From positions 496,001 through 560,000 of the forward strand of contig NZ_KQ948426.1 of NCBI RefSeq assembly GCF_001514065.1: DNA of 64,000 nt. The letters run 5' to 3'. The notes beneath the pieces are model-generated. The model made no database searches and was not told the origin of the DNA. It saw only the letters and a program-made list of their open reading frames with translations. The stretch's first letter is position 1. Each line of letters starts with the position of its first letter. The DNA comes from Streptomyces antibioticus. Its GTDB lineage: Bacteria > Actinomycetota > Actinomycetes > Streptomycetales > Streptomycetaceae. The position numbers and the translations under genes were made by a program. Shown one piece after another: positions 1-64,000 of this stretch.

Positions 1-28
1 GTACGTGAGAGGCCCCGTCACACGATGA
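1..28 (+). CDS. C-terminal tail of the upstream gene (partial)
   Basis: Reading from base 2, eight codons run to a TGA at 26-28 that overlaps the ATG of the next gene (ATGA coupling). Only the last eight residues (YVRGPVTR) are in the window, so the product cannot be identified from sequence. In streptomycetes and mycobacteria the gene before rodA-pbpA is usually the PP2C phosphatase partner of the PASTA kinase, so that is the likely identity by synteny alone. Frame 1 is also open through the edge, so the exact boundary is uncertain. Confidence 0.4.
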
Positions 29-1461
29 GCAGTACCACCAACTCGCCGACGCACCACACGTCCACGATCGGCTCGATCGGCACGCCGAGCCGGCGCAACA
101 CCGAGCTCGCACTGCTCGTGTTCGCCGTCGTCATCCCGGTGTTCGCCTACGCCAACGTGGGCCTCGCCATCAACGACGAGCTGCCCGCCGGTCTGCTGAG
201 CTACGGCCTGGGCCTCGGCCTGCTCGCGGGCGTCGGACATCTGGCCGTAAGGAAATTCGCGCCGTACGCGGATCCGTTGCTGCTGCCGCTGGCGACGCTG
301 CTGAACGGACTGGGGCTGGTGGTCATCTGGCGCCTGGACCAGTCCAAGCGGCTCAGCGCCAACTACCCCGACGCGGCACCGCGCCAGCTGCTGTACTCGG
401 CGCTGGGCGTCGCCCTGCTGGTGGCCGTACTGATCTTCCTCAAGGACCACCGCGTCCTCCAGCGCTACACCTACATCTCCATGGCCGGAGCCATGCTCCT
501 GCTGGTGCTGCCGCTGATCCCCGGCATCAGCGCACCCACCTACGGCGCCAAGATCTGGATCAAGATCCCCGGCCTCGGCACGCTCCAGCCCGGTGAGTTC
601 GCCAAGATCGCCCTGGCCGTGTTCTTCGCCGGCTACCTCATGGTCAAGAGAGACGCCCTGGCCCTGGCCAGCCGCCGCTTCATGGGCCTGTACCTGCCGC
701 GCGGACGCGACCTCGGACCGATCCTCGTCGTCTGGGTCCTGTCGATCCTCATCCTGGTCTTCGAGACCGACCTCGGTACATCCCTGCTGTTCTTCGGGAT
801 GTTCATCATCATGCTGTACGTCGCCACCGAGCGGACCAGCTGGATCGTGTTCGGTCTGCTGATGTCCGCGGCCGGCGCCGTCGGCGTCGCCTCCTTCGAG
901 CCGCACGTCCAGCAGCGCGTCCAGGCCTGGCTCGACCCCATGAACGAGTACCTGCTCAGCCGCAAGGGCATCTACGGCCACACCGAGCAGTCCATGCAGG
1001 CCCTCTGGGCCTTCGGCTCCGGCGGCACCCTCGGCACCGGCCTCGGGCAGGGCAACTCCGACCTCATCGGCTTCGCCGCCAACTCCGACTTCATCCTCGC
1101 CACCTTCGGCGAGGAACTGGGCCTCGCGGGCGTCATGGCGATCCTGCTGCTCTACGGGCTGATCGTGGAGCGCGGCATCCGCACCTCCCTCGCGGCCCGC
1201 GACCCCTTCGGCAAGCTCCTGGCGGTCGGCCTGTCCGGCGCCTTCGCGCTCCAGGTCTTCGTCGTCGCCGGCGGTGTCATGGGCCTCATCCCGCTGACCG
1301 GTATGACGCTGCCCTTCGTGGCCTACGGCGGTTCGTCCGTCATCGCCAACTGGGCCCTCATCGGCATCCTGCTGCGCATCAGCGACACCGCCCGCCGTCC
1401 CGCGCCGGCACCCGCCCCCAACCCCGACGCCGAGATGACCCAGGTGGTCCGCCCGTCATGA
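25..1461 (+). CDS. rodA: RodA/FtsW/SpoVE family peptidoglycan glycosyltransferase
   Basis: A 478-residue polytopic membrane protein of the SEDS family, which polymerises lipid II into glycan strands together with a class B penicillin-binding protein. Many hydrophobic segments fill the chain from about residue 28 to 460. The conserved acidic loop FETDLGTSLL (about 248-257) carries the Asp essential in RodA, and the C-terminal SEDS signature LPFVAYGGSS lies near residue 430. The first 25 residues are a polar cytoplasmic tail and the last 20 are rich in Pro and Ala. Its stop overlaps the pbpA start by 4 bp, and the rodA-pbpA-PASTA kinase order matches the elongation cluster of other actinobacteria, which favours RodA over the divisome FtsW. 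A GAGAGG element precedes the ATG. Family assignment is firm; the rodA name rests on context. Confidence 0.93.
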   Translation: MSSTTNSPTHHTSTIGSIGTPSRRNTELALLVFAVVIPVFAYANVGLAINDELPAGLLSYGLGLGLLAGVGHLAVRKFAPYADPLLLPLATLLNGLGLVVIWRLDQSKRLSANYPDAAPRQLLYSALGVALLVAVLIFLKDHRVLQRYTYISMAGAMLLLVLPLIPGISAPTYGAKIWIKIPGLGTLQPGEFAKIALAVFFAGYLMVKRDALALASRRFMGLYLPRGRDLGPILVVWVLSILILVFETDLGTSLLFFGMFIIMLYVATERTSWIVFGLLMSAAGAVGVASFEPHVQQRVQAWLDPMNEYLLSRKGIYGHTEQSMQALWAFGSGGTLGTGLGQGNSDLIGFAANSDFILATFGEELGLAGVMAILLLYGLIVERGIRTSLAARDPFGKLLAVGLSGAFALQVFVVAGGVMGLIPLTGMTLPFVAYGGSSVIANWALIGILLRISDTARRPAPAPAPNPDAEMTQVVRPS

Positions 1462-2933
1462 ACAAGCCCCTGCGCCGGATCGCACTCTTCTGCGGCTTCC
1501 TCGTCCTGGCCCTGCTCATCCGCGACAACTGGCTCCAGTACGTCAAGGCGGACGAGCTGCGCACCGACACCGACAACCGCCGAGTGGCCATCGAGCGGTA
1601 CGCCACCCCGCGCGGCGACATCATCGTCGACGGCAAGGCCATCACCGGGCACAAGGAAACGACCACCGGCGACTTCAAGTACAAGCGCACCTACAAGGAC
1701 GGCGCCATGTGGGCGCCCGTCACCGGCTTCGTCTCCCAGGCGTACGGCGCCAACCAGCTGGAGTACATCGAGGACGGCATCCTCACCGGCAACGACGACC
1801 GGCTCTTCTTCCGCAACACCCTCGACATGATCACGGGCAAGCCGAAGGAGGGCGGCAACGTCGTCACCACCCTCAACGCCGCCGCCCAGAAGGCCGCCTA
1901 CGAGGGCCTCTCCAAGCGCGGCAAGGGCGCCGTCGTCGCCCTGGAGCCGTCCACCGGCAAGATCCTCGCGCTGGCCTCCTACCCGTCGTACGACCCGGGG
2001 ACGATCGCCGGAGGCGGCGACTCGGACGCCGAGGCCTGGAAGAAGCTCGACAAGAAGAACAACCCCAACGACCCGATGCTCAACCGGGCCCTGCGCGAGG
2101 TCTACCCGCCCGGCTCGACCTTCAAGGTCGTCACCGCGGCGGCCGCCCTGCAGAACGGCCTGTACTCCAGCGCCGACGAGAACACGAAGTCGCCACTGCC
2201 CTGGACCATGCCGGGTACCACGACCCCGCTGAAGAACGAGGGCAACATCCCCTGCAAGAACGCCACCCTGCGCGTCGCCCTGCAGTGGTCCTGCAACACC
2301 GTCTTCGGCAAGGCCGGCTACGACCTCGGCAACGACAAGATGCTGGACGAGGCCAAGAAGTTCGGCTTCACCGAGGAGCAGTTCACCCCGGTCCGCTCCA
2401 GCGCCTCCGTCTTCTCCGACAACATGAACGACTCCCAGGTCGCCCTGTCCTCCATCGGCCAGTACAACACCGCCGCCACCCCGCTCCAGATGGCCATGGT
2501 CGCCTCCGCGGTCGCCAACGACGGCAAGCTCATGAAGCCGTACATGGTCGACGAGCTCCAGGCCCCGAACCTGGACACCATCGCGAAGAACGACCCGGCG
2601 GAACTGAGCCAGCCGCTGTCGCCGGACAACGCGCAGATCCTTCAGTCGATGATGGAGACCGTGGTCGAGAAGGGCACCGGCAAGACCGCCCAGATCGGCA
2701 ACGGCGTCACCGTCGGCGGCAAGACCGGTACCGCCCAGCACGGCGAGAACAACAGCAAGAACCCGTACGCCTGGTTCATCTCGTACGCCAAGCTCGCCGA
2801 CGGCAGCAAGCCGGTCGCCGTGGCCGTGGTCGTCGAGGACGAGAGCGCCGTCCGCGAGAACATCTCCGGCAGCGGCCTCGCGGCACCGATCGCCAAGAGC
2901 GTCATGGAGGCGGTCATCAACTCCAAGAAGTGA
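1458..2933 (+). CDS. pbpA: Class B penicillin-binding protein (D,D-transpeptidase)
   Basis: A 491-residue membrane-anchored transpeptidase that cross-links peptidoglycan and is the usual partner of the RodA-type glycosyltransferase encoded just upstream. One N-terminal transmembrane helix spans about residues 8-22. A dimerisation-type domain follows, then the penicillin-binding domain. All three active-site motifs are visible: SxxK as STFK near residue 219, SxN as SCN near 278, and KTG as KTGTA near 422. The start overlaps the rodA stop (ATGA), so translation is coupled. The length is typical of actinobacterial PbpA, with no lipobox and no long tail. Confidence 0.95.
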   Translation: MNKPLRRIALFCGFLVLALLIRDNWLQYVKADELRTDTDNRRVAIERYATPRGDIIVDGKAITGHKETTTGDFKYKRTYKDGAMWAPVTGFVSQAYGANQLEYIEDGILTGNDDRLFFRNTLDMITGKPKEGGNVVTTLNAAAQKAAYEGLSKRGKGAVVALEPSTGKILALASYPSYDPGTIAGGGDSDAEAWKKLDKKNNPNDPMLNRALREVYPPGSTFKVVTAAAALQNGLYSSADENTKSPLPWTMPGTTTPLKNEGNIPCKNATLRVALQWSCNTVFGKAGYDLGNDKMLDEAKKFGFTEEQFTPVRSSASVFSDNMNDSQVALSSIGQYNTAATPLQMAMVASAVANDGKLMKPYMVDELQAPNLDTIAKNDPAELSQPLSPDNAQILQSMMETVVEKGTGKTAQIGNGVTVGGKTGTAQHGENNSKNPYAWFISYAKLADGSKPVAVAVVVEDESAVRENISGSGLAAPIAKSVMEAVINSKK

Positions 2934-3102
2934 CCCCCATCACGCCCCCTTCACATCCGTGCACGTTGGGATACCGGTCCTGTATCGGGTGACGGGCTTG
3001 GCCAGGTCACACAAAGCCAGCCGGGTACGGTAGGCCCGGACGGCAGCCCCCGACCGCACACCAGTGCCGGTCGGGACCGACGGAGAGGGCTGGTAGGGAA
3101 CT

Positions 3103-5079
<1,977 letters not shown>

Positions 5080-5093
5080 GCCACCCGCATGAC

Positions 5094-5131
5094 TGAGCCC
5101 CGGTTCCCTGATCTCAGGGGGCCGGGGCTCA
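5094..5131 (+). terminator. Rho-independent-type terminator after pknB
   Basis: The arms TGAGCCCCGG and CCGGGGCTCA enclose a nested CCCTGA/TCAGGG stem, giving a long near-perfect hairpin 15 bp after the pknB stop. There is only a weak T tract, which is usual in Streptomyces. Confidence 0.8.
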
Positions 5132-5198
5132 TTCATGCTCGTGCCCTTACATACGACAACTCGTTGATCAGTCCACACCCCGAACTGAAAGGCGAGTA

Positions 5199-6234
5199 AT
5201 GATCAACGAATCCGCACTGCTGGAGTCGAAGAGCCTACGCGACAGCGTGCTGGAACGCACGGACGTACTCGACGGAGTCAAGGCGCTGTCGCTGCTGCCG
5301 GACGGCATGCATGTGACTACGGCGATGGTGGCGGCGTACTTCGAGGTCACAGTCGAAGCCATCCGGGCTCTCGTGCACGACCACCGCGTAGAACTAACTG
5401 GAAGAGAGCGGCTACCGAGTTCTGGCAGGTACAGAACTGAGTGACTTCAAGCAACTCAGTGGCATTCAGTCCCGCACCCGATCGCTGGCTCTCTTCTCCC
5501 GCCGAGCCGTCCTCAACGTCGCCATGCTCCTCCGCGACAGCGAAGTCGCACGTCAGGTGCGTGTGTACCTCCTCGACATGGAGTACCTGGCCCGCACCCA
5601 GCCTGTGGAAAACCCGGCCCCCACAACCCCCGACGACCTCGACACCCGCATCGACCAACGCATCACCCACATCCTCGGCAAGACAGTCGTCCCCATGTTC
5701 AACGCCCTGATCGAAACCTCGGGCGAACACCGCAAGGAGCTGATCGCCCTGCGATCAGGAGTCCAGCGCATCGAACGGCGACTTCACCAGCACCACGAGC
5801 GGCTGAAGCGGCTCGAAGGGGTACGGGACGATCGACCCACCATCGGCGTCATGGCCGCCATGGACGCCATGAACGGCCAGACGTTCGAGCGCCACATCGC
5901 CAAGCTGCTGATCAGGGACGGCTGCACCAACGTCGTCGTACAGGGCGGTCAGGGAGACAGAGGCGTCGACCTCATCGGTCTCACGGCCGACGGACGACGC
6001 ATGGTCGTCCAATGCAAAAGGCGCGCCCCCTACCTCAGCATCGCCAGCTCCGACATCCAGAAGTTCATCGGCTCGGCAAAGGTGCTGTACAGCGCGGAAG
6101 TGGCCCTCTTCGTCGCGACGTGTCCCTTCACCCCCGAGGCCCTCGCCCTCGCCGCCGAGACGGGGATCACCGCCGTACACCGCGGCGTGCTGGAGGAATG
6201 GAGCACCGGGGAACCGCTGACGGTCCTGGGGTAG
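5199..6234 (+). pseudogene. Frameshifted Mrr-like restriction endonuclease with phage-antirepressor-like N-terminus
   Basis: The first part (5199 to about 5400) encodes 67 residues starting MINESALLES. At the run ctGGaagag (5400-5401) the coding sense jumps to the +1 frame, which is open from 5398 to the TGA at 6232-6234. Removing one G restores VELTEESGYRVLAG and one protein of about 344 residues. The N-terminal half (HVTTAMVAAYFEVT ... FSRRAVLNVAMLLRDSEVAR) resembles Rha/ORF6N/Bro-N regulatory domains. A coiled segment follows, then a C-terminal PD-(D/E)XK nuclease of the Mrr type (GDRGVDLIG and VVQCKRR, positions 5960-6030). The unshifted first frame ends at 5444. This may be a true pseudogene or a sequencing error. 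If real, only a truncated DNA-binding piece and possibly an internally started nuclease (ATG 5524) remain. A terminator follows. Confidence 0.75.
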
Positions 6235-6250
6235 GGACGAAGACGTGACA

Positions 6251-6289
6251 AGGCCCGAAGCCGCAAGAGATAGTTGCGGCTTCGGGCCT
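6251..6289. terminator. Bidirectional terminator between convergent genes
   Basis: A perfect 16-bp inverted repeat (AGGCCCGAAGCCGCAA at 6251-6266 with its complement at 6274-6289) and a 7-nt loop lie between the nuclease-like gene and the convergent sortase gene. It can serve both strands. Confidence 0.9.
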
Positions 6290-6327
6290 CCGTCATGCTA
6301 GCGACTGGCTTCCTGCAAGGAAGTCAG

Positions 6328-7065
6328 TCAGCGAAGCTCCTTAGGCAACGTCCGCTCCCCATCCACCTTCTCCACCCGCACCAGCTCCCCCCACACCACA
6401 TACCGATACCGCGACGTGTACACCGGCGTGCAGGTCGTCAGCGTGATGTACTTGCCGGCCTTCTTCTTGCCGGACTCCTTGGGGATCGCGCCGAGCACCT
6501 TGACGTTGTACTTCGACGTCTCCGGGAGGATCGCGTACGCCTTGTAGACGTACCACTTGTCCTTCGTCTCGAAGACGATCGGGTCGCCCTTCTCGATCTT
6601 GTCGATGTTGTGGAACTTGGCGCCGTGGCCGTCGCGATGGGCGGCGAGGGAGAAGTTGCCGTCCTTGCCGGACGACGGCAGCGTCGCCTTCACCGGGTCC
6701 ATGTAGTAGCCCGCCACACCGTCGTTCAGGATCTTCGTCGACGTGCCCTTCTCCACCAGGACCTCGCCGTTCTTCATCGCCGGGACGTGCAGGAAGCCGA
6801 TGCCGGCGCCGGTGTCCAAGGCTCCGGGACCCGTGTCCTGGGCCCAGTTGTCGCGGACCTTGTCGGCCTGCTTGTCGGCCGCGCGGTCGGCGATGACGTT
6901 CGTCCACCACAGGGAGTAGACGACGAACAGGCCCAGAATCAGGCCCGCCGTGATGAGGAGCTCACCGAAGACACTGACCGCCGTCGCGATCGGGCCCATG
7001 CCACGGCGGCGGCGCGGAGCAGGAGGCGTGTCGGTGTGCTCTTGGTGGTCGGTGGTGGATGCCAC
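6328..7065 (-). CDS. srtE2: Class E sortase (SrtE2-like)
   Basis: A 245-residue membrane cysteine transpeptidase that cleaves an LAxTG-type sorting signal and joins surface proteins to peptidoglycan. In Streptomyces, class E sortases anchor chaplins needed for aerial hyphae. The N-terminus is cytoplasmic and basic, one transmembrane helix spans about 30-53, and the sortase barrel follows. Catalytic residues visible are His143 (SLAAHRDGH), Cys212 (TLTTCTP) and Arg219 or Arg221 (TSRYRYVVW). The GTG start at 7063-7065 has an AGAGGA upstream and lies 14 bp after the neighbouring sortase gene, so the two are almost certainly co-transcribed. The SrtE2 name follows the S. coelicolor gene order as I remember it. 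Confidence 0.9.
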   Translation of the reverse strand: MASTTDHQEHTDTPPAPRRRRGMGPIATAVSVFGELLITAGLILGLFVVYSLWWTNVIADRAADKQADKVRDNWAQDTGPGALDTGAGIGFLHVPAMKNGEVLVEKGTSTKILNDGVAGYYMDPVKATLPSSGKDGNFSLAAHRDGHGAKFHNIDKIEKGDPIVFETKDKWYVYKAYAILPETSKYNVKVLGAIPKESGKKKAGKYITLTTCTPVYTSRYRYVVWGELVRVEKVDGERTLPKELR

Positions 7066-7079
7066 TTGGTCCTCTGCCC

Positions 7080-8099
7080 CTAGTTGACGAGCGCATCCGG
7101 CTTGCCCTTGCTGCGCGGCCGTTCCTCGACCATCTTGCCCCAGACGATCAACCGGTACTTGCTGGTGAACTCCGGCGTGCAGGTGGTGAGCGTGATGTAG
7201 CGGCCCGGCTCCTTGAAACCGGACTGCGGCGGCACCGGGTTCAGCACACTCGTGTTGCTCGGCGATGTCACCGGAAGCGATGACGTCATCTTGTAGACGT
7301 AGTAGTCGTCCTGCGTCTCCACGACTATCTCGTCGCCCTTGGACAGGCGGTTGATGTACCGGAACGGCTCGCCGTGCGTGTTGCGGTGGCCCGCCAGCCC
7401 GAAGTTGCCGGACTTCGCGCCCGGCATCGCCGTCTTCAGCGGGCCCTCCGAGTAGTGGCCCACCATGCCCCGGTCGAGCACCTTCTTGTTGCTGACGCCC
7501 TCGGCTATCGGCACGACCACGTCAAGCTTGGGGATGTGGAGCAGAGCGAAGCCCTGGCCCGGCGCGAACTCACCCGGCGCCCGCTTCCCGCTCTCCCACT
7601 CCTCCTGAAGGTTGCTCGCCTCCTTGCCGGCCTGCGCGTGCGCCCTGACGTTCGTCCACCACAACTGGTAGGTGACGAACAGCAGCATCAGCACACCCGT
7701 GGTGATGAACACCTCACCGACCGCCCGGCTGACGAGCACCCCGGGACTCGGCTTGCGGGCCTTCGCCCGCCGACGGGCCTCCACACGGGAGAGCGGCGCG
7801 GAGGATCCCGCATCGTCCTCAGGCTCTCCCGAGGGCGCCGCCCCGGCCCCATGACGCCCGCCACGCCGCTTGGCGGCCTTTCTGCGGGCCGCACGGCCAC
7901 CCGTGGGGCTCTCCGCCACTCCTGTTGCGGACGAGGCGCCAGAGGGCGACGTAGCCTCACCTATTCGCCCCGGCAGGTCGGAAAGCCTGAGCGCCACCGT
8001 CTCGTCGTCGAGCGGCGGCACATAAGGCTCGTAGGGCTCGTACGGCTGCTGCTCCCCGTACGAGGCCTCCGACTCGCGCTCGGGGCGCAGTGCGGTCAC
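7080..8099 (-). CDS. srtE1: Class E sortase (SrtE1-like) with long cytoplasmic N-terminus
   Basis: A 339-residue class E sortase. The GTG at 8097-8099 overlaps the stop of the upstream amidotransferase gene (GTGA), which fixes the start better than the longer open frame to 8165. About 145 cytoplasmic residues, rich in Glu, Pro and Tyr and then in Arg and Ala, precede one transmembrane helix (AVGEVFITTGVLMLLFVTYQ). The sortase domain carries the His in GLAGHRNTHGEPF, the Cys in LTTCTPEF and the Arg in TSKYRLIVWG. It probably shares substrates (chaplins and other LAxTG proteins) with the adjacent sortase. The long N-terminal tail is unusual for sortases in general but common in this Streptomyces group. 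Confidence 0.9.
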   Translation of the reverse strand: MTALRPERESEASYGEQQPYEPYEPYVPPLDDETVALRLSDLPGRIGEATSPSGASSATGVAESPTGGRAARRKAAKRRGGRHGAGAAPSGEPEDDAGSSAPLSRVEARRRAKARKPSPGVLVSRAVGEVFITTGVLMLLFVTYQLWWTNVRAHAQAGKEASNLQEEWESGKRAPGEFAPGQGFALLHIPKLDVVVPIAEGVSNKKVLDRGMVGHYSEGPLKTAMPGAKSGNFGLAGHRNTHGEPFRYINRLSKGDEIVVETQDDYYVYKMTSSLPVTSPSNTSVLNPVPPQSGFKEPGRYITLTTCTPEFTSKYRLIVWGKMVEERPRSKGKPDALVN

Positions 8100-8734
8100 G
8101 CCGTGGCCCTGCCCACCACCGGGGCCAGCCCCGCAGATCGCGCCACGGCACCCTGGTCGCCGCACTCCACCAGCCAGTTGGCCAGCATCCGGTGACCGTG
8201 CTCCGTGAGCACCGACTCGGGATGGAACTGGACGCCCTCGACAGGCAGTTCACGGTGCCGCAGGCCCATGATGATCCCGTCGTGCGTCCGGGCGGTCACC
8301 TCCAGCTCGGCCGGCACCGTGTCCGGCTCCGCCGCGAGGGAGTGGTAGCGGGTCGCCGTGAAGGGAGTCGGCAGCCCGGCGAACACGCCCTTGCCCTCGT
8401 GCTCCACCAACGACGTCTTGCCGTGCAGCAGCTCCGGCGCGCGGTCCACGACCCCGCCGTACGCCACCTGCATCGACTGCATGCCGAGGCAGACACCGAA
8501 CACCGGCACCCCGGTCGCCGCGCAGTGGCGGACCATCTCGATGCAGACGCCCGCCTCCTCCGGCGTCCCCGGGCCCGGCGACAGCAGGACACCGTCGAAG
8601 CCGTCCTGGGCGTGCGCCGTCGACACCTCGTCGTTGCGCAGCACCTCGCACTCGGCGCCCAGCTGGTACAGGTACTGCACCAGGTTGAAGACGAAGCTGT
8701 CGTAGTTGTCGACGACGAGAATCCGCGCACTCAC
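8096..8734 (-). CDS. pabA: Aminodeoxychorismate/anthranilate synthase component II (glutamine amidotransferase)
   Basis: A 212-residue class I glutamine amidotransferase that supplies ammonia for p-aminobenzoate (folate) or anthranilate (tryptophan) synthesis. The start is the GTG at 8732-8734 (VSARILVVDNYDSFVFNL), which overlaps the preceding stop by 4 bp; the open frame further upstream lacks homology. The nucleophile elbow is GVCLGMQSMQ with the active Cys, the oxyanion residues are LSPGPGTP, and the C-terminal His-Glu pair is in FHPESVLT. Sequence alone does not separate PabA from TrpG; no component I gene is adjacent. Its place inside a sortase operon looks positional rather than functional. 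Confidence 0.9.
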   Translation of the reverse strand: MSARILVVDNYDSFVFNLVQYLYQLGAECEVLRNDEVSTAHAQDGFDGVLLSPGPGTPEEAGVCIEMVRHCAATGVPVFGVCLGMQSMQVAYGGVVDRAPELLHGKTSLVEHEGKGVFAGLPTPFTATRYHSLAAEPDTVPAELEVTARTHDGIIMGLRHRELPVEGVQFHPESVLTEHGHRMLANWLVECGDQGAVARSAGLAPVVGRATA

Positions 8735-8892
8735 TGGTTGTCCACCGTCACATCGTTGAAGGGCAGCAGCGGTTCGGCCCACGGGAAGACGTACTGGAAG
8801 AGGACGTAGACCACAGCAAGCGCCAGCACGAGTGAGAGCAGCGCTTTCACCCACGCGTTCCCCGGCAGATGCCGCCAGATCCAGCCGTACAT
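8731..8892 (-). CDS. Small single-span membrane protein
   Basis: A 53-residue protein from the ATG at 8890-8892, preceded by a good GGAAGGG Shine-Dalgarno sequence. It has one transmembrane helix (about residues 16-36, ALLSLVLALAVVYVLFQYVF) flanked by an aromatic amphipathic N-terminus and a short acidic tail. Its stop overlaps the amidotransferase GTG (GTGA), so it is part of the operon. The function is unknown. A longer open frame reaching 9048 exists, but its extra residues look non-coding. Confidence 0.75.
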   Translation of the reverse strand: MYGWIWRHLPGNAWVKALLSLVLALAVVYVLFQYVFPWAEPLLPFNDVTVDNQ

Positions 8893-8945
8893 GCCGTCCC
8901 TTCCGTCGCACCACGGCACCAGACTCACGCCGTACAGCCACCAGA

Positions 8946-9647
8946 CTAACGGCGCAGCGCCTCCGGTTTCCCTGCCTCCACAGGCTGTGTGGAGTCCAGA
9001 TGCGCCCACACGATCAACCGGTGGCTGTGACCCCACTCCGGATCGCACGTGGTCAGGGTGAGATAGCGCCCCGACCGCGTATACCCGGAGTTACGTGGCA
9101 CAGGATCGATCACCTCAACGTCCGTGGGTACGGTTTTGTAGGGCCCTTTGTCGATCCGATACGTGAACCACGTCGTCCCGTCCGTCAGCACCACCGCATC
9201 CCCGCGCCGCAGCTTCGGGAAGTCCTTGAACGGGTCGCCGTACGTCCGCCGGTGCCCCGCCACCGAGAAGTTGCCCTCCTGGCCCAGCTGCGCGGTCCGC
9301 ACGTAGTGACCGAGCCCCTTCTTCAGCGTCCCGACCCCGGTGCCCTCCAGCACGGGCTTGTTCCACGTGAAACCAAGACGCGGGATGTACATGATCGCGA
9401 AGGGCTTGCCCTTCTTGTACGGCGCCGGAGCGGACGGACTCGCGGAGGCCTCCGCACCTCCGGTGGCCCTCGGCCGCTCCACCTGCCCCCTCGACCACTG
9501 CTCCTGGAGCTGGTCGATCTGCTCGCCCATGACGTTGTCGGCCTTCACGCCGGTCCAGAAGAGCACGTACACGACGAAGAGGACTATGACCGCGCCGACG
9601 GTGATGCAGAGTTCGCTGAGGGTCCTGACGACGAGACGTACTCGCAC
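8946..9647 (-). CDS. Third class E sortase paralogue
   Basis: A 233-residue sortase with an N-terminal transmembrane helix (about 9-31) starting almost immediately, unlike the other two sortases here. Catalytic residues are His in FSVAGHRRTYGDPF, Cys in LTLTTCDPEW and Arg in SHRLIVWA. The linker after the helix is rich in Arg, Gly, Ala and Ser. The start is a GTG at 9645-9647 with a weak GGAG upstream. It lies 37 bp after the DUF881 gene on the same strand. Its substrate cannot be told from the sequence. The reading frame contains a one-mismatch parS sequence. Confidence 0.88.
   Translation of the reverse strand: MRVRLVVRTLSELCITVGAVIVLFVVYVLFWTGVKADNVMGEQIDQLQEQWSRGQVERPRATGGAEASASPSAPAPYKKGKPFAIMYIPRLGFTWNKPVLEGTGVGTLKKGLGHYVRTAQLGQEGNFSVAGHRRTYGDPFKDFPKLRRGDAVVLTDGTTWFTYRIDKGPYKTVPTDVEVIDPVPRNSGYTRSGRYLTLTTCDPEWGHSHRLIVWAHLDSTQPVEAGKPEALRR
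9360..9373. other. parS-like site with one mismatch
   Basis: GTTCCACGTGAAAC differs from the 14-bp consensus GTTTCACGTGAAAC at one position. It lies inside the third sortase gene and may be a weak ParB site or chance. Confidence 0.4.
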
Positions 9648-9684
9648 CGGCGGCTCCAGAAGACCTGCGAGGACCTACGAGGGT

Positions 9685-10464
9685 CTACTCCACGGGCTTG
9701 GCGTACTGCAGATCCACTGTGCCCGAGTAGCCGGGCAGAGTCACCGCTCCGTCGTCCTCGACTTTCCATCCGAGGCCATAGACGTTGACGTAGACCATGT
9801 AGTTCTGGATCGCCTTGCTGGCGGCCAGCGACTGCTTCAGCTTCTCCGGGTCCCCGACCGCCGTGATCTTGTACGGCGGTGAGTAGACCCGGCCCTGGAG
9901 AATCAGCGTGTTGCCCACGCAGCGCACGGCGCTGGTGGAGATCAGCCGCTGGTCCATGACCTTGATGCCCTGGGCGCCGCCCTGCCACAGCGCGTTGACC
10001 ACGGCCTGGAGATCCTGCTGGTGGATGACGAGGTAGTCGGGCTGCGGCTCGGGATAGCCGGGGAGCTTGGCCGTCGCGTCCGGCGGGGCGTCGTTGAGCG
10101 TGACGCTGATCGCCTCGCCCTTCAGCTTCTGGGTGCCCGCTTTCTTCTCCAGCGCCGCCAGCTTCTCGTCCTCGGCCTTGGTCGACCCGTCGTCCCGCTC
10201 GGCCAGCGCCTCGACGTCGTCGCGCAGGGCGCCGTTGGACTCGTCGAGCTGACCGTTCTTGTGGCTGCGCTCCAGGATCAGGTCGGACAGCTTCAGCAGC
10301 GAGGCGTCCGTACGGATGTTGGTGCCCTTGGCCGTGTTGAAGCTGGTGAAGAAAATGAGCCCCGCGAGCGCGAAGACGGCCACCGTGAGCAGCCGCACGG
10401 GCCGGAAACGTCGGCCGCGGTCAGGGGTGGATCCCATCCCCTGGGGGTTGGCAGAATTGCTCAA
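9685..10464 (-). CDS. DUF881 family membrane-anchored protein
   Basis: A 259-residue protein with a short basic cytoplasmic N-terminus, one transmembrane helix (about 23-42, LLTVAVFALAGLIFFTSF), an extracellular coiled-coil region (about 55-110) and a conserved globular DUF881 domain with the signature YLVIHQQDLQAVVNALWQGG and its C-terminal GLGWKVE. The family is widespread near division genes in Gram-positives, and its biochemical role is not established. The start is a TTG at 10462-10464 with GAAGGAG upstream; an internal ATG nine codons on is the alternative. It probably heads the minus-strand operon with the sortases and faces crgA divergently. Confidence 0.85.
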   Translation of the reverse strand: MSNSANPQGMGSTPDRGRRFRPVRLLTVAVFALAGLIFFTSFNTAKGTNIRTDASLLKLSDLILERSHKNGQLDESNGALRDDVEALAERDDGSTKAEDEKLAALEKKAGTQKLKGEAISVTLNDAPPDATAKLPGYPEPQPDYLVIHQQDLQAVVNALWQGGAQGIKVMDQRLISTSAVRCVGNTLILQGRVYSPPYKITAVGDPEKLKQSLAASKAIQNYMVYVNVYGLGWKVEDDGAVTLPGYSGTVDLQYAKPVE

Positions 10465-10605
10465 CGTACCCTTATCTCCTTCGGCGCCGCGGAAGCACTA
10501 CGCTAACGGACGCCCGGGGGAGCACTCAGTGTCCCCTTGTACGCTGCCCCGAGCCCGACCCAGCTACCTGCGCGGCCACGCAGCGCATCGACAGGAGAGA
10601 CCCTC

Positions 10606-10860
10606 GTGCCGAAGTCACGTATCCGCAAGAAGGCCGACTACACGCCGCCGCCGGCGAAGCAGGCGACCAGCATCAAGCTGAACAGCCGCGCCTGGGTCGC
10701 GCCCGTGATGCTGGCCCTGTTCGTCATCGGGCTGGCCTGGATCGTCGTCTTCTATGTGACGGACGGCTCCCTGCCCATCGATGCGCTGGACAACTGGAAC
10801 ATCGTGGTGGGCTTCGGCTTCATCGCCGCCGGGTTCGGCGTCTCCACGCAGTGGAAGTAG
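10606..10860 (+). CDS. crgA: Cell division inhibitor CrgA
   Basis: An 84-residue membrane protein with two transmembrane helices (about 31-52 and 64-80). It modulates FtsZ ring formation and coordinates growth and septation in actinomycetes. The N-terminus [16 protein letters not shown] is the family hallmark. The start is a GTG at 10606 with AGGAGAG seven bases upstream. The length equals that of known Streptomyces CrgA. It is divergent from DUF881 and is followed by a cluster of DnaA boxes. Confidence 0.95.
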
Positions 10861-10884
10861 CTCTGCCCCGAGCTGTTCGCTGAG

Positions 10885-11099
10885 TTATCCACAGATCGCG
10901 AAAGTATCCACAGGCTGCCTGGGGACAATAGAACGACGATCTGTGGATAACTCACAGAGGGTTGACGCCGGTACGACTGCCACACCGGCCTCCGTATACC
11001 TGTTCGCCCCCTGCCTGACCTGCGGAAACACGGGTCAGCGACAGGGGGCACAGTTGTTCGCGCACACTATGCACAAGATTACTAACCCGCTGTGGACAA
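10885..11099. promoter_or_regulatory. Extra-origin cluster of high-affinity DnaA boxes
   Basis: The crgA-rhomboid intergenic region holds TTATCCACA at 10885-10893, GTATCCACA at 10904-10912 (one mismatch), TGTGGATAA at 10942-10950 (perfect, inverted) and TGTGGACAA at 11091-11099 (the Streptomyces-preferred TTGTCCACA, inverted). Clusters of DnaA boxes outside oriC that titrate DnaA and affect initiation frequency have been reported in S. coelicolor, one of them about 24 kb from oriC. The distance here (about 24 kb) fits. No gene is visible in this stretch. Confidence 0.8.
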
Positions 11100-11114
11100 C
11101 GAGCCTTTTCGCGC

Positions 11115-12005
11115 TCAGGTGAGCTGGGCCGTGCGCAGCAGAGTCATGGCGACGAGCACGACGAGGACGATCGCGCAGGTCCCGTACTGGACGAGGGCGC
11201 GATGCTCGCGCGGGGCGTGGATCATGGCGTAGCCGATGACGATGCCGCCGACGAGGCCGCCGATGTGGGCCTGCCAGGAGATGTTGAAGCTCGGGTTGAA
11301 GGTGAAGATCAGGTTGATCACCAGCAGGGCGATGATCGGCCGCAGGTCGTAGTTGCGGTGGCGCATGAGGACGCCGGTGGCGCCGAAGAGGCCGAAGATC
11401 GCGCCGGAGGCGCCGAGCGAGGGCTGGTTGGGGGCGGCGAGGAGGTAGGTAAGCGCGCTGCCGGCGAGGCCGGAGACGAAGTAGAGCGTGAGGTAGCGGG
11501 CGCGGCCGAGGGCTGCTTCGAGGGGGCCGCCGATCCACCACAAGCTGAGCATGTTGAAGATGATGTGGATGTAACCGCCGTGGAGGAACATCACGGTCAG
11601 GAGCCGGTACCACTGGCCCTCGGCCACGCCTTCGACACCGCCCAGGAGTGGGACGTAGGCACGGCCGATGAGGTCGAAGCTGTCGGTGAAGCGGTCGCCG
11701 ACGGAGAGCTGGACCAAGTACGCGGCGAGGCACAGACCGATGAGGATCTTGGTGATGAGCCTCGGGTCCGAGGTGACCGTCCCTCCGGCGAGCGTGCGGG
11801 GCGTCGCCGCGTCCGGGGCGTGGCCGGTGCCGGAGCCGGTGCGGACGCAGTCGGGGCACTGGAAGCCGACGGAGGCGCTGATCATGCATTCGGGGCAGAT
11901 GGGGCGTTCGCAGCGGGTGCAGCGGATGCCGGTCTCACGGTCGGGGTGGCGGTAGCAGCCGGGCAGGCTCTGTTCCTGCTGCGGACTGCCTGGCGCCTGG
12001 TCCAT
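11115..12005 (-). CDS. Rhomboid family intramembrane serine protease with N-terminal zinc finger
   Basis: A 296-residue protein. The first 60 residues hold a Cys/His-rich zinc-binding module (CYRHPDRETGIRCTRC, CPEC, CPDC). About six transmembrane helices of the rhomboid core follow (about 85-290). The catalytic Ser is in GASGAIFGLFG and the catalytic His in QAHIGGLVGG. Rhomboids cut transmembrane helices of substrate proteins. The start is the ATG at 12003-12005. It is the downstream gene of a minus-strand pair with ppiA, separated from it by a hairpin. Substrates are unknown. Confidence 0.92.
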   Translation of the reverse strand: MDQAPGSPQQEQSLPGCYRHPDRETGIRCTRCERPICPECMISASVGFQCPDCVRTGSGTGHAPDAATPRTLAGGTVTSDPRLITKILIGLCLAAYLVQLSVGDRFTDSFDLIGRAYVPLLGGVEGVAEGQWYRLLTVMFLHGGYIHIIFNMLSLWWIGGPLEAALGRARYLTLYFVSGLAGSALTYLLAAPNQPSLGASGAIFGLFGATGVLMRHRNYDLRPIIALLVINLIFTFNPSFNISWQAHIGGLVGGIVIGYAMIHAPREHRALVQYGTCAIVLVVLVAMTLLRTAQLT

Positions 12006-12040
12006 GAGGTCGTCCCCTACGTCGTCGTATGCAATGAAAC

Positions 12041-12072
12041 CGCCCCGTCCATCCTTACGGACGGGCGGGGCG
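12041..12072 (-). terminator. Probable terminator between ppiA and rhomboid gene
   Basis: The arms CCGCCCCGTCC and GGACGGGCGGGGCG form a GC-rich hairpin with a small bulge, flanked by AAAC and GTTT. It lies after the ppiA stop (minus strand). It may be partial, letting some transcription reach the rhomboid gene. Confidence 0.55.
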
Positions 12073-12096
12073 TTTGGTTCCCTGCGGGTGCTGGTG

Positions 12097-12630
<534 letters not shown>

Positions 12631-12912
12631 GGTGTGCCTTCCGTTGTCTTTCTGTGACCCTGCGATCCTCGCACGGTCCGGGTGGTTCGGCGCCCGTCGC
12701 CTCGGTGGAGGTCTCGTTCAGACGCTGTTCGGAGAAAAAGGGGCGAGTCCTTCCGGGCCGGGCGCGTTCCTCGGCGATCCGTGGCATTGTCGACGACAAG
12801 CTCCCGTTGCCCCGTATGCCCGCCCTCGCATGCCTGTCTGGCTGTTGGCATGCATGATCCGTAAAAGGGTGGAAAGTCGAATTACCGTACGCCACCGAGG
12901 AGGAGGATTCCC

Positions 12913-13614
12913 GTGACCCGCATTGACAGCGTGCGCGCCGCGACCGGTTCGGCGAAGGACAGCGTGCTGCACGCCGCGGAAGTGGTGGCGCCCTACGCCG
13001 ACACGGCCAAGGACAGGGCCTCGCAGTACGCACACGAGGCGCGCGTACGGCTCGCGCCGAGGGTGTCGCTGGCGGCCGAGCAAGCCCGCGTCCAGTACGG
13101 CGCGCATGTCGCGCCGCGTCTGGAACAGGCCCGTACGCATGTGCCGCCGAAGGTCGACCAGGCCGCCCATGAGGCCGCCGAGCGCACTCGTAAGGCTGCC
13201 CGGCAGGCCGCCGATTATTCACGGCCGAGGATCGAGCAGGCTGTGGCTGCGGCCGGTCCTGTGAGGGACGAGGCCGCTGCGCGTGGGGTGGCCGCTCTGG
13301 CCGCGTTGCGTGGCCAGGTTTCACCGAAGGAGATCGAGAAGCTGACGCGCAAGCATGCGCGGCGGGCGAGGGCCGGCCGTCTCGCGAAGGCGTTGGCGGT
13401 TGCCGGGCTGCTCGCGGGCGGCGCTTTCGCGGCGTGGAAGTGGTGGGACAAGCAGGCCAACCCGGACTGGTTGGTCGAGCCGCCCGCCGCGACGGAGGTG
13501 CCCGAGTCGAATGGGCTGACGTCGGTGGACGGCAGCGGCCAGTCCGTTCTCGACCCCGAGGTACAGGCCAAACAGGCCGAGGAGGAGGCAGCGCACCGCG
13601 ACGAACGGCGGTGA
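12913..13614 (+). CDS. DUF5324 family protein, helical with one membrane span
   Basis: A 233-residue protein from a GTG preceded by an exceptionally strong GAGGAGGAGG Shine-Dalgarno sequence. Residues 1-130 are long amphipathic Ala- and Arg-rich helices with repeated patterns (VAPYAD, LAPRVSL, VAPRLEQA), suggesting a coiled or lipid-associating rod. A basic stretch follows, then one transmembrane helix near 157-175 (LAKALAVAGLLAGGAFAAWKWW) and an acidic C-terminal tail. I recall it as a Streptomyces-specific family of unknown function. The 280-bp gap upstream holds the divergent promoters and a GCATGC repeat pair (12828 and 12848). Confidence 0.85.
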   Translation: MTRIDSVRAATGSAKDSVLHAAEVVAPYADTAKDRASQYAHEARVRLAPRVSLAAEQARVQYGAHVAPRLEQARTHVPPKVDQAAHEAAERTRKAARQAADYSRPRIEQAVAAAGPVRDEAAARGVAALAALRGQVSPKEIEKLTRKHARRARAGRLAKALAVAGLLAGGAFAAWKWWDKQANPDWLVEPPAATEVPESNGLTSVDGSGQSVLDPEVQAKQAEEEAAHRDERR

Positions 13615-13670
13615 CAGCTGCTTCCCCGAGCCGATGGTGCCGATGGGTTCGTTCGGCTCTGTGAGCAGCG

Positions 13671-13710
13671 CTGTGGGGCGGGAGGTGTGAAGGCGCCTTC
13701 CGCCCCACAG
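13671..13710 (+). terminator. Terminator after the DUF5324 gene
   Basis: The 11-bp arms CTGTGGGGCGG (13671-13681) and CCGCCCCACAG (13700-13710) are perfect complements, with a second palindrome GAAGGCGCCTTC in the loop region. It is followed after 4 bp by a parS site. Confidence 0.85.
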
Positions 13711-13714
13711 CGAT

Positions 13715-13728
13715 GTTTCACGTGAAAC
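13715..13728. other. parS: parS site
   Basis: A perfect 14-bp palindrome GTTTCACGTGAAAC, the ParB-binding centromere sequence of Streptomyces. Confidence 0.95.
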
Positions 13729-14101
13729 GTCGCCCTCCTGGCCGAGCTGGAACTGGACGAGGCTGGTCTCCTCGATGCCGAGCTTGCCGAGGTACTCCTC
13801 CGTGGCCCGGAAGACGGGTTCGGTGAACCAGGGCGGCATGACGAACCGGGAACCGCAGGTCGGCCGTGCCGCGCAGCCCGCTCGCCGCGGCGTCGGGCCG
13901 GCGGCCGAGACGGGCGTCCGCCTCGTCCTCCAGCGCCCCCACCTCGCAAGAAGCGGCCGCTGTCGCCGGCACGCTCACCAGTAACCCGCACCGCACGGCG
14001 TCGAGCACCGCCGGGCCCTCCTGCGGGCCCGCCTCGCCCACCACGGGGCGCCCCCTTCGGCGACGAGTTCCTCCGAGGAGCCCCATGGCTTCAGCCGTCA
14101 T
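13729..14101 (-). pseudogene. Frameshifted small gene next to tRNA-Ala
   Basis: On the minus strand a frame with typical GC-rich third positions starts at the ATG 14099-14101 (MTAEAMGLLGG) and runs to about 13850. Coding bias then moves to another frame that reads GSRFVMPPWFTEPVFRATE and LGKLGIEETSLVQFQLG. No single frame spans both halves. The second frame has no stop near the expected end and reads through the parS site (as DVSRET) into the antisense of the DUF5324 gene. A rare TTA (bldA) codon lies at 13982-13984. I do not recognise the family. It is either a decayed gene or one with a sequencing frameshift. No strong ribosome-binding site precedes the ATG. Confidence 0.5.
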
Positions 14102-14123
14102 CAACCCACCAAACAACGGACAG

Positions 14124-14164
14124 AAGAACCCCCTGACCGCGTTCCCGCAGGTCAGGGGGTTCTT
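14124..14164 (-). terminator. Terminator of tRNA-Ala
   Basis: Perfect 15-bp arms AAGAACCCCCTGACC (14124-14138) and GGTCAGGGGGTTCTT (14150-14164) lie 5 bp beyond the tRNA 3' end on the minus strand. Confidence 0.9.
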
Positions 14165-14169
14165 TGTTG

Positions 14170-14242
14170 TGGAGCCTAGGGGAGTCGAACCCCTGACATC
14201 TGCCATGCAAAGACAGCGCTCTACCAACTGAGCTAAGGCCCC
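14170..14242 (-). tRNA. tRNA-Ala (anticodon TGC)
   Basis: The minus strand folds as a 73-nt cloverleaf. The acceptor arms GGGGCCT and AGGCTCC pair, the D arm is AGCTCAGTTGGTAGAGC, the anticodon stem CTGTC/GGCAG holds loop TTTGCAT with anticodon TGC, and the T arm includes GGTTCGACTCC. CCA is not encoded. Confidence 0.97.
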
Positions 14243-14424
14243 GGAAAAGGAACGTCCGTCCGGCAGAGTCACATCACCGGCGGGCGCCGCAGACCAGACT
14301 ACCGGGTCACCCGGGGTATCTCGCAAAAAGATTGGGGGTCCCGATGAATGACCACTCTCCGTAAGATGCTCGGCGTGGTTCGCTACAGCGAACCGCCGTA
14401 TTGGGGAAGCGATGGGGAGACGCA

Positions 14425-14973
14425 ATGGACGCCGCACAGCAGGAAGCCACCGCAAGAGCGCGGGAACTGCAGCGGAACTGGTACGGGGAGCCGCTGGGGG
14501 CGCTCTTCCGTAAGCTCATAGACGATCTTGGCCTCAATCAGGCTCGTCTCGCGGGGGTGCTGGGACTGTCCGCACCGATGCTGTCGCAGCTGATGAGCGG
14601 ACAGCGGGCGAAGATCGGCAACCCGGCCGTGGTGCAGCGCGTGCAGCTGCTCCAGGATCTGGCGGGGCAGGTCGCGGACGGCAGCGTCAGCGCCGCCGAG
14701 GCGACGGAACGAATGGACGAGATCAAGAAGTCCCAGGGGGGCTCGGTGCTCAGCAACGCCACGACCACGACGAGCAGTTCGGGAGCGCCGACGGTCAAGC
14801 GGGTCGTCCGCGAGATCCAGTCGCTGCTGCGCTCGGTCGCAGCCGCCGGCGACATCATCGACGCCGCCGACAGTCTCGCCCCGACCCATCCGGAACTGGC
14901 AGAGTTCCTCCGGGTCTACGGCGCCGGCCGCACCTCCGACGCCGTCACGCACTACCAGTCCCACCAGAGCTGA
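14425..14973 (+). CDS. XRE-family helix-turn-helix DNA-binding protein
   Basis: A 182-residue regulator. The HTH spans about 25-60 (LFRKLIDDLGLNQARLAGVLGLSAPMLSQLMSGQRAKIGNP), with a helical C-terminal part and a Ser/Thr-rich linker near 110. I start it at the ATG 14425 because GGGGAGA lies six bases upstream; a longer frame from TTG 14401 is less likely. The gene is divergent from tRNA-Ala and followed by a perfect hairpin. Ligand and targets are unknown, and proteins of this length and architecture are common in Streptomyces near the origin. Confidence 0.85.
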   Translation: MDAAQQEATARARELQRNWYGEPLGALFRKLIDDLGLNQARLAGVLGLSAPMLSQLMSGQRAKIGNPAVVQRVQLLQDLAGQVADGSVSAAEATERMDEIKKSQGGSVLSNATTTTSSSGAPTVKRVVREIQSLLRSVAAAGDIIDAADSLAPTHPELAEFLRVYGAGRTSDAVTHYQSHQS

Positions 14974-14976
14974 CAC

Positions 14977-15005
14977 GGTGAGGCGCGAGGGGGTCGCGCC
15001 TCACC
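14977..15005 (+). terminator. Terminator after the XRE gene
   Basis: Perfect 12-bp arms GGTGAGGCGCGA and TCGCGCCTCACC with a 5-nt loop, 3 bp after the stop codon. Confidence 0.88.
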
Positions 15006-15139
15006 ACAGAGGGACCGGAGAACGACACGTGGGGGCGTGTCCTTCCACCGGGCCCGCCCGGGCCTCAGCACCGGGTTCTCATCGCGCGGGCTCTCATCTC
15101 CCGTGCGTGAGGGGTACATGAGCGGTGTCACTCATCTCC

Positions 15140-15167
15140 GAGGGATACGACGGGAGTCGTATCCCTC
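15140..15167 (+). promoter_or_regulatory. Perfect stem-loop in the leader of the second Ser/Thr kinase gene
   Basis: GAGGGATACGAC (15140-15151) pairs perfectly with 15156-15167 across a GGGA loop, 52 bp before the kinase start codon. It could be an operator, an mRNA structure or an attenuator. It is separate from the XRE terminator. Confidence 0.5.
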
Positions 15168-15219
15168 GCAGTGGGGGAAGCAAGGGGGGAGACCGAAGGG
15201 GGAGGAGCGACGCACAGCC

Positions 15220-16938
15220 ATGGGTGAGGTCTTCGCCGGCCGGTACGAACTCGTCGACCCGATCGGGCGCGGTGGCGTCGGCGCGGTCTGGCGCGCCTGG
15301 GACCACCGGCGTCGGCGCTATGTCGCCGCCAAGGTGCTCCAGCAGAGCGACGCGCACTCGCTGCTGCGGTTCGTCCGTGAGCAAGCATTGCGGATCGACC
15401 ACCCCCATGTGCTCGCGCCCGCCAGCTGGGCCGCCGACGACGACAAGGTCCTGTTCACCATGGACCTGGTCGGCGGCGGTTCGTTGGTCCATCTGGTCGG
15501 GGACTACGGCCCGCTGCCGCCGTCCTTCGTCTGCACGCTGCTGGACCAGCTGCTGTCCGGGCTGGCCGCGGTGCACGCGGAGGGCGTCGTCCACCGGGAC
15601 ATCAAGCCGGCCAACCTGCTGTTGGAAGCCACCGGCGCGGGCCGCCCGCGGCTGAGGCTGTCCGACTTCGGCATCGCCATGCGGCTGGGCGAACCGCGCC
15701 TGACGGAGACCGACCTCGTGGTGGGAACGCCGGGATACATCTCGCCCGAGCAGATGATGGGCTCCGAACCGGACTTCCCCGCCGACCTGTTCGCCGTAGG
15801 ACTGGTCGCCCTCTATCTGCTGGAGGGCGCGCGGCCCGACACCAAGGCGCTCGTGCAGTACTTCGCGGCGCACGGCACACCGGGGGCGCCCAAGGGCATA
15901 CCCGAGCCACTCTGGCAGGTCGTGGCCACCCTGCTCCAGCCCGATCCTCAGGCGCGGTTCCGCACGGCCACGGGGGCGCGCAAAGCACTCGCCTCGGCCA
16001 CGGAGCTCCTGCCCGAACCGGGCCCCGACGACGAGCTGATCGAGATCTTCGACCAACTCGGGCCCCTGCCACCGGGGTTCGGCCCCGAGGGGCCACTCAA
16101 GCCGGCACCGGGTGTGGAGACGACCCGGGGAGCTAGGGCAGCGCGGGAAGCGCAGGAGGCGACAGAACCGCAGGGAGCGACGGGCACGCAGGGCATCAGC
16201 GGGCCAGAGGCTCCACGGGGCGCGTCCCGCAAGCCGACGGACTCTTCCTGGCCGGACAGCTCCTCCGACTCCGTATGGCCCGGCACGGGTTCGGTGACGA
16301 CCGATCCCCGGCGCGCCGCGGCGAGTTCGATGACGAACGATCCGCATCACGCCGCCGCGGGCCCGAGGACGACCGACCCGCATCACGCCGCCGCGAGTCC
16401 GAGGACGACTGACCCGCATCACGTCGCCGCCCCCGGGGTCGTACCGCCCGACCCACGACAAGGCACCGCCACCGGCCCCACGCCGGACATCACGCCACCC
16501 CGCCCCCAGCACCCTCCCGCCACGGACCCGTCGACCGGAGCGCAGCCGCCCTCCATGTCGGACACCGGCAGCTTCCACCTGCCGCCTCCGCAGACCACCG
16601 CCCCAGAACCACAGCACGGCGGCGCACCACAGCAGCCCCCGCACCCAGCCTCGATCGCCCCGCACGACCCCACGCACGTCCTGTCCACCCCCCGTCCCGA
16701 AGCACGCCCCCCGGCACCGCCCCTGGCCCCACCGCTCCCGCGGCAGCTCGCCGATGCCTCTACCGCTTCATACACCGCCCGGGTCCCGCAGGTTCCGTCT
16801 CCGGCTCAGCCAATCCCCCGCCGCCGCGGCTCAAGGGCCCGACGCCGCCCCGGCCCCCCGGCCAAGGTGGCGCTCCCCCTCCTGCTCCTGGCGCTGACCT
16901 GCTACGCCGTGGGCTTCTGGGCACTGACCCGCATCTGA
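15220..16938 (+). CDS. Ser/Thr protein kinase with proline-rich linker and C-terminal membrane anchor
   Basis: A 572-residue kinase. The domain starts at residue 6 (GRYELVDPIGRGGVGAVWRA), with the AAK lysine (VAAKVL), catalytic loop VHRDIKPANLLL, DFG in SDFGIAMRL and APE-like region GYISPEQ; it ends near 270. About 250 low-complexity residues rich in Pro, Thr, His and Ala follow, including tandem TDPHHAAA-type repeats. One transmembrane helix closes the chain (about 549-570, VALPLLLLALTCYAVGFWAL). It lacks PASTA or other sensor domains, so the kinase is tail-anchored to the membrane. The start at ATG 15220 fits GGGGGAGGAG upstream. No phosphatase or partner gene is adjacent. Confidence 0.9.
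   Translation: MGEVFAGRYELVDPIGRGGVGAVWRAWDHRRRRYVAAKVLQQSDAHSLLRFVREQALRIDHPHVLAPASWAADDDKVLFTMDLVGGGSLVHLVGDYGPLPPSFVCTLLDQLLSGLAAVHAEGVVHRDIKPANLLLEATGAGRPRLRLSDFGIAMRLGEPRLTETDLVVGTPGYISPEQMMGSEPDFPADLFAVGLVALYLLEGARPDTKALVQYFAAHGTPGAPKGIPEPLWQVVATLLQPDPQARFRTATGARKALASATELLPEPGPDDELIEIFDQLGPLPPGFGPEGPLKPAPGVETTRGARAAREAQEATEPQGATGTQGISGPEAPRGASRKPTDSSWPDSSSDSVWPGTGSVTTDPRRAAASSMTNDPHHAAAGPRTTDPHHAAASPRTTDPHHVAAPGVVPPDPRQGTATGPTPDITPPRPQHPPATDPSTGAQPPSMSDTGSFHLPPPQTTAPEPQHGGAPQQPPHPASIAPHDPTHVLSTPRPEARPPAPPLAPPLPRQLADASTASYTARVPQVPSPAQPIPRRRGSRARRRPGPPAKVALPLLLLALTCYAVGFWALTRI
16333..16431 (+). repeat. Tandem 36-bp repeat inside the kinase linker
   Basis: Nearly three copies of a 36-bp unit, each encoding a (T/N)DPHHAAAxPRT-like dodecapeptide. 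They differ at a few bases only, so the array is probably recent and length-variable. Confidence 0.75.
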
Positions 16939-17278
16939 TCGACCTACCGCCCACGAGCAAGCCGCCGATGACGGCCCGGCCGCCCCCTCGCTCGCCGGCA
17001 CACCACTCGGCCAGACCCGGGCCCACCGCCGACCAGTCACCGCGGCCTAACCGAGCACTGACCGCCGCCAGGACCGACCGGCCACTGACCGCCGCCGGAC
17101 CCAACCGGCAGCTGAAACCGCCGGGCCCGACCGGCCATTGAATGCCCCGGCTCCAACCGGCCACTGGCCACTGGCCAACCCTGGGCCCAGCGCCCCGACC
17201 AGCCACCCCAGCCCCAGCGGCCCGACTACCACCCCCGGGCCCAGCCCCCTTACACGGCGCCTCCGGGCCGAGCCCCCC
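16939..17278. other. Gene-free interval with short degenerate repeats
   Basis: This interval lies between the convergent kinase and secreted-protein genes. I see no gene. It holds several imperfect copies of an ACCGGCCACTGAC-like motif (17050-17175) and a duplicated CCCCTTACACGGC (near 17247 and 17275) whose second copy covers the stop of the next gene. No convincing terminator is visible. Confidence 0.6.
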
Positions 17279-18634
17279 TTACACGGCACCCCCAGCCCGC
17301 CGCCGAGCCACCACCGTCCACACCCCGAGCACCCCCAGCACCACAGTGCCGCCCCCGATCCCGGCGACAGCGACCACGGTCATCACCGCATCGCCCTCCG
17401 CAGCCCCGCCACCGCCGCCGTCGCCTCCCCCGGCAACCCCAGCCCCCGGCCCCTGAGCCGCCACCTCGAAAGGCCCCGGAGGCTGGAACCGCCCGTAATA
17501 CGACGGCCCCGCCTCGGCCGAGCCGTCGACCCGTACGCGCAGCGTCACTCCGAACGGCCCGGCACCGTACTCCTCGCCCATCTGCTCGGAGAGATGGAGG
17601 ACGAGGTAGTACGACCCGGCGAACCGCATGCCGCGCACCGCGTCGGAGGAGTCGTAGCGGTTGGCGTAGTCGACGGGCGGCGGCACCGGGCGGAGCGTGG
17701 CCGCCTTCTGGCTGCCGCTGTAGCCGAACCTCCCGTCGGCGACGGGACCACGCGCGGGGTTGTAGAGGGACATGGTCAGGGCGCCGATCACGTAAGCGCC
17801 GCGGGTCGTGCTGCCCAGTTCGGCGGTGGCGCCGAGTCGTTGCCCCCAGCCGACCGGTACCGCGTAGAAGAGCGTCTGGCCGGGGGAGATGTCGGCCCTC
17901 CAGACTCCCTGCTCCACCGGCGTGGCCGAGCTGAAGCCCGCGCCTCCGGAGCGGGGTGTGGCCGCGCCCATGACGCCGCCGGGGGAGCCGGAGTCGGAGT
18001 CGGAGCCCGGGTCCGAGCTCCCCGGCGGAGTGGTGCCCACGGCCTTCTCCAACCGCGGCTCCAGGAACGGCGCCAGCTCCAGATCCCAGTCGTCCGGCGT
18101 CCCGCCCGTCCCGGCGATGCGGTGGACGATGACGTAGTACGAGCCGTCATCCTGACACGCCGTCCGTCGGGGGGAGATCTCCCGCGTCCCCGACACCACG
18201 ACCGGCCGCGGACTGCGCCCCGTACCCACCACATCGCTCTCGACGGAGCAGCTACGGCTGTCGGCGTCCTGCACGGTCACCCTGATGCCGTCCGACCCGG
18301 TCACCGTCGCCCCCGCGCGCGGGACAGCGGTGACGGAGACGTACGCGTCGGAGGTGTCGTCGAGTTCGAGGCGGTAGTAGACGTCGCCGTCCGCCGGAAG
18401 GGAGCTCTTGTAGGTCTTGCCGGGGGCGAGCAGCTCGGCGTCCCCGGTGCCCGCGGCGCCGTCGACCGGCTGATCGTCGGACGAGAAGCCGTACGACCCA
18501 CCGGCTCCCGCCCCCTCGGCAGCGACCGACGCCGTCTGCCCCATCAGGGTGACGGCCGCGAAGACCGCTCCCGCGAGTGCCGGGCGCAGAGTGGTCCACG
18601 GCCGAGAACGCCACCGCACGGTACGCCGCCCCAC
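17279..18634 (-). CDS. Secreted, C-terminally membrane-anchored protein of unknown function
   Basis: A 451-residue protein. A Sec-type signal peptide covers about 1-40 (basic start, then PALAGAVFAAVTLMGQTASVAA). Two similar extracellular beta-rich segments follow (about 62-190 and 240-385), each with a YYRLEL or FYAVPV strand, a sentence-like SYYVIVHR/SYYLVLHL strand and an xDxDxR pattern. They look like tandem pre-peptidase-type or jelly-roll modules, separated by a Gly/Ser/Pro linker. A Gly-rich stretch precedes the final transmembrane helix (about 418-443) and a short RRRAGGAV tail. It begins with GTG. I do not recognise a named family. It could be a sensor or adhesion protein. It is convergent with the kinase gene. 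Confidence 0.75.
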   Translation of the reverse strand: MGRRTVRWRSRPWTTLRPALAGAVFAAVTLMGQTASVAAEGAGAGGSYGFSSDDQPVDGAAGTGDAELLAPGKTYKSSLPADGDVYYRLELDDTSDAYVSVTAVPRAGATVTGSDGIRVTVQDADSRSCSVESDVVGTGRSPRPVVVSGTREISPRRTACQDDGSYYVIVHRIAGTGGTPDDWDLELAPFLEPRLEKAVGTTPPGSSDPGSDSDSGSPGGVMGAATPRSGGAGFSSATPVEQGVWRADISPGQTLFYAVPVGWGQRLGATAELGSTTRGAYVIGALTMSLYNPARGPVADGRFGYSGSQKAATLRPVPPPVDYANRYDSSDAVRGMRFAGSYYLVLHLSEQMGEEYGAGPFGVTLRVRVDGSAEAGPSYYGRFQPPGPFEVAAQGPGAGVAGGGDGGGGGAAEGDAVMTVVAVAGIGGGTVVLGVLGVWTVVARRRAGGAV

Positions 18635-18745
18635 CGCAACCCGCCACCTCTCCTCGTCGCCGGACCGTCGCCGGACCGTGGCCCATCCTGCCCAGCCGGG
18701 GCGGCGCTCACCCCCGTATTCAGGCCACCCCGTATGTCAGGCACC

Positions 18746-18824
18746 GCAAAAGCCCTTCCGACAATGCAAAAGCCCTTTAGGCAACGCAAAAGCCCTTCAG
18801 GCAACGCAAAACCCCGACCGCAAC
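18746..18824. repeat. 20-bp tandem repeat, about four copies
   Basis: Three copies of GCAAAAGCCCTTnnnnCAAn with period 20 (18746, 18766, 18786) and a partial fourth at 18806 that merges into the terminator. It lies upstream of the secreted-protein gene and downstream of the DLW-39 gene. Confidence 0.8.
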
Positions 18825-18836
18825 GGCGGCCGGGGT
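18811..18836 (-). terminator. Terminator after the DLW-39 gene
   Basis: Arms ACCCCGACCGC and GCGGCCGGGGT (one G-T pair) with a 4-nt loop, followed on the minus strand by the A-rich repeats (T-rich in the transcript), 25 bp after the stop. Confidence 0.8.
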
Positions 18837-18860
18837 CTGTTCAGACTCTGGTGTCAGTGC

Positions 18861-18989
18861 TCACGAACCCGTGGGCACGGAGTCAGTCGCCTCCGTCCAC
18901 AGATCCTGCTCGGCGCGATCCGCCTGGATCTGGCGGTACACGAGGAGCCCGCCGATGGCGGCCAGTGCGACCAGGAGAAGCTTCTTCAC
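18861..18989 (-). CDS. DLW-39 family small membrane protein
   Basis: A 42-residue protein from a GTG at 18987-18989. A single hydrophobic helix (KKLLLVALAAIGGLLVYRQI) is followed by the charged QADRAEQDLWTEATD tail with the DLW signature that names this actinobacterial small-protein family. GAGGT lies six bases upstream. The function is unknown. A TATAGT -10-like hexamer on the minus strand (19035-19040) may be its promoter. A longer upstream frame is not supported. Confidence 0.85.
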   Translation of the reverse strand: MKKLLLVALAAIGGLLVYRQIQADRAEQDLWTEATDSVPTGS

Positions 18990-19328
18990 CGCGCGACCTC
19001 GTCTTTCCTTGACGTAGGGGACCTCTGGCGCCCGACTATACACACCGTCCGATACCGATCGGTGACCTGCGTCAGCCCCTCAACTTCCGCCTTGCGCACC
19101 GCAATAGAAGCGGATGACGCCGCTCCGATCGGAGGGTGATCACACCTCCACATACGGTGACTTTGATGCCATCCCTCCCTTCTCCTCCGGATTTCGGGTC
19201 CCTTGCGTCCATCCGGGTGGTGTTCATCTGAAGATCGACGCGCCATGGGCGTCGGTCCGTGCTTTCACGACCCACATACACATCATGAGGAAAGTACGCA
19301 AATCGCCCAACCCGAAAGTAGAGGGGCC

Positions 19329-19703
19329 ATGGACCGGAACAAGGTCATGAAGCTGTGGACCGCGATCGTCACCGCCTTCCTGGCGCTGTGCACGACGCTC
19401 GGACTCGTCACCACCACCGCCGCGGCGGCCGCACCCCAGGCCGACACCACGCGCAACAGCACCGCGCGGGTGACGACGCCGGAGCTGACCCCGTGGGCCG
19501 CGGCCTGGTCCTGGTCCCTGACCCACGCCAGGTCCCTGCCTCCCACGATGAAGCAGCGCATCCGCGCCGAGGCCCACGGCAAGACCCCGAGCTGCCGCCA
19601 CCGCTCCCCGTCGGACACGGAGTCGACCGACGAGGCGACGGCCCTCTGCGACGACACCGCCGCCGCCCCGCCGGCCGAGCCGGCCGCCCCGCACGGCCGC
19701 TGA
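19329..19703 (+). CDS. Small secreted protein (DUF6344-like)
   Basis: A 124-residue protein. An N-terminal signal peptide (about 1-32: RNKVMKLWTAIVTAFLALCTTLGLVTTTAAAAA) precedes a short mature part with WAAAWSWSLTHARSLPPTMKQRIRAEAHG, two Cys (SCRHR and LCDD) and a Pro/Ala-rich end. I think it matches a Streptomyces family listed as DUF6344, from memory only. The start at ATG 19329 has AGAGGGG directly upstream. It is divergent from the DLW-39 gene. The 340-bp gap between them contains both promoters and no gene. Confidence 0.75.
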   Translation: MDRNKVMKLWTAIVTAFLALCTTLGLVTTTAAAAAPQADTTRNSTARVTTPELTPWAAAWSWSLTHARSLPPTMKQRIRAEAHGKTPSCRHRSPSDTESTDEATALCDDTAAAPPAEPAAPHGR

Positions 19704-19730
19704 AACACCCGGCCGGCGCGCACGACCCCG

Positions 19731-19790
19731 ACGTGACAGAACCACGTGACAGAACGACGTAACCGAACGACCTCACAGAACGACGTCACA
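19731..19790. repeat. Short imperfect direct repeats
   Basis: Four imperfect copies of ACGTGACAGAACGACGT-like sequence in tandem, after the small secreted protein gene. The role is unknown. Confidence 0.5.
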
Positions 19791-19825
19791 GCACTACGCA
19801 ACAGCAGTCCCACGCACCGCTCGCT

Positions 19826-19963
19826 GTACACGCCCCCTCTGCCGGCCACCCGCCGAAGGCCTACCGCTCCCACTGCGAGCAGCGGTTGCCCCACGGCCGG
19901 GAAGGGCACTGGGTGATCCAGGAGGACGGCCCGATCGAACACGGAGCAGCCCTCCACCATTGA
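19826..19963 (+). pseudogene. Possible remnant of a small gene lacking a start codon
   Basis: An open stretch ends at the TGA 19961-19963 and encodes a gene-like, GC3-rich tail: PPKAYRSHCEQRLPHGREGH, then WVIQEDGPIEHGAALHH. Upstream to the in-frame TAA at 19760 there is no ATG, GTG or TTG that would include it. It may be a gene that lost its 5' end or one translated from an unusual start. Confidence 0.35.
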
Positions 19964-19979
19964 AGGACCAACGACTTTC

Positions 19980-20117
19980 ATGCACATGGATCCGGTCGAG
20001 CGTGAGGCCCGGATGTCCGTCATAGAGGAAAGGGCGCGTGCACTCGCCGCCCTTCACTGGCGTACGACTCCGAAGGCCCCGCTGCCGAGATCCCCGCTCG
20101 ACGACGTCATCGACTGA
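19980..20117 (+). CDS. Very small hypothetical protein (45 residues)
   Basis: ATG at 19980 (or ATG 19986) to TGA 20115-20117. It encodes a charged, helical peptide (MHMDPVEREARMSVIEERAR then ALAALHWRTTPKAPLPRSPL, ending DDVID). Third positions are G/C-rich and GAAGGA lies 12 bases upstream. It follows the preceding remnant by 16 bp and is followed by a strong hairpin, so it looks like the end of a small transcription unit. There is no known family and no membrane segment. Confidence 0.5.
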   Translation: MHMDPVEREARMSVIEERARALAALHWRTTPKAPLPRSPLDDVID

Positions 20118-20166
20118 CGCTGATCGCCTACGAGGGGCCACCCGAGACGGGCCCGCCCCATCGTCC

Positions 20167-20200
20167 GGCACCGGTCCCTCCCCTCGTGGGGACCGGTGCC
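20167..20200 (+). terminator. Strong terminator hairpin
   Basis: Perfect 12-bp arms GGCACCGGTCCC (20167-20178) and GGGACCGGTGCC (20189-20200) with a 10-nt loop, 50 bp after the small gene. Confidence 0.85.
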
Positions 20201-20456
20201 GAACCGTGGGGCAGCGTCGGCCTGCGCCAGGGCGGCGTGGGCCGGGCGGTGGCCGGAACATGGCAGTCCGGATGCGGCCGGTGATTACTCCGGCGGAAGC
20301 TCAGGCAACGCACAGTCAAGGCGTTGCTGTGGCTTGATCCTGCCCTCTGGCGTCGCCGCCGGGGAGGTTCCGGACCTGAGGGATCGACTTTTCCGCAGGT
20401 CAGCCCTATAGAGTGAGTTTTCCGGTCCGGATGTCCAGCGGCGAGGGAAGTGAGGG
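20201..20456. other. Leader and promoter region of the STAND-WD40 gene
   Basis: About 255 bp without a gene. It probably carries the promoter of the large gene that starts at 20457. I see no clear -10/-35 pair and no operator. Confidence 0.5.
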
Positions 20457-23400
20457 GTGGTGGCCTTGAGTTCCGACTCAGGGGCACGCACGGCCTTCGC
20501 CGAACGCCTCGCGCTGCTGTACCGGGAGGCTGGAAATCCGCCCCTCAAGAGCGTGTCCGAGGCGGTCGGCCGACTCCAGCGGGTCGACGAGCGGGGGCGC
20601 CCCGTACGGGTGTCAGCGCAGCGGATCAGCGACTGGCGCCGGGGGCGGAACGTTCCCGCACAGTTCACCGCGCTCGCGGCCGTCCTGCACATCCTGATAC
20701 CCCAGGCGCGCCGCGCCCAGCCCACCCCGGTCTCCACCGGGCTCTACGACCTCACCCACTGGCAGCATCTGTGGGAGCAGGCGGTCACCGGCGCCGCCGA
20801 CGAGGAGCGGCCCCCGGCCGAGACCCCGCCCCCGCCCGCGGCCGGCGTCTGCCCCTACCGCGGCCTCGCCTCGTACCGCCGCGAGGACGCCCGCTGGTTC
20901 TTCGGCCGCGAACGCAGCACCGAGGCCCTCCTCGCCCAGCTGCTGTGCGCGGAGCGGACCGGGGGCCTGGTCATGCTCGTGGGCGCCTCGGGAGCGGGGA
21001 AGTCCTCCCTGCTCAACGCCGGTCTGGTGCCCACGCTGGCGGACGGCGGCCGGGAGGTGGTCCAGCTCGTGCCGGGCGCCGATCCGCTCGCCGAGCTGAC
21101 CGGTCGTATCCCCGCACTCGCCACGATCCGGGACCCGTCCGATCCCGCACTCGCCGCGACCCGGAACCCATCCGATCCCACACTCCCCGCGGTCCCGGAC
21201 CCGGCCGATCCCGCGTTCGCCCGGACCGTACGGGACTCCGTGCGCGCTTGGGCCGGCGAGGGGTCGTCCGGCGAGGCCCGGCCCGTGCTGATCGTCGACC
21301 AGTTCGAAGAGACGTTCACTCTCTGCGCCGACGAGGCGGACCGCCGTGCGTTCGTCCAGCTCCTGCACGCCGTGGCCGCTCCCGGCGACGGCCCGGACGA
21401 TCCCGCTCCGATGCTGGTCGTCCTCGGTATCCGCGCCGACTTCTACGAACAGTGCCTCTCCTATCCCGAACTCGCCGACGCGCTCCAGCACCGGCACATG
21501 GTGCTCGGCCCGCTGACCTCCGCGGAGCTGCGCGAGGCCGTGACCGCCCCGGCGAAGGCCGTGGGTCTGGAGCTGGAGCCGGGGCTCGCGGAGCTGATCG
21601 TGCGTGAGGTGAGCGCCGACGGGCCGCGTGGGGAGCATGACGCCGGGGTGCTGCCGCTGCTCTCCCACGCGCTGCTGGCCACCTGGCAGCGCCGCAAGGC
21701 GGGGCGGCTGACGCTGGCCGGGTACCGCGCCGCGGGCGGCATCCAGGGCGCCGTGGCGGCCACCGCCGAGCGCGCCTGGTCCGGGCTCGACCCGGCCGCC
21801 CGTACCGCCGCGCGGCTCCTCCTGCTGCGGCTGGTCCGGCTCGGCGAGGACACCCAGGCCACCCGCAGGCGCGGCACCCGGCGTCAGCTGGCGGCGGAGT
21901 CGGCGGACCCCGACAAGACCGAGGAGTCCCTGGAGGCGCTGGTCCGGGCCCGGTTGGTGACCCTGGACGCGGAGACCGTGGAGATCACCCACGAGGCGCT
22001 CCTGCACGCCTGGCCGCGGCTGCGCGAGTGGATCGACGAGGACCGGAGCGGCAACCTGCTGCGCCAGCGCCTGGAGGAGGACGGCAGGTCCTGGGAGGCC
22101 TCCGAGCGCGACTCCGCGCTCCTGTACCGCGGCTCGCGCCTCGAACAGGCCCACACCTGGGCCAAGTCGGCCGGCAACACCTTCCTGACCCGCAGCGCGG
22201 TGGAGTTCCTGGCGGCCTCGGTCCGGCTGCGCCGGCGCACGGTGTGGATCAGCCGGGCCGCGGTCTCCGCGCTGCTCGCGCTCACGCTCGTCGCCGTCTG
22301 CGCGGCGGTGATCGCGTGGAAGCAGCGCGACGACGCCGTCTTCGAGCAGGTCGTCGCCGAGGCGGACCGCTTCCAGGACACCGACCCCTCGCTGTCCGCG
22401 CAGCTCGCCCTGGTGGCGCACCGGCTGCGCGGGGACGACGAGGGCGCACGCAGCCGCGTGCTGTCGACGGCGAACGCCCCGCTGGCCACCCCGCTGCTCG
22501 GCCACACCGGTGCCGTCTACCTCACCTCGTTCAGCCCCGACGGCCGCACCCTGGCCACCGCGAGCTACGACCGCACGGTCCGCCTGTGGGACGTCTCCGA
22601 CCCGGCCCGTCCCAAGCCGCTCGGCAAGCCTCTGACCGGCCACACGAGCTGGGTCAGCAGCGCCGTCTTCAGCCCGGACGGCCACACCCTCGCCAGCGCC
22701 TCGGACGACGGAACGATCCGCCTGTGGGACGTACGGCGGCCGGGCCACCCGCGTTCCCTCGGCGCGCCGTTGACCGGCCACGAGGGCACGATCTACCTGG
22801 TGGCGTTCAGTCCGGACGGCCGCACCCTGGCCTCCGCCGGCGACGACCGCACCGTACGCCTGTGGAACGTGACCGACCCCACCCGCCCCGAGCCGCTCGG
22901 CAGACCGCTCACCGGCTCCACCGCCGCTGTGCGTTCCGTCGCGTTCAGCCCGGACGGACGGACCCTGGCGGCCGGGGGCGACGACGACACGATCCGGCTG
23001 TGGGACACGACCGACCCGCGCGAACCCGAGCCGCTGGGCAGCCCGTTGACCGGGCACACCGGAATCATCCACTCCGTGGCGTTCAGCCCGGACGGCCGCA
23101 CCCTCGCCAGCGGCAGCACGGACGACACCGTACGCCTGTGGAACGTGGCCGATCCGCGGGCGCCCGAGCCGCTGGGCACCCCGCTGGCCGGGCACACCGG
23201 CCCCGTCTGGTCGGTGGCGTTCAGCCCCGACGGCACGCGTCTGGCCGCCGCGAGCGCGGACAGCACGGCCAGCATGTGGGACGTCGCCAACCCCGCGTCC
23301 CCGTCCCAGATCGGCGATCCGCTGTCCGGCGCGAGCGGGGAGATGTACGCGCTCGGCTTCAGCCCGGACGGCCGTACGCTCGCCACCGGCAACGGCGACA

Positions 23401-24470
23401 ACAAGGTCCGGCTGTGGTCGATCCCCACCTCGGACATGACCGGCAGACTCGGCGCGTTCCGCCCCGACGGCCGCGTCCTCGCCACGGCGGCCCGCGACGA
23501 GAACATCCGCCTGTGGAGCGTCACCGACCCCGACCGGCCCAGGCTGCTGGCCAAGCCCTTCAGGCCGGGGGAGGGCGACATCCGCGCGCTGGCGTACGCC
23601 CCCGGCGGCCGCGCCCTCGCGGTCCTGACGGGCAGCCACGCGGTGCAGCTGTGGAACGTCGCCGACCCCCGCCGCCCCGTCCCCTACGGCCGCCCGGTCC
23701 CCCTCCAGACCCGCTTCCCGGGCCCCGAGGCGCTGGCGTTCAGCCCGGACGGCCGCCTCCTGGCAACGGCCCACGACGACCGCACGATCCAGCTGTGGAA
23801 CGTCACCGACCCCGCCCGCCTCACCCGGCTCGGCCCGCCGCTGACCGGCCACAAGGGGTACGTCAACTCCCTGCTGTTCAGCCCGGACAGCCGCACCCTC
23901 GCCAGCGGCAGCGCCGACGACACCGTCCGCCTGTGGAACGTCACCGACCCCGGGCACGCGACCCCGCTCGGCGCCCCGCTCACCGGCCACTCCGGCCCCA
24001 TCGACACCCTCGCCTACAGCCCGGACGGCGACACCCTCGCCAGCGCCGGCGACGACGACACGGTCCGCCTGTGGAACGTCGCCGACCCCGGCGACGCATC
24101 CCCGGTCGGCCCCGTCCTCACCGGCCACACCGAGGCGATCGTGTCCCTCACCTTCAGCAGGGACGGCGACACCCTCGCGAGCGGCGGCAACGACAACACC
24201 GTCCGCGCCTGGGACGTCACCGACCCGGCGCTCGCGACGCCCGTCGGCCAGGCGATGAGCCCCAACGGCAGGACAGGCAGCTTCCTGTCCTTCAGCCCGC
24301 ACGCCGACCTGCTCGGCATCTCCAGCGGCGTCGGCACCGTACGGCTGTGGAACCTCGACACCGACACGGCGGTCCGCCGCATCTGCTCGGCCACGCGCGG
24401 TGTCCTGACGCCCGGGAAATGGCACGAGTACCTGCCGCGACTCGCCTATGAACCGCCGTGCGAGGACTGA
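20457..24470 (+). CDS. Giant HTH / nSTAND1 NTPase / WD40 protein
   Basis: A 1337-residue signal-transduction ATPase. An XRE-like N-terminal domain (about 10-85: AFAERLALLYREAG, RVSAQRISDWRRGRNVP) is followed by the CPYRGLASYRREDARWFFGRE entry and an nSTAND1 NTPase. That domain has Walker A GASGAGKSSLLNAG near residue 180, Walker B VLIVDQFEE near 280 and a winged-helix part ending ITHEALLHAWPRL near 515. One transmembrane helix (about 600-622) precedes 14 WD repeats (about 675-1320), enough for two seven-bladed propellers; the blade signature is SPDGRTLASxxxDxTVRLWNV. STAND proteins sense ligands with the repeat region and oligomerise on ATP; targets here are unknown. GTG 20457 or the adjacent GTG 20460 starts it. 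An Asp-Pro-rich insertion with three repeats (about 222-258) interrupts the NTPase. Confidence 0.9.
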   Translation: MVALSSDSGARTAFAERLALLYREAGNPPLKSVSEAVGRLQRVDERGRPVRVSAQRISDWRRGRNVPAQFTALAAVLHILIPQARRAQPTPVSTGLYDLTHWQHLWEQAVTGAADEERPPAETPPPPAAGVCPYRGLASYRREDARWFFGRERSTEALLAQLLCAERTGGLVMLVGASGAGKSSLLNAGLVPTLADGGREVVQLVPGADPLAELTGRIPALATIRDPSDPALAATRNPSDPTLPAVPDPADPAFARTVRDSVRAWAGEGSSGEARPVLIVDQFEETFTLCADEADRRAFVQLLHAVAAPGDGPDDPAPMLVVLGIRADFYEQCLSYPELADALQHRHMVLGPLTSAELREAVTAPAKAVGLELEPGLAELIVREVSADGPRGEHDAGVLPLLSHALLATWQRRKAGRLTLAGYRAAGGIQGAVAATAERAWSGLDPAARTAARLLLLRLVRLGEDTQATRRRGTRRQLAAESADPDKTEESLEALVRARLVTLDAETVEITHEALLHAWPRLREWIDEDRSGNLLRQRLEEDGRSWEASERDSALLYRGSRLEQAHTWAKSAGNTFLTRSAVEFLAASVRLRRRTVWISRAAVSALLALTLVAVCAAVIAWKQRDDAVFEQVVAEADRFQDTDPSLSAQLALVAHRLRGDDEGARSRVLSTANAPLATPLLGHTGAVYLTSFSPDGRTLATASYDRTVRLWDVSDPARPKPLGKPLTGHTSWVSSAVFSPDGHTLASASDDGTIRLWDVRRPGHPRSLGAPLTGHEGTIYLVAFSPDGRTLASAGDDRTVRLWNVTDPTRPEPLGRPLTGSTAAVRSVAFSPDGRTLAAGGDDDTIRLWDTTDPREPEPLGSPLTGHTGIIHSVAFSPDGRTLASGSTDDTVRLWNVADPRAPEPLGTPLAGHTGPVWSVAFSPDGTRLAAASADSTASMWDVANPASPSQIGDPLSGASGEMYALGFSPDGRTLATGNGDNKVRLWSIPTSDMTGRLGAFRPDGRVLATAARDENIRLWSVTDPDRPRLLAKPFRPGEGDIRALAYAPGGRALAVLTGSHAVQLWNVADPRRPVPYGRPVPLQTRFPGPEALAFSPDGRLLATAHDDRTIQLWNVTDPARLTRLGPPLTGHKGYVNSLLFSPDSRTLASGSADDTVRLWNVTDPGHATPLGAPLTGHSGPIDTLAYSPDGDTLASAGDDDTVRLWNVADPGDASPVGPVLTGHTEAIVSLTFSRDGDTLASGGNDNTVRAWDVTDPALATPVGQAMSPNGRTGSFLSFSPHADLLGISSGVGTVRLWNLDTDTAVRRICSATRGVLTPGKWHEYLPRLAYEPPCED

Positions 24471-24559
24471 CCGGATCACGTGATCCCCATCACAACACCT
24501 CACCGGTCCCGAGCAGCCGCCTCCCCCAGCACCTTCACCGTTGTTAGCCTTGGCCATAG

Positions 24560-24597
24560 CCCGGTCGCTGGTGCATCCCCCGTCGCCAGCGACCGGG
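24560..24597 (+). terminator. Terminator after the STAND-WD40 gene
   Basis: Perfect 12-bp arms CCCGGTCGCTGG (24560-24571) and CCAGCGACCGGG (24586-24597). A 14-bp palindrome GGATCACGTGATCC also lies right after the stop (24473-24486). Confidence 0.75.
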
Positions 24598-24649
24598 CGT
24601 TCGCGTACCGCGCGCACGACGGCTTCCGCACGACTTCCGTACATACGAA

Positions 24650-24680
24650 AAGACCCCCAGTCGTATCGACTGGGGGTCTT
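24650..24680 (-). terminator. Terminator of tRNA-Ile
   Basis: Perfect 14-bp arms AAGACCCCCAGTCG and CGACTGGGGGTCTT with a TAT loop, 7 bp beyond the tRNA 3' end on the minus strand. Confidence 0.92.
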
Positions 24681-24687
24681 CGTTCTG

Positions 24688-24761
24688 TGGGGCTAACAGG
24701 ATTTGAACCTGTGGCCTCATCCTTATCAGGGATGCGCTCTAACCAACTGAGCTATAGCCCC
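24688..24761 (-). tRNA. tRNA-Ile (anticodon GAT)
   Basis: The minus strand gives a 74-nt cloverleaf. Acceptor GGGGCTA pairs with TAGCCCC, the D arm is AGCTCAGTTGGTTAGAGC, the anticodon stem CATCC/GGATG holds loop CTGATAA with anticodon GAT, and the T arm has GGTTCAAATCC. CCA is not encoded. Confidence 0.97.
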
Positions 24762-24849
24762 GCCGCGCTCTGCGGTGTGTGTCCCGCGCGCTGACTCCTG
24801 AAGATTAGCGCACGACCGGGGCAGTCCCAAAATCGATAGTCGGGGCCGC

Positions 24850-25683
24850 TCACTCGTCCTCGGCGAGCGTCAGCTCGACGCCGCCGACGAAGCCTGCGGA
24901 GAGGTTGTAGATGAACGCGCCGAGCGTCGCGAGGGCCGTCGCGAGGACGACGTCGATGACCGCGATGATCGTCGTGAACATCAGGACGTTGGGCAGGGAG
25001 AGGAACGACTGCAGGTCGAAGCCGTTGGACTCGTTCGAGCCGGTCGCCTCCGAGATCGTGCCGCCGACGGTCGAGAAGACGCCCATCGCGTCCATGACCA
25101 TCCACAGCACGGCCGCCGCGACGATCGTGCAGATGCCGAGCGCGATGGAGAGCAGGAAGCTGACCTTCATCACCGACCACGGGTCGGCCTTGGCCACCCG
25201 CAGCCGCGCCTTGCGGGTCCGCGGCACGGTGCGCGCGCCGGTGCGCGGCCGGCGTACCGCGCCGGTGGCGGCGGCCTGCGCCGGGTAGGCCTGCGGCGGG
25301 TGGTAGGGCCCCGCGGCCTGCTCTTGCCTGCGGTCCCCCGGCAGCGGCGACGGCGGCTGGGCCGGCGGCTGCGGCTGTGGGCCCGGAGCAGCCGGGCCCG
25401 CGCCGGCCGCGTAGTGCTGGGTCTGCGGGCCTCGGGTGTCCGTCACAGTTCCCCCCTGTGATCCAGATGCGTCGGGCGAGGGAGAGTCCTTGGCGGGCGC
25501 CTTGATCGCCTTGAGCTGGGTCGTGTGCGAATCTGTCGCCCGCCCGTCCGTGCCCCGCCCGTCCGTGGCGTGCGCGTCGGTCGTACGCGCAGCGTTCGTA
25601 CGCGCGGCGGAGCCACGGCCGCCGTCGTCCGTGTCCGTACCGGAAGGGGTACTGGACGGTCCGGCGCCCGTGGCTCCGCTCAC
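24850..25683 (-). CDS. DUF3566 domain membrane protein
   Basis: A 277-residue protein. The first 160 residues are low-complexity (Thr, Asp, Gly, then Pro, Gln, Ala), then a basic stretch RRPRTGARTVPRTRKARLRV leads into the DUF3566 domain (about 165-277) with two transmembrane helices (VSFLLSIALGICTIVAAAVL and VLMFTTIIAVIDVVLATALATL). The GTG at 25681-25683 sits eight bases after GAGGAG and 17 bp after the gyrA stop, so it is co-transcribed with gyrBA; a GTG three codons earlier is less well spaced. In mycobacteria the equivalent gene also follows gyrA. The function is not established; a link to wall growth or division has been suggested for relatives. Confidence 0.88.
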   Translation of the reverse strand: MSGATGAGPSSTPSGTDTDDGGRGSAARTNAARTTDAHATDGRGTDGRATDSHTTQLKAIKAPAKDSPSPDASGSQGGTVTDTRGPQTQHYAAGAGPAAPGPQPQPPAQPPSPLPGDRRQEQAAGPYHPPQAYPAQAAATGAVRRPRTGARTVPRTRKARLRVAKADPWSVMKVSFLLSIALGICTIVAAAVLWMVMDAMGVFSTVGGTISEATGSNESNGFDLQSFLSLPNVLMFTTIIAVIDVVLATALATLGAFIYNLSAGFVGGVELTLAEDE

Positions 25684-25700
25684 GTGACTCACTCCTCGTG

Positions 25701-28295
<2,595 letters not shown>

Positions 28296-28337
28296 TGCTG
28301 GTGAAGATCCTTCCTGGTGCGGTCAGCTGAGACCGAC

Positions 28338-30793
<2,456 letters not shown>

Positions 30794-31321
30794 TCATCCG
30801 TAGGTGTCACCAGGGCCTGTGCTGCCCGGGGCACGCAGGGGACCGTAGCGCCGCGGGGGACCACCAGGGTTGAGCACTTTGATCATCCGCACGCTGCCCT
30901 GGCCCAGGTCCTCATTGAGGCGGGCGACCAGAGCGGGCGCGAGGTGACGCAGTTGCGTCGCCCACGCCGTGGAGTCGCACTGCACGACCAGCACCCGCTC
31001 GTCCTCGTCGTACTTCTGCGGCACACAGTGCTTGGCGAGGTTCTCCCCGACGATCTCCGGCCAGCGCCCCATCACCCCGCCGACCGCCGCAGGCGCCTCC
31101 CAGCCCCGCTCACTGATCAGCCGGTTGATCGCCGAACCCAGCGCCATCGGGTCGCGCCCGTCGGCGCGCGCGCCGGAGCGCAGCCCGCCCCGCCGCGCCT
31201 GCTTCTTCTGCTGCGCCGCGTCCCCACGCGCGCGTGCCTGCTCCTTGGCCGCCCTGAGGGCCACGCGCGCGAGGTCGACACCGGACGGCTCGGGCGTCTT
31301 CTGAGGCTCCTCGGCGGTCAT
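30794..31321 (-). CDS. dciA: DciA-type (DUF721) helicase-associated replication protein
   Basis: A 175-residue protein. A flexible, Lys/Arg/Ala/Gln-rich N-terminus (about 20-60) precedes the DUF721 KH-like domain (about 60-150) with the conserved Trp-rich pieces [24 protein letters not shown] and [11 protein letters not shown]. DciA interacts with the replicative helicase DnaB and supports its loading in bacteria lacking DnaC, consistent with a place beside recF, dnaN and dnaA. Its ATG overlaps the recF stop (ATGA). Confidence 0.9.
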
Positions 31322-32439
31322 ACGCGCTCCACCACCCCGTCCGACACCGAGTACCGCGCCCCCACCAGCAGATGCGGCACGTCGTCGTCGACCGCCGCCG
31401 TCACCAGCACCTGCTCCCCGGGCGCCACCAGCTCCGCCAGCCGCTCCCGGCGCCGCGTGTCCAGCTCGGCGAACACGTCGTCGAGGATCAGCACCGGCTC
31501 ATTGCCCTCCGCCCGCAGCAGGTCGTACGACGCCAGCCGCAACGCCAGCGCGTACGACCAGGACTCCCCGTGCGAGGCGTAGCCCTTGGCGGGCAACTGC
31601 CCGAGCTTGAGCAGCAGATCGTCCCGATGAGGGCCCACGAGGGTGACGCCCCGCTCGATCTCCTGCTTACGAGCCTCCGCGAGCGCCGCCATCAACTGCT
31701 CGTAGAGATCCTCACGCGTGTGCGCCTCACCCGGCGCCGACGGCTTGTACTCCAGGGCGATCGGGCCGCCGCCGGGCGCCAGCTGCTCGTACGCCTTGTC
31801 GGCCAGCGGCTGGATCGCGGCGATCAGGTCGAGCCGCTGGGCGAGCAGCTCGGCACCCACACGCGCGAGGTGCTGGTCCCACACGTCGAGCGTGGACAGG
31901 TCCATCGTGCGGCCGCCGTGCCGACGCGCGAGCGCCGCCGACTTCAGCAGGGTGTTGCGCTGCTTGAGGACCCGCTCGTAGTCGGAGCGGACGCCGGCCA
32001 TGCGCGGGGAGCGGGCGGTGATCAGCTCGTCGAGGAAGCGGCGCCGCTCCCCGGGGTCGCCCTTCACCAGGGCGAGGTCCTCGGGCGCGAACAGGACGGT
32101 CCTGAGGATGCCGAGCACATCACGCGGCCTGACCTGCGACGACCTGTTGATGCGGGCGCGGTTCGCCTTGCCCGGGTTCAGCTCCAGCTCGACCAGCTGC
32201 TGCCGGTCGCCCTGCCGGACCTGCGCCCGGACGATCGCACGGTCGGCCCCCATGCGGACCAAGGGGGCGTCGGAGGAGACCCGGTGGCTGCCGAGGGTGG
32301 CGAGATAGCCGACCGCCTCGACCAGATTCGTCTTGCCCTGCCCGTTGGGGCCGACGAAGGCCGTGACGCCCGGGTCGAGCGGAACTTCGACCCGGGCGTA
32401 CGAGCGGAAGTCGGCCAGCGACAGATGCGTGACGTGCAT
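31318..32439 (-). CDS. recF: DNA replication/repair protein RecF
   Basis: A 373-residue SMC-like ATPase that helps load RecA at gaps during recombinational repair and fork restart. Walker A is [12 protein letters not shown] near residue 30, the signature region is [14 protein letters not shown] near 300, and Walker B is [11 protein letters not shown] near 325. The start is the ATG at 32437-32439 ([14 protein letters not shown]); upstream extension to 32769 is antisense to gnd and rejected. It is coupled to dciA by a 4-bp overlap and lies 53 bp after gnd. Confidence 0.97.
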
Positions 32440-32492
32440 GGTCGGGCGCCGACCTCCCCCGGCTCGTGGGCTGTTCTCAACAGCCCTGTGGA

Positions 32493-33368
32493 TTACTTCT
32501 TCTCGACCGCGTGGCCGCCGAACTGGTTGCGCAGCGCCGCGATCATCTTCATCTGCGGCGAGTCGTCCTGACGGGACGCGAACCGCGCGAACAGGGACGC
32601 GGTGATCGCCGGCAGCGGCACCGCGTTGTCGATGGCGGCCTCCACGGTCCAGCGGCCCTCGCCGGAGTCCTGTGCGTAACCGCGCAGCTTGTCCAGGTGC
32701 TCGTCCTCGTCGAGGGCGTTGACGGCCAGGTCGAGCAGCCAGGAACGGATGACCGTCCCCTCCTGCCACGACCGGAAGACCTCACGCACGTCCGTGACGG
32801 AGTCGACCTTCTCCAGGAGCTCCCAGCCCTCGGCGTAGGCCTGCATCATCGCGTACTCGATGCCGTTGTGGACCATCTTCGCGAAGTGCCCGGCGCCGAC
32901 CTTGCCGGCGTGCACCGAGCCGAAGTCGCCCTCGGGCTTGAGCGCGTCGAAGACCGGCTGCACCTTGGCGACGTTCTCCGCGTCGCCGCCGTACATCAGC
33001 GCGTAGCCGTTCTCCAGGCCCCACACACCGCCGGAGACACCGCAGTCCACGAAGCCGATGCCCTTGGCCGCGAGCTCCTCGGCGTGCTTCTCGTCGTCCG
33101 TCCAGCGGGAGTTGCCGCCGTCCACGACCACGTCACCCGGCTCCAGGAGCCCGGCCAGCTCGTCGACCGTCGACTGGGTGGCGGCACCGGCCGGGACCAT
33201 CACCCAGACCACGCGCGGTCCCTTGAGCTTGCCCACAAGCTCTTCCAGGCTGTGGACATCGGCGAGGTCCGGGTTGCGGTCGTATCCGATGACGGTGTGG
33301 CCTGCGCGGCGGATCCGCTCGCGCATGTTGCCGCCCATCTTGCCGAGGCCGACGAGACCGAGCTCCAT
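32493..33368 (-). CDS. gnd: 6-phosphogluconate dehydrogenase, decarboxylating (short form)
   Basis: A 291-residue enzyme converting 6-phosphogluconate to ribulose-5-phosphate and CO2. The Rossmann motif is [12 protein letters not shown] at the N-terminus, followed by [10 protein letters not shown] and the substrate signature DGGNSRW; the catalytic Lys/Asn are in [18 protein letters not shown]. It is the short YqeC-like form (about 300 residues), often NAD-preferring, rather than the 470-residue form. The start is the ATG at 33366-33368 with AAGGAACAAC upstream. A gnd gene between dnaN and recF is a conserved Streptomyces feature with no known replication role. Confidence 0.95.
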
Positions 33369-33543
33369 CAGTTGTTCCTTAGGTTGCTGTGGCGTGTGTG
33401 GCACCTTCGTACCTACGTCCGAGCCTAAACCCGGACGCTCACGCACACCTGTGGGCATACGCGCTCATACGAACGCCCCCACCTGCGGGTTCTCCCCAGG
33501 CCCGGGCTCTCGCACCCACAGCCTGGGGATAACTTCCGCTCGC

Positions 33544-34674
33544 TCAGCCGCTCAGCCGCACCGGCATGATCAGGTACTTGTAGGCCTCGTCCGCCTCCGC
33601 GTCCAGGGCCGGCTTGCCGCTGAGCAGCGCGGGCTTCGTGGACGTCGTGAAGGACAGCTGGGCGACCGGGGAGTCGATGGCGCTCAGGCCGTCCAGCAGG
33701 AAGGTCGGGTTGAAGGCGATCGAGATGTCGTCGCCGTCGAGGTTGGCGTCGACGCGCTCCACAGCCTGTGCGTCGTCGCTGGAACCGGCCTCCAGGATCA
33801 GCACGCCCTGCTCGAAGCTCAGCCGCACCGGGGTGTTGCGCTCGGCGACCAGGGCCACACGCTTGACGGCCTCCACGAAGGGGGCGGTCTCGATCACGGC
33901 GACGGAGTTGAACTCGGTCGGGAACAGCGTGCGGTACTTCGGGAGGTCGCCTTCGAGCAGACGCGTGGTCGTACGCCGGCCCGCGCCCTCGAAACCGATC
34001 AGGCCCTCGCCCGCGCCCGAGCCGGAGAGCGCCAGGGTGACGCTGTCGCCGCTCGTGAGCGCCTTGGCGGTGTCCAGGAGCGTCTTGGCGGGCACCAGGG
34101 CCACCGCGGACGCGTCGGGGTTCTCCGGCTTCCACAGGAACTCGCGGACCGCGAAGCGGTAGCGGTCGGTGGAGGCGAGCGTGACGGTGTCGCCCTCGAT
34201 CTCGATGCGCACACCGGTCAGCACCGGCAGCGTGTCGTCGCGTCCGGCCGCGATGGCGACCTGGGCGGCGGCGGAGGCGAAGACCTCACCGGGGACGGTG
34301 CCGGTCGCGGTCGGCATCTGCGGCAGCGCCGGGTACTCCTCCACCGGCAGGGTGTGGAGGGTGAACCGCGAGGAGCCGCAGACCACGGTCGCCCGTACAC
34401 CGTCTGTGGAAATCTCCACCGGGCGGTTGGGGAGGGCGCGGCAGATGTCGGCGAGCAGGCGGCCGGAGACCAGGACCGTGCCCTCCTCCTCGACCTCGGC
34501 CTCGACGCTGACCCGCGCGGAGACCTCGTAGTCGAAGCTGGACAGGCTCAGCTGGCCGTCCTCGGCCTTCAGCAGAAGGCCGGCGAGGACAGGCGCCGGC
34601 GGACGGGCCGGGAGGCTGCGTGCCGCCCAGGCCACTGCCTCCGCGAGTACGTCGCGTTCCACCCGGATCTTCAC
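33544..34674 (-). CDS. dnaN: DNA polymerase III sliding clamp (beta subunit)
   Basis: A 376-residue clamp with three repeated clamp domains. It begins VKIRVERDVLAEAVAWAARS and ends with the hydrophobic-groove element YLIMPVRLSG. The GTG start at 34672-34674 has AGGAGG upstream. Longer frames toward oriC are not supported. It is transcribed away from oriC on the minus strand like dnaA, leaving the DnaA boxes between them. Confidence 0.97.
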   Translation of the reverse strand: MKIRVERDVLAEAVAWAARSLPARPPAPVLAGLLLKAEDGQLSLSSFDYEVSARVSVEAEVEEEGTVLVSGRLLADICRALPNRPVEISTDGVRATVVCGSSRFTLHTLPVEEYPALPQMPTATGTVPGEVFASAAAQVAIAAGRDDTLPVLTGVRIEIEGDTVTLASTDRYRFAVREFLWKPENPDASAVALVPAKTLLDTAKALTSGDSVTLALSGSGAGEGLIGFEGAGRRTTTRLLEGDLPKYRTLFPTEFNSVAVIETAPFVEAVKRVALVAERNTPVRLSFEQGVLILEAGSSDDAQAVERVDANLDGDDISIAFNPTFLLDGLSAIDSPVAQLSFTTSTKPALLSGKPALDAEADEAYKYLIMPVRLSG

Positions 34675-35564
34675 TGTTGCCGCCTCCTGCTGTTGCCGGC
34701 GCTTCGCTCTGCCTGGCCTCGTCGTCTGTCTCGGTGTCGTCGGCCCCTGTGAGGGGAAGGACACCGGGGAACAGTCTGACGCACCCCACTGACAGTAGGT
34801 GCCTCTCGGGGTCAAGTCGTGACGAGGGGCAGTCGGGAGCCGGACAGCGAGTTGTGCACAGGACCCCCTTCGAAACGGATTCCCAGCTCTCTCTAGTTGG
34901 GAGTAGTAGTAGGGGCTGTGGATACCGTGGATAACTGCGTTTTCGCAGGTCAGCCCGGAAATTTTGTCCACGGGCCCTGTGGGCGGAGACGGTGGACAAC
35001 TCGGGGTGTCTGTGGAGAACAGAAAGTTCTGCACACCCCGTGCACAGGCTGAGCCGAGTTCTCCCCAGCTGCGTCCCCAGCTTTACCCACGTTTCCCACA
35101 CCCCAACCCGGCACCTTCGTGTGACGCCTTTCACTCGACACGGTGAGCGGCCGCGTCGCGTTGCCGAACAGTGGACAGCCATGTGGAGAAGCTGGGGATC
35201 GCTGGGGACAACCTGGCTCAGCCTGTGGGTTGCCGGTGGACAACTTGATGCACAGCCTGTGGATCTTTTCGTCGTCCACAGTCTGTGGAGATCGCTCGTC
35301 CACGAATCCACAACCACTTGACCTGGCCTGATGGTCTTTCAACAGACCTCCTGTGGACGGCGATCTGGACAACTTGGCGGTCCCCAGGATGTGGACGGCA
35401 GAAAGTCGGTGAATCTGTGGAGGGAGGCCGTAACGCGGCAGGTAATCGAACATGCGGCTACGAGGACGTGACGGCCCGGACGGCGTCCCGGACCCTGGCG
35501 GCATGACGAAGGGCGCCCCCGGACCGTGTCCCGGAGCGCCCCGAACGCCGTGAGTGCGCCTGCG
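34675..35564. other. oriC: Chromosomal replication origin oriC
   Basis: The dnaN-dnaA intergenic region of 890 bp carries no gene but about twenty DnaA-box-like 9-mers in both orientations. Examples: TTGTGCACA 34852, TGTGGATAC 34917, CGTGGATAA 34926, TTGTCCACG 34964, GGTGGACAA 34991, TGTGGAGAA 35011 and 35182, TGGGGACAA 35203, GGTGGACAA 35235, TCGTCCACA 35272, TGTGGAGAT 35284, TCGTCCACG 35297, GAATCCACA 35304, TGTGGACGG 35352 and 35390, TCTGGACAA 35364, TGTGGAGGG 35416. They fall in two blocks (34852-35035 and 35170-35424) with a box-poor spacer. I read no perfect TTGTCCACA or TTATCCACA. No AT-rich unwinding tract stands out, as usual for Streptomyces. Confidence 0.95.
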
Positions 35565-37574
35565 TCAGCCGTTCTTGATGCGGTTCGTCAGCTCCGTCAC
35601 CTGGTTGTAGATGGAGCGCCGCTCGGCCATCAGATTGCGGATCTTGCGGTCCGCGTGCATGACGGTCGTGTGGTCGCGGCCGCCGAACAGCGCGCCGATC
35701 TTCGGCAGCGAGAGGTCCGTCAGCTCGCGGCACAGGTACATGGCGATCTGCCGGGCGGTCACCAGCGCGCGTCCGCGCGAGGTGCCGCACAGGTCCTCGA
35801 CGGTCAGGCCGAAGTAGTCCGCCGTCGCGCCCATGATCGCCGTGGAGGTGATCTCGGGCGCGGAGTCCTCGCCGCCGGGGATCAGGTCCTTGAGGACGAT
35901 CTCGGTCAGGCCCAGGTCCACCGGCTGCCGGTTGAGCGACGCGAACGCCGTCACCCGGATCAGCGCGCCCTCCAGCTCACGGATGTTCCGCGAGATCCGG
36001 GAGGCAATGAACTCCAGCACCTCCGGCGGGGCGTTGAGCTGCTCCTGGACCGCCTTCTTGCGGAGGATCGCGATCCGGGTCTCCAGCTCGGGCGGCTGGA
36101 CGTCGGTGATCAGACCCCACTCGAAACGGTTCCGCAGCCGGTCCTCCAGCGTCACCAGTTGCTTGGGCGGCCGGTCGCTGGAGAGCACGATCTGCTTGTT
36201 CGCGTTGTGGAGCGTGTTGAACGTGTGGAAGAACTCCTCCTGCGTCGACTCCTTGTCCGCGAGGAACTGGATGTCGTCGACGAGCAGGATGTCCATCTCC
36301 CGGTACCGCTTGCGGAAGCTGTCGCCCTTGCCGTCGCGGATGGAGTTGATGAACTCGTTGGTGAACTCCTCCGAGCTCACGTAGCGCACGCGCGTGCCGG
36401 GATACAGACTCCGTGCGTAGTGCCCGATGGCGTGCAGCAGGTGCGTCTTGCCGAGCCCCGACTCCCCGTAGATGAAGAGCGGGTTGTACGCCTTCGCGGG
36501 CGCCTCGGCGACGGCCACCGCGGCCGCGTGCGCGAAGCGGTTGGAGGCGCCGATGACGAACGTGTCGAAGAGGTATTTCGGGTTCAGGCGTGCGGTGGGC
36601 TCACCGGGTCCGGCCGCCGGCGCGGGCTTCGCGGCCAGCGGGCCGGGGGCGCCACCGGCCGAGGGCAGCGTCGCACCGCCGGGCCCGCCGCGGTGCGCGT
36701 GCCCGCCGCCGGAGGGCGGCTCGGACAGGTCACGGCGGGGTCCGGGCTGGTCGTAGTCGTCCCGGCGCGGGCCCGGCTGGTCGTAGTCGTCACGCCGGGG
36801 CTGGTCGTAGTCCGCGCGCTGCTGCTCGTAGTCGGGGCGCTGGCCGTCGTAGGACGGGCGGTCCATCGGCTGCGGGCGGTAGTCCTGGGACGGCGAGGCG
36901 TAGGAGTCCTTGGGGTAGGGCTCCTGGCCGTACGACTCCTGTGCGGGCGGGGTGGCGTACGGGTCCCGCTCCGGGAAGCCGAGCCTCGGCTGCTGCCAGC
37001 TGTACTCGTCCTGCTGCGGCCGGGGCCAGGCGCCGGGCTCGGGGCGCTGGTACTCGCCCGGGTAGGCGGGACGGGCGCTGGGCAGCTGGTCGCCGGGGCC
37101 GCCGGGGAGCTGTTCGGGGCGGCCCGGCTGGCGGTCGTCGCCTCGGCGGCGGTCGTCCGCGCGGTGGCGGCCGTAGCCCTCGTACTGGTTGCCGTTGTCG
37201 TACTGGTTGTCGTACGGGCCGGCGGGGAGCTCGGGCTCCTCGTAGCGCGGCTGCTGGGGGCGCGCGGGCTGGGGCGCCGGCGGGGCGGGGGGCTCGCCGG
37301 CGGAGTCGTCGACGGTGATCGCGATACGGATCGGGCGGCCGCACTCGCGGCTCAGGGTGTCGCTGACGATCGGCGCGAGGCGGCCTTCGAGGACGCCCTT
37401 CGCGAACTCGTTCGGTACGGCGAGCAGTGCGGTGTCCGCGACCAGTGCCAGCGGCTGGCAGCGGCGGATCCAGTGCTCGTCCTTGACCTCCACGCCCTGA
37501 CCGCGGCCTTCGCCGAGGAGTTGCTCCAGTACTCGTGGCCACACTGCGGCAAGATCGGCAGGTACGTCAGCCAC
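35565..37574 (-). CDS. dnaA: Chromosomal replication initiator DnaA
   Basis: A 669-residue initiator. Domain I (about 1-90, starting [15 protein letters not shown]) is followed by a very long acidic, Pro/Tyr/Gln-rich domain II (about 95-330) typical of Streptomyces. The AAA+ domain has Walker [14 protein letters not shown], Walker [10 protein letters not shown] and the arginine-finger region [11 protein letters not shown]. Domain IV carries the DnaA signature [14 protein letters not shown]. Domain II contains a tandem [10 protein letters not shown] repeat. The GTG at 37572-37574 is preferred over the longer frame to 37679; its Shine-Dalgarno sequence is weak. Two DnaA boxes 138-160 bp upstream suggest autoregulation. 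Confidence 0.97.
36721..36840 (-). repeat. Short tandem repeat in dnaA domain II
   Basis: A roughly 30-bp unit encoding [10 protein letters not shown] occurs twice perfectly, with related [14 protein letters not shown] and PDYEQ units beside it. It lengthens the flexible linker and is probably length-variable between strains. Confidence 0.65.
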
Positions 37575-37711
37575 AGGGCACGCTCTCTCACAGGTCCCAC
37601 GAACGTGTGATGGTGGGACGGGTCGGGATCTACACCGCGGGGCGCGGGGGGACAAAGGAACGAATCGGAGTTCAGCCACGGTAGTCAGGGCGACGGGTAC
37701 GGTTCAAGTTG

Positions 37712-37732
37712 TTGTCCCCAGCCTGTGGATAG
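37712..37732. promoter_or_regulatory. Pair of DnaA boxes upstream of dnaA
   Basis: TTGTCCCCA (37712-37720) and TGTGGATAG (37724-37732) form a convergent pair, each one mismatch from a DnaA box, 3 bp apart. Paired boxes in the dnaA promoter are reported to mediate autorepression in Streptomyces. Confidence 0.7.
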
Positions 37733-37753
37733 TGTCTCCCCGAGGCGGCTGGT

Positions 37754-37783
37754 TTGACCGGATGGCGTAGCCGCGCGTACCGT
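37754..37783 (+). promoter_or_regulatory. Probable housekeeping promoter of rpmH-rnpA
   Basis: TTGACC (37754-37759) and TACCGT (37778-37783) with an 18-bp spacer match the HrdB-type consensus TTGAC-N18-TAnnnT. This leaves a leader of roughly 160 nt before rpmH. Confidence 0.6.
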
Positions 37784-37951
37784 AACCAGGTCGAGTTGTC
37801 GATGGCTGCTGCCGCCTGCCTCCGATGGGCACAGATCGCGTCAGGTGATCGGGAAGCGGTGCACTCGGGCGTAAGCGAGAGCTACTCGTGGGCGCACGGT
37901 GACAGCCAGGACGGCACCCGCCACCACCGATTTGATTTCTGGAGCCCCCGA

Positions 37952-38089
37952 GTGAGCAAGCGCACCTTCCAGCCGAACAACCGTCGTCGTGCCAAGACCC
38001 ACGGCTTCCGCCTGCGGATGCGCACCCGTGCCGGTCGCGCGATTCTCGCGAACCGCCGTGCCAAGGGTCGCGCCAGCCTGTCCGCCTGA
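37952..38089 (+). CDS. rpmH: 50S ribosomal protein L34
   Basis: A 45-residue, very basic ribosomal protein: [20 protein letters not shown] is the universal L34 N-terminus, followed by [19 protein letters not shown]. The start is a GTG at 37952 with GGAG seven bases upstream. It heads the conserved rpmH-rnpA-yidD-yidC-jag-rsmG series leading away from dnaA. Confidence 0.98.
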
Positions 38090-38110
38090 TTCCGGTCAGG
38101 TCATGCCGTC

Positions 38111-38482
38111 GTGCTGCCCACCGAGAACCGGCTGAGGCGGCGCGAGGACTTCGCGACCGCGGTACGACGAGGACGCCGGGCAGGACGCCCGCACCTCGTA
38201 GTCCATCTTCGTAGCGGTGCAACGGACCCGCACGCGCCTGGGGAGAGCGCTCCCCCGACGCGTGCGGGTTTCGTCGTGAGCAAGGCTGTGGGCGGTGCGG
38301 TGGTGCGCAACAAGGTGAAGCGCAGGCTTCGCCATCTGATGCGCGACCGGGTCGACCTGCTGCCCCCCGGTAGCCTGGTAGTCGTACGAGCGCTGCCCGG
38401 TGCGGGTGACGCCGACCATGCACAGCTGGCCCGAGACCTGGATGCCGCCATCGAACGGCTACTGGGAGGGGGCGCGCGATGA
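38111..38482 (+). CDS. rnpA: Ribonuclease P protein component
   Basis: A 123-residue basic protein that helps RNase P RNA mature tRNA 5' ends. It starts [20 protein letters not shown] (GTG start) and has the RNR signature [17 protein letters not shown] near residues 62-78. An insertion [14 protein letters not shown] between strands is common in streptomycetes. Its stop overlaps the yidD ATG. Confidence 0.97.
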
Positions 38483-38856
38483 AGTACCCGCTGCTGGCTC
38501 TGATCAAGCTGTACCAGTGGACGATCAGTCCGCTGCTGGGGCCTGTGTGCAAGTACTACCCGTCGTGCTCCCACTACGGCTACACGGCCATCGACCGGCA
38601 CGGTGCGATCAAGGGCACGGCGCTCACCGCCTGGCGCATCCTGCGCTGCAATCCGTGGTCGCTGGGAGGCGTGGACCATGTCCCGCCCCGCAAGCGACCG
38701 CGGTGGCACGAAATGCTGCGTGACGCCTGGCGTGCACGCAGGGGCGGGCACTCCGCCGCCGAAACGGCCACCGAGGAGAATCCCTCTTCGACCACCGAAG
38801 AGATTCCTCCTTCGAGCCCGGCCGCAGAGACTCCGTCCCATGCCCAAGGAGCATGA
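38479..38856 (+). CDS. yidD: Membrane protein insertion efficiency factor YidD
   Basis: A 125-residue protein. The conserved YidD core (about 1-78) has the amphipathic start [18 protein letters not shown], the [11 protein letters not shown] motif with its Cys pair and the [12 protein letters not shown] end. A 45-residue acidic Glu/Thr/Ser/Pro tail extends beyond the usual length. It assists YidC in membrane protein insertion. It is coupled to rnpA (ATGA) and lies 3 bp before yidC. Confidence 0.95.
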
Positions 38857-38859
38857 TTA

Positions 38860-40158
38860 GTGGACACGATTGCCAGCCTGTTCAGCTTCATCACGACACC
38901 GGTCTCCTGGGTCATCGTCCAGTTCCACAAGGTGTACGGCGCCATCTTCGGCCCTGACACCGGCTGGGCCTGGGGCCTGTCGATCGTGTCCCTGGTGATC
39001 CTGATCCGTATCTGCCTGATCCCGCTCTTCGTGAAGCAGATCAAGTCGACTCGGGCCATGCAGACGCTGCAGCCCGAGATGAAGAAGATCCAGGAGCGCT
39101 ACAAGAACGACAAGCAGCGCCAGTCCGAAGAGATGATGAAGCTGTACAAGGAGACGGGTACCAACCCGCTCTCCTCGTGCCTTCCCATCCTGGCGCAGTC
39201 GCCGTTCTTCTTCGCCCTGTACCACGTGCTCAACGGGATCGCGAACAACGACACCATCGGTGTCATCAACGAGAGCCTGCTGGCGAGCGCCCAGAAGGCG
39301 CACATCTTCGGTGCCCCGCTTGCGGCGAAGTTCACCGACAGCGCCGCCGACGTCTCGGCCCTCGACGCCTCGCTGACCACGGTCCGCATCGTCACCGCGG
39401 TCATGATCGTCATGATGTCGGCCTCGCAGTTCTTCACGCAGCGCCAGCTGATGACGAAGAACGTCGACACCACGGTGAAGACGCCGTTCATGCAGCAGCA
39501 GAAGATGCTGATGTACGTCTTCCCGGTCATGTTCGCCGTCTTCGGCATCAACTTCCCGGTCGGTGTCCTCGTCTACTGGCTGACCACCAACGTGTGGACC
39601 ATGGGCCAGCAGATGTACGTCATCCACAACAACCCGACCCCGGGTTCCAAGGCTCAGGCCGCCTACCTGGAGCGTCTGACCAAGCACGTCACGCACCACG
39701 GCAAGATCCGCCGCCGCAGTGAGAAGACCATCGTCAAGGCGATCGTCGCCAAGGGCCGTGACCGCAACGAGTTCGAGCGCAAGTTCATCAACGCCCTGAG
39801 CAAGGCGGGTCTCGCCGCCCAGGCCGACGGCGCCGTGATCAAGAGCGAGAGCCAGGCCGCCGCCCAGGCCGAGGACGGTACGCCGACCACCGGCGGCACC
39901 GGCACTCCGAAGCGCCAGCAGCCCAAGCGGCAGAGCAAGTCGCAGCGGCAGTCGGGTGGCGCCGTCGGCGCCGGTGCGGCGAAGCCTGCCGGTGAGCCCA
40001 CCTCGCTGAGCAAGTCGGACGACGAGCCCGAAGACGCCCAGCCCGCACCCGCCAAGAAGGCCGCTCAGAAGCAGCAGCCCGGCGCCGGTACCCGCAGCAA
40101 GGCCCAGTCCGGACAGCGCAAGGGTCCGCAGCGGCCCAAGTCCCCGTCCAAGAAGTAA
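38860..40158 (+). CDS. yidC: Membrane protein insertase YidC/Oxa1
   Basis: A 432-residue insertase that places small and Sec-dependent membrane proteins into the bilayer. Several transmembrane segments include [20 protein letters not shown] (with the conserved Arg), [32 protein letters not shown] and [25 protein letters not shown]. It lacks the large periplasmic domain of proteobacteria. A long Lys/Gln/Ser-rich basic C-terminal tail (about 300-432) may contact ribosomes. The start is a GTG at 38860 with AAGGAG upstream. Confidence 0.97.
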
Positions 40159-40173
40159 GAAGGAGTCCAACCC

Positions 40174-40686
40174 GTGACGGAAGGCACCACCTCCGCCGCT
40201 GCCGAGGGTGCAGACACCCTGACCCGCCTGGAGCAGGAGGGCGAGATCGCGGCGGACTACCTCGAGGGTCTGCTGGACATCGCCGACCTCGACGGCGACA
40301 TCGACATGGACGTCGAGGCCGACCGCGCCGCTGTCTCGATCATCAGCGACGCCGGCGGCCGCGACCTGCAGAAGCTGGTCGGCCGGGACGGCGAGGTGCT
40401 CGAGGCCCTCCAGGAGCTCACGCGCCTGGCCGTGCACCGGGAGACCGGCGACCGCAGCCGCCTCATGCTGGACATCGCGGGCTACCGGGCCAAGAAGCGT
40501 GCCGAGCTCTCCGAGCTGGGCGCCAAGGCCGCCGCCGAGGTCAAGAGCAGCGGCGAGCCCGTGAAGCTCAAGCCGATGACGCCGTTCGAGCGCAAGGTCG
40601 TCCACGACGCCGTCAAGGCCGCCGGTCTGCGCAGCGAGTCCGAGGGCGAGGAGCCGCAGCGCTTCGTCGTCGTCCTGCCTGCCTGA
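40174..40686 (+). CDS. jag: KhpB/Jag-family RNA-binding protein (KH-R3H)
   Basis: A 170-residue cytoplasmic protein. A KH-like domain (about 55-105) contains the GRDGEV loop (a GxxG motif), and an R3H domain follows (about 108-170) with FERKVVH, the R-x3-H motif, and the RFVVVLP end. It lacks the Jag N-terminal domain found in Firmicutes. The family binds RNA and affects cell envelope and division gene expression. The start is a GTG with AAGGAG eight bases upstream, 15 bp after yidC. Confidence 0.93.
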   Translation: MTEGTTSAAAEGADTLTRLEQEGEIAADYLEGLLDIADLDGDIDMDVEADRAAVSIISDAGGRDLQKLVGRDGEVLEALQELTRLAVHRETGDRSRLMLDIAGYRAKKRAELSELGAKAAAEVKSSGEPVKLKPMTPFERKVVHDAVKAAGLRSESEGEEPQRFVVVLPA

Positions 40687-40705
40687 TCGGACCGTAGGTT
40701 CCTCC

Positions 40706-40732
40706 GGCCCCGTCTGCCCGGCAGACGGGGCC
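40706..40732 (+). terminator. Terminator after jag
   Basis: Perfect 12-bp arms GGCCCCGTCTGC and GCAGACGGGGCC with a CCG loop, 19 bp after the stop, closing the rpmH-jag transcript. Confidence 0.9.
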
Positions 40733-40813
40733 GAACTTTGTCAGCCTGATAGTTCTGGTGGTTGTGGTGATCGGCGCCGTGAGCGCCCATCGTGGTACGG
40801 AAGGACGGTCCCC

Positions 40814-41533
40814 GTGACGGAGGCAGCGGAGCTTCCCCCTGCGCCCGAGCAGGCGCGCACGGTGTTTGGTGATCGCTACGCGGACGCGGTCCGGTACGCG
40901 GAGCTGCTCGCTGAGGCGGGCGTGCAGCGCGGTCTGATCGGCCCGCGTGAGGTGCCCCGACTGTGGGAGCGGCACCTGTTGAACTGCGCGGTGCTCTCCG
41001 AGGTCGTTCCCGAGGGCGTGACCGTCTGCGACGTCGGCTCTGGCGCCGGCCTCCCGGGCATTCCCCTGGCGCTGGTCCGGCCCGACCTGAAGATCACGCT
41101 CCTGGAGCCCCTGCTGCGGCGGACGACTTTCCTGACCGAGGTCGTGGAACTGCTGGGCCTGGACCATGTGACCGTCATGCGGGGTCGTGCCGAGGAGGTC
41201 ATGGGCAAGCTGCCGCCGGTGCATGTGGTGACGGCACGGGCCGTGGCCCCGCTCGATCGCCTGGCCGCCTGGGGGATTCCGCTGCTGCGCCCGTACGGCG
41301 AGATGCTCGCCCTCAAGGGCGACACCGCCGAGGAGGAGCTCAAGGCGGCGTCCACGGCTCTGAGCAAGCTCGGTGCCGCGGAGACATCTGTCCTCCAGGT
41401 GGGTGAAGGTGTCGTGGATCCCCTGTCCACGGTCGTCCGGGTCGAGGTCGGGGAGAGTCCTGGCGGGGTCCGCTTCGCGGCCAAGCGGGCGAAGGCGGCC
41501 CGTACGGGGCGTGCGCGTCGGCGTCGCGGATAG
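40814..41533 (+). CDS. rsmG: 16S rRNA (guanine527-N7)-methyltransferase RsmG
   Basis: A 239-residue SAM-dependent methyltransferase that modifies G527 of 16S rRNA; its loss gives low-level streptomycin resistance and altered antibiotic production in streptomycetes. The SAM motif is VCDVGSGAGLPGIPLA, with LLEPLLRRTTFL and VTARAVAPL downstream. The RPxLWERHLLNC region is typical. The C-terminus is strongly basic (RAKAARTGRARRRRG). The start is a GTG at 40814. Confidence 0.97.
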   Translation: MTEAAELPPAPEQARTVFGDRYADAVRYAELLAEAGVQRGLIGPREVPRLWERHLLNCAVLSEVVPEGVTVCDVGSGAGLPGIPLALVRPDLKITLLEPLLRRTTFLTEVVELLGLDHVTVMRGRAEEVMGKLPPVHVVTARAVAPLDRLAAWGIPLLRPYGEMLALKGDTAEEELKAASTALSKLGAAETSVLQVGEGVVDPLSTVVRVEVGESPGGVRFAAKRAKAARTGRARRRRG

Positions 41534-41537
41534 GCAG

Positions 41538-41586
41538 GCGGGGCGCCATTGTGAGGTAGCGGGGCGCCGTCGTGAGGTGGCGGGGC
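41538..41586. repeat. Short 21-bp tandem repeat after rsmG
   Basis: GCGGGGCGCCATTGTGAGGT and GCGGGGCGCCGTCGTGAGGT follow each other with period 21, and a third partial copy starts at 41580. The role is unknown. Confidence 0.6.
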
Positions 41587-41693
41587 TTCGCCGTCGCTGA
41601 TCCGTCCTGACGACGAGACGTACTCCACACAAGCTGCCAAACCTACGCATGCCGGAGTGTCGCGACAGTTCGGGTCCGGTTGCTGTGCATCGT

Positions 41694-41707
41694 GTTTCAC
41701 GTGAAAC
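41694..41707. other. parS: parS site upstream of parA
   Basis: A perfect GTTTCACGTGAAAC, located about 190 bp before the chosen parA start, in the region expected to hold the parAB promoters. Confidence 0.95.
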
Positions 41708-41898
41708 GTCGCTCACTGCTGCACGGCATCATCAGCCGTGGTCGCGCCGCGGCCGAACCTCGCGAACGCAAGCCCCTAGGTTCTCTTGGAGAAGGCCGCC
41801 CGGATGACACTCCGTCCCCCTCGGGGGGCACGGAGTTGTCCACAGAGGTGGATTTCTCCACAGAACACCAGGCCTCACTGGTTCACGACCCCGAAGAC

Positions 41899-42972
41899 AT
41901 GGGAGGCTCTGTTCATTGCGAGCCTGAAGTCGAGGAGAGTGAATCCTTGCGGTCCGACGCCAACATCGCGGGACCGATGACCGATCCGGTCCCCGGTCCC
42001 CGTACCGAGTCGATCGGGGACGATGTTTCACGTGAAACACCGCCCCCGATGGACGACACTCCCATCGGTCGTGCTGCCCAGCTGGCGGTAGAAGCTCTAG
42101 GCCGCGCCGGCGAGGGCCTGCCGCGGCCTGAGCAGACGCGTGTCATCGTGGTCGCCAACCAGAAGGGCGGCGTGGGCAAGACGACGACAACCGTCAACCT
42201 CGCTGCTTCGCTGGCTGTGCACGGTGGCCGGGTCCTTGTGATCGATCTGGATCCGCAGGGCAATGCGTCCACGGCCCTGGGGATCGACCATCACGCCGAA
42301 GTGCCGTCCATCTATGACGTGTTGATCGACAGCAAGCCGCTGGCCGAGGTCGTTCAGCCGGTTCCGGATGTGGAGGGGCTCTTCTGTGCGCCCGCCACCA
42401 TCGATCTCGCCGGTGCGGAGATCGAGTTGGTGTCGCTGGTGGCGCGTGAAAGTCGTCTCCAACGCGCGATCCAGGCCTACGAGCACCCCCTGGACTACAT
42501 CCTCATCGACTGCCCGCCTTCGCTCGGCCTGCTGACGGTCAACGCTCTGGTCGCCGGAGCCGAGGTCCTCATCCCCATCCAGTGCGAGTACTACGCGCTG
42601 GAGGGGCTGGGTCAGCTGCTGCGCAACGTCGACCTGGTGCGGGGGCACCTCAACCCCGCCCTGCATGTCTCGACGATCCTGCTCACCATGTACGACGGCC
42701 GGACGCGGCTCGCGTCCCAGGTCGCGGAAGAGGTGCGCACCCACTTCGGTGACGAGGTACTGCGGACGAGCATTCCCCGCTCGGTCCGTATTTCGGAGGC
42801 ACCGAGCTATGGGCAGACGGTGCTGACTTACGATCCAGGATCGAGCGGTGCCCTCTCCTATCTTGAGGCGGCACGTGAAATCGCGCTGAAGGGCGTGGGC
42901 GTCAGCTATGACCCGACGCAGGCCCACATCGGCGCACAGAGCAACCCGAGCATGGTGGAGGGCATTCAGTGA
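41899..42972 (+). CDS. parA: Chromosome partitioning ATPase ParA
   Basis: A 357-residue Walker-type ATPase that organises and moves ParB-oriC complexes during sporulation and tip growth. The deviant Walker A is [17 protein letters not shown] near residue 105, with DLDPQGNAS and [11 protein letters not shown] downstream. The first 90 residues are a variable, acidic extension. The frame stays open to 41680; I choose ATG 41899 ([13 protein letters not shown]) because it matches streptomycete ParA as I remember it, although its ribosome-binding site is weak. A parS site lies within the coding region and reads VSRET. The stop overlaps the parB start (GTGA). Confidence 0.93.
42025..42038. other. 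parS: parS site inside parA
   Basis: A perfect GTTTCACGTGAAAC within the N-terminal variable part of parA. Confidence 0.95.
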
Positions 42973-44069
42973 GCGAGCGACGGAGGGGTTTGGGCCGTGG
43001 TCTCGGCGCACTGATCCCCGCTGCCCCGACGGAGAAGACGCCGACTCCGGCGGCGATGGGTGGCGCGGGTTCCGCGTCCCCGGCAGCTGTCCCGGTGCTG
43101 ACGACCGACCGTGGGGTGGCCGCGGCGAAGGTGGCCACGCTGCCGCCTGTTTCACATGAAACGGAGGAGCCGTCGCTGAACGGTGCCGTGGAGACCTTCG
43201 CGTCTCCGGTCGGTGCCCACTTCGCCGAGCTTCCCCTCGACTCCATCACGCCGAACCCGCGCCAGCCGCGTGAGGTCTTCGACGAGGACGCCCTGCAGGA
43301 ACTGGTCACCTCCATCAGGGAAGTCGGTCTCCTCCAGCCGGTCGTCGTGCGCCAGGTGGGCCCCGCCCGCTACGAGCTCATCATGGGCGAGCGGCGCTGG
43401 CGGGCCAGCCGTGAGGCGGGCCTGGAGGCGATCCCCGCGATCGTCCGGGCAACGGAGGACGACAAGCTTCTCCTGGACGCCCTTCTGGAGAACCTGCACC
43501 GGGCGCAGCTGAACCCGCTGGAAGAGGCCGCCGCCTACGACCAGCTCCTGAAGGACTTCAACTGCACTCACGACCAGCTCGCGGACCGCATCGGCCGGTC
43601 CCGCCCGCAGGTCTCCAACACCCTGCGTCTGCTGAAGCTCTCCCCGGCCGTCCAGCGCCGGGTGGCCGCCGGGGTTCTCTCTGCCGGACACGCACGGGCA
43701 CTGCTCTCCGTCGAGGACTCGGAGGAGCAGGACCGCCTCGCCCACCGGATCGTGGCCGAGGGGCTCTCGGTGCGTGCCGTCGAGGAGATCGTGACCCTCA
43801 TGGGATCGCGTCCGCAGACGGCTCAGCGCGCCAAGGGGCCGCGGGCCGGCACGCGGGTCTCCCCGGCACTGAGCGACCTGGCGGGTCGGCTCTCGGACCG
43901 TTTCGAGACGCGGGTGAAGGTCGACCTGGGGCAGAAGAAGGGCAAGATCACGGTCGAGTTCGCCTCCATGGAGGACCTTGAGCGGATCCTCGGCACGCTC
44001 GCTCCGGGCGAGGGACCGGTCCTTCAGAAGAGCCTTCTGGACGGTGACTCCGAGGACACGGAGGACTGA
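42969..44069 (+). CDS. parB: Chromosome partitioning protein ParB
   Basis: A 366-residue CTP-dependent clamp that binds parS and spreads along oriC-proximal DNA. The N-terminal arm [13 protein letters not shown] contacts ParA. The ParB/CTPase domain (about 88-180) has [25 protein letters not shown] and [14 protein letters not shown]. The HTH (about 195-230) reads [22 protein letters not shown]-terminal dimerisation domain ends the chain. The GTG overlaps the parA stop. A one-mismatch parS lies in the gene, and a hairpin terminator follows. Confidence 0.98.
43149..43162. other. parS-like site with one mismatch inside parB
   Basis: GTTTCACATGAAAC differs from parS at one central base. It may be a weak ParB site. 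Confidence 0.5.
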
Positions 44070-44130
44070 CCCTCCGGCCGGTGGCGCGACAGCGTCCGTC
44101 GGCCAGGAGAGCGGGCCGTGTGCAACGGCG

Positions 44131-44170
44131 GAGCGGGCTGAGTTCGGCAAGGACCGGACACAGCCCGCTC
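44131..44170 (+). terminator. Terminator after parB
   Basis: Arms GAGCGGGCTG (44131-44140) and CAGCCCGCTC (44161-44170), followed by TTTGCTTT. Confidence 0.75.
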
Positions 44171-44268
44171 TTTGCTTTCAGGCGGTGTCGATGCCATCGC
44201 ATCGTGGATACGATGCGATCGGGTACGGCGCATCCACCCGGCAGCACCTCTCAGGGGAGGCAGGTGTC

Positions 44269-44526
44269 ATGCGAACGGTGAGCCGCAGCGGACTGGTGAG
44301 CGCGGGTCTGGGACTGGGCGCGGTCGGCGGCTTCGTCGGCAGCCTGCTCCGGGAACGGAGCGCTCTGACAGCCGCCCGCGATGCCGCGGGCGAGGGAAGC
44401 GAGGAACAGCCTTCATGGGGCGTCGGCTCGTACCGCTCACGCTGGACAACCTTCAGGACATTCCCCAGCGCTGTCGCTCGTGCGTCTTCTGGGAGCTGGA
44501 CCCAGTCAGCGGTGAAGCCGCGGTAA
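44269..44526 (+). CDS. Possible small membrane protein overlapping the acetyltransferase gene
   Basis: An ATG with an excellent GGGGAGG seven bases upstream opens an 85-residue frame. Its first 50 residues look like a real small protein: RTVSRSGLVSAGLGLGAVGG, then a hydrophobic FVGSLL end and a charged RERSALTAARDAAGEGSEEQ helix. From about 44418 it reads through the acetyltransferase gene in another frame, where the sequence looks non-coding. The gene may have lost a nearer stop, or the signal may serve a leader for the downstream start. Low certainty. Confidence 0.4.
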   Translation: MRTVSRSGLVSAGLGLGAVGGFVGSLLRERSALTAARDAAGEGSEEQPSWGVGSYRSRWTTFRTFPSAVARASSGSWTQSAVKPR

Positions 44527-45032
44527 GAGGGGGCACAGCCGCCCTGGAGAAGGAAGCCTGGATCTCCGCCGTCCTGTTGGACTGGGGATCGTGCGGCCGG
44601 GTCGTCTACGTCGACGACGTGCCGGTGGGCTTCGTGCTGTACGCGCCTCCGGCCTACGTCCCGCGTTCGACGGCGTTCCCCACGAGCCCCGTCTCACCCG
44701 ACGCGGTGCAGTTGATGACGGCGTTCATCATGCCGGGCTACCAGGGGCAGGGGCTGGGCCGGGTGATGGTCCAGACGGTGGCCAAGGATCTGCTGCGACG
44801 CGGCTTCAAGGCCATCGAGGCGTTCGGGGACGCCCGTTGGAAGGAACCGGCCTGTGTGCTGCCCGCTGACCATCTGCTGGCGGTGGGCTTCAAGACGGTG
44901 CGTCCGCACCCCGTGCACCCGCGACTGAGGCTGGAGCTGCGTACGACGCTCTCCTGGAAGGAAGACGTGGAGATGGCACTGGACCGGCTTCTGGGCGCGG
45001 TGCAGAAGGAACCCGCTCTGCGTCCCCTCTGA
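44415..45032 (+). CDS. GNAT-family N-acetyltransferase
   Basis: A 205-residue acetyltransferase. The acetyl-CoA binding motif A is GYQGQGLGRVMVQTVAKDLL near residue 110. The N-terminus GRRLVPLTLDNLQDIPQRCR followed by SCVFWELDP is typical of a streptomycete family near parB. Substrate unknown. The start is ATG 44415 with GAGGAAC upstream. In mycobacteria the equivalent place is held by the amidase-like cwlM gene, absent here. A bidirectional hairpin separates it from convergent trxA. Confidence 0.85.
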   Translation: MGRRLVPLTLDNLQDIPQRCRSCVFWELDPVSGEAAVRGGTAALEKEAWISAVLLDWGSCGRVVYVDDVPVGFVLYAPPAYVPRSTAFPTSPVSPDAVQLMTAFIMPGYQGQGLGRVMVQTVAKDLLRRGFKAIEAFGDARWKEPACVLPADHLLAVGFKTVRPHPVHPRLRLELRTTLSWKEDVEMALDRLLGAVQKEPALRPL

Positions 45033-45037
45033 CGACA

Positions 45038-45064
45038 AAGGGCCGGCCCTTCGGGCCGGCCCTT
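45038..45064. terminator. Bidirectional terminator between the acetyltransferase gene and trxA
   Basis: Perfect 12-bp arms AAGGGCCGGCCC and GGGCCGGCCCTT with a TTC loop. A parS site follows 4 bp later. Confidence 0.92.
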
Positions 45065-45068
45065 GCGT

Positions 45069-45082
45069 GTTTCACGTGAAAC
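45069..45082. other. parS: parS site
   Basis: A perfect GTTTCACGTGAAAC in the trxA 3' region, immediately before the trxA stop codon (minus strand). Confidence 0.95.
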
Positions 45083-45083
45083 A

Positions 45084-45416
45084 TCACTCAGCGATGAAGT
45101 CCTCGAGGTCGCGCACGATGGCGGCCTTCGGCTTCGCACCCACGATGGTCTTGGCGACCTCGCCACCCTGGTAGACGTTCAGGGTCGGGATGGACATGAC
45201 GCCGTACTTGGCGGCCGTACCCGGGTTCTCGTCGATGTTGAGCTTGACGATCTCGATCTTGTCGCCGTACTCGGCGGCGATCGCCTCGAGGGACGGAGCG
45301 ATCTGGCGGCACGGACCGCACCAGGCAGCCCAGAAGTCCACCAGGACGGGCTTGTCGCTCTTGAGGACGTCCTGCTCGAAGGAGTCGTCGGTCACGTTCT
45401 TCAGGGTGCCGGCCAC
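45084..45416 (-). CDS. trxA: Thioredoxin
   Basis: A 110-residue thioredoxin that reduces protein disulfides. The active site is WAAWCGPCRQIAP near residue 30; the cis-Pro is in MSIPTLNVYQGG. The GTG start at 45414-45416 has AAGGAG six bases upstream. It lies 46 bp after trxB and should share its SigR-type promoter. Confidence 0.97.
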   Translation of the reverse strand: MAGTLKNVTDDSFEQDVLKSDKPVLVDFWAAWCGPCRQIAPSLEAIAAEYGDKIEIVKLNIDENPGTAAKYGVMSIPTLNVYQGGEVAKTIVGAKPKAAIVRDLEDFIAE

Positions 45417-45462
45417 GGCGGGCTCCTTAATTCTTGTGCGTGGGGTGGTGGGTGGGAGGGGA

Positions 45463-46431
45463 TCAGACAGAGGTCTTCTCGGGCTCGGCCTGCTCCTCGT
45501 CCGCCAGGGCGGCGAGGTAGCGCTCTGCGTCGAGAGCGGAGGAGCAGCCGGTGCCGGCCGCGGTGATCGCCTGGCGGTAGGTGTGGTCGACCACGTCGCC
45601 GGCGGCGAAGACACCGGTGACGTTCGTCCGCGTGGAGGGCGCGGCGACCTTCAGATAGCCCTCCTCGTCGAGGTCGAGCTGGCCCTTGAAGAGCTCGGTC
45701 CGCGGGTCGTGGCCGATCGCGATGAACAGGCCGGTCACCGCCAGGTCCGACAGCTCGCCGGTCTTGAGGTTGCGCAGCTTCAGACCGGCCAGCTTCGGGT
45801 CACCCTGGATCTCGGCGACCTCGCTGTCCCACACGAACTTGATCTTCGGGTCGGCGAAGGCACGCTCCTGCATGGCCTTGGAGGCACGCAGGGTGTCGCG
45901 CCGGTGGACGATCGTCACGGACTTGGCGAAGCGAGAGAGGAAAGTGGCTTCCTCCATCGCGGTGTCACCGCCACCGATCACGGCGATGTCCTGGTCCTTG
46001 AAGAAGAAGCCGTCACAGGTGGCACACCACGAGACACCGCGGCCGGAGAGCGCGTCCTCGTTCGGCAGGCCGAGCTTGCGGTGCTGCGAGCCGGTGGCGA
46101 CGATGACGGCCTTCGCCTTGTGGACCGTGCCAGCGGTGTCGGTGACGGTCTTGATCTCACCCGTGAGGTCGACGCTGACGATGTCGTCCGGGACGAGCTC
46201 GGCGCCGAAGCGCTCCGCCTGGCCGCGCATGTTGTCCATGAGCTCGGGGCCCATGATGCCGTCCTGGAAGCCCGGGAAGTTCTCCACCTCGGTGGTGTTC
46301 ATCAGCGCACCACCCGCGGTGACGGCGCCCTCGAACACCAGCGGCTTCAGCGACGCGCGCGCGGTGTAGAGCGCCGCCGTGTAGCCGGCGGGCCCGGAGC
46401 CGATGATGATCACGTTACGGACGTCGCTCAC
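45463..46431 (-). CDS. trxB: Thioredoxin reductase
   Basis: A 322-residue FAD/NADPH flavoenzyme that reduces thioredoxin. The FAD motif is [15 protein letters not shown], the redox pair is in SWCATCDGF, the NADPH motif is [12 protein letters not shown] and the C-terminal FAD piece is [10 protein letters not shown]. The start is a GTG at 46429-46431 with GAGGAA upstream. The promoter 75 bp upstream matches the disulfide-stress sigma factor SigR consensus. Confidence 0.98.
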
Positions 46432-46503
46432 GGCTTGATTCCTCGTCTCTGGACTGCGTCAGTACGACCGGTGGGAGCCCCTTTCAGAACTCTCACCCCA
46501 CCC

Positions 46504-46530
46504 AACGGATCCTACGGGGCGCGCATTCCC
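46504..46530 (-). promoter_or_regulatory. SigR-type promoter of trxBA
   Basis: On the minus strand, GGGAAT (46525-46530) is followed after exactly 18 bases by GTT (46504-46506), the GGGAAT-N18-GTT consensus recognised by the thiol-stress sigma factor SigR. trxBA is a classic SigR target in S. coelicolor. Confidence 0.85.
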
Positions 46531-46594
46531 GGTGTGTCCGGGCACACGGAGAGGCGCCACCGTACGGAATACCACGGCAGCGAGAGACGAAGCG

Positions 46595-47494
46595 TCAGTG
46601 CGCGGGACGCGCGTAGGAGTGCGTCAGCAGAACCTTCGCGGAGGAGGACGGGTCCTTCTCACAGCCGGCGTCGACCACGTAGGCGTCGACACGGCTGTTG
46701 TCCTTCGTGTTGAGCATCAACACGAGGTAGGCCGGGTCGCCGTCGTAGGTGCCCTTCTTCGCGGCCAGAGCCGTTTCGTCGCGGCCGATGCCTTTCAGCA
46801 CACAAGAAGGAACCTGTGGCACGGGCTGGTTCTTGACGTGGTTCTCGGGCACGTTGTTGGCCCCCATGCTACGAGGGGACCGGGAGCCCACGCTGGAGCC
46901 TTGTGTCAGAAGCTCAGAGACCTGGGTCTCGACCTTCTTGCCGGAGAAGGCGTCGGCCTGCGCGGCCGGGTCGGTCGGCTTGCCGTCGTTGAAGGACGAC
47001 AGCAGCACAGAACCGAGTCCGAGGGCGGCGACCGTGAACACGGTGCCCAGCACGGCGATCCTGCGTCGCCCGCCACGGGCACGCCCCTTGCGGCCCGGGC
47101 CGGTGCGGGAGGCACGGGCGTGGCCGGTGGGACGGTCCGCCGACACCGACGTTTCACGTGAAACATGCGTACCGGCGAGGGCGAGGGACGCCACACGATC
47201 GGCGGTGTGATCGGAGCCGGGCGCATCGGCAGGCGCGGTCGCGCTGAGCAGAGCCTCGGCAGCGAGAGCGGCGTCGATACGGCCTGCGACATCGTCAGGC
47301 ATGCGCGGCGGACCGGGTAGCGAGCCGAGCAGGCCCCGGATCTCCTCCAGCGAGGCGTGTACATCGGCGCAGAGCTCGCACTCGTCCAGATGCCGTCGTA
47401 CGTCCGCGCTGCGGGTCGGCGTGAGCAGTCCCTCGGTGAGCTCGGAGAGCTCCGCGACGTCCGGGTGCCCGGTCGTGTCTGTCGTGGATGTCAC
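46595..47494 (-). CDS. Anti-sigma factor (zinc-finger type) partner of SigM
   Basis: A 299-residue membrane protein. The N-terminal anti-sigma domain carries HLDECELC (the H-x3-C-x2-C zinc-binding anti-sigma motif) near residue 35. A linker containing HVSRET (encoded by a parS site) follows, then a basic stretch RGGRRRIAVLG, one transmembrane helix (about 148-168) and an extracytoplasmic domain with two Cys (SCVLKG, GCEKD). The GTG start overlaps the sigma gene stop (GTGA), so the pair is co-translated. Position matches the RsmA-like gene next to sigM in mycobacteria. Confidence 0.88.
   Translation of the reverse strand: MTSTTDTTGHPDVAELSELTEGLLTPTRSADVRRHLDECELCADVHASLEEIRGLLGSLPGPPRMPDDVAGRIDAALAAEALLSATAPADAPGSDHTADRVASLALAGTHVSRETSVSADRPTGHARASRTGPGRKGRARGGRRRIAVLGTVFTVAALGLGSVLLSSFNDGKPTDPAAQADAFSGKKVETQVSELLTQGSSVGSRSPRSMGANNVPENHVKNQPVPQVPSCVLKGIGRDETALAAKKGTYDGDPAYLVLMLNTKDNSRVDAYVVDAGCEKDPSSSAKVLLTHSYARPAH
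47151..47164. other. parS: parS site inside the anti-sigma gene
   Basis: A perfect GTTTCACGTGAAAC; in the gene frame it reads VSRET. Confidence 0.95.
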
Positions 47495-48216
47495 GCTCGC
47501 CCACCTCCGCCCTTCACAGCAGCTGAATCGCCTGGACCTGTCTCATGGGGACCCGGGTCAGGGGATCCCGCTGCCGGTGGGACGGATGTCCCGTGCACCC
47601 GGTTCCGTCCCTCGCCCGGTTCTCTGCTGTCACCGGTGTTTTCCGGCCGCAGATGAGTGAGGAGGGGGAGGAGTCTGGCCCGGCCGCGGGCACAGCGGCT
47701 CTTCACCGTGCCGGTCGGCACGTCGAGCATGCGGGCGGCCTCGGCGACCGGGTAGCCCTGCATGTCCACCAGGACGAGAGCGGCCCGCTGGTCGTGCGGC
47801 AGCGTGCCGAGGGCCTCCAGCAGCTGGCGGTGCAGATCGTTGCGCTCCGCCGGCGCCGAGGCCGATTCGTGCGGCTCCAGGAGCTGCTCCAGGCGCTCGG
47901 TGTCGTCGACCGGTGAGGTCTTGCGGGAGGCGGCCTTGCGGGCGCGGTCGAGGCAGGCGTTCACCGTGATGCGGTGCAGCCACGTCGTGACGGCCGACTG
48001 GCCGCGGAAGGTGTGGGCGGCGCGGTAGGCGGAGACTAGGGCGTCCTGGACGGCGTCAGCGGCTTCCTCGCGGTCGCCGAGCGTGCGGAGGGCGACGGCC
48101 CAGAGCCGATCACGGTGACGTCTTACGAGCTCGCCGAACGCGTCGGGGTCGCCGTCCACGTGGGCGGCGAGGAGGTCCTGATCGCTTGCGTCGCCGTATG
48201 CAGTGCCATCTGCCAT
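47491..48216 (-). CDS. sigM: ECF RNA polymerase sigma factor SigM
   Basis: A 241-residue ECF sigma factor. Region 2 (about 25-95) holds RDRLWAVALRTLGDREEAADAVQDALVSAYRAA and TWLHRITVNACLDRARK. Region 4 (about 120-185) holds LPHDQRAALVLVDMQGYPVAEAARMLDVPTGTVKSR. The C-terminal 50 residues are disordered. The start is ATG 48214-48216 with GGGGAGG upstream. The run trxA-trxB-antisigma-sigM-pseudokinase-murJ is conserved with mycobacteria, supporting the SigM name. Confidence 0.93.
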   Translation of the reverse strand: MADGTAYGDASDQDLLAAHVDGDPDAFGELVRRHRDRLWAVALRTLGDREEAADAVQDALVSAYRAAHTFRGQSAVTTWLHRITVNACLDRARKAASRKTSPVDDTERLEQLLEPHESASAPAERNDLHRQLLEALGTLPHDQRAALVLVDMQGYPVAEAARMLDVPTGTVKSRCARGRARLLPLLTHLRPENTGDSREPGEGRNRVHGTSVPPAAGSPDPGPHETGPGDSAAVKGGGGRA

Positions 48217-48245
48217 CGGACCCCCTCCCCTGGGATGCGGTGCGC

Positions 48246-49964
48246 TCAGCCCTTGAACGTCACGTCGGTGACCGCCTGCTTGTAGCCGGCGCCGCTGTAG
48301 CCGTCCGTCGGGCCGTACGGCACCGCCGTGATCCACAGCAGCACGTACCGCGTCTTGGCCGACTTCGACGCCTTAACCGTAAGAGACTTGCCACTCGTGG
48401 TGGCGGTTCCGATCTCCTTCATTCCGTCGATCCCCGTGGAGGGCGACAGGGAGTCGGTGGCGTAGAGCTTCACGGTCGTGTTGTTGCCGTCGTAGCGAAG
48501 CCCTATTGACGCGGTCGAGATCTGCTGCGCCGAGCCGAGGTCGTAGACGATGCCCACGCCGGGCTTGTACGGGGCGAGCGTCGGGCCCTCGTTGTAGCGC
48601 TTGGTACGCCAGTACGTGGAGCTGTCGCCGTCGTACGTCAGCTGCACGTCGTTCGGAGCCTGGGCGTCACCGCTGGCCACGTACTCCTTGGCACCGACGA
48701 TGCTCAGCGGCTTGACCGGCTTGGTCTTGTCGCCGCTCTTGTCGTTGTCGTCCGTCGTCTGGGTCTGGTTGGTGTCGTCGGACTTGTTGTTCCGCTCCAT
48801 CAGGGCGTCGGCGAGCTGCCAGCTGCCGAGACCCAGCGCGGCGATGAGCAGCGCCGACACGGCCCACTTGAGGGCCTTCCCGGTGCGGCTCTGGAGCGGC
48901 GGCGGAGGAGGCGGCAGCGGCTGGGTGACGCCGGGGTGCGGCGCCGGGCGGCCGTACGTGCCCTGCTGGTACGTGGTGCGCTGGTACTCCGGCGGCGCGG
49001 TGAACGCCGGCTCCGGCGGGCGGATGCGGGGCATCTCGCCGATCGCCTTCACCAGTTCCTCCGGCGTGGTGCACGCGGATTCGTGGCGTGAGGCGGTCGC
49101 ACCGTCGTTGACGAGCGCGCGCATCGACAGCTCGGACAGGCCGCGGTGAACGCCCGCGCGTACCTGGTCGGGTGCGATGAGTCCGATGTCCTTGGGCAGC
49201 CCGGACAGACCGTAGGCGTCGTTCTCGTACGGCCAACGCTGGGTCAGGCCCGCGTACAGCAGGGCGCCGATGGCCTCGGTGTCCGTGCGCTGCGGAGTCT
49301 CGGACGTGATGCCGCGCAGTGCGGCGTTCACGGCGAGGCCGCGGATGCGCCACTGGCCGCTGGAGGTCCGCAGGACCGCGTTCGGGTTCAGGCGCAGATG
49401 CGCGAGCCCTTCGCGGTGGGCTGCGGCCATGGCGGAGGCGACCTGACTGACCATCTGGTAGGCGTCGTGCGGCTCCAGTGGGCCGGGAGCCAGGAGAGCG
49501 GTCAGCTCGGTGGCGTCGGGCAGCCACTCGTGGACGACGTAGACGAGGTCGTTCTCCTCGACGGCGTCCAGGACCTGGACGAAGCGCGGGTCGCCGAGCA
49601 GCGCTGACGACCGGGCCGCGGCCAGCACGGAGCGGGCGCGCGTGTGGTCCGCGGGCAGGATGTGCACACCGACGGCGCGACGGAGCTTCTCGTCGACCGC
49701 ACGCCAGCTGCTGAACCCATCCAGCCGGGTGACGCACTCCTCGAGCCGATAGCGTCTGGCGAGCTTGTGGCCGCTGTGCAGCTCGGGCGGTGAGGCCTTC
49801 CCGGGACCCTCGGTCCCGCCACTCCCCTGTGCCTCGTCGATGTCCGTGTCCCGCTCCCGGTTAGTGGCCACCCCGTCGGCCGTGGCCTGGTCCGCCTCTG
49901 CGGTCAGCGGCTCGTCGCCGCTGTTGTCTGCCACGTCGACGGCAGCCGTGCTCCGTTCCGCCAC
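48246..49964 (-). CDS. Membrane pseudokinase with discoidin-like C-terminal domain
   Basis: A 572-residue protein next to murJ. After a variable acidic N-terminus, a kinase-like fold (about 70-300) has lost the catalytic residues: HLRLNPNAVL replaces HRDxKPxN, the VAVK lysine region reads AVGVHILPADH, and no DFG is present. A Pro-rich stretch, one transmembrane helix (about 382-400) and an extracellular domain (about 440-572) with YDGDSSTYWRTKRYN and GIVYDLGSAQQI, typical of F5/8-type carbohydrate-binding domains, follow. In mycobacteria the equivalent pseudokinase is fused to MurJ (MviN) and regulates it through FhaA; here it is a separate gene. GTG 49962-49964 has AGGAGC upstream. Confidence 0.88.
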   Translation of the reverse strand: MAERSTAAVDVADNSGDEPLTAEADQATADGVATNRERDTDIDEAQGSGGTEGPGKASPPELHSGHKLARRYRLEECVTRLDGFSSWRAVDEKLRRAVGVHILPADHTRARSVLAAARSSALLGDPRFVQVLDAVEENDLVYVVHEWLPDATELTALLAPGPLEPHDAYQMVSQVASAMAAAHREGLAHLRLNPNAVLRTSSGQWRIRGLAVNAALRGITSETPQRTDTEAIGALLYAGLTQRWPYENDAYGLSGLPKDIGLIAPDQVRAGVHRGLSELSMRALVNDGATASRHESACTTPEELVKAIGEMPRIRPPEPAFTAPPEYQRTTYQQGTYGRPAPHPGVTQPLPPPPPPLQSRTGKALKWAVSALLIAALGLGSWQLADALMERNNKSDDTNQTQTTDDNDKSGDKTKPVKPLSIVGAKEYVASGDAQAPNDVQLTYDGDSSTYWRTKRYNEGPTLAPYKPGVGIVYDLGSAQQISTASIGLRYDGNNTTVKLYATDSLSPSTGIDGMKEIGTATTSGKSLTVKASKSAKTRYVLLWITAVPYGPTDGYSGAGYKQAVTDVTFKG

Positions 49965-50102
49965 CGTCGCTCCTGCCTCCCCATTCGTTGCGCGCCGACC
50001 GACATCCGTGCGCGCCGTCCGACGCCGAAACCAATTGTGCCCACAGTCCGCCGCTATGCACGACACACGGTGGCGGACGATGGTTGTGCGCGTACCCCCT
50101 TA

Positions 50103-52367
50103 TCAGCGCCCCAGCCGTCCGCGCACCATGCCGACCAGGGAGTTCAGCTCCTCGATACGCATCTTCCGAGCGGCCACGAAGAAGATCCCGAGCAGGACCG
50201 CTCCGCCGACGATCAGGGCGGCGAAGGAGCCGATGACGCCCTGGCCGAGGACATGCGCGATGCCGTAGCAGGAAGCGCCGCTGAGGATCGCGGCCGGTAC
50301 GGAGGCGATGCAGAGCCTGGCGTAGGTCCGCATCACCCGGGCGCCGTCCAGGTCGCCGCCCAGCTTCTTGCGCAGGCGGCTCCAGGCGACACCGACGCCA
50401 ACGGCGTAGGCGAGGCCGTACGAGGCTGCCATGCCGACGACCGCCCAGCGCGCCGGGATGACGAAGTAGCAGACGGCCGAGGCGGCGGCGTTGACGGCCG
50501 CCACGATGACCGTGTTGTAGAACGGGGTCCTGGTGTCCTCGTAGGCGTAGAACGCGCGAAGGACGACGTACTGCACGGAGAACGGGATCAGGCCGAGGCC
50601 GAAGGCCATCAGCATGTAGCCCATGTTCGTGGCCTGGTCGGCGCCCGAGGAACCGAAGATCAGGGTGCACATCGGGATGCCCAGGGCGACGAACCCGAAG
50701 GCGATGGGAACGATCGCGACGGCCGTGGTGCGCAGGCCTTGTGAGATGTCGTCGCGGACGGCTCCGCTGTCGTCCTCCGCGGCTGAGCGGGAGATGCGCG
50801 GCAGCAGGGCTGCCATCAGGGAGACCGTGATGATGGCCTGCGGCAGGCCCCAGATCAGCTGGGCGTTCGCGTAGGCGGCGAAACCGGTGCCCTTGACTCC
50901 GGAGTCGAAGCCGGCGGCGGTGGACAGCTGGGTGACCACGAGTGCGCCCGCCTGGTTGGCGAGGACGAACAGGATCGTCCACTTGGCGAGCATCGCGGCC
51001 TTGCCGAGGCCGTGGCCCTTCCAGTCGAAGCGGAGTCGCAGGCGGAAGCCCGTCTCGCGCAGGTAGGGGATCATCGCCAGGGACTGGACGACCAGGCCGA
51101 GCAGAACACCGACGCCGAGGAGCCGCTGGCCCTCCGGCGGGATGCTCGTGACCTCCATCCCGGAGTGCTCCGAGGTGCCGTAGACCCACAGGAACATGCC
51201 GAGCGTCACGATGATGACGATGTTGTTCAGGACCGGGGTCCACATCATCGCGCCGAAGCGGCCGCGGGCGTTGAGGATCTGGCCCATCACCACGTGGACG
51301 CCCATGAAGAAGATCGAGGGCAGGAAGTAACGGGTGAAGGTGACGGCCACCTCGTTGGCGGCCGGGTCATTGGCCACCTTCGCGGACAGCGCGCGGACCA
51401 GGAGCGGTGCCGCGAACATCGCGAGGGCCGTGAGCGCGGCCAGCGCGACCATCACCAGGGTCAGCAGCCGGTTCGCGTATGCCTCGCCGCCGTCCTCGTC
51501 GTCCTTCATGGCCCGCACGAGTTGCGGCACGAAAACGGAGTTGAGACCGCCACCGACGGTCAGGATGTAGATCATCGTCGGCAGCTGGTAGGCGACCTGG
51601 AAGGAGTCACCGAGGAGGCCGAGACCCAGCGCGGAGACGATCATGGCGGAGCGCACGAACCCGGTGAGCCGCGACACCAGCGTGCCCGCCGCCATCACCG
51701 CACTGGACTTCAGCAGCCCCCCGGCCTTCCCGCCCTTCTTCGCGGCGGCCGGAGCCGGCGAGGCCGGCGGGGGTACGGGGGCGGTGCCCAGGTTCATGGT
51801 CCGGTCCGCTGACGGCGGCATCGGGGGCTCGGCACCCGGCACAGGGCCTGGCGCCGGAGAAGGAGCCGGCACCGACGGGGGCTGGTACGGCTGCTGGCCG
51901 CCGCCCTGCTGCTGGTCCCGGAAGAGGTGGGCGAACGCGTCCGGCTCGTGGCGCTCCTCGGCGGAGTGCGTGACGAGGTCGTCGACGCCGACGTACTGCG
52001 TGGTGCGCGGGTCGTCGCCGTACGGCAGGTACTGGGTCGCGCCGTCCGGCTCGGGCGCCGGGGTCTGGGCCCACACCTGCGGGTCGGGGGCGTACGGGGA
52101 CTGCGGGGGCTGGGCGTACAGCGGCTGCTGCGGCTGGTACGTGCCCGGAGGCGGCGGGGGGTGCGCGGCACGGTCGTAGAGAGCCTCGGCGACCGGGTCC
52201 TGCGCGGAGATGTCCTGGGCCCGGTAGGGGTCCTGGGCGTAGGCGTCCTGGAGGTACATGTCCGCGGGTGGCTGCGGCGGTACCTGGCCGTGCTCGGGCG
52301 GCGGGCCCTCGGGGTGACCCGAGCTGCCCGCGGCCTGGCCGCGGTCACCGTCGTACGGCGCGTTCAT
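50103..52367 (-). CDS. murJ: Lipid II flippase MurJ/MviN with long cytoplasmic N-terminus
   Basis: A 754-residue MATE-like flippase for peptidoglycan precursors. The first 210 residues are cytoplasmic, rich in Pro, Gln, Tyr, Asp and Ala, and the last 545 contain about 14 transmembrane helices (start KSSAVMAAGTLVSRLTGFVR). Conserved pieces include GDSFQVAYQLPTMIYILTVGG, the Arg-containing FFMGVHVVMGQILNARGRF, and LRAFYAYEDTRTPFYNT. The ATG start at 52365-52367 is firm. It is followed by the pseudokinase gene and preceded by the DUF6049 gene, all on one strand, so wall-precursor export is the likely shared theme. Confidence 0.95.
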   Translation of the reverse strand: MNAPYDGDRGQAAGSSGHPEGPPPEHGQVPPQPPADMYLQDAYAQDPYRAQDISAQDPVAEALYDRAAHPPPPPGTYQPQQPLYAQPPQSPYAPDPQVWAQTPAPEPDGATQYLPYGDDPRTTQYVGVDDLVTHSAEERHEPDAFAHLFRDQQQGGGQQPYQPPSVPAPSPAPGPVPGAEPPMPPSADRTMNLGTAPVPPPASPAPAAAKKGGKAGGLLKSSAVMAAGTLVSRLTGFVRSAMIVSALGLGLLGDSFQVAYQLPTMIYILTVGGGLNSVFVPQLVRAMKDDEDGGEAYANRLLTLVMVALAALTALAMFAAPLLVRALSAKVANDPAANEVAVTFTRYFLPSIFFMGVHVVMGQILNARGRFGAMMWTPVLNNIVIIVTLGMFLWVYGTSEHSGMEVTSIPPEGQRLLGVGVLLGLVVQSLAMIPYLRETGFRLRLRFDWKGHGLGKAAMLAKWTILFVLANQAGALVVTQLSTAAGFDSGVKGTGFAAYANAQLIWGLPQAIITVSLMAALLPRISRSAAEDDSGAVRDDISQGLRTTAVAIVPIAFGFVALGIPMCTLIFGSSGADQATNMGYMLMAFGLGLIPFSVQYVVLRAFYAYEDTRTPFYNTVIVAAVNAAASAVCYFVIPARWAVVGMAASYGLAYAVGVGVAWSRLRKKLGGDLDGARVMRTYARLCIASVPAAILSGASCYGIAHVLGQGVIGSFAALIVGGAVLLGIFFVAARKMRIEELNSLVGMVRGRLGR

Positions 52368-52411
52368 GGTTACCCCACCTCATCGTCCCGGGCCCACCGG
52401 CCACGACATCC

Positions 52412-54784
52412 TCAACGGTCCACTCTCTCACCCGTGCCGGAAGGGTCGGTGCTTTCCGCTGCGGTGTCAGGTGTCAGGTCACTCGGCTGCTGCGGGTCGT
52501 CTGCCCCGGGCCGGGTGCCGGACTCCTCCGTGAGACGGTCTTCGGGCCCCTCGGGGTTCTCCGGGCCGTCCGCCGACTCCCCGGCGTCCTCAGGGCCGTC
52601 GGGTTCGCCTTCCGCCGCCTCGCGCTCGGCGGCGTGCTTGCGCCGCTTGTACATGCGGAAACCGGCGAGGACGAGAAGGAGGAAACCGCCGCCGATGACC
52701 AGCATCACGGTGGCCGTCAACTCGGTGACCTTCACGTCGAACCGGACGGGATCGCCGTACGCCTGGCCGTCCTCGGTGAAGAGCTGAGCTACCACCGTCG
52801 CCTGGCCGTTGGCCTGGGCCGAGGTGGTGAACTTCACGGTCTGGCTGTGGCCCCCGTTGACCGTGACCTGCTGCTCCTCGTAGTCGCCGTCGTCGATCTT
52901 CAGACGGGTCGGGTTCGTGGAGGTGAGGCGCAGGACGAGGTGGTCGACGCCCTGCACCAGGTTGTTCTGCACGGTCACGGGGATCGTGGCGCTGCGCCCG
53001 GAGAGCTTGGTCTCGGACTTGTCGATCAGCTTGACCTGGCTGGTCAGGATGTCGAGGTAGTTCCGCACACCGTCCCGGTAGCTCTGCGCCTCGGCGGGGC
53101 GGCCGCGCCACGACGTCGACATCTCCCGGTTCATGGCCCGCCCGAAGGGGGTCACCACGCGGGACTGCTTGGTGAGGATCACCTTGAACTTGTCGAGCTT
53201 GTCCTGCACGCCCGCGATCTGCTCGAAGGCCGGCCTCGACAGCTCCTGCTTGCGCAGCTTGGCGGGGTAGGCGGAGCCCGACGGGACCTTGGTGGTGGCG
53301 CTCGCGTCCGGCTTGGCGGCGGCTGCGGACGCCAGGGTCTGGGTCTGCGTCCAGTCCGCGCCCTGGAGGGCGGCCACTGCCGCGGCCATCGCCTGCGCCT
53401 GGCTCGCCGTCGGGGTTCGCTGCGGGGCGATGACGATGCTGCGCTGCTTGTCCACCTGCTGGTTCAGCGCCAGGCTCGACGCGAGGAACTTCTGCACGGC
53501 GAGGGTGGACGCGGAGGCCGAGGTCAGGTCGCCCTCGAACGCCCTGGACAGCCGCGCGTCCGCGACCACCGCGGTGATGCCGCCGCCGATGGGGCGGGCG
53601 GCGGAGGGCGTGTACGGCAGCCCGGCGGTCTCTTGGAGGCTGTCGCTGCGCGCGATCACCTTGTCGGCGCCGGCGGAAGTGGCGACCTTGACGATCGACG
53701 GGTCGACGGCGCCGTTCACGGGCCAGGCGAAGTCGGTGTCGGGCGTCACATGGAGCACCGTCTGCACCGTGGTGGCCGCGACGTCGGTGGCTTCCTTGAG
53801 GTGACTCAGGGAGCCGGTGACAGTCGTGCCGTTGTGGGCGAGGGAGGCGAGGTCCGGGTCGGCGAACGGAAGGGCGACGACGTCCTTGTCGGTGACCGCG
53901 TCCTGAAGATCGGCCAGCCACTGCTTGGCGACCGCCTGGTGCGTTCCCGCCACCGTGCCGGTGCCCGACTCGATGCGATAGGCGCCTGCCATCGCGTCGA
54001 CGGAGGCGAGCAGATCCGGGTCGATCACCCAGGTGACGTCCAGAGTCTTGCCCAGGGACAGCATCTGCTCCAGCCGGCCGCCCGGCGCGATCTCCTTGGC
54101 CAGGTCGTCGTTGAGGAAGACCGGCGTCTGCTCCGCGTTCGACCCTGTCTCGGCCGTCATGTGGGCGGTCGAGATCAGCGGCCACAGGACCGTCGTCTTC
54201 GTCTTGGTGTCGGCGCCTTCGGGCTGCCAGGGGAGATACGTCCGCTGGATGCCGAGGACCTGCTGCCACTGCTGCGCGGAGGTCTGGCCGGTCAGGGAGA
54301 CACCGAGCTGGTAGACGCCGTCCGAGCCGAGGTCCAGCTCGTCGACCGGGACGGCGATGGTGAAGCTCTGGGCGACGCCGGGCGCCAGCTTGGCGAACTT
54401 CTTGACGTACTTGCCGCCGACGATCGTCCCGTCGAGACCCGGCTGGAAATCGGACCGCTGCGCGACGCTGTCGACGTCCGAGCGGGTGCTGAGCTCGGGG
54501 CCGACACGCAGATCCACCTGGGCGTCCGTGACCGTCTGCTTGCTGTCGTTGGTCACGGTGCCGGACACGGTCACCGTGTCGCCGTCCGTGGGGACGCTGG
54601 GCGTGAGCGTGTTGATGTCCACGGACACGGTGCTGGAGCCGGACGCGGCGCTCGCGGGCGCGGCGGCAGGCAGCTGGAGCAGTCCGGCCAGCAGAGGCGC
54701 GCCGGCGAGCAGTGCTCCCGTGCGCCGGAGCCACCGGCGGGCAGGTGAGGGACTCATCCCCTGGAAGTCTGCCGCCTCGGCCAC
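52412..54784 (-). CDS. DUF6049 family secreted membrane-anchored protein
   Basis: A 790-residue extracytoplasmic protein. A signal peptide (to about residue 47, PAAAPASAASG) precedes a beta-rich domain (about 50-170, SVDINTLTPSVPTDGDTVTV), a long central region resembling a polysaccharide-modifying fold, another beta domain (about 600-690), one transmembrane helix (about 695-713) and an acidic, Pro/Glu/Gly-rich cytoplasmic tail. GTG 54782-54784 or ATG 54755-54757 could start it; the signal peptide is intact either way. The same gene precedes murJ in mycobacteria. The function is unknown. Confidence 0.85.
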   Translation of the reverse strand: MAEAADFQGMSPSPARRWLRRTGALLAGAPLLAGLLQLPAAAPASAASGSSTVSVDINTLTPSVPTDGDTVTVSGTVTNDSKQTVTDAQVDLRVGPELSTRSDVDSVAQRSDFQPGLDGTIVGGKYVKKFAKLAPGVAQSFTIAVPVDELDLGSDGVYQLGVSLTGQTSAQQWQQVLGIQRTYLPWQPEGADTKTKTTVLWPLISTAHMTAETGSNAEQTPVFLNDDLAKEIAPGGRLEQMLSLGKTLDVTWVIDPDLLASVDAMAGAYRIESGTGTVAGTHQAVAKQWLADLQDAVTDKDVVALPFADPDLASLAHNGTTVTGSLSHLKEATDVAATTVQTVLHVTPDTDFAWPVNGAVDPSIVKVATSAGADKVIARSDSLQETAGLPYTPSAARPIGGGITAVVADARLSRAFEGDLTSASASTLAVQKFLASSLALNQQVDKQRSIVIAPQRTPTASQAQAMAAAVAALQGADWTQTQTLASAAAAKPDASATTKVPSGSAYPAKLRKQELSRPAFEQIAGVQDKLDKFKVILTKQSRVVTPFGRAMNREMSTSWRGRPAEAQSYRDGVRNYLDILTSQVKLIDKSETKLSGRSATIPVTVQNNLVQGVDHLVLRLTSTNPTRLKIDDGDYEEQQVTVNGGHSQTVKFTTSAQANGQATVVAQLFTEDGQAYGDPVRFDVKVTELTATVMLVIGGGFLLLVLAGFRMYKRRKHAAEREAAEGEPDGPEDAGESADGPENPEGPEDRLTEESGTRPGADDPQQPSDLTPDTAAESTDPSGTGERVDR

Positions 54785-55049
54785 GCGCTCGCCCGTCCCT
54801 CGTCGTCAGTGGTCGTCAGTGGTCGTCGCAATGTGCGTCCACGCATGGTAACGATGCGCGCTGAGGGGAAGTGCCGCGGTCTGCTCCACAAGATCGGGAA
54901 ACAGGGCCGGACCGTCCTGTATGTGTGCGTATAAAGGGGAGCGAATCCGTACGTCCTACAGGCGGTCCTTGCCTGCAGCCCGGCGCACGGGTCTGTGCAG
55001 ATTTAATGGAGGCGCTCTCGGTCGCCGGGGCCACGTACCCTTTTCTGTT

Positions 55050-56492
55050 GTGCCGAACGCCAACGAAGACAAGCCCAGCGCCCTGAGTCAGGTGCAGCAC
55101 CGCGCGGTCAGTGAACTGCTGCGGGTCGCCCCTGTCGCCGACGACCTTGCCCGCCGTTTCCAGGAGGCCGGGTTCTCTCTCGCCCTGGTCGGCGGCTCGG
55201 TCCGGGACGCGCTGCTCGGCCGGCTCGGCAACGACCTGGACTTCACGACCGACGCGCGTCCTCAGGACGTGCTGAAGATCGTGCGCCCGTGGGCGGACGC
55301 CGTGTGGGAGGTCGGGATCGCCTTCGGCACGGTGGGTGCGCAGAAGGATGGCTACCAGATCGAGGTCACGACCTACCGGTCGGAGGCGTACGACCGGACC
55401 TCGCGCAAGCCCGAGGTGTCGTACGGCGACTCGATCGAGGAGGACCTCCTCCGCCGTGACTTCACGGTGAACGCGATGGCGGTGGCGCTGCCGGAGAAGG
55501 AGTTCATCGACCCGCACGGCGGGCTGGAGGACCTGGCGGCCCGGGTGCTGCGTACGCCGGGCACGCCTGAGGCGTCCTTCTCGGACGACCCGCTGCGGAT
55601 GATGCGCGCGGCCCGCTTCGCCGCGCAGCTCGACTTCGAGGTGGCCCCCGAGGTGGTGGCGGCCATGAAGGAGATGTCCGGGCGCATCGACATCGTCTCG
55701 GCCGAGCGGGTCCGGGACGAGCTGAACAAGCTGATCCTGTCCGCGCAGCCGCGCAAGGGCCTGACCCTGCTGGTCGACACGGGCCTCGCGGACCACGTGC
55801 TGCCCGAGCTGCCGGCCTTGCGCCTGGAGCGCGATGAGCACCACCGCCACAAGGACGTCTACGACCACACGCTGATCGTCCTGGAGCAGGCGATGGCACT
55901 GGAGGAGGACGGCCCCGACCTGGTCCTGCGCCTCGCCGCCCTCCTCCACGACATCGGCAAGCCGCGCACCCGGCGCTTCGAGAAGGACGGCCGGGTCTCG
56001 TTCCACCACCACGAGGTGGTCGGCGCGAAGATGACCAAGAAGCGCATGACGGCGTTGAAGTACTCCAACGACCTGGTGAAGGACGTCTCGCGCCTGGTCG
56101 AACTCCACCTGCGCTTCCACGGCTACGGCACGGGCGAGTGGACGGACTCCGCGGTCCGCCGCTACGTCCGTGACGCCGGCCCGCTCCTCGACCGCCTCCA
56201 CAAGCTGACCCGCTCGGACTGCACAACCCGCAACAAGCGCAAGGCGACGGCGCTCTCCCGTGCCTACGACGGCCTGGAGGAGCGCATCGCCCAACTCCAG
56301 GAGCAGGAAGAACTGGACGCCATCCGCCCGGACCTGGACGGCAACCAGATCATGAACATCCTCGGCGTCGGCCCGGGCCCGGCTGTGGGGCAGGCGTACA
56401 AGCACCTTCTGGAGCTGCGCCTGGAGAACGGGCCTATGGGCGAGGAGGCTGCGGCTGCGGCGCTCAAGGAGTGGTGGGCCGAGCAGAGCTGA
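55050..56492 (+). CDS. cca: CCA tRNA nucleotidyltransferase
   Basis: A 480-residue enzyme that adds or repairs the 3' CCA of tRNAs, needed here because the tRNA genes in this window do not encode CCA. The nucleotidyltransferase head has LVGGSVRDALLG and DLDFTT, the neck has RRDFTVNAMA, and an HD domain (LLHDIGKPRTRR) marks the actinobacterial type, often named PcnA. The start is GTG 55050. There is no Shine-Dalgarno sequence, but TACCCT lies eight bases upstream, so the mRNA may be leaderless. It is divergent from the DUF6049 gene and ends at a parS palindrome. Confidence 0.95.
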   Translation: MPNANEDKPSALSQVQHRAVSELLRVAPVADDLARRFQEAGFSLALVGGSVRDALLGRLGNDLDFTTDARPQDVLKIVRPWADAVWEVGIAFGTVGAQKDGYQIEVTTYRSEAYDRTSRKPEVSYGDSIEEDLLRRDFTVNAMAVALPEKEFIDPHGGLEDLAARVLRTPGTPEASFSDDPLRMMRAARFAAQLDFEVAPEVVAAMKEMSGRIDIVSAERVRDELNKLILSAQPRKGLTLLVDTGLADHVLPELPALRLERDEHHRHKDVYDHTLIVLEQAMALEEDGPDLVLRLAALLHDIGKPRTRRFEKDGRVSFHHHEVVGAKMTKKRMTALKYSNDLVKDVSRLVELHLRFHGYGTGEWTDSAVRRYVRDAGPLLDRLHKLTRSDCTTRNKRKATALSRAYDGLEERIAQLQEQEELDAIRPDLDGNQIMNILGVGPGPAVGQAYKHLLELRLENGPMGEEAAAAALKEWWAEQS

Positions 56493-56500
56493 GGCTGTGA

Positions 56501-56536
56501 AACGGGGTCATGTTTCACGTGAAACATGACCCCGTT
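56501..56536. other. parS: parS inside a perfect 36-bp palindrome (also a possible terminator)
   Basis: The perfect parS (56512-56525) is extended on both sides by AACGGGGTCAT and ATGACCCCGTT into a 36-bp perfect palindrome, 9 bp after the cca stop. As RNA this would be an 18-bp stem, so it may end cca transcription as well as bind ParB. Confidence 0.85.
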
Positions 56537-56715
56537 CCGTGCTCGAACGGTGCTGTCGCGTACGGGGAGCACCTGTAAGCGCTTCTTCTCGATATGTCGC
56601 GCCTGTCACATTCGCACGTGTGATCCATGCCCCATCTGTTCCCCTTCTCGTGTGACTGCGGTTCTAGTCGGAGAGTGTGATTGGCGACCGCATCACCGAT
56701 CATCGAGGGGGAGTA

Positions 56716-57021
56716 ATGAAGCGACTGGTGGCAACTAGCCTGGCAACAGTCGGCATTGTGGGCGGCATGATCGCCTTCCCGTCCCTGGCGCAGGCGCAGC
56801 CGAGTAATTGCCTGAAGCAATATCACCGCGATGACTACCCCATGCACATGAGCGTGGGATGCGGTGCTGGAACTGGGCAGTTCCGAGGTGTGATTACTTG
56901 TCAATCCCAGACGAGTGCCTACACCGTGTATGGAAACTGGGGCACGCCCAAGACGACCGCGTCGTACGCCGACTGCAATGGACGGGATTATCTGCAGTCT
57001 GGGTACATTCAGTACCGATAG
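56716..57021 (+). CDS. Small secreted cysteine-containing protein
   Basis: A 101-residue protein. A signal peptide (about 1-28, KRLVATSLATVGIVGGMIAF then LAQAQ) precedes a 73-residue mature part with four Cys (NCLKQ, VGCGAG, ITCQSQ, ADCNGRD), enough for two disulfides, and many Tyr, Gly and Thr. GGGGGAG lies directly before the ATG. Codons such as AAT, CAA, TAT, GAT and ATT are frequent and GC content is visibly lower than neighbours, hinting at recent acquisition. No family is recognised; small secreted lectin- or inhibitor-like proteins are possible. It is the only gene between two 36-bp parS palindromes. Confidence 0.8.
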   Translation: MKRLVATSLATVGIVGGMIAFPSLAQAQPSNCLKQYHRDDYPMHMSVGCGAGTGQFRGVITCQSQTSAYTVYGNWGTPKTTASYADCNGRDYLQSGYIQYR

Positions 57022-57068
57022 GATAATTTGGCGTGTTGGCTTAGGCGTGTGGCGCTATCCAGGTGCAT

Positions 57069-57104
57069 CGAGGGGCGACGTTTCACGTGAAACGTCGCCC
57101 CTCG
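57069..57104. other. parS: Second parS inside a perfect 36-bp palindrome
   Basis: The perfect parS (57080-57093) is extended by CGAGGGGCGAC and GTCGCCCCTCG to a 36-bp perfect palindrome between convergent genes. It could terminate both transcripts. Confidence 0.85.
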
Positions 57105-57130
57105 TGATGTCTGCGGTTCCGCAGGACCTA

Positions 57131-57652
57131 CTACTTGTCCTTCAGGCAGAGCAGGAAGTCCTTGCCGTCACCGGACTCGGTGTAGACGTACTGGAAGTCC
57201 TTGGCCTCGGCCGCGCACTTGGTCTGAGCGAGACTGTCGCCGAATGAGCCCTCGATCTTCGCCAGCACCGTGTACTGAGCCTTCGAGGAGCTGCAGTCGA
57301 CGACCTCAAGGTCCGGGTCGTTGTCGTCGGTGCTGCCGCGGTGCATGCAGTCGCCCACGGCCGCGGTGTTGGCGTCGTCGCGGCTGGAGTACCAGCTGCC
57401 GATGGCGATGCCGATGGCGGCCAAGACGATGACTATGTTCTTGATCACCTTGAAGCTCAGCTTGCGCTTCGGCTGCGCCGGCGGGACCGGGGCGTAGGGG
57501 ACGCCGCCCTGCTGCTGCGGGAAGCCTGGCTGCTGGCCCTGGGCGTAGGGGTTGCCGTCCTGGGGCGGGTACGGGGCCTGGGCCTGCGGCTGGCCGTAGG
57601 GCTGCTGGCCCTGGGCGAACGGGTTCTGGCCCTGGGGCGGCGGAGTAGACAC
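57131..57652 (-). CDS. LppU/SCO3897-family membrane protein
   Basis: A 173-residue protein. The first 65 residues are Pro/Gln/Gly-rich (repeats of PYAQGQQPG type), one transmembrane helix follows (about 69-88, VIKNIVIVLAAIGIAIGSWY) and then an extracytoplasmic domain with three to four Cys (DCMHRG, VVDCSSS, TKCAAE, LLCLKDK). The family takes one of its names from the equivalent gene of S. coelicolor. The function is unknown. The start is a GTG at 57650-57652 with AGGGGG upstream. Confidence 0.85.
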   Translation of the reverse strand: MSTPPPQGQNPFAQGQQPYGQPQAQAPYPPQDGNPYAQGQQPGFPQQQGGVPYAPVPPAQPKRKLSFKVIKNIVIVLAAIGIAIGSWYSSRDDANTAAVGDCMHRGSTDDNDPDLEVVDCSSSKAQYTVLAKIEGSFGDSLAQTKCAAEAKDFQYVYTESGDGKDFLLCLKDK

Positions 57653-57776
57653 TTGGGGGTCCCCCTAGAACATGGATGAGTGATGCGCAATGAGGCGCAA
57701 GTAAGACGCACGTAAGTTACCGGGCCCCACTGACACCCCTGTACTCCAGGGGGACTCTGTGTCATTGATGTGACAC

Positions 57777-59039
57777 TTACTGGCGTTCAAAGCGGGCCAT
57801 AGCCACAGCAACTGCCCCGTAGATAACGGCCACTGTGACCACCAACACCACAGAGCGCCCGTCCGGCGGCAGCATCAAGGCGGCGACGGCAGCCGCGCCG
57901 ACGAAGGCGATGTTGAACAGGACGTCGTAGACGGAGAAGATCCGGCCCCGGAAGGCGTCGTCGACCGAGGACTGCACGAGCGTGTCCGTCGCGATCTTCG
58001 CGCCCTGGGTGATGAGTCCCAGGACGAACGACGCCACGAGCATCGGCGTGACGGCGAAGGGGAGGCCCAGGGCGGGTTCCAGGACTGCGGCGGCTGCTGC
58101 GCATACGACGATCCAGCGGCCGGGGCCCAGACGTCCCGCTGCCCATGGTGTCACCACGGCGGCCACGAAGAAGCCCGCGCCCGAGATGCCCAACGCCAGC
58201 CCCAGCAGGGCGAGTCCGTCGTCGGTCGTCGAGGAGAACTCGTAGCGGCACAGCATCAGCAGCATGACCAGCAGGGCGCCGTAGCAGAAGCGCATCACCG
58301 TCATCGCGGCGAGTGCCCAGGCGGCATCCCGGCGTGGCTTCCCGGCGAGGTGGCGGATACCCGCGGTCAGGTCGCGGGCGGTGCCGGCGAGGGCCGCTGT
58401 GAGGCCGGGGTGTGCCAACGCGCGGTCAGGGCCCAGCAGTTCCTTAGAGATGCGCAGTGCTGCCAGTGCCGCGCAGAGGTACAGGGCCGCCCCCAGGAGT
58501 ACGACGGCCGCGTCGGAGTCGGCCACGACCAGGCGTACGACGAAGGCGAGACCGCCGCCCGCGGTCGCCGCGAGCGTGCCGGCGGTCGGGGAGAGGGAGT
58601 TGGCGATGACGAGTCGTTCCGCGTCGACCACGCGGGGCAGTGCGGCGGACAGGCCCGACAGGACGAAGCGGTTGACGGCGGTGACGCACAGGGCGGAGAC
58701 GTAGAAGAGCCAGTCCGGGGCCTGGCTGACCATCAGGACGGCGGTGGCCGACGCCATCGCCGCGCGCACCAGGTTGCCGTAGAGGAAGACCTGGCGGCGG
58801 CGCCAGCGGTCCAGCAGGACGCCGGCGAAGGGGCCCACCAGGGAGTAGGGGAGCAGCAGGACGGCCATGGCGGAGGCGATGGCGGCGGCCGAGGTCTGTT
58901 TCTCCGGGGAGAAGACGACGTACGCGGCGAGCGCGACCTGGAAGACGCCGTCGGCGCCCTGGGAGAGCAGGCGTACGGCGAGAAGGCGTCTGAAGCCCTG
59001 GAAGCGGAGCAGGACGCGCAGGTCACGTACGACGGCCAT
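57777..59039 (-). CDS. MFS transporter
   Basis: A 420-residue permease with about 12 transmembrane helices. The family-typical loop reads GVLLDRWRRRQVFL between helices 2 and 3, and the partner loop near the middle is GRLGPGRW. The end is VYDVLFNIAFVGAAAVAALMLPP. This looks like an exporter of the MFS-3/enterobactin type. The substrate is unknown. I start at ATG 59037-59039 with GAGG nine bases upstream; a GTG five codons earlier is possible. Confidence 0.88.
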   Translation of the reverse strand: MAVVRDLRVLLRFQGFRRLLAVRLLSQGADGVFQVALAAYVVFSPEKQTSAAAIASAMAVLLLPYSLVGPFAGVLLDRWRRRQVFLYGNLVRAAMASATAVLMVSQAPDWLFYVSALCVTAVNRFVLSGLSAALPRVVDAERLVIANSLSPTAGTLAATAGGGLAFVVRLVVADSDAAVVLLGAALYLCAALAALRISKELLGPDRALAHPGLTAALAGTARDLTAGIRHLAGKPRRDAAWALAAMTVMRFCYGALLVMLLMLCRYEFSSTTDDGLALLGLALGISGAGFFVAAVVTPWAAGRLGPGRWIVVCAAAAAVLEPALGLPFAVTPMLVASFVLGLITQGAKIATDTLVQSSVDDAFRGRIFSVYDVLFNIAFVGAAAVAALMLPPDGRSVVLVVTVAVIYGAVAVAMARFERQ

Positions 59040-59063
59040 GGGGCCCAGCCTCACACAAGGGAA

Positions 59064-59093
59064 GGGTCCCCGGGCGGTACAACCCGGGGACCC
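59064..59093 (-). terminator. Terminator after ino1
   Basis: Perfect 11-bp arms GGGTCCCCGGG (59064-59074) and CCCGGGGACCC (59083-59093) with an 8-nt loop. Confidence 0.85.
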
Positions 59094-59136
59094 TCGACAC
59101 AGCCCTGGCAGGAGCGTTTTTGAGCGGTGGTGAGCT

Positions 59137-60219
59137 TTAGCGCTCGACCTCGCCCTTGATGAACTTCTCGACGTTCGCGAAGGCCTCGTCGTCGAAGTAC
59201 TGGACCGGCGGGGACTTCATGAAGTACGAAGACGCCGACAGGATCGGGCCGCCGATGCCGCGGTCCTTGGCGATCTTCGCAGCGCGCAGGGCGTCGATGA
59301 TGACACCCGCGGAGTTCGGGGAGTCCCAGACCTCGAGCTTGTACTCCAGGTTCAGCGGAACGTCGCCGAAGGCACGGCCCTCGAGGCGGACGTAGGCCCA
59401 CTTGCGGTCGTCGAGCCACGCCACGTAGTCCGAGGGACCGATGTGGACGTTCTTCTCGCCCAGGTCGCGGTCGGGGATCTGCGAGGTGACGGCCTGCGTC
59501 TTCGAGATCTTCTTGGACTCGAGGCGGTCGCGCTCCAGCATGTTCTTGAAGTCCATGTTGCCGCCGACGTTGAGCTGCATCGTGCGCTCAAGGCGGACAC
59601 CGCGGTCCTCGAACAGCTTCGCCATCACACGGTGCGTGATGGTGGCGCCGACCTGCGACTTGATGTCGTCACCGACGATCGGGACACCGGCCTCGGTGAA
59701 CTTGTCGGCCCACTCCTTGGTGCCGGCGATGAAGACCGGGAGGGCGTTGACGAAGGCGACCTTGGCGTCGATGGCGCACTGGGCGTAGAACTTCGCCGCG
59801 TCCTCGGAGCCGACGGGCAGGTAGCAGACGAGAACGTCGACCTGCTTGTCCTTGAGGACCTGGACGACGTCGACCGGCTCCTCGGCGGACTCCTCGATGG
59901 TCAGGCGGTAGTACTTGCCGAGACCGTCGAGGGTGTGACCGCGCTGGACCGTGACGCCCTTGTTCGGGACGTCGCAGATCTTGATGGTGTTGTTCTCGCT
60001 GGCACCGATGGCGTCCGAGAGGTCGAGGCCGACCTTCTTCGCGTCGACGTCGAAGGCGGCGACGAACTCGACGTCACCGACGTGGTAGTCGCCGAACTGG
60101 ACGTGCATGAGTCCAGGCACCTTGGACGCCGGGTCGGCGTCCTTGTAGTACTCGACTCCCTGAACCAGCGACGCGGCGCAGTTGCCCACACCGACGATGG
60201 CTACGCGAACCGAACCCAT
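59137..60219 (-). CDS. ino1: Inositol-3-phosphate synthase
   Basis: A 360-residue NAD-dependent enzyme converting glucose-6-phosphate to myo-inositol-3-phosphate, the precursor of mycothiol and phosphatidylinositol. The Rossmann motif is [20 protein letters not shown], with [16 protein letters not shown] and [11 protein letters not shown] in the catalytic domain. The start is ATG 60217-60219 with AGGGAG eight bases upstream. It lies 44 bp after the PadR gene on the same strand, so the regulator and enzyme probably form one unit, hinting at PadR control of inositol synthesis. Confidence 0.96.
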
Positions 60220-60263
60220 TCCGGTTGCTCCCTGTGTGTACGAGTGAGGCCCTGACTGGGCGC

Positions 60264-60953
60264 TCACGTGGCGGTGTCGTCGGGCAGATCGGTCCGGGGG
60301 GTGTCCCCGGGCCGTGGCAGGTTGCCCGTCGCTCCAGTGGTGTTGTTCTGCTGAGAGGACTGAGCGGGCCCCCCGGTGGAACCACGAAGGTCCCGTCCGG
60401 CCCGCTCGCTCTCGATGAGCTCGTTCAGCCAGCGCACTTCGCGCTCCACGGACTCCATTCCGTGGCGCTGGAGCTCAAGCGTGTAGTCGTCGAGGCGCTC
60501 CCGGGTGCGCGCGAACGAGACGCGCATCTTGTCCAGGCGCTCCTCCAGCCGGCTGCGGCGGCCTTCCAGCACCCGCACGCGCACATCGCGCGACGTCTGC
60601 CCGAAGAAGGCGAAACGCGCGGCGAAGTGCTCGTCCTCGTACGCGTCGGGGCCGGTCTGGGAGAGCAACTCCTCGAAGTGCTCCTTACCTTCCGCCGTCA
60701 ACCGATAGACGATCTTGGCGCGACGCCCCGCCAGTGATGCGGCGAGGGCGTCCTCGGGAGCGTTCCCCGGTTCCTCGATCAACCAGCCGTTGGCGACCAG
60801 CGTCTTGAGGCAGGGATAGAGCGTGCCGTAACTGAACGCACGGAACACACCCAATGACGTGTTGAGCCGCTTGCGCAGCTCGTAGCCGTGCATCGGGGAC
60901 TCGCGCAGGAGACCGAGTACGGCGAACTCCAGGATCCCGGAACGCCGGCTCAT
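60264..60953 (-). CDS. PadR family transcriptional regulator
   Basis: A 229-residue regulator. The N-terminal winged helix (about 6-90) reads [24 protein letters not shown] and [19 protein letters not shown], with the wing in [20 protein letters not shown] long helical C-terminal domain (about 105-185) mediates dimerisation, and the last 40 residues are Gln/Asn/Thr-rich and disordered. The start is ATG 60951-60953 with GGAGG upstream. A perfect inverted repeat 40 bp upstream is the likely operator, so autoregulation of the padR-ino1 transcript is expected. Confidence 0.92.
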
Positions 60954-60992
60954 GGTCGCCTCCTCTCGGTCTTCCGCTCGCTTATGCCGCTC

Positions 60993-61015
60993 TGATGTAT
61001 CGGCTCGATACATCA
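60993..61015 (-). promoter_or_regulatory. PadR operator (inverted repeat)
   Basis: TGATGTATCG (60993-61002) and CGATACATCA (61006-61015) are perfect 10-bp arms spaced by GCT. This includes the ATGT/ACAT pattern bound by many PadR proteins, placed 40 bp before the padR start. Confidence 0.8.
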
Positions 61016-61319
61016 CGACGATAGAACGGCCTTCCGGATGCGACAAGTGCGGGGATGGTGAACGGGATCACATCACCGATTCGTTGGAGGCAAGTTGCCT
61101 GATTTGGGGTGAACTTCGGGCCTAGGCGGGTTTTGACGGTGCGTAGTCTGTGCGGCATGCACACCACCGGGAACCGAGTGACGCCTGAGGGCGTCGTCGT
61201 CCTCGGTGCAGTACGGGTGAATGCGAAAGCGACCACATCCGTACTTCGGGGGGACCGGAAACCAGCAGCCGCCGTTTCCAGGCGCGCAAAGGTGCGCCTG
61301 CCCTAGGAGTAGTCGTTCG

Positions 61320-63932
61320 ATGAGCGAGCACCGTCGCAAACCGCCGCAGCCGCAGGGAGGCGGACGTGCCGCGGCCCGACGCGGCCAGTCCGGCTCGTCC
61401 TCCGGCCGCCGTGCGGCACCGCGTGGCGCCACCGGATCTCCTTCCGACGCGTACGGGTCGGGTTCACACGAGTCGGGTGCGGAGGAACGGCCGTACGGCG
61501 GCCGCGCCGACGCCCGCCGCGCGGCACAGAGAACCGGGGGCAGTCGGCGCAGAGCGCCCGAGCCCACGGGTCGCGGCGCGCGCCGCGGCTCCACCGGTCC
61601 TGGACGCGGCCGAGCCGCCGCCTCCACCAAGAACCGGTTCATCGACTACCCGCGCGCCGGCAAGTACGGCTGGCAGCGCTGGGTGCCCTCCTGGAGACTC
61701 GTCTCCGGACTCGGCCTCGCCTTCTTCGGCAGCCTGGTGGCCATTGCGGGCATCGGGTACGCCATGGTGAGCATCCCCAGCGAGAACGCTGCGGCGAAGT
61801 CGGAGAACAACGTCTACTACTGGGCTGACGGCAGCCAGATGGTCGCCACCGGCGCCGGTGCGAACCGCCAGAACGTCTCCATCGCCAAGATTCCCAAGTC
61901 GATGCAGTGGGCCGTGATCTCCGCGGAGAACAAGAGCTTCTACACCGACTCGGGCGTCGACCCCATGGGTATCGCGCGAGCGCTCGCCAACATGGCGCGC
62001 GGCGGTGACACGCAGGGTGGTTCGACCATCACCCAGCAGTACGTCAAGAACACCTACCTGAGCCAGGAACAGACCATCTCCCGGAAGTTCAAGGAGATGT
62101 TCATTTCCATAAAGGTGGGCACGAAGCTCTCGAAGGACGAGATCCTCCAGGGCTACCTGAACACCTCGTACTACGGCCGTGGTGCCTACGGCATCCAGGC
62201 CGCCGCGCAGACCTACTACGGCGTGGACGCCGAGGACCTCACCGATTCCCAGTGCGCCTTCCTCGCCGCGCTACTCAAGGGTCCGACGTACTACGACCCC
62301 ATCGACAACACGAGCATCGACCCCACGGCCACCAAGGACGCCAACCTCAAGCGCTCCCAGGAACGCTGGGGCTGGATCCTGGAGCAGATGCACAACGACA
62401 AGCATCTGACGGACGCCCAGTACCAGACGGCCACCAAGAAATACCCCACGCCCCAGGGCCTCAAGGCGACCAAGGGCATGACCGGCCAGGTCAGCTACCT
62501 GGTCGACACGGCCAAGAAGTACGTGCTGGCCCACTCGAAGATCTCGCGGGCCGACTTCGACAAGGGCGGCTACCAGATCTACACGACCTTCGAGAAGGAC
62601 AAGGTCAACGCCCTGTCGAAGGCCGTGAAGAAGATCGAGGACGAGCGCATCGACCCGAAGAAGCGTGAGCTCGACAAGCACGTCCAGTTCGGCGCCGCAT
62701 CGGTGAGGCCGAAGGACGGTGCGATCGTCGCGCTGTACGGCGGTGCGGGTTACGAGAACGATCACTTCAACAACAACGCCGACACGTCGGGTGTGCCCGT
62801 CGGCTCGACGTGGAAGCCGTTCGTGCTCGCTGCGGCCATGCAGTACGGCACGTACAGGGATCCGGACACCGGGGTCTCGCCGATGAGCAAGTACAACGGC
62901 AACGATCATCTGAAGGTCAGAAACCCCGACGGCACCTACGTTCTGAAGAAGGACAACTCGGTCTTCTATCAGGAGAACGAGAGCGACTATCCCTGGGGTT
63001 ACATCACCCTGCGCAAGGCGATGGAGCAGTCCGTCAACACTCCGTTCGTGCAGCTGGGCATGGATGTGGGGATGAGCAAGGTGCGTGATGTGGCCGAGGC
63101 GTCCGGCATTCTGGACCAGAGCTTCGAGACACTGAACGCGTCGTTCGCGCTCGGTACCTCAACCCCCAGTGCCATCCGCATGGCCGACGCCTACGCCACG
63201 TTCGCCGCGTCCGGCAAGCACGCCGACCCGTATTCGGTGACCCAGGTCAAGCACAACGGCATCGAAGAGCAGGGCTTCAGCAAGCCGAAGGTCACCCTCG
63301 CGATGCCCGAGAACGTGGCGAACAACGTCACGGACACCCTTGAGAACGTCATCAAGAACGGTACGGGTAAGAACGCGCTGGCCCTCGGCCGTACGGCCGC
63401 CGGCAAGACGGGTACCACGGACAGCAACAAGTCCGCCTGGTTCGTCGGGTACACGCAGCAACTGTCCACCTCGGTCGCGATGTTCCGAGAGGACCCCAAG
63501 AACAGCAAGCTGCTCTCCATGAACGGCACGGCGGGTGTGGAGTCCATCCACGGTGGTGACATCCCGACGTCGATCTGGACCGAGTACATGAAGGTCGCGC
63601 TCAAGAACGCCAGCGACACCGGCTTCCCGGAGGCCGAGAAGATCGGTGACATCCAGGACGAGGAAGGTGCACCGTCCCCGACGCCGTCCGTCACCGCGAC
63701 GCCGAGTGAGACGCCCAGCGTGACGCCTAGCCCGACGCCCAGCGAGACCGAGGTCCTCCCCTCGCCGTCGGCCAGCGAGTCCTGCAAGTTCAGCTGGCAG
63801 TGCTCGGACAACGGAGGCACGGACAACGGTGGTACGGACGGAGGCGTGACACCCACACCGACGGCCACGGAGACGGACACCACCAGAGGCAATGGCAATG
63901 GTGGCGGCATCTTCGGAGGATCGACCGGTTAG
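61320..63932 (+). CDS. Class A penicillin-binding protein (bifunctional glycosyltransferase/transpeptidase)
   Basis: An 870-residue wall synthase. The first 120 residues are a basic, disordered cytoplasmic region rich in Arg, Gly, Ala and Ser; one transmembrane helix follows (about 140-163). The GT51 domain has the catalytic Glu in SAENKSFYTDSGVDP and GGSTITQQYVKNTY. The transpeptidase has SxxK as STWKPF near residue 498, SVN near 571 and KTGTT near 697. The C-terminal 100 residues are Thr/Pro/Ser-rich with SPTPSxT-like repeats, ending in a Gly-rich tail. The start is ATG 61320 with AGGAG upstream. It probably runs from its own promoter opposite the padR unit. Confidence 0.95.
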   Translation: MSEHRRKPPQPQGGGRAAARRGQSGSSSGRRAAPRGATGSPSDAYGSGSHESGAEERPYGGRADARRAAQRTGGSRRRAPEPTGRGARRGSTGPGRGRAAASTKNRFIDYPRAGKYGWQRWVPSWRLVSGLGLAFFGSLVAIAGIGYAMVSIPSENAAAKSENNVYYWADGSQMVATGAGANRQNVSIAKIPKSMQWAVISAENKSFYTDSGVDPMGIARALANMARGGDTQGGSTITQQYVKNTYLSQEQTISRKFKEMFISIKVGTKLSKDEILQGYLNTSYYGRGAYGIQAAAQTYYGVDAEDLTDSQCAFLAALLKGPTYYDPIDNTSIDPTATKDANLKRSQERWGWILEQMHNDKHLTDAQYQTATKKYPTPQGLKATKGMTGQVSYLVDTAKKYVLAHSKISRADFDKGGYQIYTTFEKDKVNALSKAVKKIEDERIDPKKRELDKHVQFGAASVRPKDGAIVALYGGAGYENDHFNNNADTSGVPVGSTWKPFVLAAAMQYGTYRDPDTGVSPMSKYNGNDHLKVRNPDGTYVLKKDNSVFYQENESDYPWGYITLRKAMEQSVNTPFVQLGMDVGMSKVRDVAEASGILDQSFETLNASFALGTSTPSAIRMADAYATFAASGKHADPYSVTQVKHNGIEEQGFSKPKVTLAMPENVANNVTDTLENVIKNGTGKNALALGRTAAGKTGTTDSNKSAWFVGYTQQLSTSVAMFREDPKNSKLLSMNGTAGVESIHGGDIPTSIWTEYMKVALKNASDTGFPEAEKIGDIQDEEGAPSPTPSVTATPSETPSVTPSPTPSETEVLPSPSASESCKFSWQCSDNGGTDNGGTDGGVTPTPTATETDTTRGNGNGGGIFGGSTG

Positions 63933-63955
63933 CCGCCATATCGCCCGCCAAGGGT

Positions 63956-63969
63956 GTTTCACGTGAAAC
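63956..63969. other. parS: parS site
   Basis: A perfect GTTTCACGTGAAAC, 23 bp after the class A PBP stop and near the window end. Confidence 0.95.
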
Positions 63970-64000
63970 ATGGGCCGTCGCACCCACCAGGTGCGGCGGC

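Follow-up and report, generated by a model that had tools for sequence, protein, structure and literature searches.

The gap between the cell-division gene crgA and a convergent rhomboid-type gene in Streptomyces antibioticus carries a cluster of boxes for DnaA, the initiator of DNA replication, which, from the comparison of relatives, is probably an old and ordered element kept across the class Actinomycetes. Clusters of DnaA boxes outside oriC are already known in Streptomyces, and what our sequence comparison would add to them is the evolutionary depth of the crgA-linked one. As it recurs in most of the actinomycete families sampled, the cluster has probably long served to brake or switch replication and is unlikely to be due to chance.

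In the window, i.e., the whole stretch of 64,000 nucleotides analyzed here, 254 bp separate the crgA stop (10860) from the rhomboid stop (11115), and 215 bp of this gap hold three perfect and two one-mismatch boxes (Table 1), hence the several near-consensus boxes of an origin-proximal cluster. The three perfect boxes, starting at 10885, 10942, and 11091, are those reported by the earlier note on this DNA, whereas the one-mismatch boxes number two and not one as it had counted. The crgA gene is SCO3854 in the nomenclature used in the available part of PMC4255298. A pattern scan places three of the four exact TTRTCCACA of the window in the gap, while the number expected in the window from 100 dinucleotide-preserving shuffles has a mean of 0.22 and a maximum of 2. 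Box B1 starts 24 bp past the crgA stop and is followed by B2 after a step of 19 bp (12–13 bp in many relatives), the TTGAC of the conserved block starts 11 bp past the end of B3, and two boxes with two mismatches overlap at 11067/11068. The name rhomboid for the convergent gene is that of the earlier note and is presumed here.

Table 1. Positions in the window of the parts of the crgA-linked cluster, its flanking genes, and oriC
Feature	Position	Strand	Description
crgA	10606..10860	+	ORF, 84 aa
Inverted repeat	10881..10954	.	18 bp, perfect, encloses B1 and B3; arms 10881-10898 and 10937-10954
DnaA box B1	10885..10893	+	TTATCCACA, perfect
DnaA box B2	10904..10912	+	GTATCCACA, one mismatch
Weak opposed box b3'	10920..10928	-	TTGTCCCCA, one mismatch
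DnaA box B3	10942..10950	-	TTATCCACA, perfect
Conserved non-DnaA block	10961..10977	+	GTTGACGCCGGTACGAC, candidate site of MtrA (OmpR-type regulator)
Hairpin	11006..11049	.	G+C-rich, perhaps a terminator
Weak box b4'	11068..11076	-	TTGTGCATA, two mismatches; 23 bp from B4
DnaA box B4	11091..11099	-	TTGTCCACA, perfect; 149 bp start-to-start from B3
Rhomboid-type membrane protein gene	11115..12005	-	ORF and homologues; convergent with crgA
oriC DnaA-box array	34852..35398	.	No perfect box; distance reference

Elsewhere in the window, ARAGORN finds tRNA genes for Ala(tgc) at 14169–14242 and Ile(gat) at 24687–24761. Two sortase-like ORFs were recognized by eye around a glutamine amidotransferase-like ORF of the TrpG/PabA type (7080–9647), the sortases from a presumed motif. 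Beyond dnaA, a perfect DnaA box is found 18 bp from one with a single mismatch (41836–41862).

A scan of positions 34600–35560 gave 24 oriC boxes with at most two mismatches, 11 of them with one and none perfect, in agreement with the earlier statement that the boxes of oriC all deviate from the consensus. The separation of about 24 kb that had been announced between the cluster and oriC was also recovered, as measured between 11099 and 34852, where the oriC boxes begin, and the cluster boxes are indeed the stronger ones as far as match to the consensus goes, a higher affinity being predicted from this match. Over the whole genome, there are 65 exact TTRTCCACA, compared with 24 matches to the backwards pattern, and 14 of the 65 fall within C5:475370–C5:635969, a region of ~161 kb round oriC whose limits were set after inspection of the box list and where an even spread would give ~1. 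Perfect pairs of DnaA boxes were also seen at C5:195535–195561, C2:1116276–1116298, and C16:1765–1788, and three boxes, two of which are perfect and opposed to each other at a distance of 25 bp, at C5:606144–606197 (L143 6144–6197), 75 kb from oriC.

The other near-oriC place of the source genome with three perfect boxes is the serS-pheA gap, 86 kb beyond oriC (C5:616982–617523; L143 16982–17523), which we take to be probably the equivalent of cluster D78 of Streptomyces coelicolor. We scanned 600 bp downstream of the best 30 pheA matches in the class sample, in which Streptomyces is the only genus of the family. All 11 Streptomyces have boxes there, with at least one perfect, and 6 of the 11 share the layout > 13 > 25 < as read from pheA (> and < giving box orientation). 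Outside the family, 19 loci were obtained, one of them cut off, and 17 of the 18 readable ones have no box while the last has a single one-mismatch box. Since the serS-pheA cluster was not found outside the family and the crgA one recurs there, the near-oriC clusters are not all old, and the crgA-linked one is.

A CrgA homologue is present in 149 of the 150 genomes of the genus, and the exact inverted pair TTATCCACA N34-64 TGTGGATAA in 87 of the 150, with none for the reversed-pattern control. Gaps were fetched for 62 genomes that lack the exact pair (G102, the one left of 63, yielded no CrgA), for 10 that have it, and for 80 named loci which, being the 80 best CrgA matches, are close relatives and may overlap with the unnamed set; this gave 154 Streptomyces stretches, including the window and two pieces of one genome, G021. 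B3 together with B4 (TGTGGA[CTA]AA, 100–200 bp on) was found in 151 of the 154, including 80/80 named loci, 61/62 genomes without the exact pair, and 9/9 others. The spacing between B3 and B4 is narrow (149 bp in 84 of the 151, 146–150 bp in 124, and 159–161 bp in 17), while B1 lies anywhere between 10 and 366 bp from crgA. In a nonredundant alignment of 69 sequences, chosen for having B3 and B4, ATCTGTGGATAAC at B3 is invariant, CTGTGGACAA at B4 is near-invariant, and two more stretches are conserved, GTTGACGCCGGTRYGAC and TGCACAAGAT, the latter (11070–11079) with 9 of its 10 positions conserved at 90% or more.

The three stretches without B3 and B4 are L082, from G010, and both pieces of G021. 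In G010, boxes persist after crgA (exact ones at 3754 and 3989 of L294) and the exact B3 is missing; the crgA match of this genome (L294 3320–3989) ends at residue 76–77. G021 is a natural rearrangement in which a complete and inverted element lies directly past the rhomboid stop, ~5.2 kb from crgA (L293 2928–9463). Furthermore, the distances between B1 and B3 in 150 Streptomyces are trimodal, with 35 at 31–35 bp, 74 at 41–46, and 39 at 52–57, besides two at 66. These modes mostly resemble a 12-bp tandem register whose consensus boxes differ between lineages, as suggested by other genera where exact boxes occur jointly at −31 and −43, or at −43 and −55. Helical phasing of B1 and B3 was consequently dropped and is kept solely for B3 and B4.

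Beyond the genus, CrgA was found in 61/61 genomes of the family and in 139/148 of the class. We examined all 51 loci of the family outside the genus with one more Streptomyces (L161–L212), and, outside the family, 48 of the 128 crgA-positive genomes, hand-picked for family coverage and belonging to 18 families (L213–L240 and L243–L262). In 43 of these 48 loci, a box with one mismatch or none lies within 200 bp of crgA, the five others having no such box near the gene. The usual step is 10–12 or 23 bp for opposed boxes and 12–13 bp for tandem ones, an arrangement captured as a compact module that combines a tandem pair with one opposed box (> 12-13 > 10-13 < or its mirror > 10-13 < 12-13 <, with at most two mismatches per box). 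This module is present in 40 of the 48 class loci, covering 15 of the 18 families, and missing in eight; dinucleotide-preserving shuffling, 100 times per locus, never produced it, and of 236 control slices a single one contains it. Its spacing windows were picked after viewing the loci and are hence unblinded; less dependent on them is the contrast in density outside the family, with 105 boxes of at most one mismatch in the first 9,600 bp (200 bp after each crgA) versus 6 in the 49,060 bp from 300 bp on.

Within the family, the compact triple is found in 40 of the 52 loci (1,000 bp searched), and a profile of the B3–B4 sequence alone (R1) matches 34 of the 61 genomes at E 0.01, some of them weakly; adjacency to crgA is a better guide to the element than this profile. 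In Streptomyces, 67 of the 151 sequences have a triple > 12-13 > 9-13 <, the count being for this form and not its mirror. The whole window contains no compact triple, its own steps being 19, 16, and 22 bp as against 12–13, 10, and 20–22. The rhomboid gene is convergent wherever it was found (151/154 Streptomyces, 51/51 other-genus, and 28/48 class loci), and in the 20 class loci where it was not found within ~1.3 kb, most still have the boxes.

An exact opposed distal box follows B3 in 37 of the 51 other-genus loci of the family, at distances of 82–190 bp, and the remaining 14 have no exact one in the range searched (60–210 bp from B3). Taken as 24 distinct genus-distance values over 10 genera, they favor a 10.7-bp period (R 0.60), a strength matched by 1 of 5000 jittered sets, by 7 of 5000 when only distinct distances are kept, and by 51 of 5000 when each genus enters once, these statistics being optimistic as the genera are related. 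Leaving out single genera keeps R between 0.51 and 0.81. Steps of ~10.7 bp would match a DNA loop whose two ends lie on the same helical face.

Between B3 and B4, TTGAC[AG] stands at offset 11 or 12 from B3 in 142 of the 151 Streptomyces sequences; TTGAC occurs at offset 11 in the loci of g7, g8, g9, g13, and g16 and is absent from that place in g2–g6, g11, g12, g14, g15, and g17. According to the available part of PMC5650626, the MtrA consensus of S. coelicolor is KTRACC-N5-GTKAC, and MtrA of Mycobacterium tuberculosis is cited there as sequestering oriC. TTGACG-CCGGT-GTGAC departs from this consensus at one of 11 positions, and 31 of the 64 nonredundant spacers have a single miss of this kind, while 10 spacers have two misses, 19 have three, and 4 have four; only 0.8% of letter shuffles come within one miss. 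The block of the window is itself among the poor fits (3–4 misses), with ACGAC as its second half. In S. venezuelae, MtrA is described as binding upstream of dnaA, the expression of dnaA in the mutant showing no significant change (available text of PMC13189361). Altogether, MtrA is the first candidate for this conserved block. The idea that the GTTGACGCCGG block is a multi-copy regulator motif was rejected, as the pattern GTTGACGCCGRTRYGAC is exact just once in the genome; with at most two mismatches, it has 43 places, versus 10 for the reversed pattern.

The 2006 study of Smulczyk-Krawczyszyn reportedly named three clusters in S. coelicolor, H69, H24, and D78, of which D78 is said to be the strongest and the one with a deletion phenotype. 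We take H69 to be the cosmid with crgA, and the 24 in the distance claimed by the earlier note is, we presume, possibly a cosmid number. Through SCO3854 and this presumed cosmid name, the crgA-linked cluster is probably the orthologue of H69. The proposal that it is the same control element as in S. coelicolor is partly supported, by sequence, position, and conservation and by two papers citing the 2006 study (PMC4585315 and PMC5742627), whereas the function shown, presumably that of D78, would concern another cluster. Like the S. coelicolor clusters, the element is origin-proximal, intergenic, and nearer to consensus than the boxes of oriC; here it is in addition traced over the class, where the layout is ordered, the distal box keeps its distances, and a second motif is conserved in part of the relatives. 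The near-oriC clusters of S. coelicolor and those of Bacillus subtilis (Okumura 2012) are stated to repress untimely initiation, as datA does, in the available parts of PMC4585315 and PMC5742627. As for datA of Escherichia coli, it also has stronger and weaker boxes close to oriC, the site of another protein lying among them (available part of PMC10950094), and two head-to-head boxes at 12 bp in its region, but it differs by its IHF site and tRNA operon context and has no gene-order relation to the element.

With moderate confidence, we read the element as an old extra-oriC site for the structured assembly of DnaA, which would be duplicated early and would restrain re-initiation in a datA-like manner. 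DnaA would bind the consensus boxes tightly and spread cooperatively to the weak ones that lie between; in the Streptomycetaceae, looping of the DNA would let it reach the distal box, placed on the same face of the helix. In Streptomyces and part of its sister genera, the conserved block amid the boxes may be occupied by another protein, perhaps the response regulator MtrA. Owing to its proximity to dnaA, the element would double soon after oriC fires, and its closeness to oriC in the source genome fits such an early duplication; the extra copies would hold or inactivate DnaA, by titration or as datA does, and the new origins would thereby be kept from refiring. The distance between crgA and dnaA has a median of 20.8 kb (range 9.1–124.5 kb) in the 63 class genomes with both on the same contig, 49 of which have them within 40 kb, and it reaches about 131 kb in four further class genomes if these are circular. 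The nearness of the element to oriC may merely reflect crgA being origin-proximal.

A possible though unlikely alternative is a DARS-like switch, in which DnaA molecules bound head to head would release ADP, so that the element would recharge DnaA and promote initiation. The cores of DARS1 and DARS2 in E. coli MG1655, whose places we presumed and whose boxes we read from the sequence, are both laid out as > 14 < 12 <; like the class module, they have two tandem boxes and one opposed in a fixed layout, i.e., the topology of the actinomycete > 13 > 10 < or > 10 < 13 < and of the 40 class loci mentioned above. On the other hand, their spacing is not that of the element: the head-to-head step is 14 in both DARS and 10–13 in the element, the class having mostly 10–12 and 12–13, and the window, without the compact form, 16 and 22. 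The E. coli DARS moreover lie far from the origin, whereas the element is near it. The available text of PMC8682772 describes opposed boxes I and II as driving ADP release through head-to-head contact, and the DARS2 core as conserved among gamma-proteobacteria. Given that the datA region also has its head-to-head pair at 12, topology cannot separate datA from DARS, and with a DARS-like topology at another spacing, sequence alone cannot tell an element restraining DnaA from one recharging it; a further argument against recharging is that the Streptomyces clusters are said to "repress" initiation (PMC4585315 and PMC5742627, as available). Passive titration by a group of strong boxes whose arrangement is irrelevant is unlikely: it would suit consensus boxes near oriC, the different layout of the serS-pheA cluster, the loose module spacing of the source genome, and the 84 of 151 Streptomyces sequences in which the form sought was not found, but a mere sink would keep only number and strength of boxes, and not recurring opposed and tandem steps, distal-box distances, and an extra block.

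We consider it quite unlikely that the gap serves as a transcription roadblock or terminator, with DnaA and the hairpin halting RNA polymerase from both convergent genes. The convergent rhomboid gene and the good folding of the gap in the source genome (z −5.0) would agree with it, and DnaA is described as able to pause RNA polymerase at asnC and as reducing read-through at datA (available part of PMC10950094). However, while an exact stem of at least 7 stands at the hairpin place in 48 of the 69 nonredundant spacers, the other 21 have none although all have B3 and B4, and no fold shared over the 69 sequences was found (RNAalifold −1.36 kcal/mol, 0 of 11 pairs compensatory); the boxes are mostly kept where the rhomboid gene was not found, and a roadblock has no need of box distances in helical steps. 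A structured RNA was rejected, since relatives keep the boxes and not the inverted-repeat arms, which differ outside B1 and B3 among the relatives inspected by eye, and have no common fold; Rfam gave one chance-level match for 10000–12500 (18.1 bits, below the cut-off of 40). Most improbable is a control of crgA or of the rhomboid gene by DnaA bound to the element, as in the tie between replication timing and septation proposed by the earlier note. That crgA and DnaA boxes occur together in 43 of the 48 class loci would favor it, but the boxes are downstream of both genes, in a convergent gap, which leads us to reject a promoter role, and the element of G021 is complete far from crgA, so that the proposal was not borne out. 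In addition, crgA is near dnaA in general, and the neighborhood may persist for other reasons.

Among the matches listed in the open literature, no crgA-linked DnaA element appears in titles or abstract beginnings, and the available texts matching both crgA and DnaA box contain the two terms only apart. To our knowledge, how actinomycetes limit the initiation of replication is poorly understood. A more speculative reading, which we deem improbable, is that the crgA module is an ancestral nucleoprotein switch of the class Actinomycetes acting on the nucleotide state of DnaA, with MtrA input through the looped complex in the Streptomycetaceae; if true, a division-linked signal and the initiator would meet at one site. 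The actinomycetes include antibiotic producers and major pathogens, and the crgA cluster is the one to test, being old, whereas the serS-pheA cluster was not found outside the family. With one small element, deletable in a laboratory Streptomyces, recurring in most of the families sampled, the control of initiation in these bacteria would become open to direct experiment.
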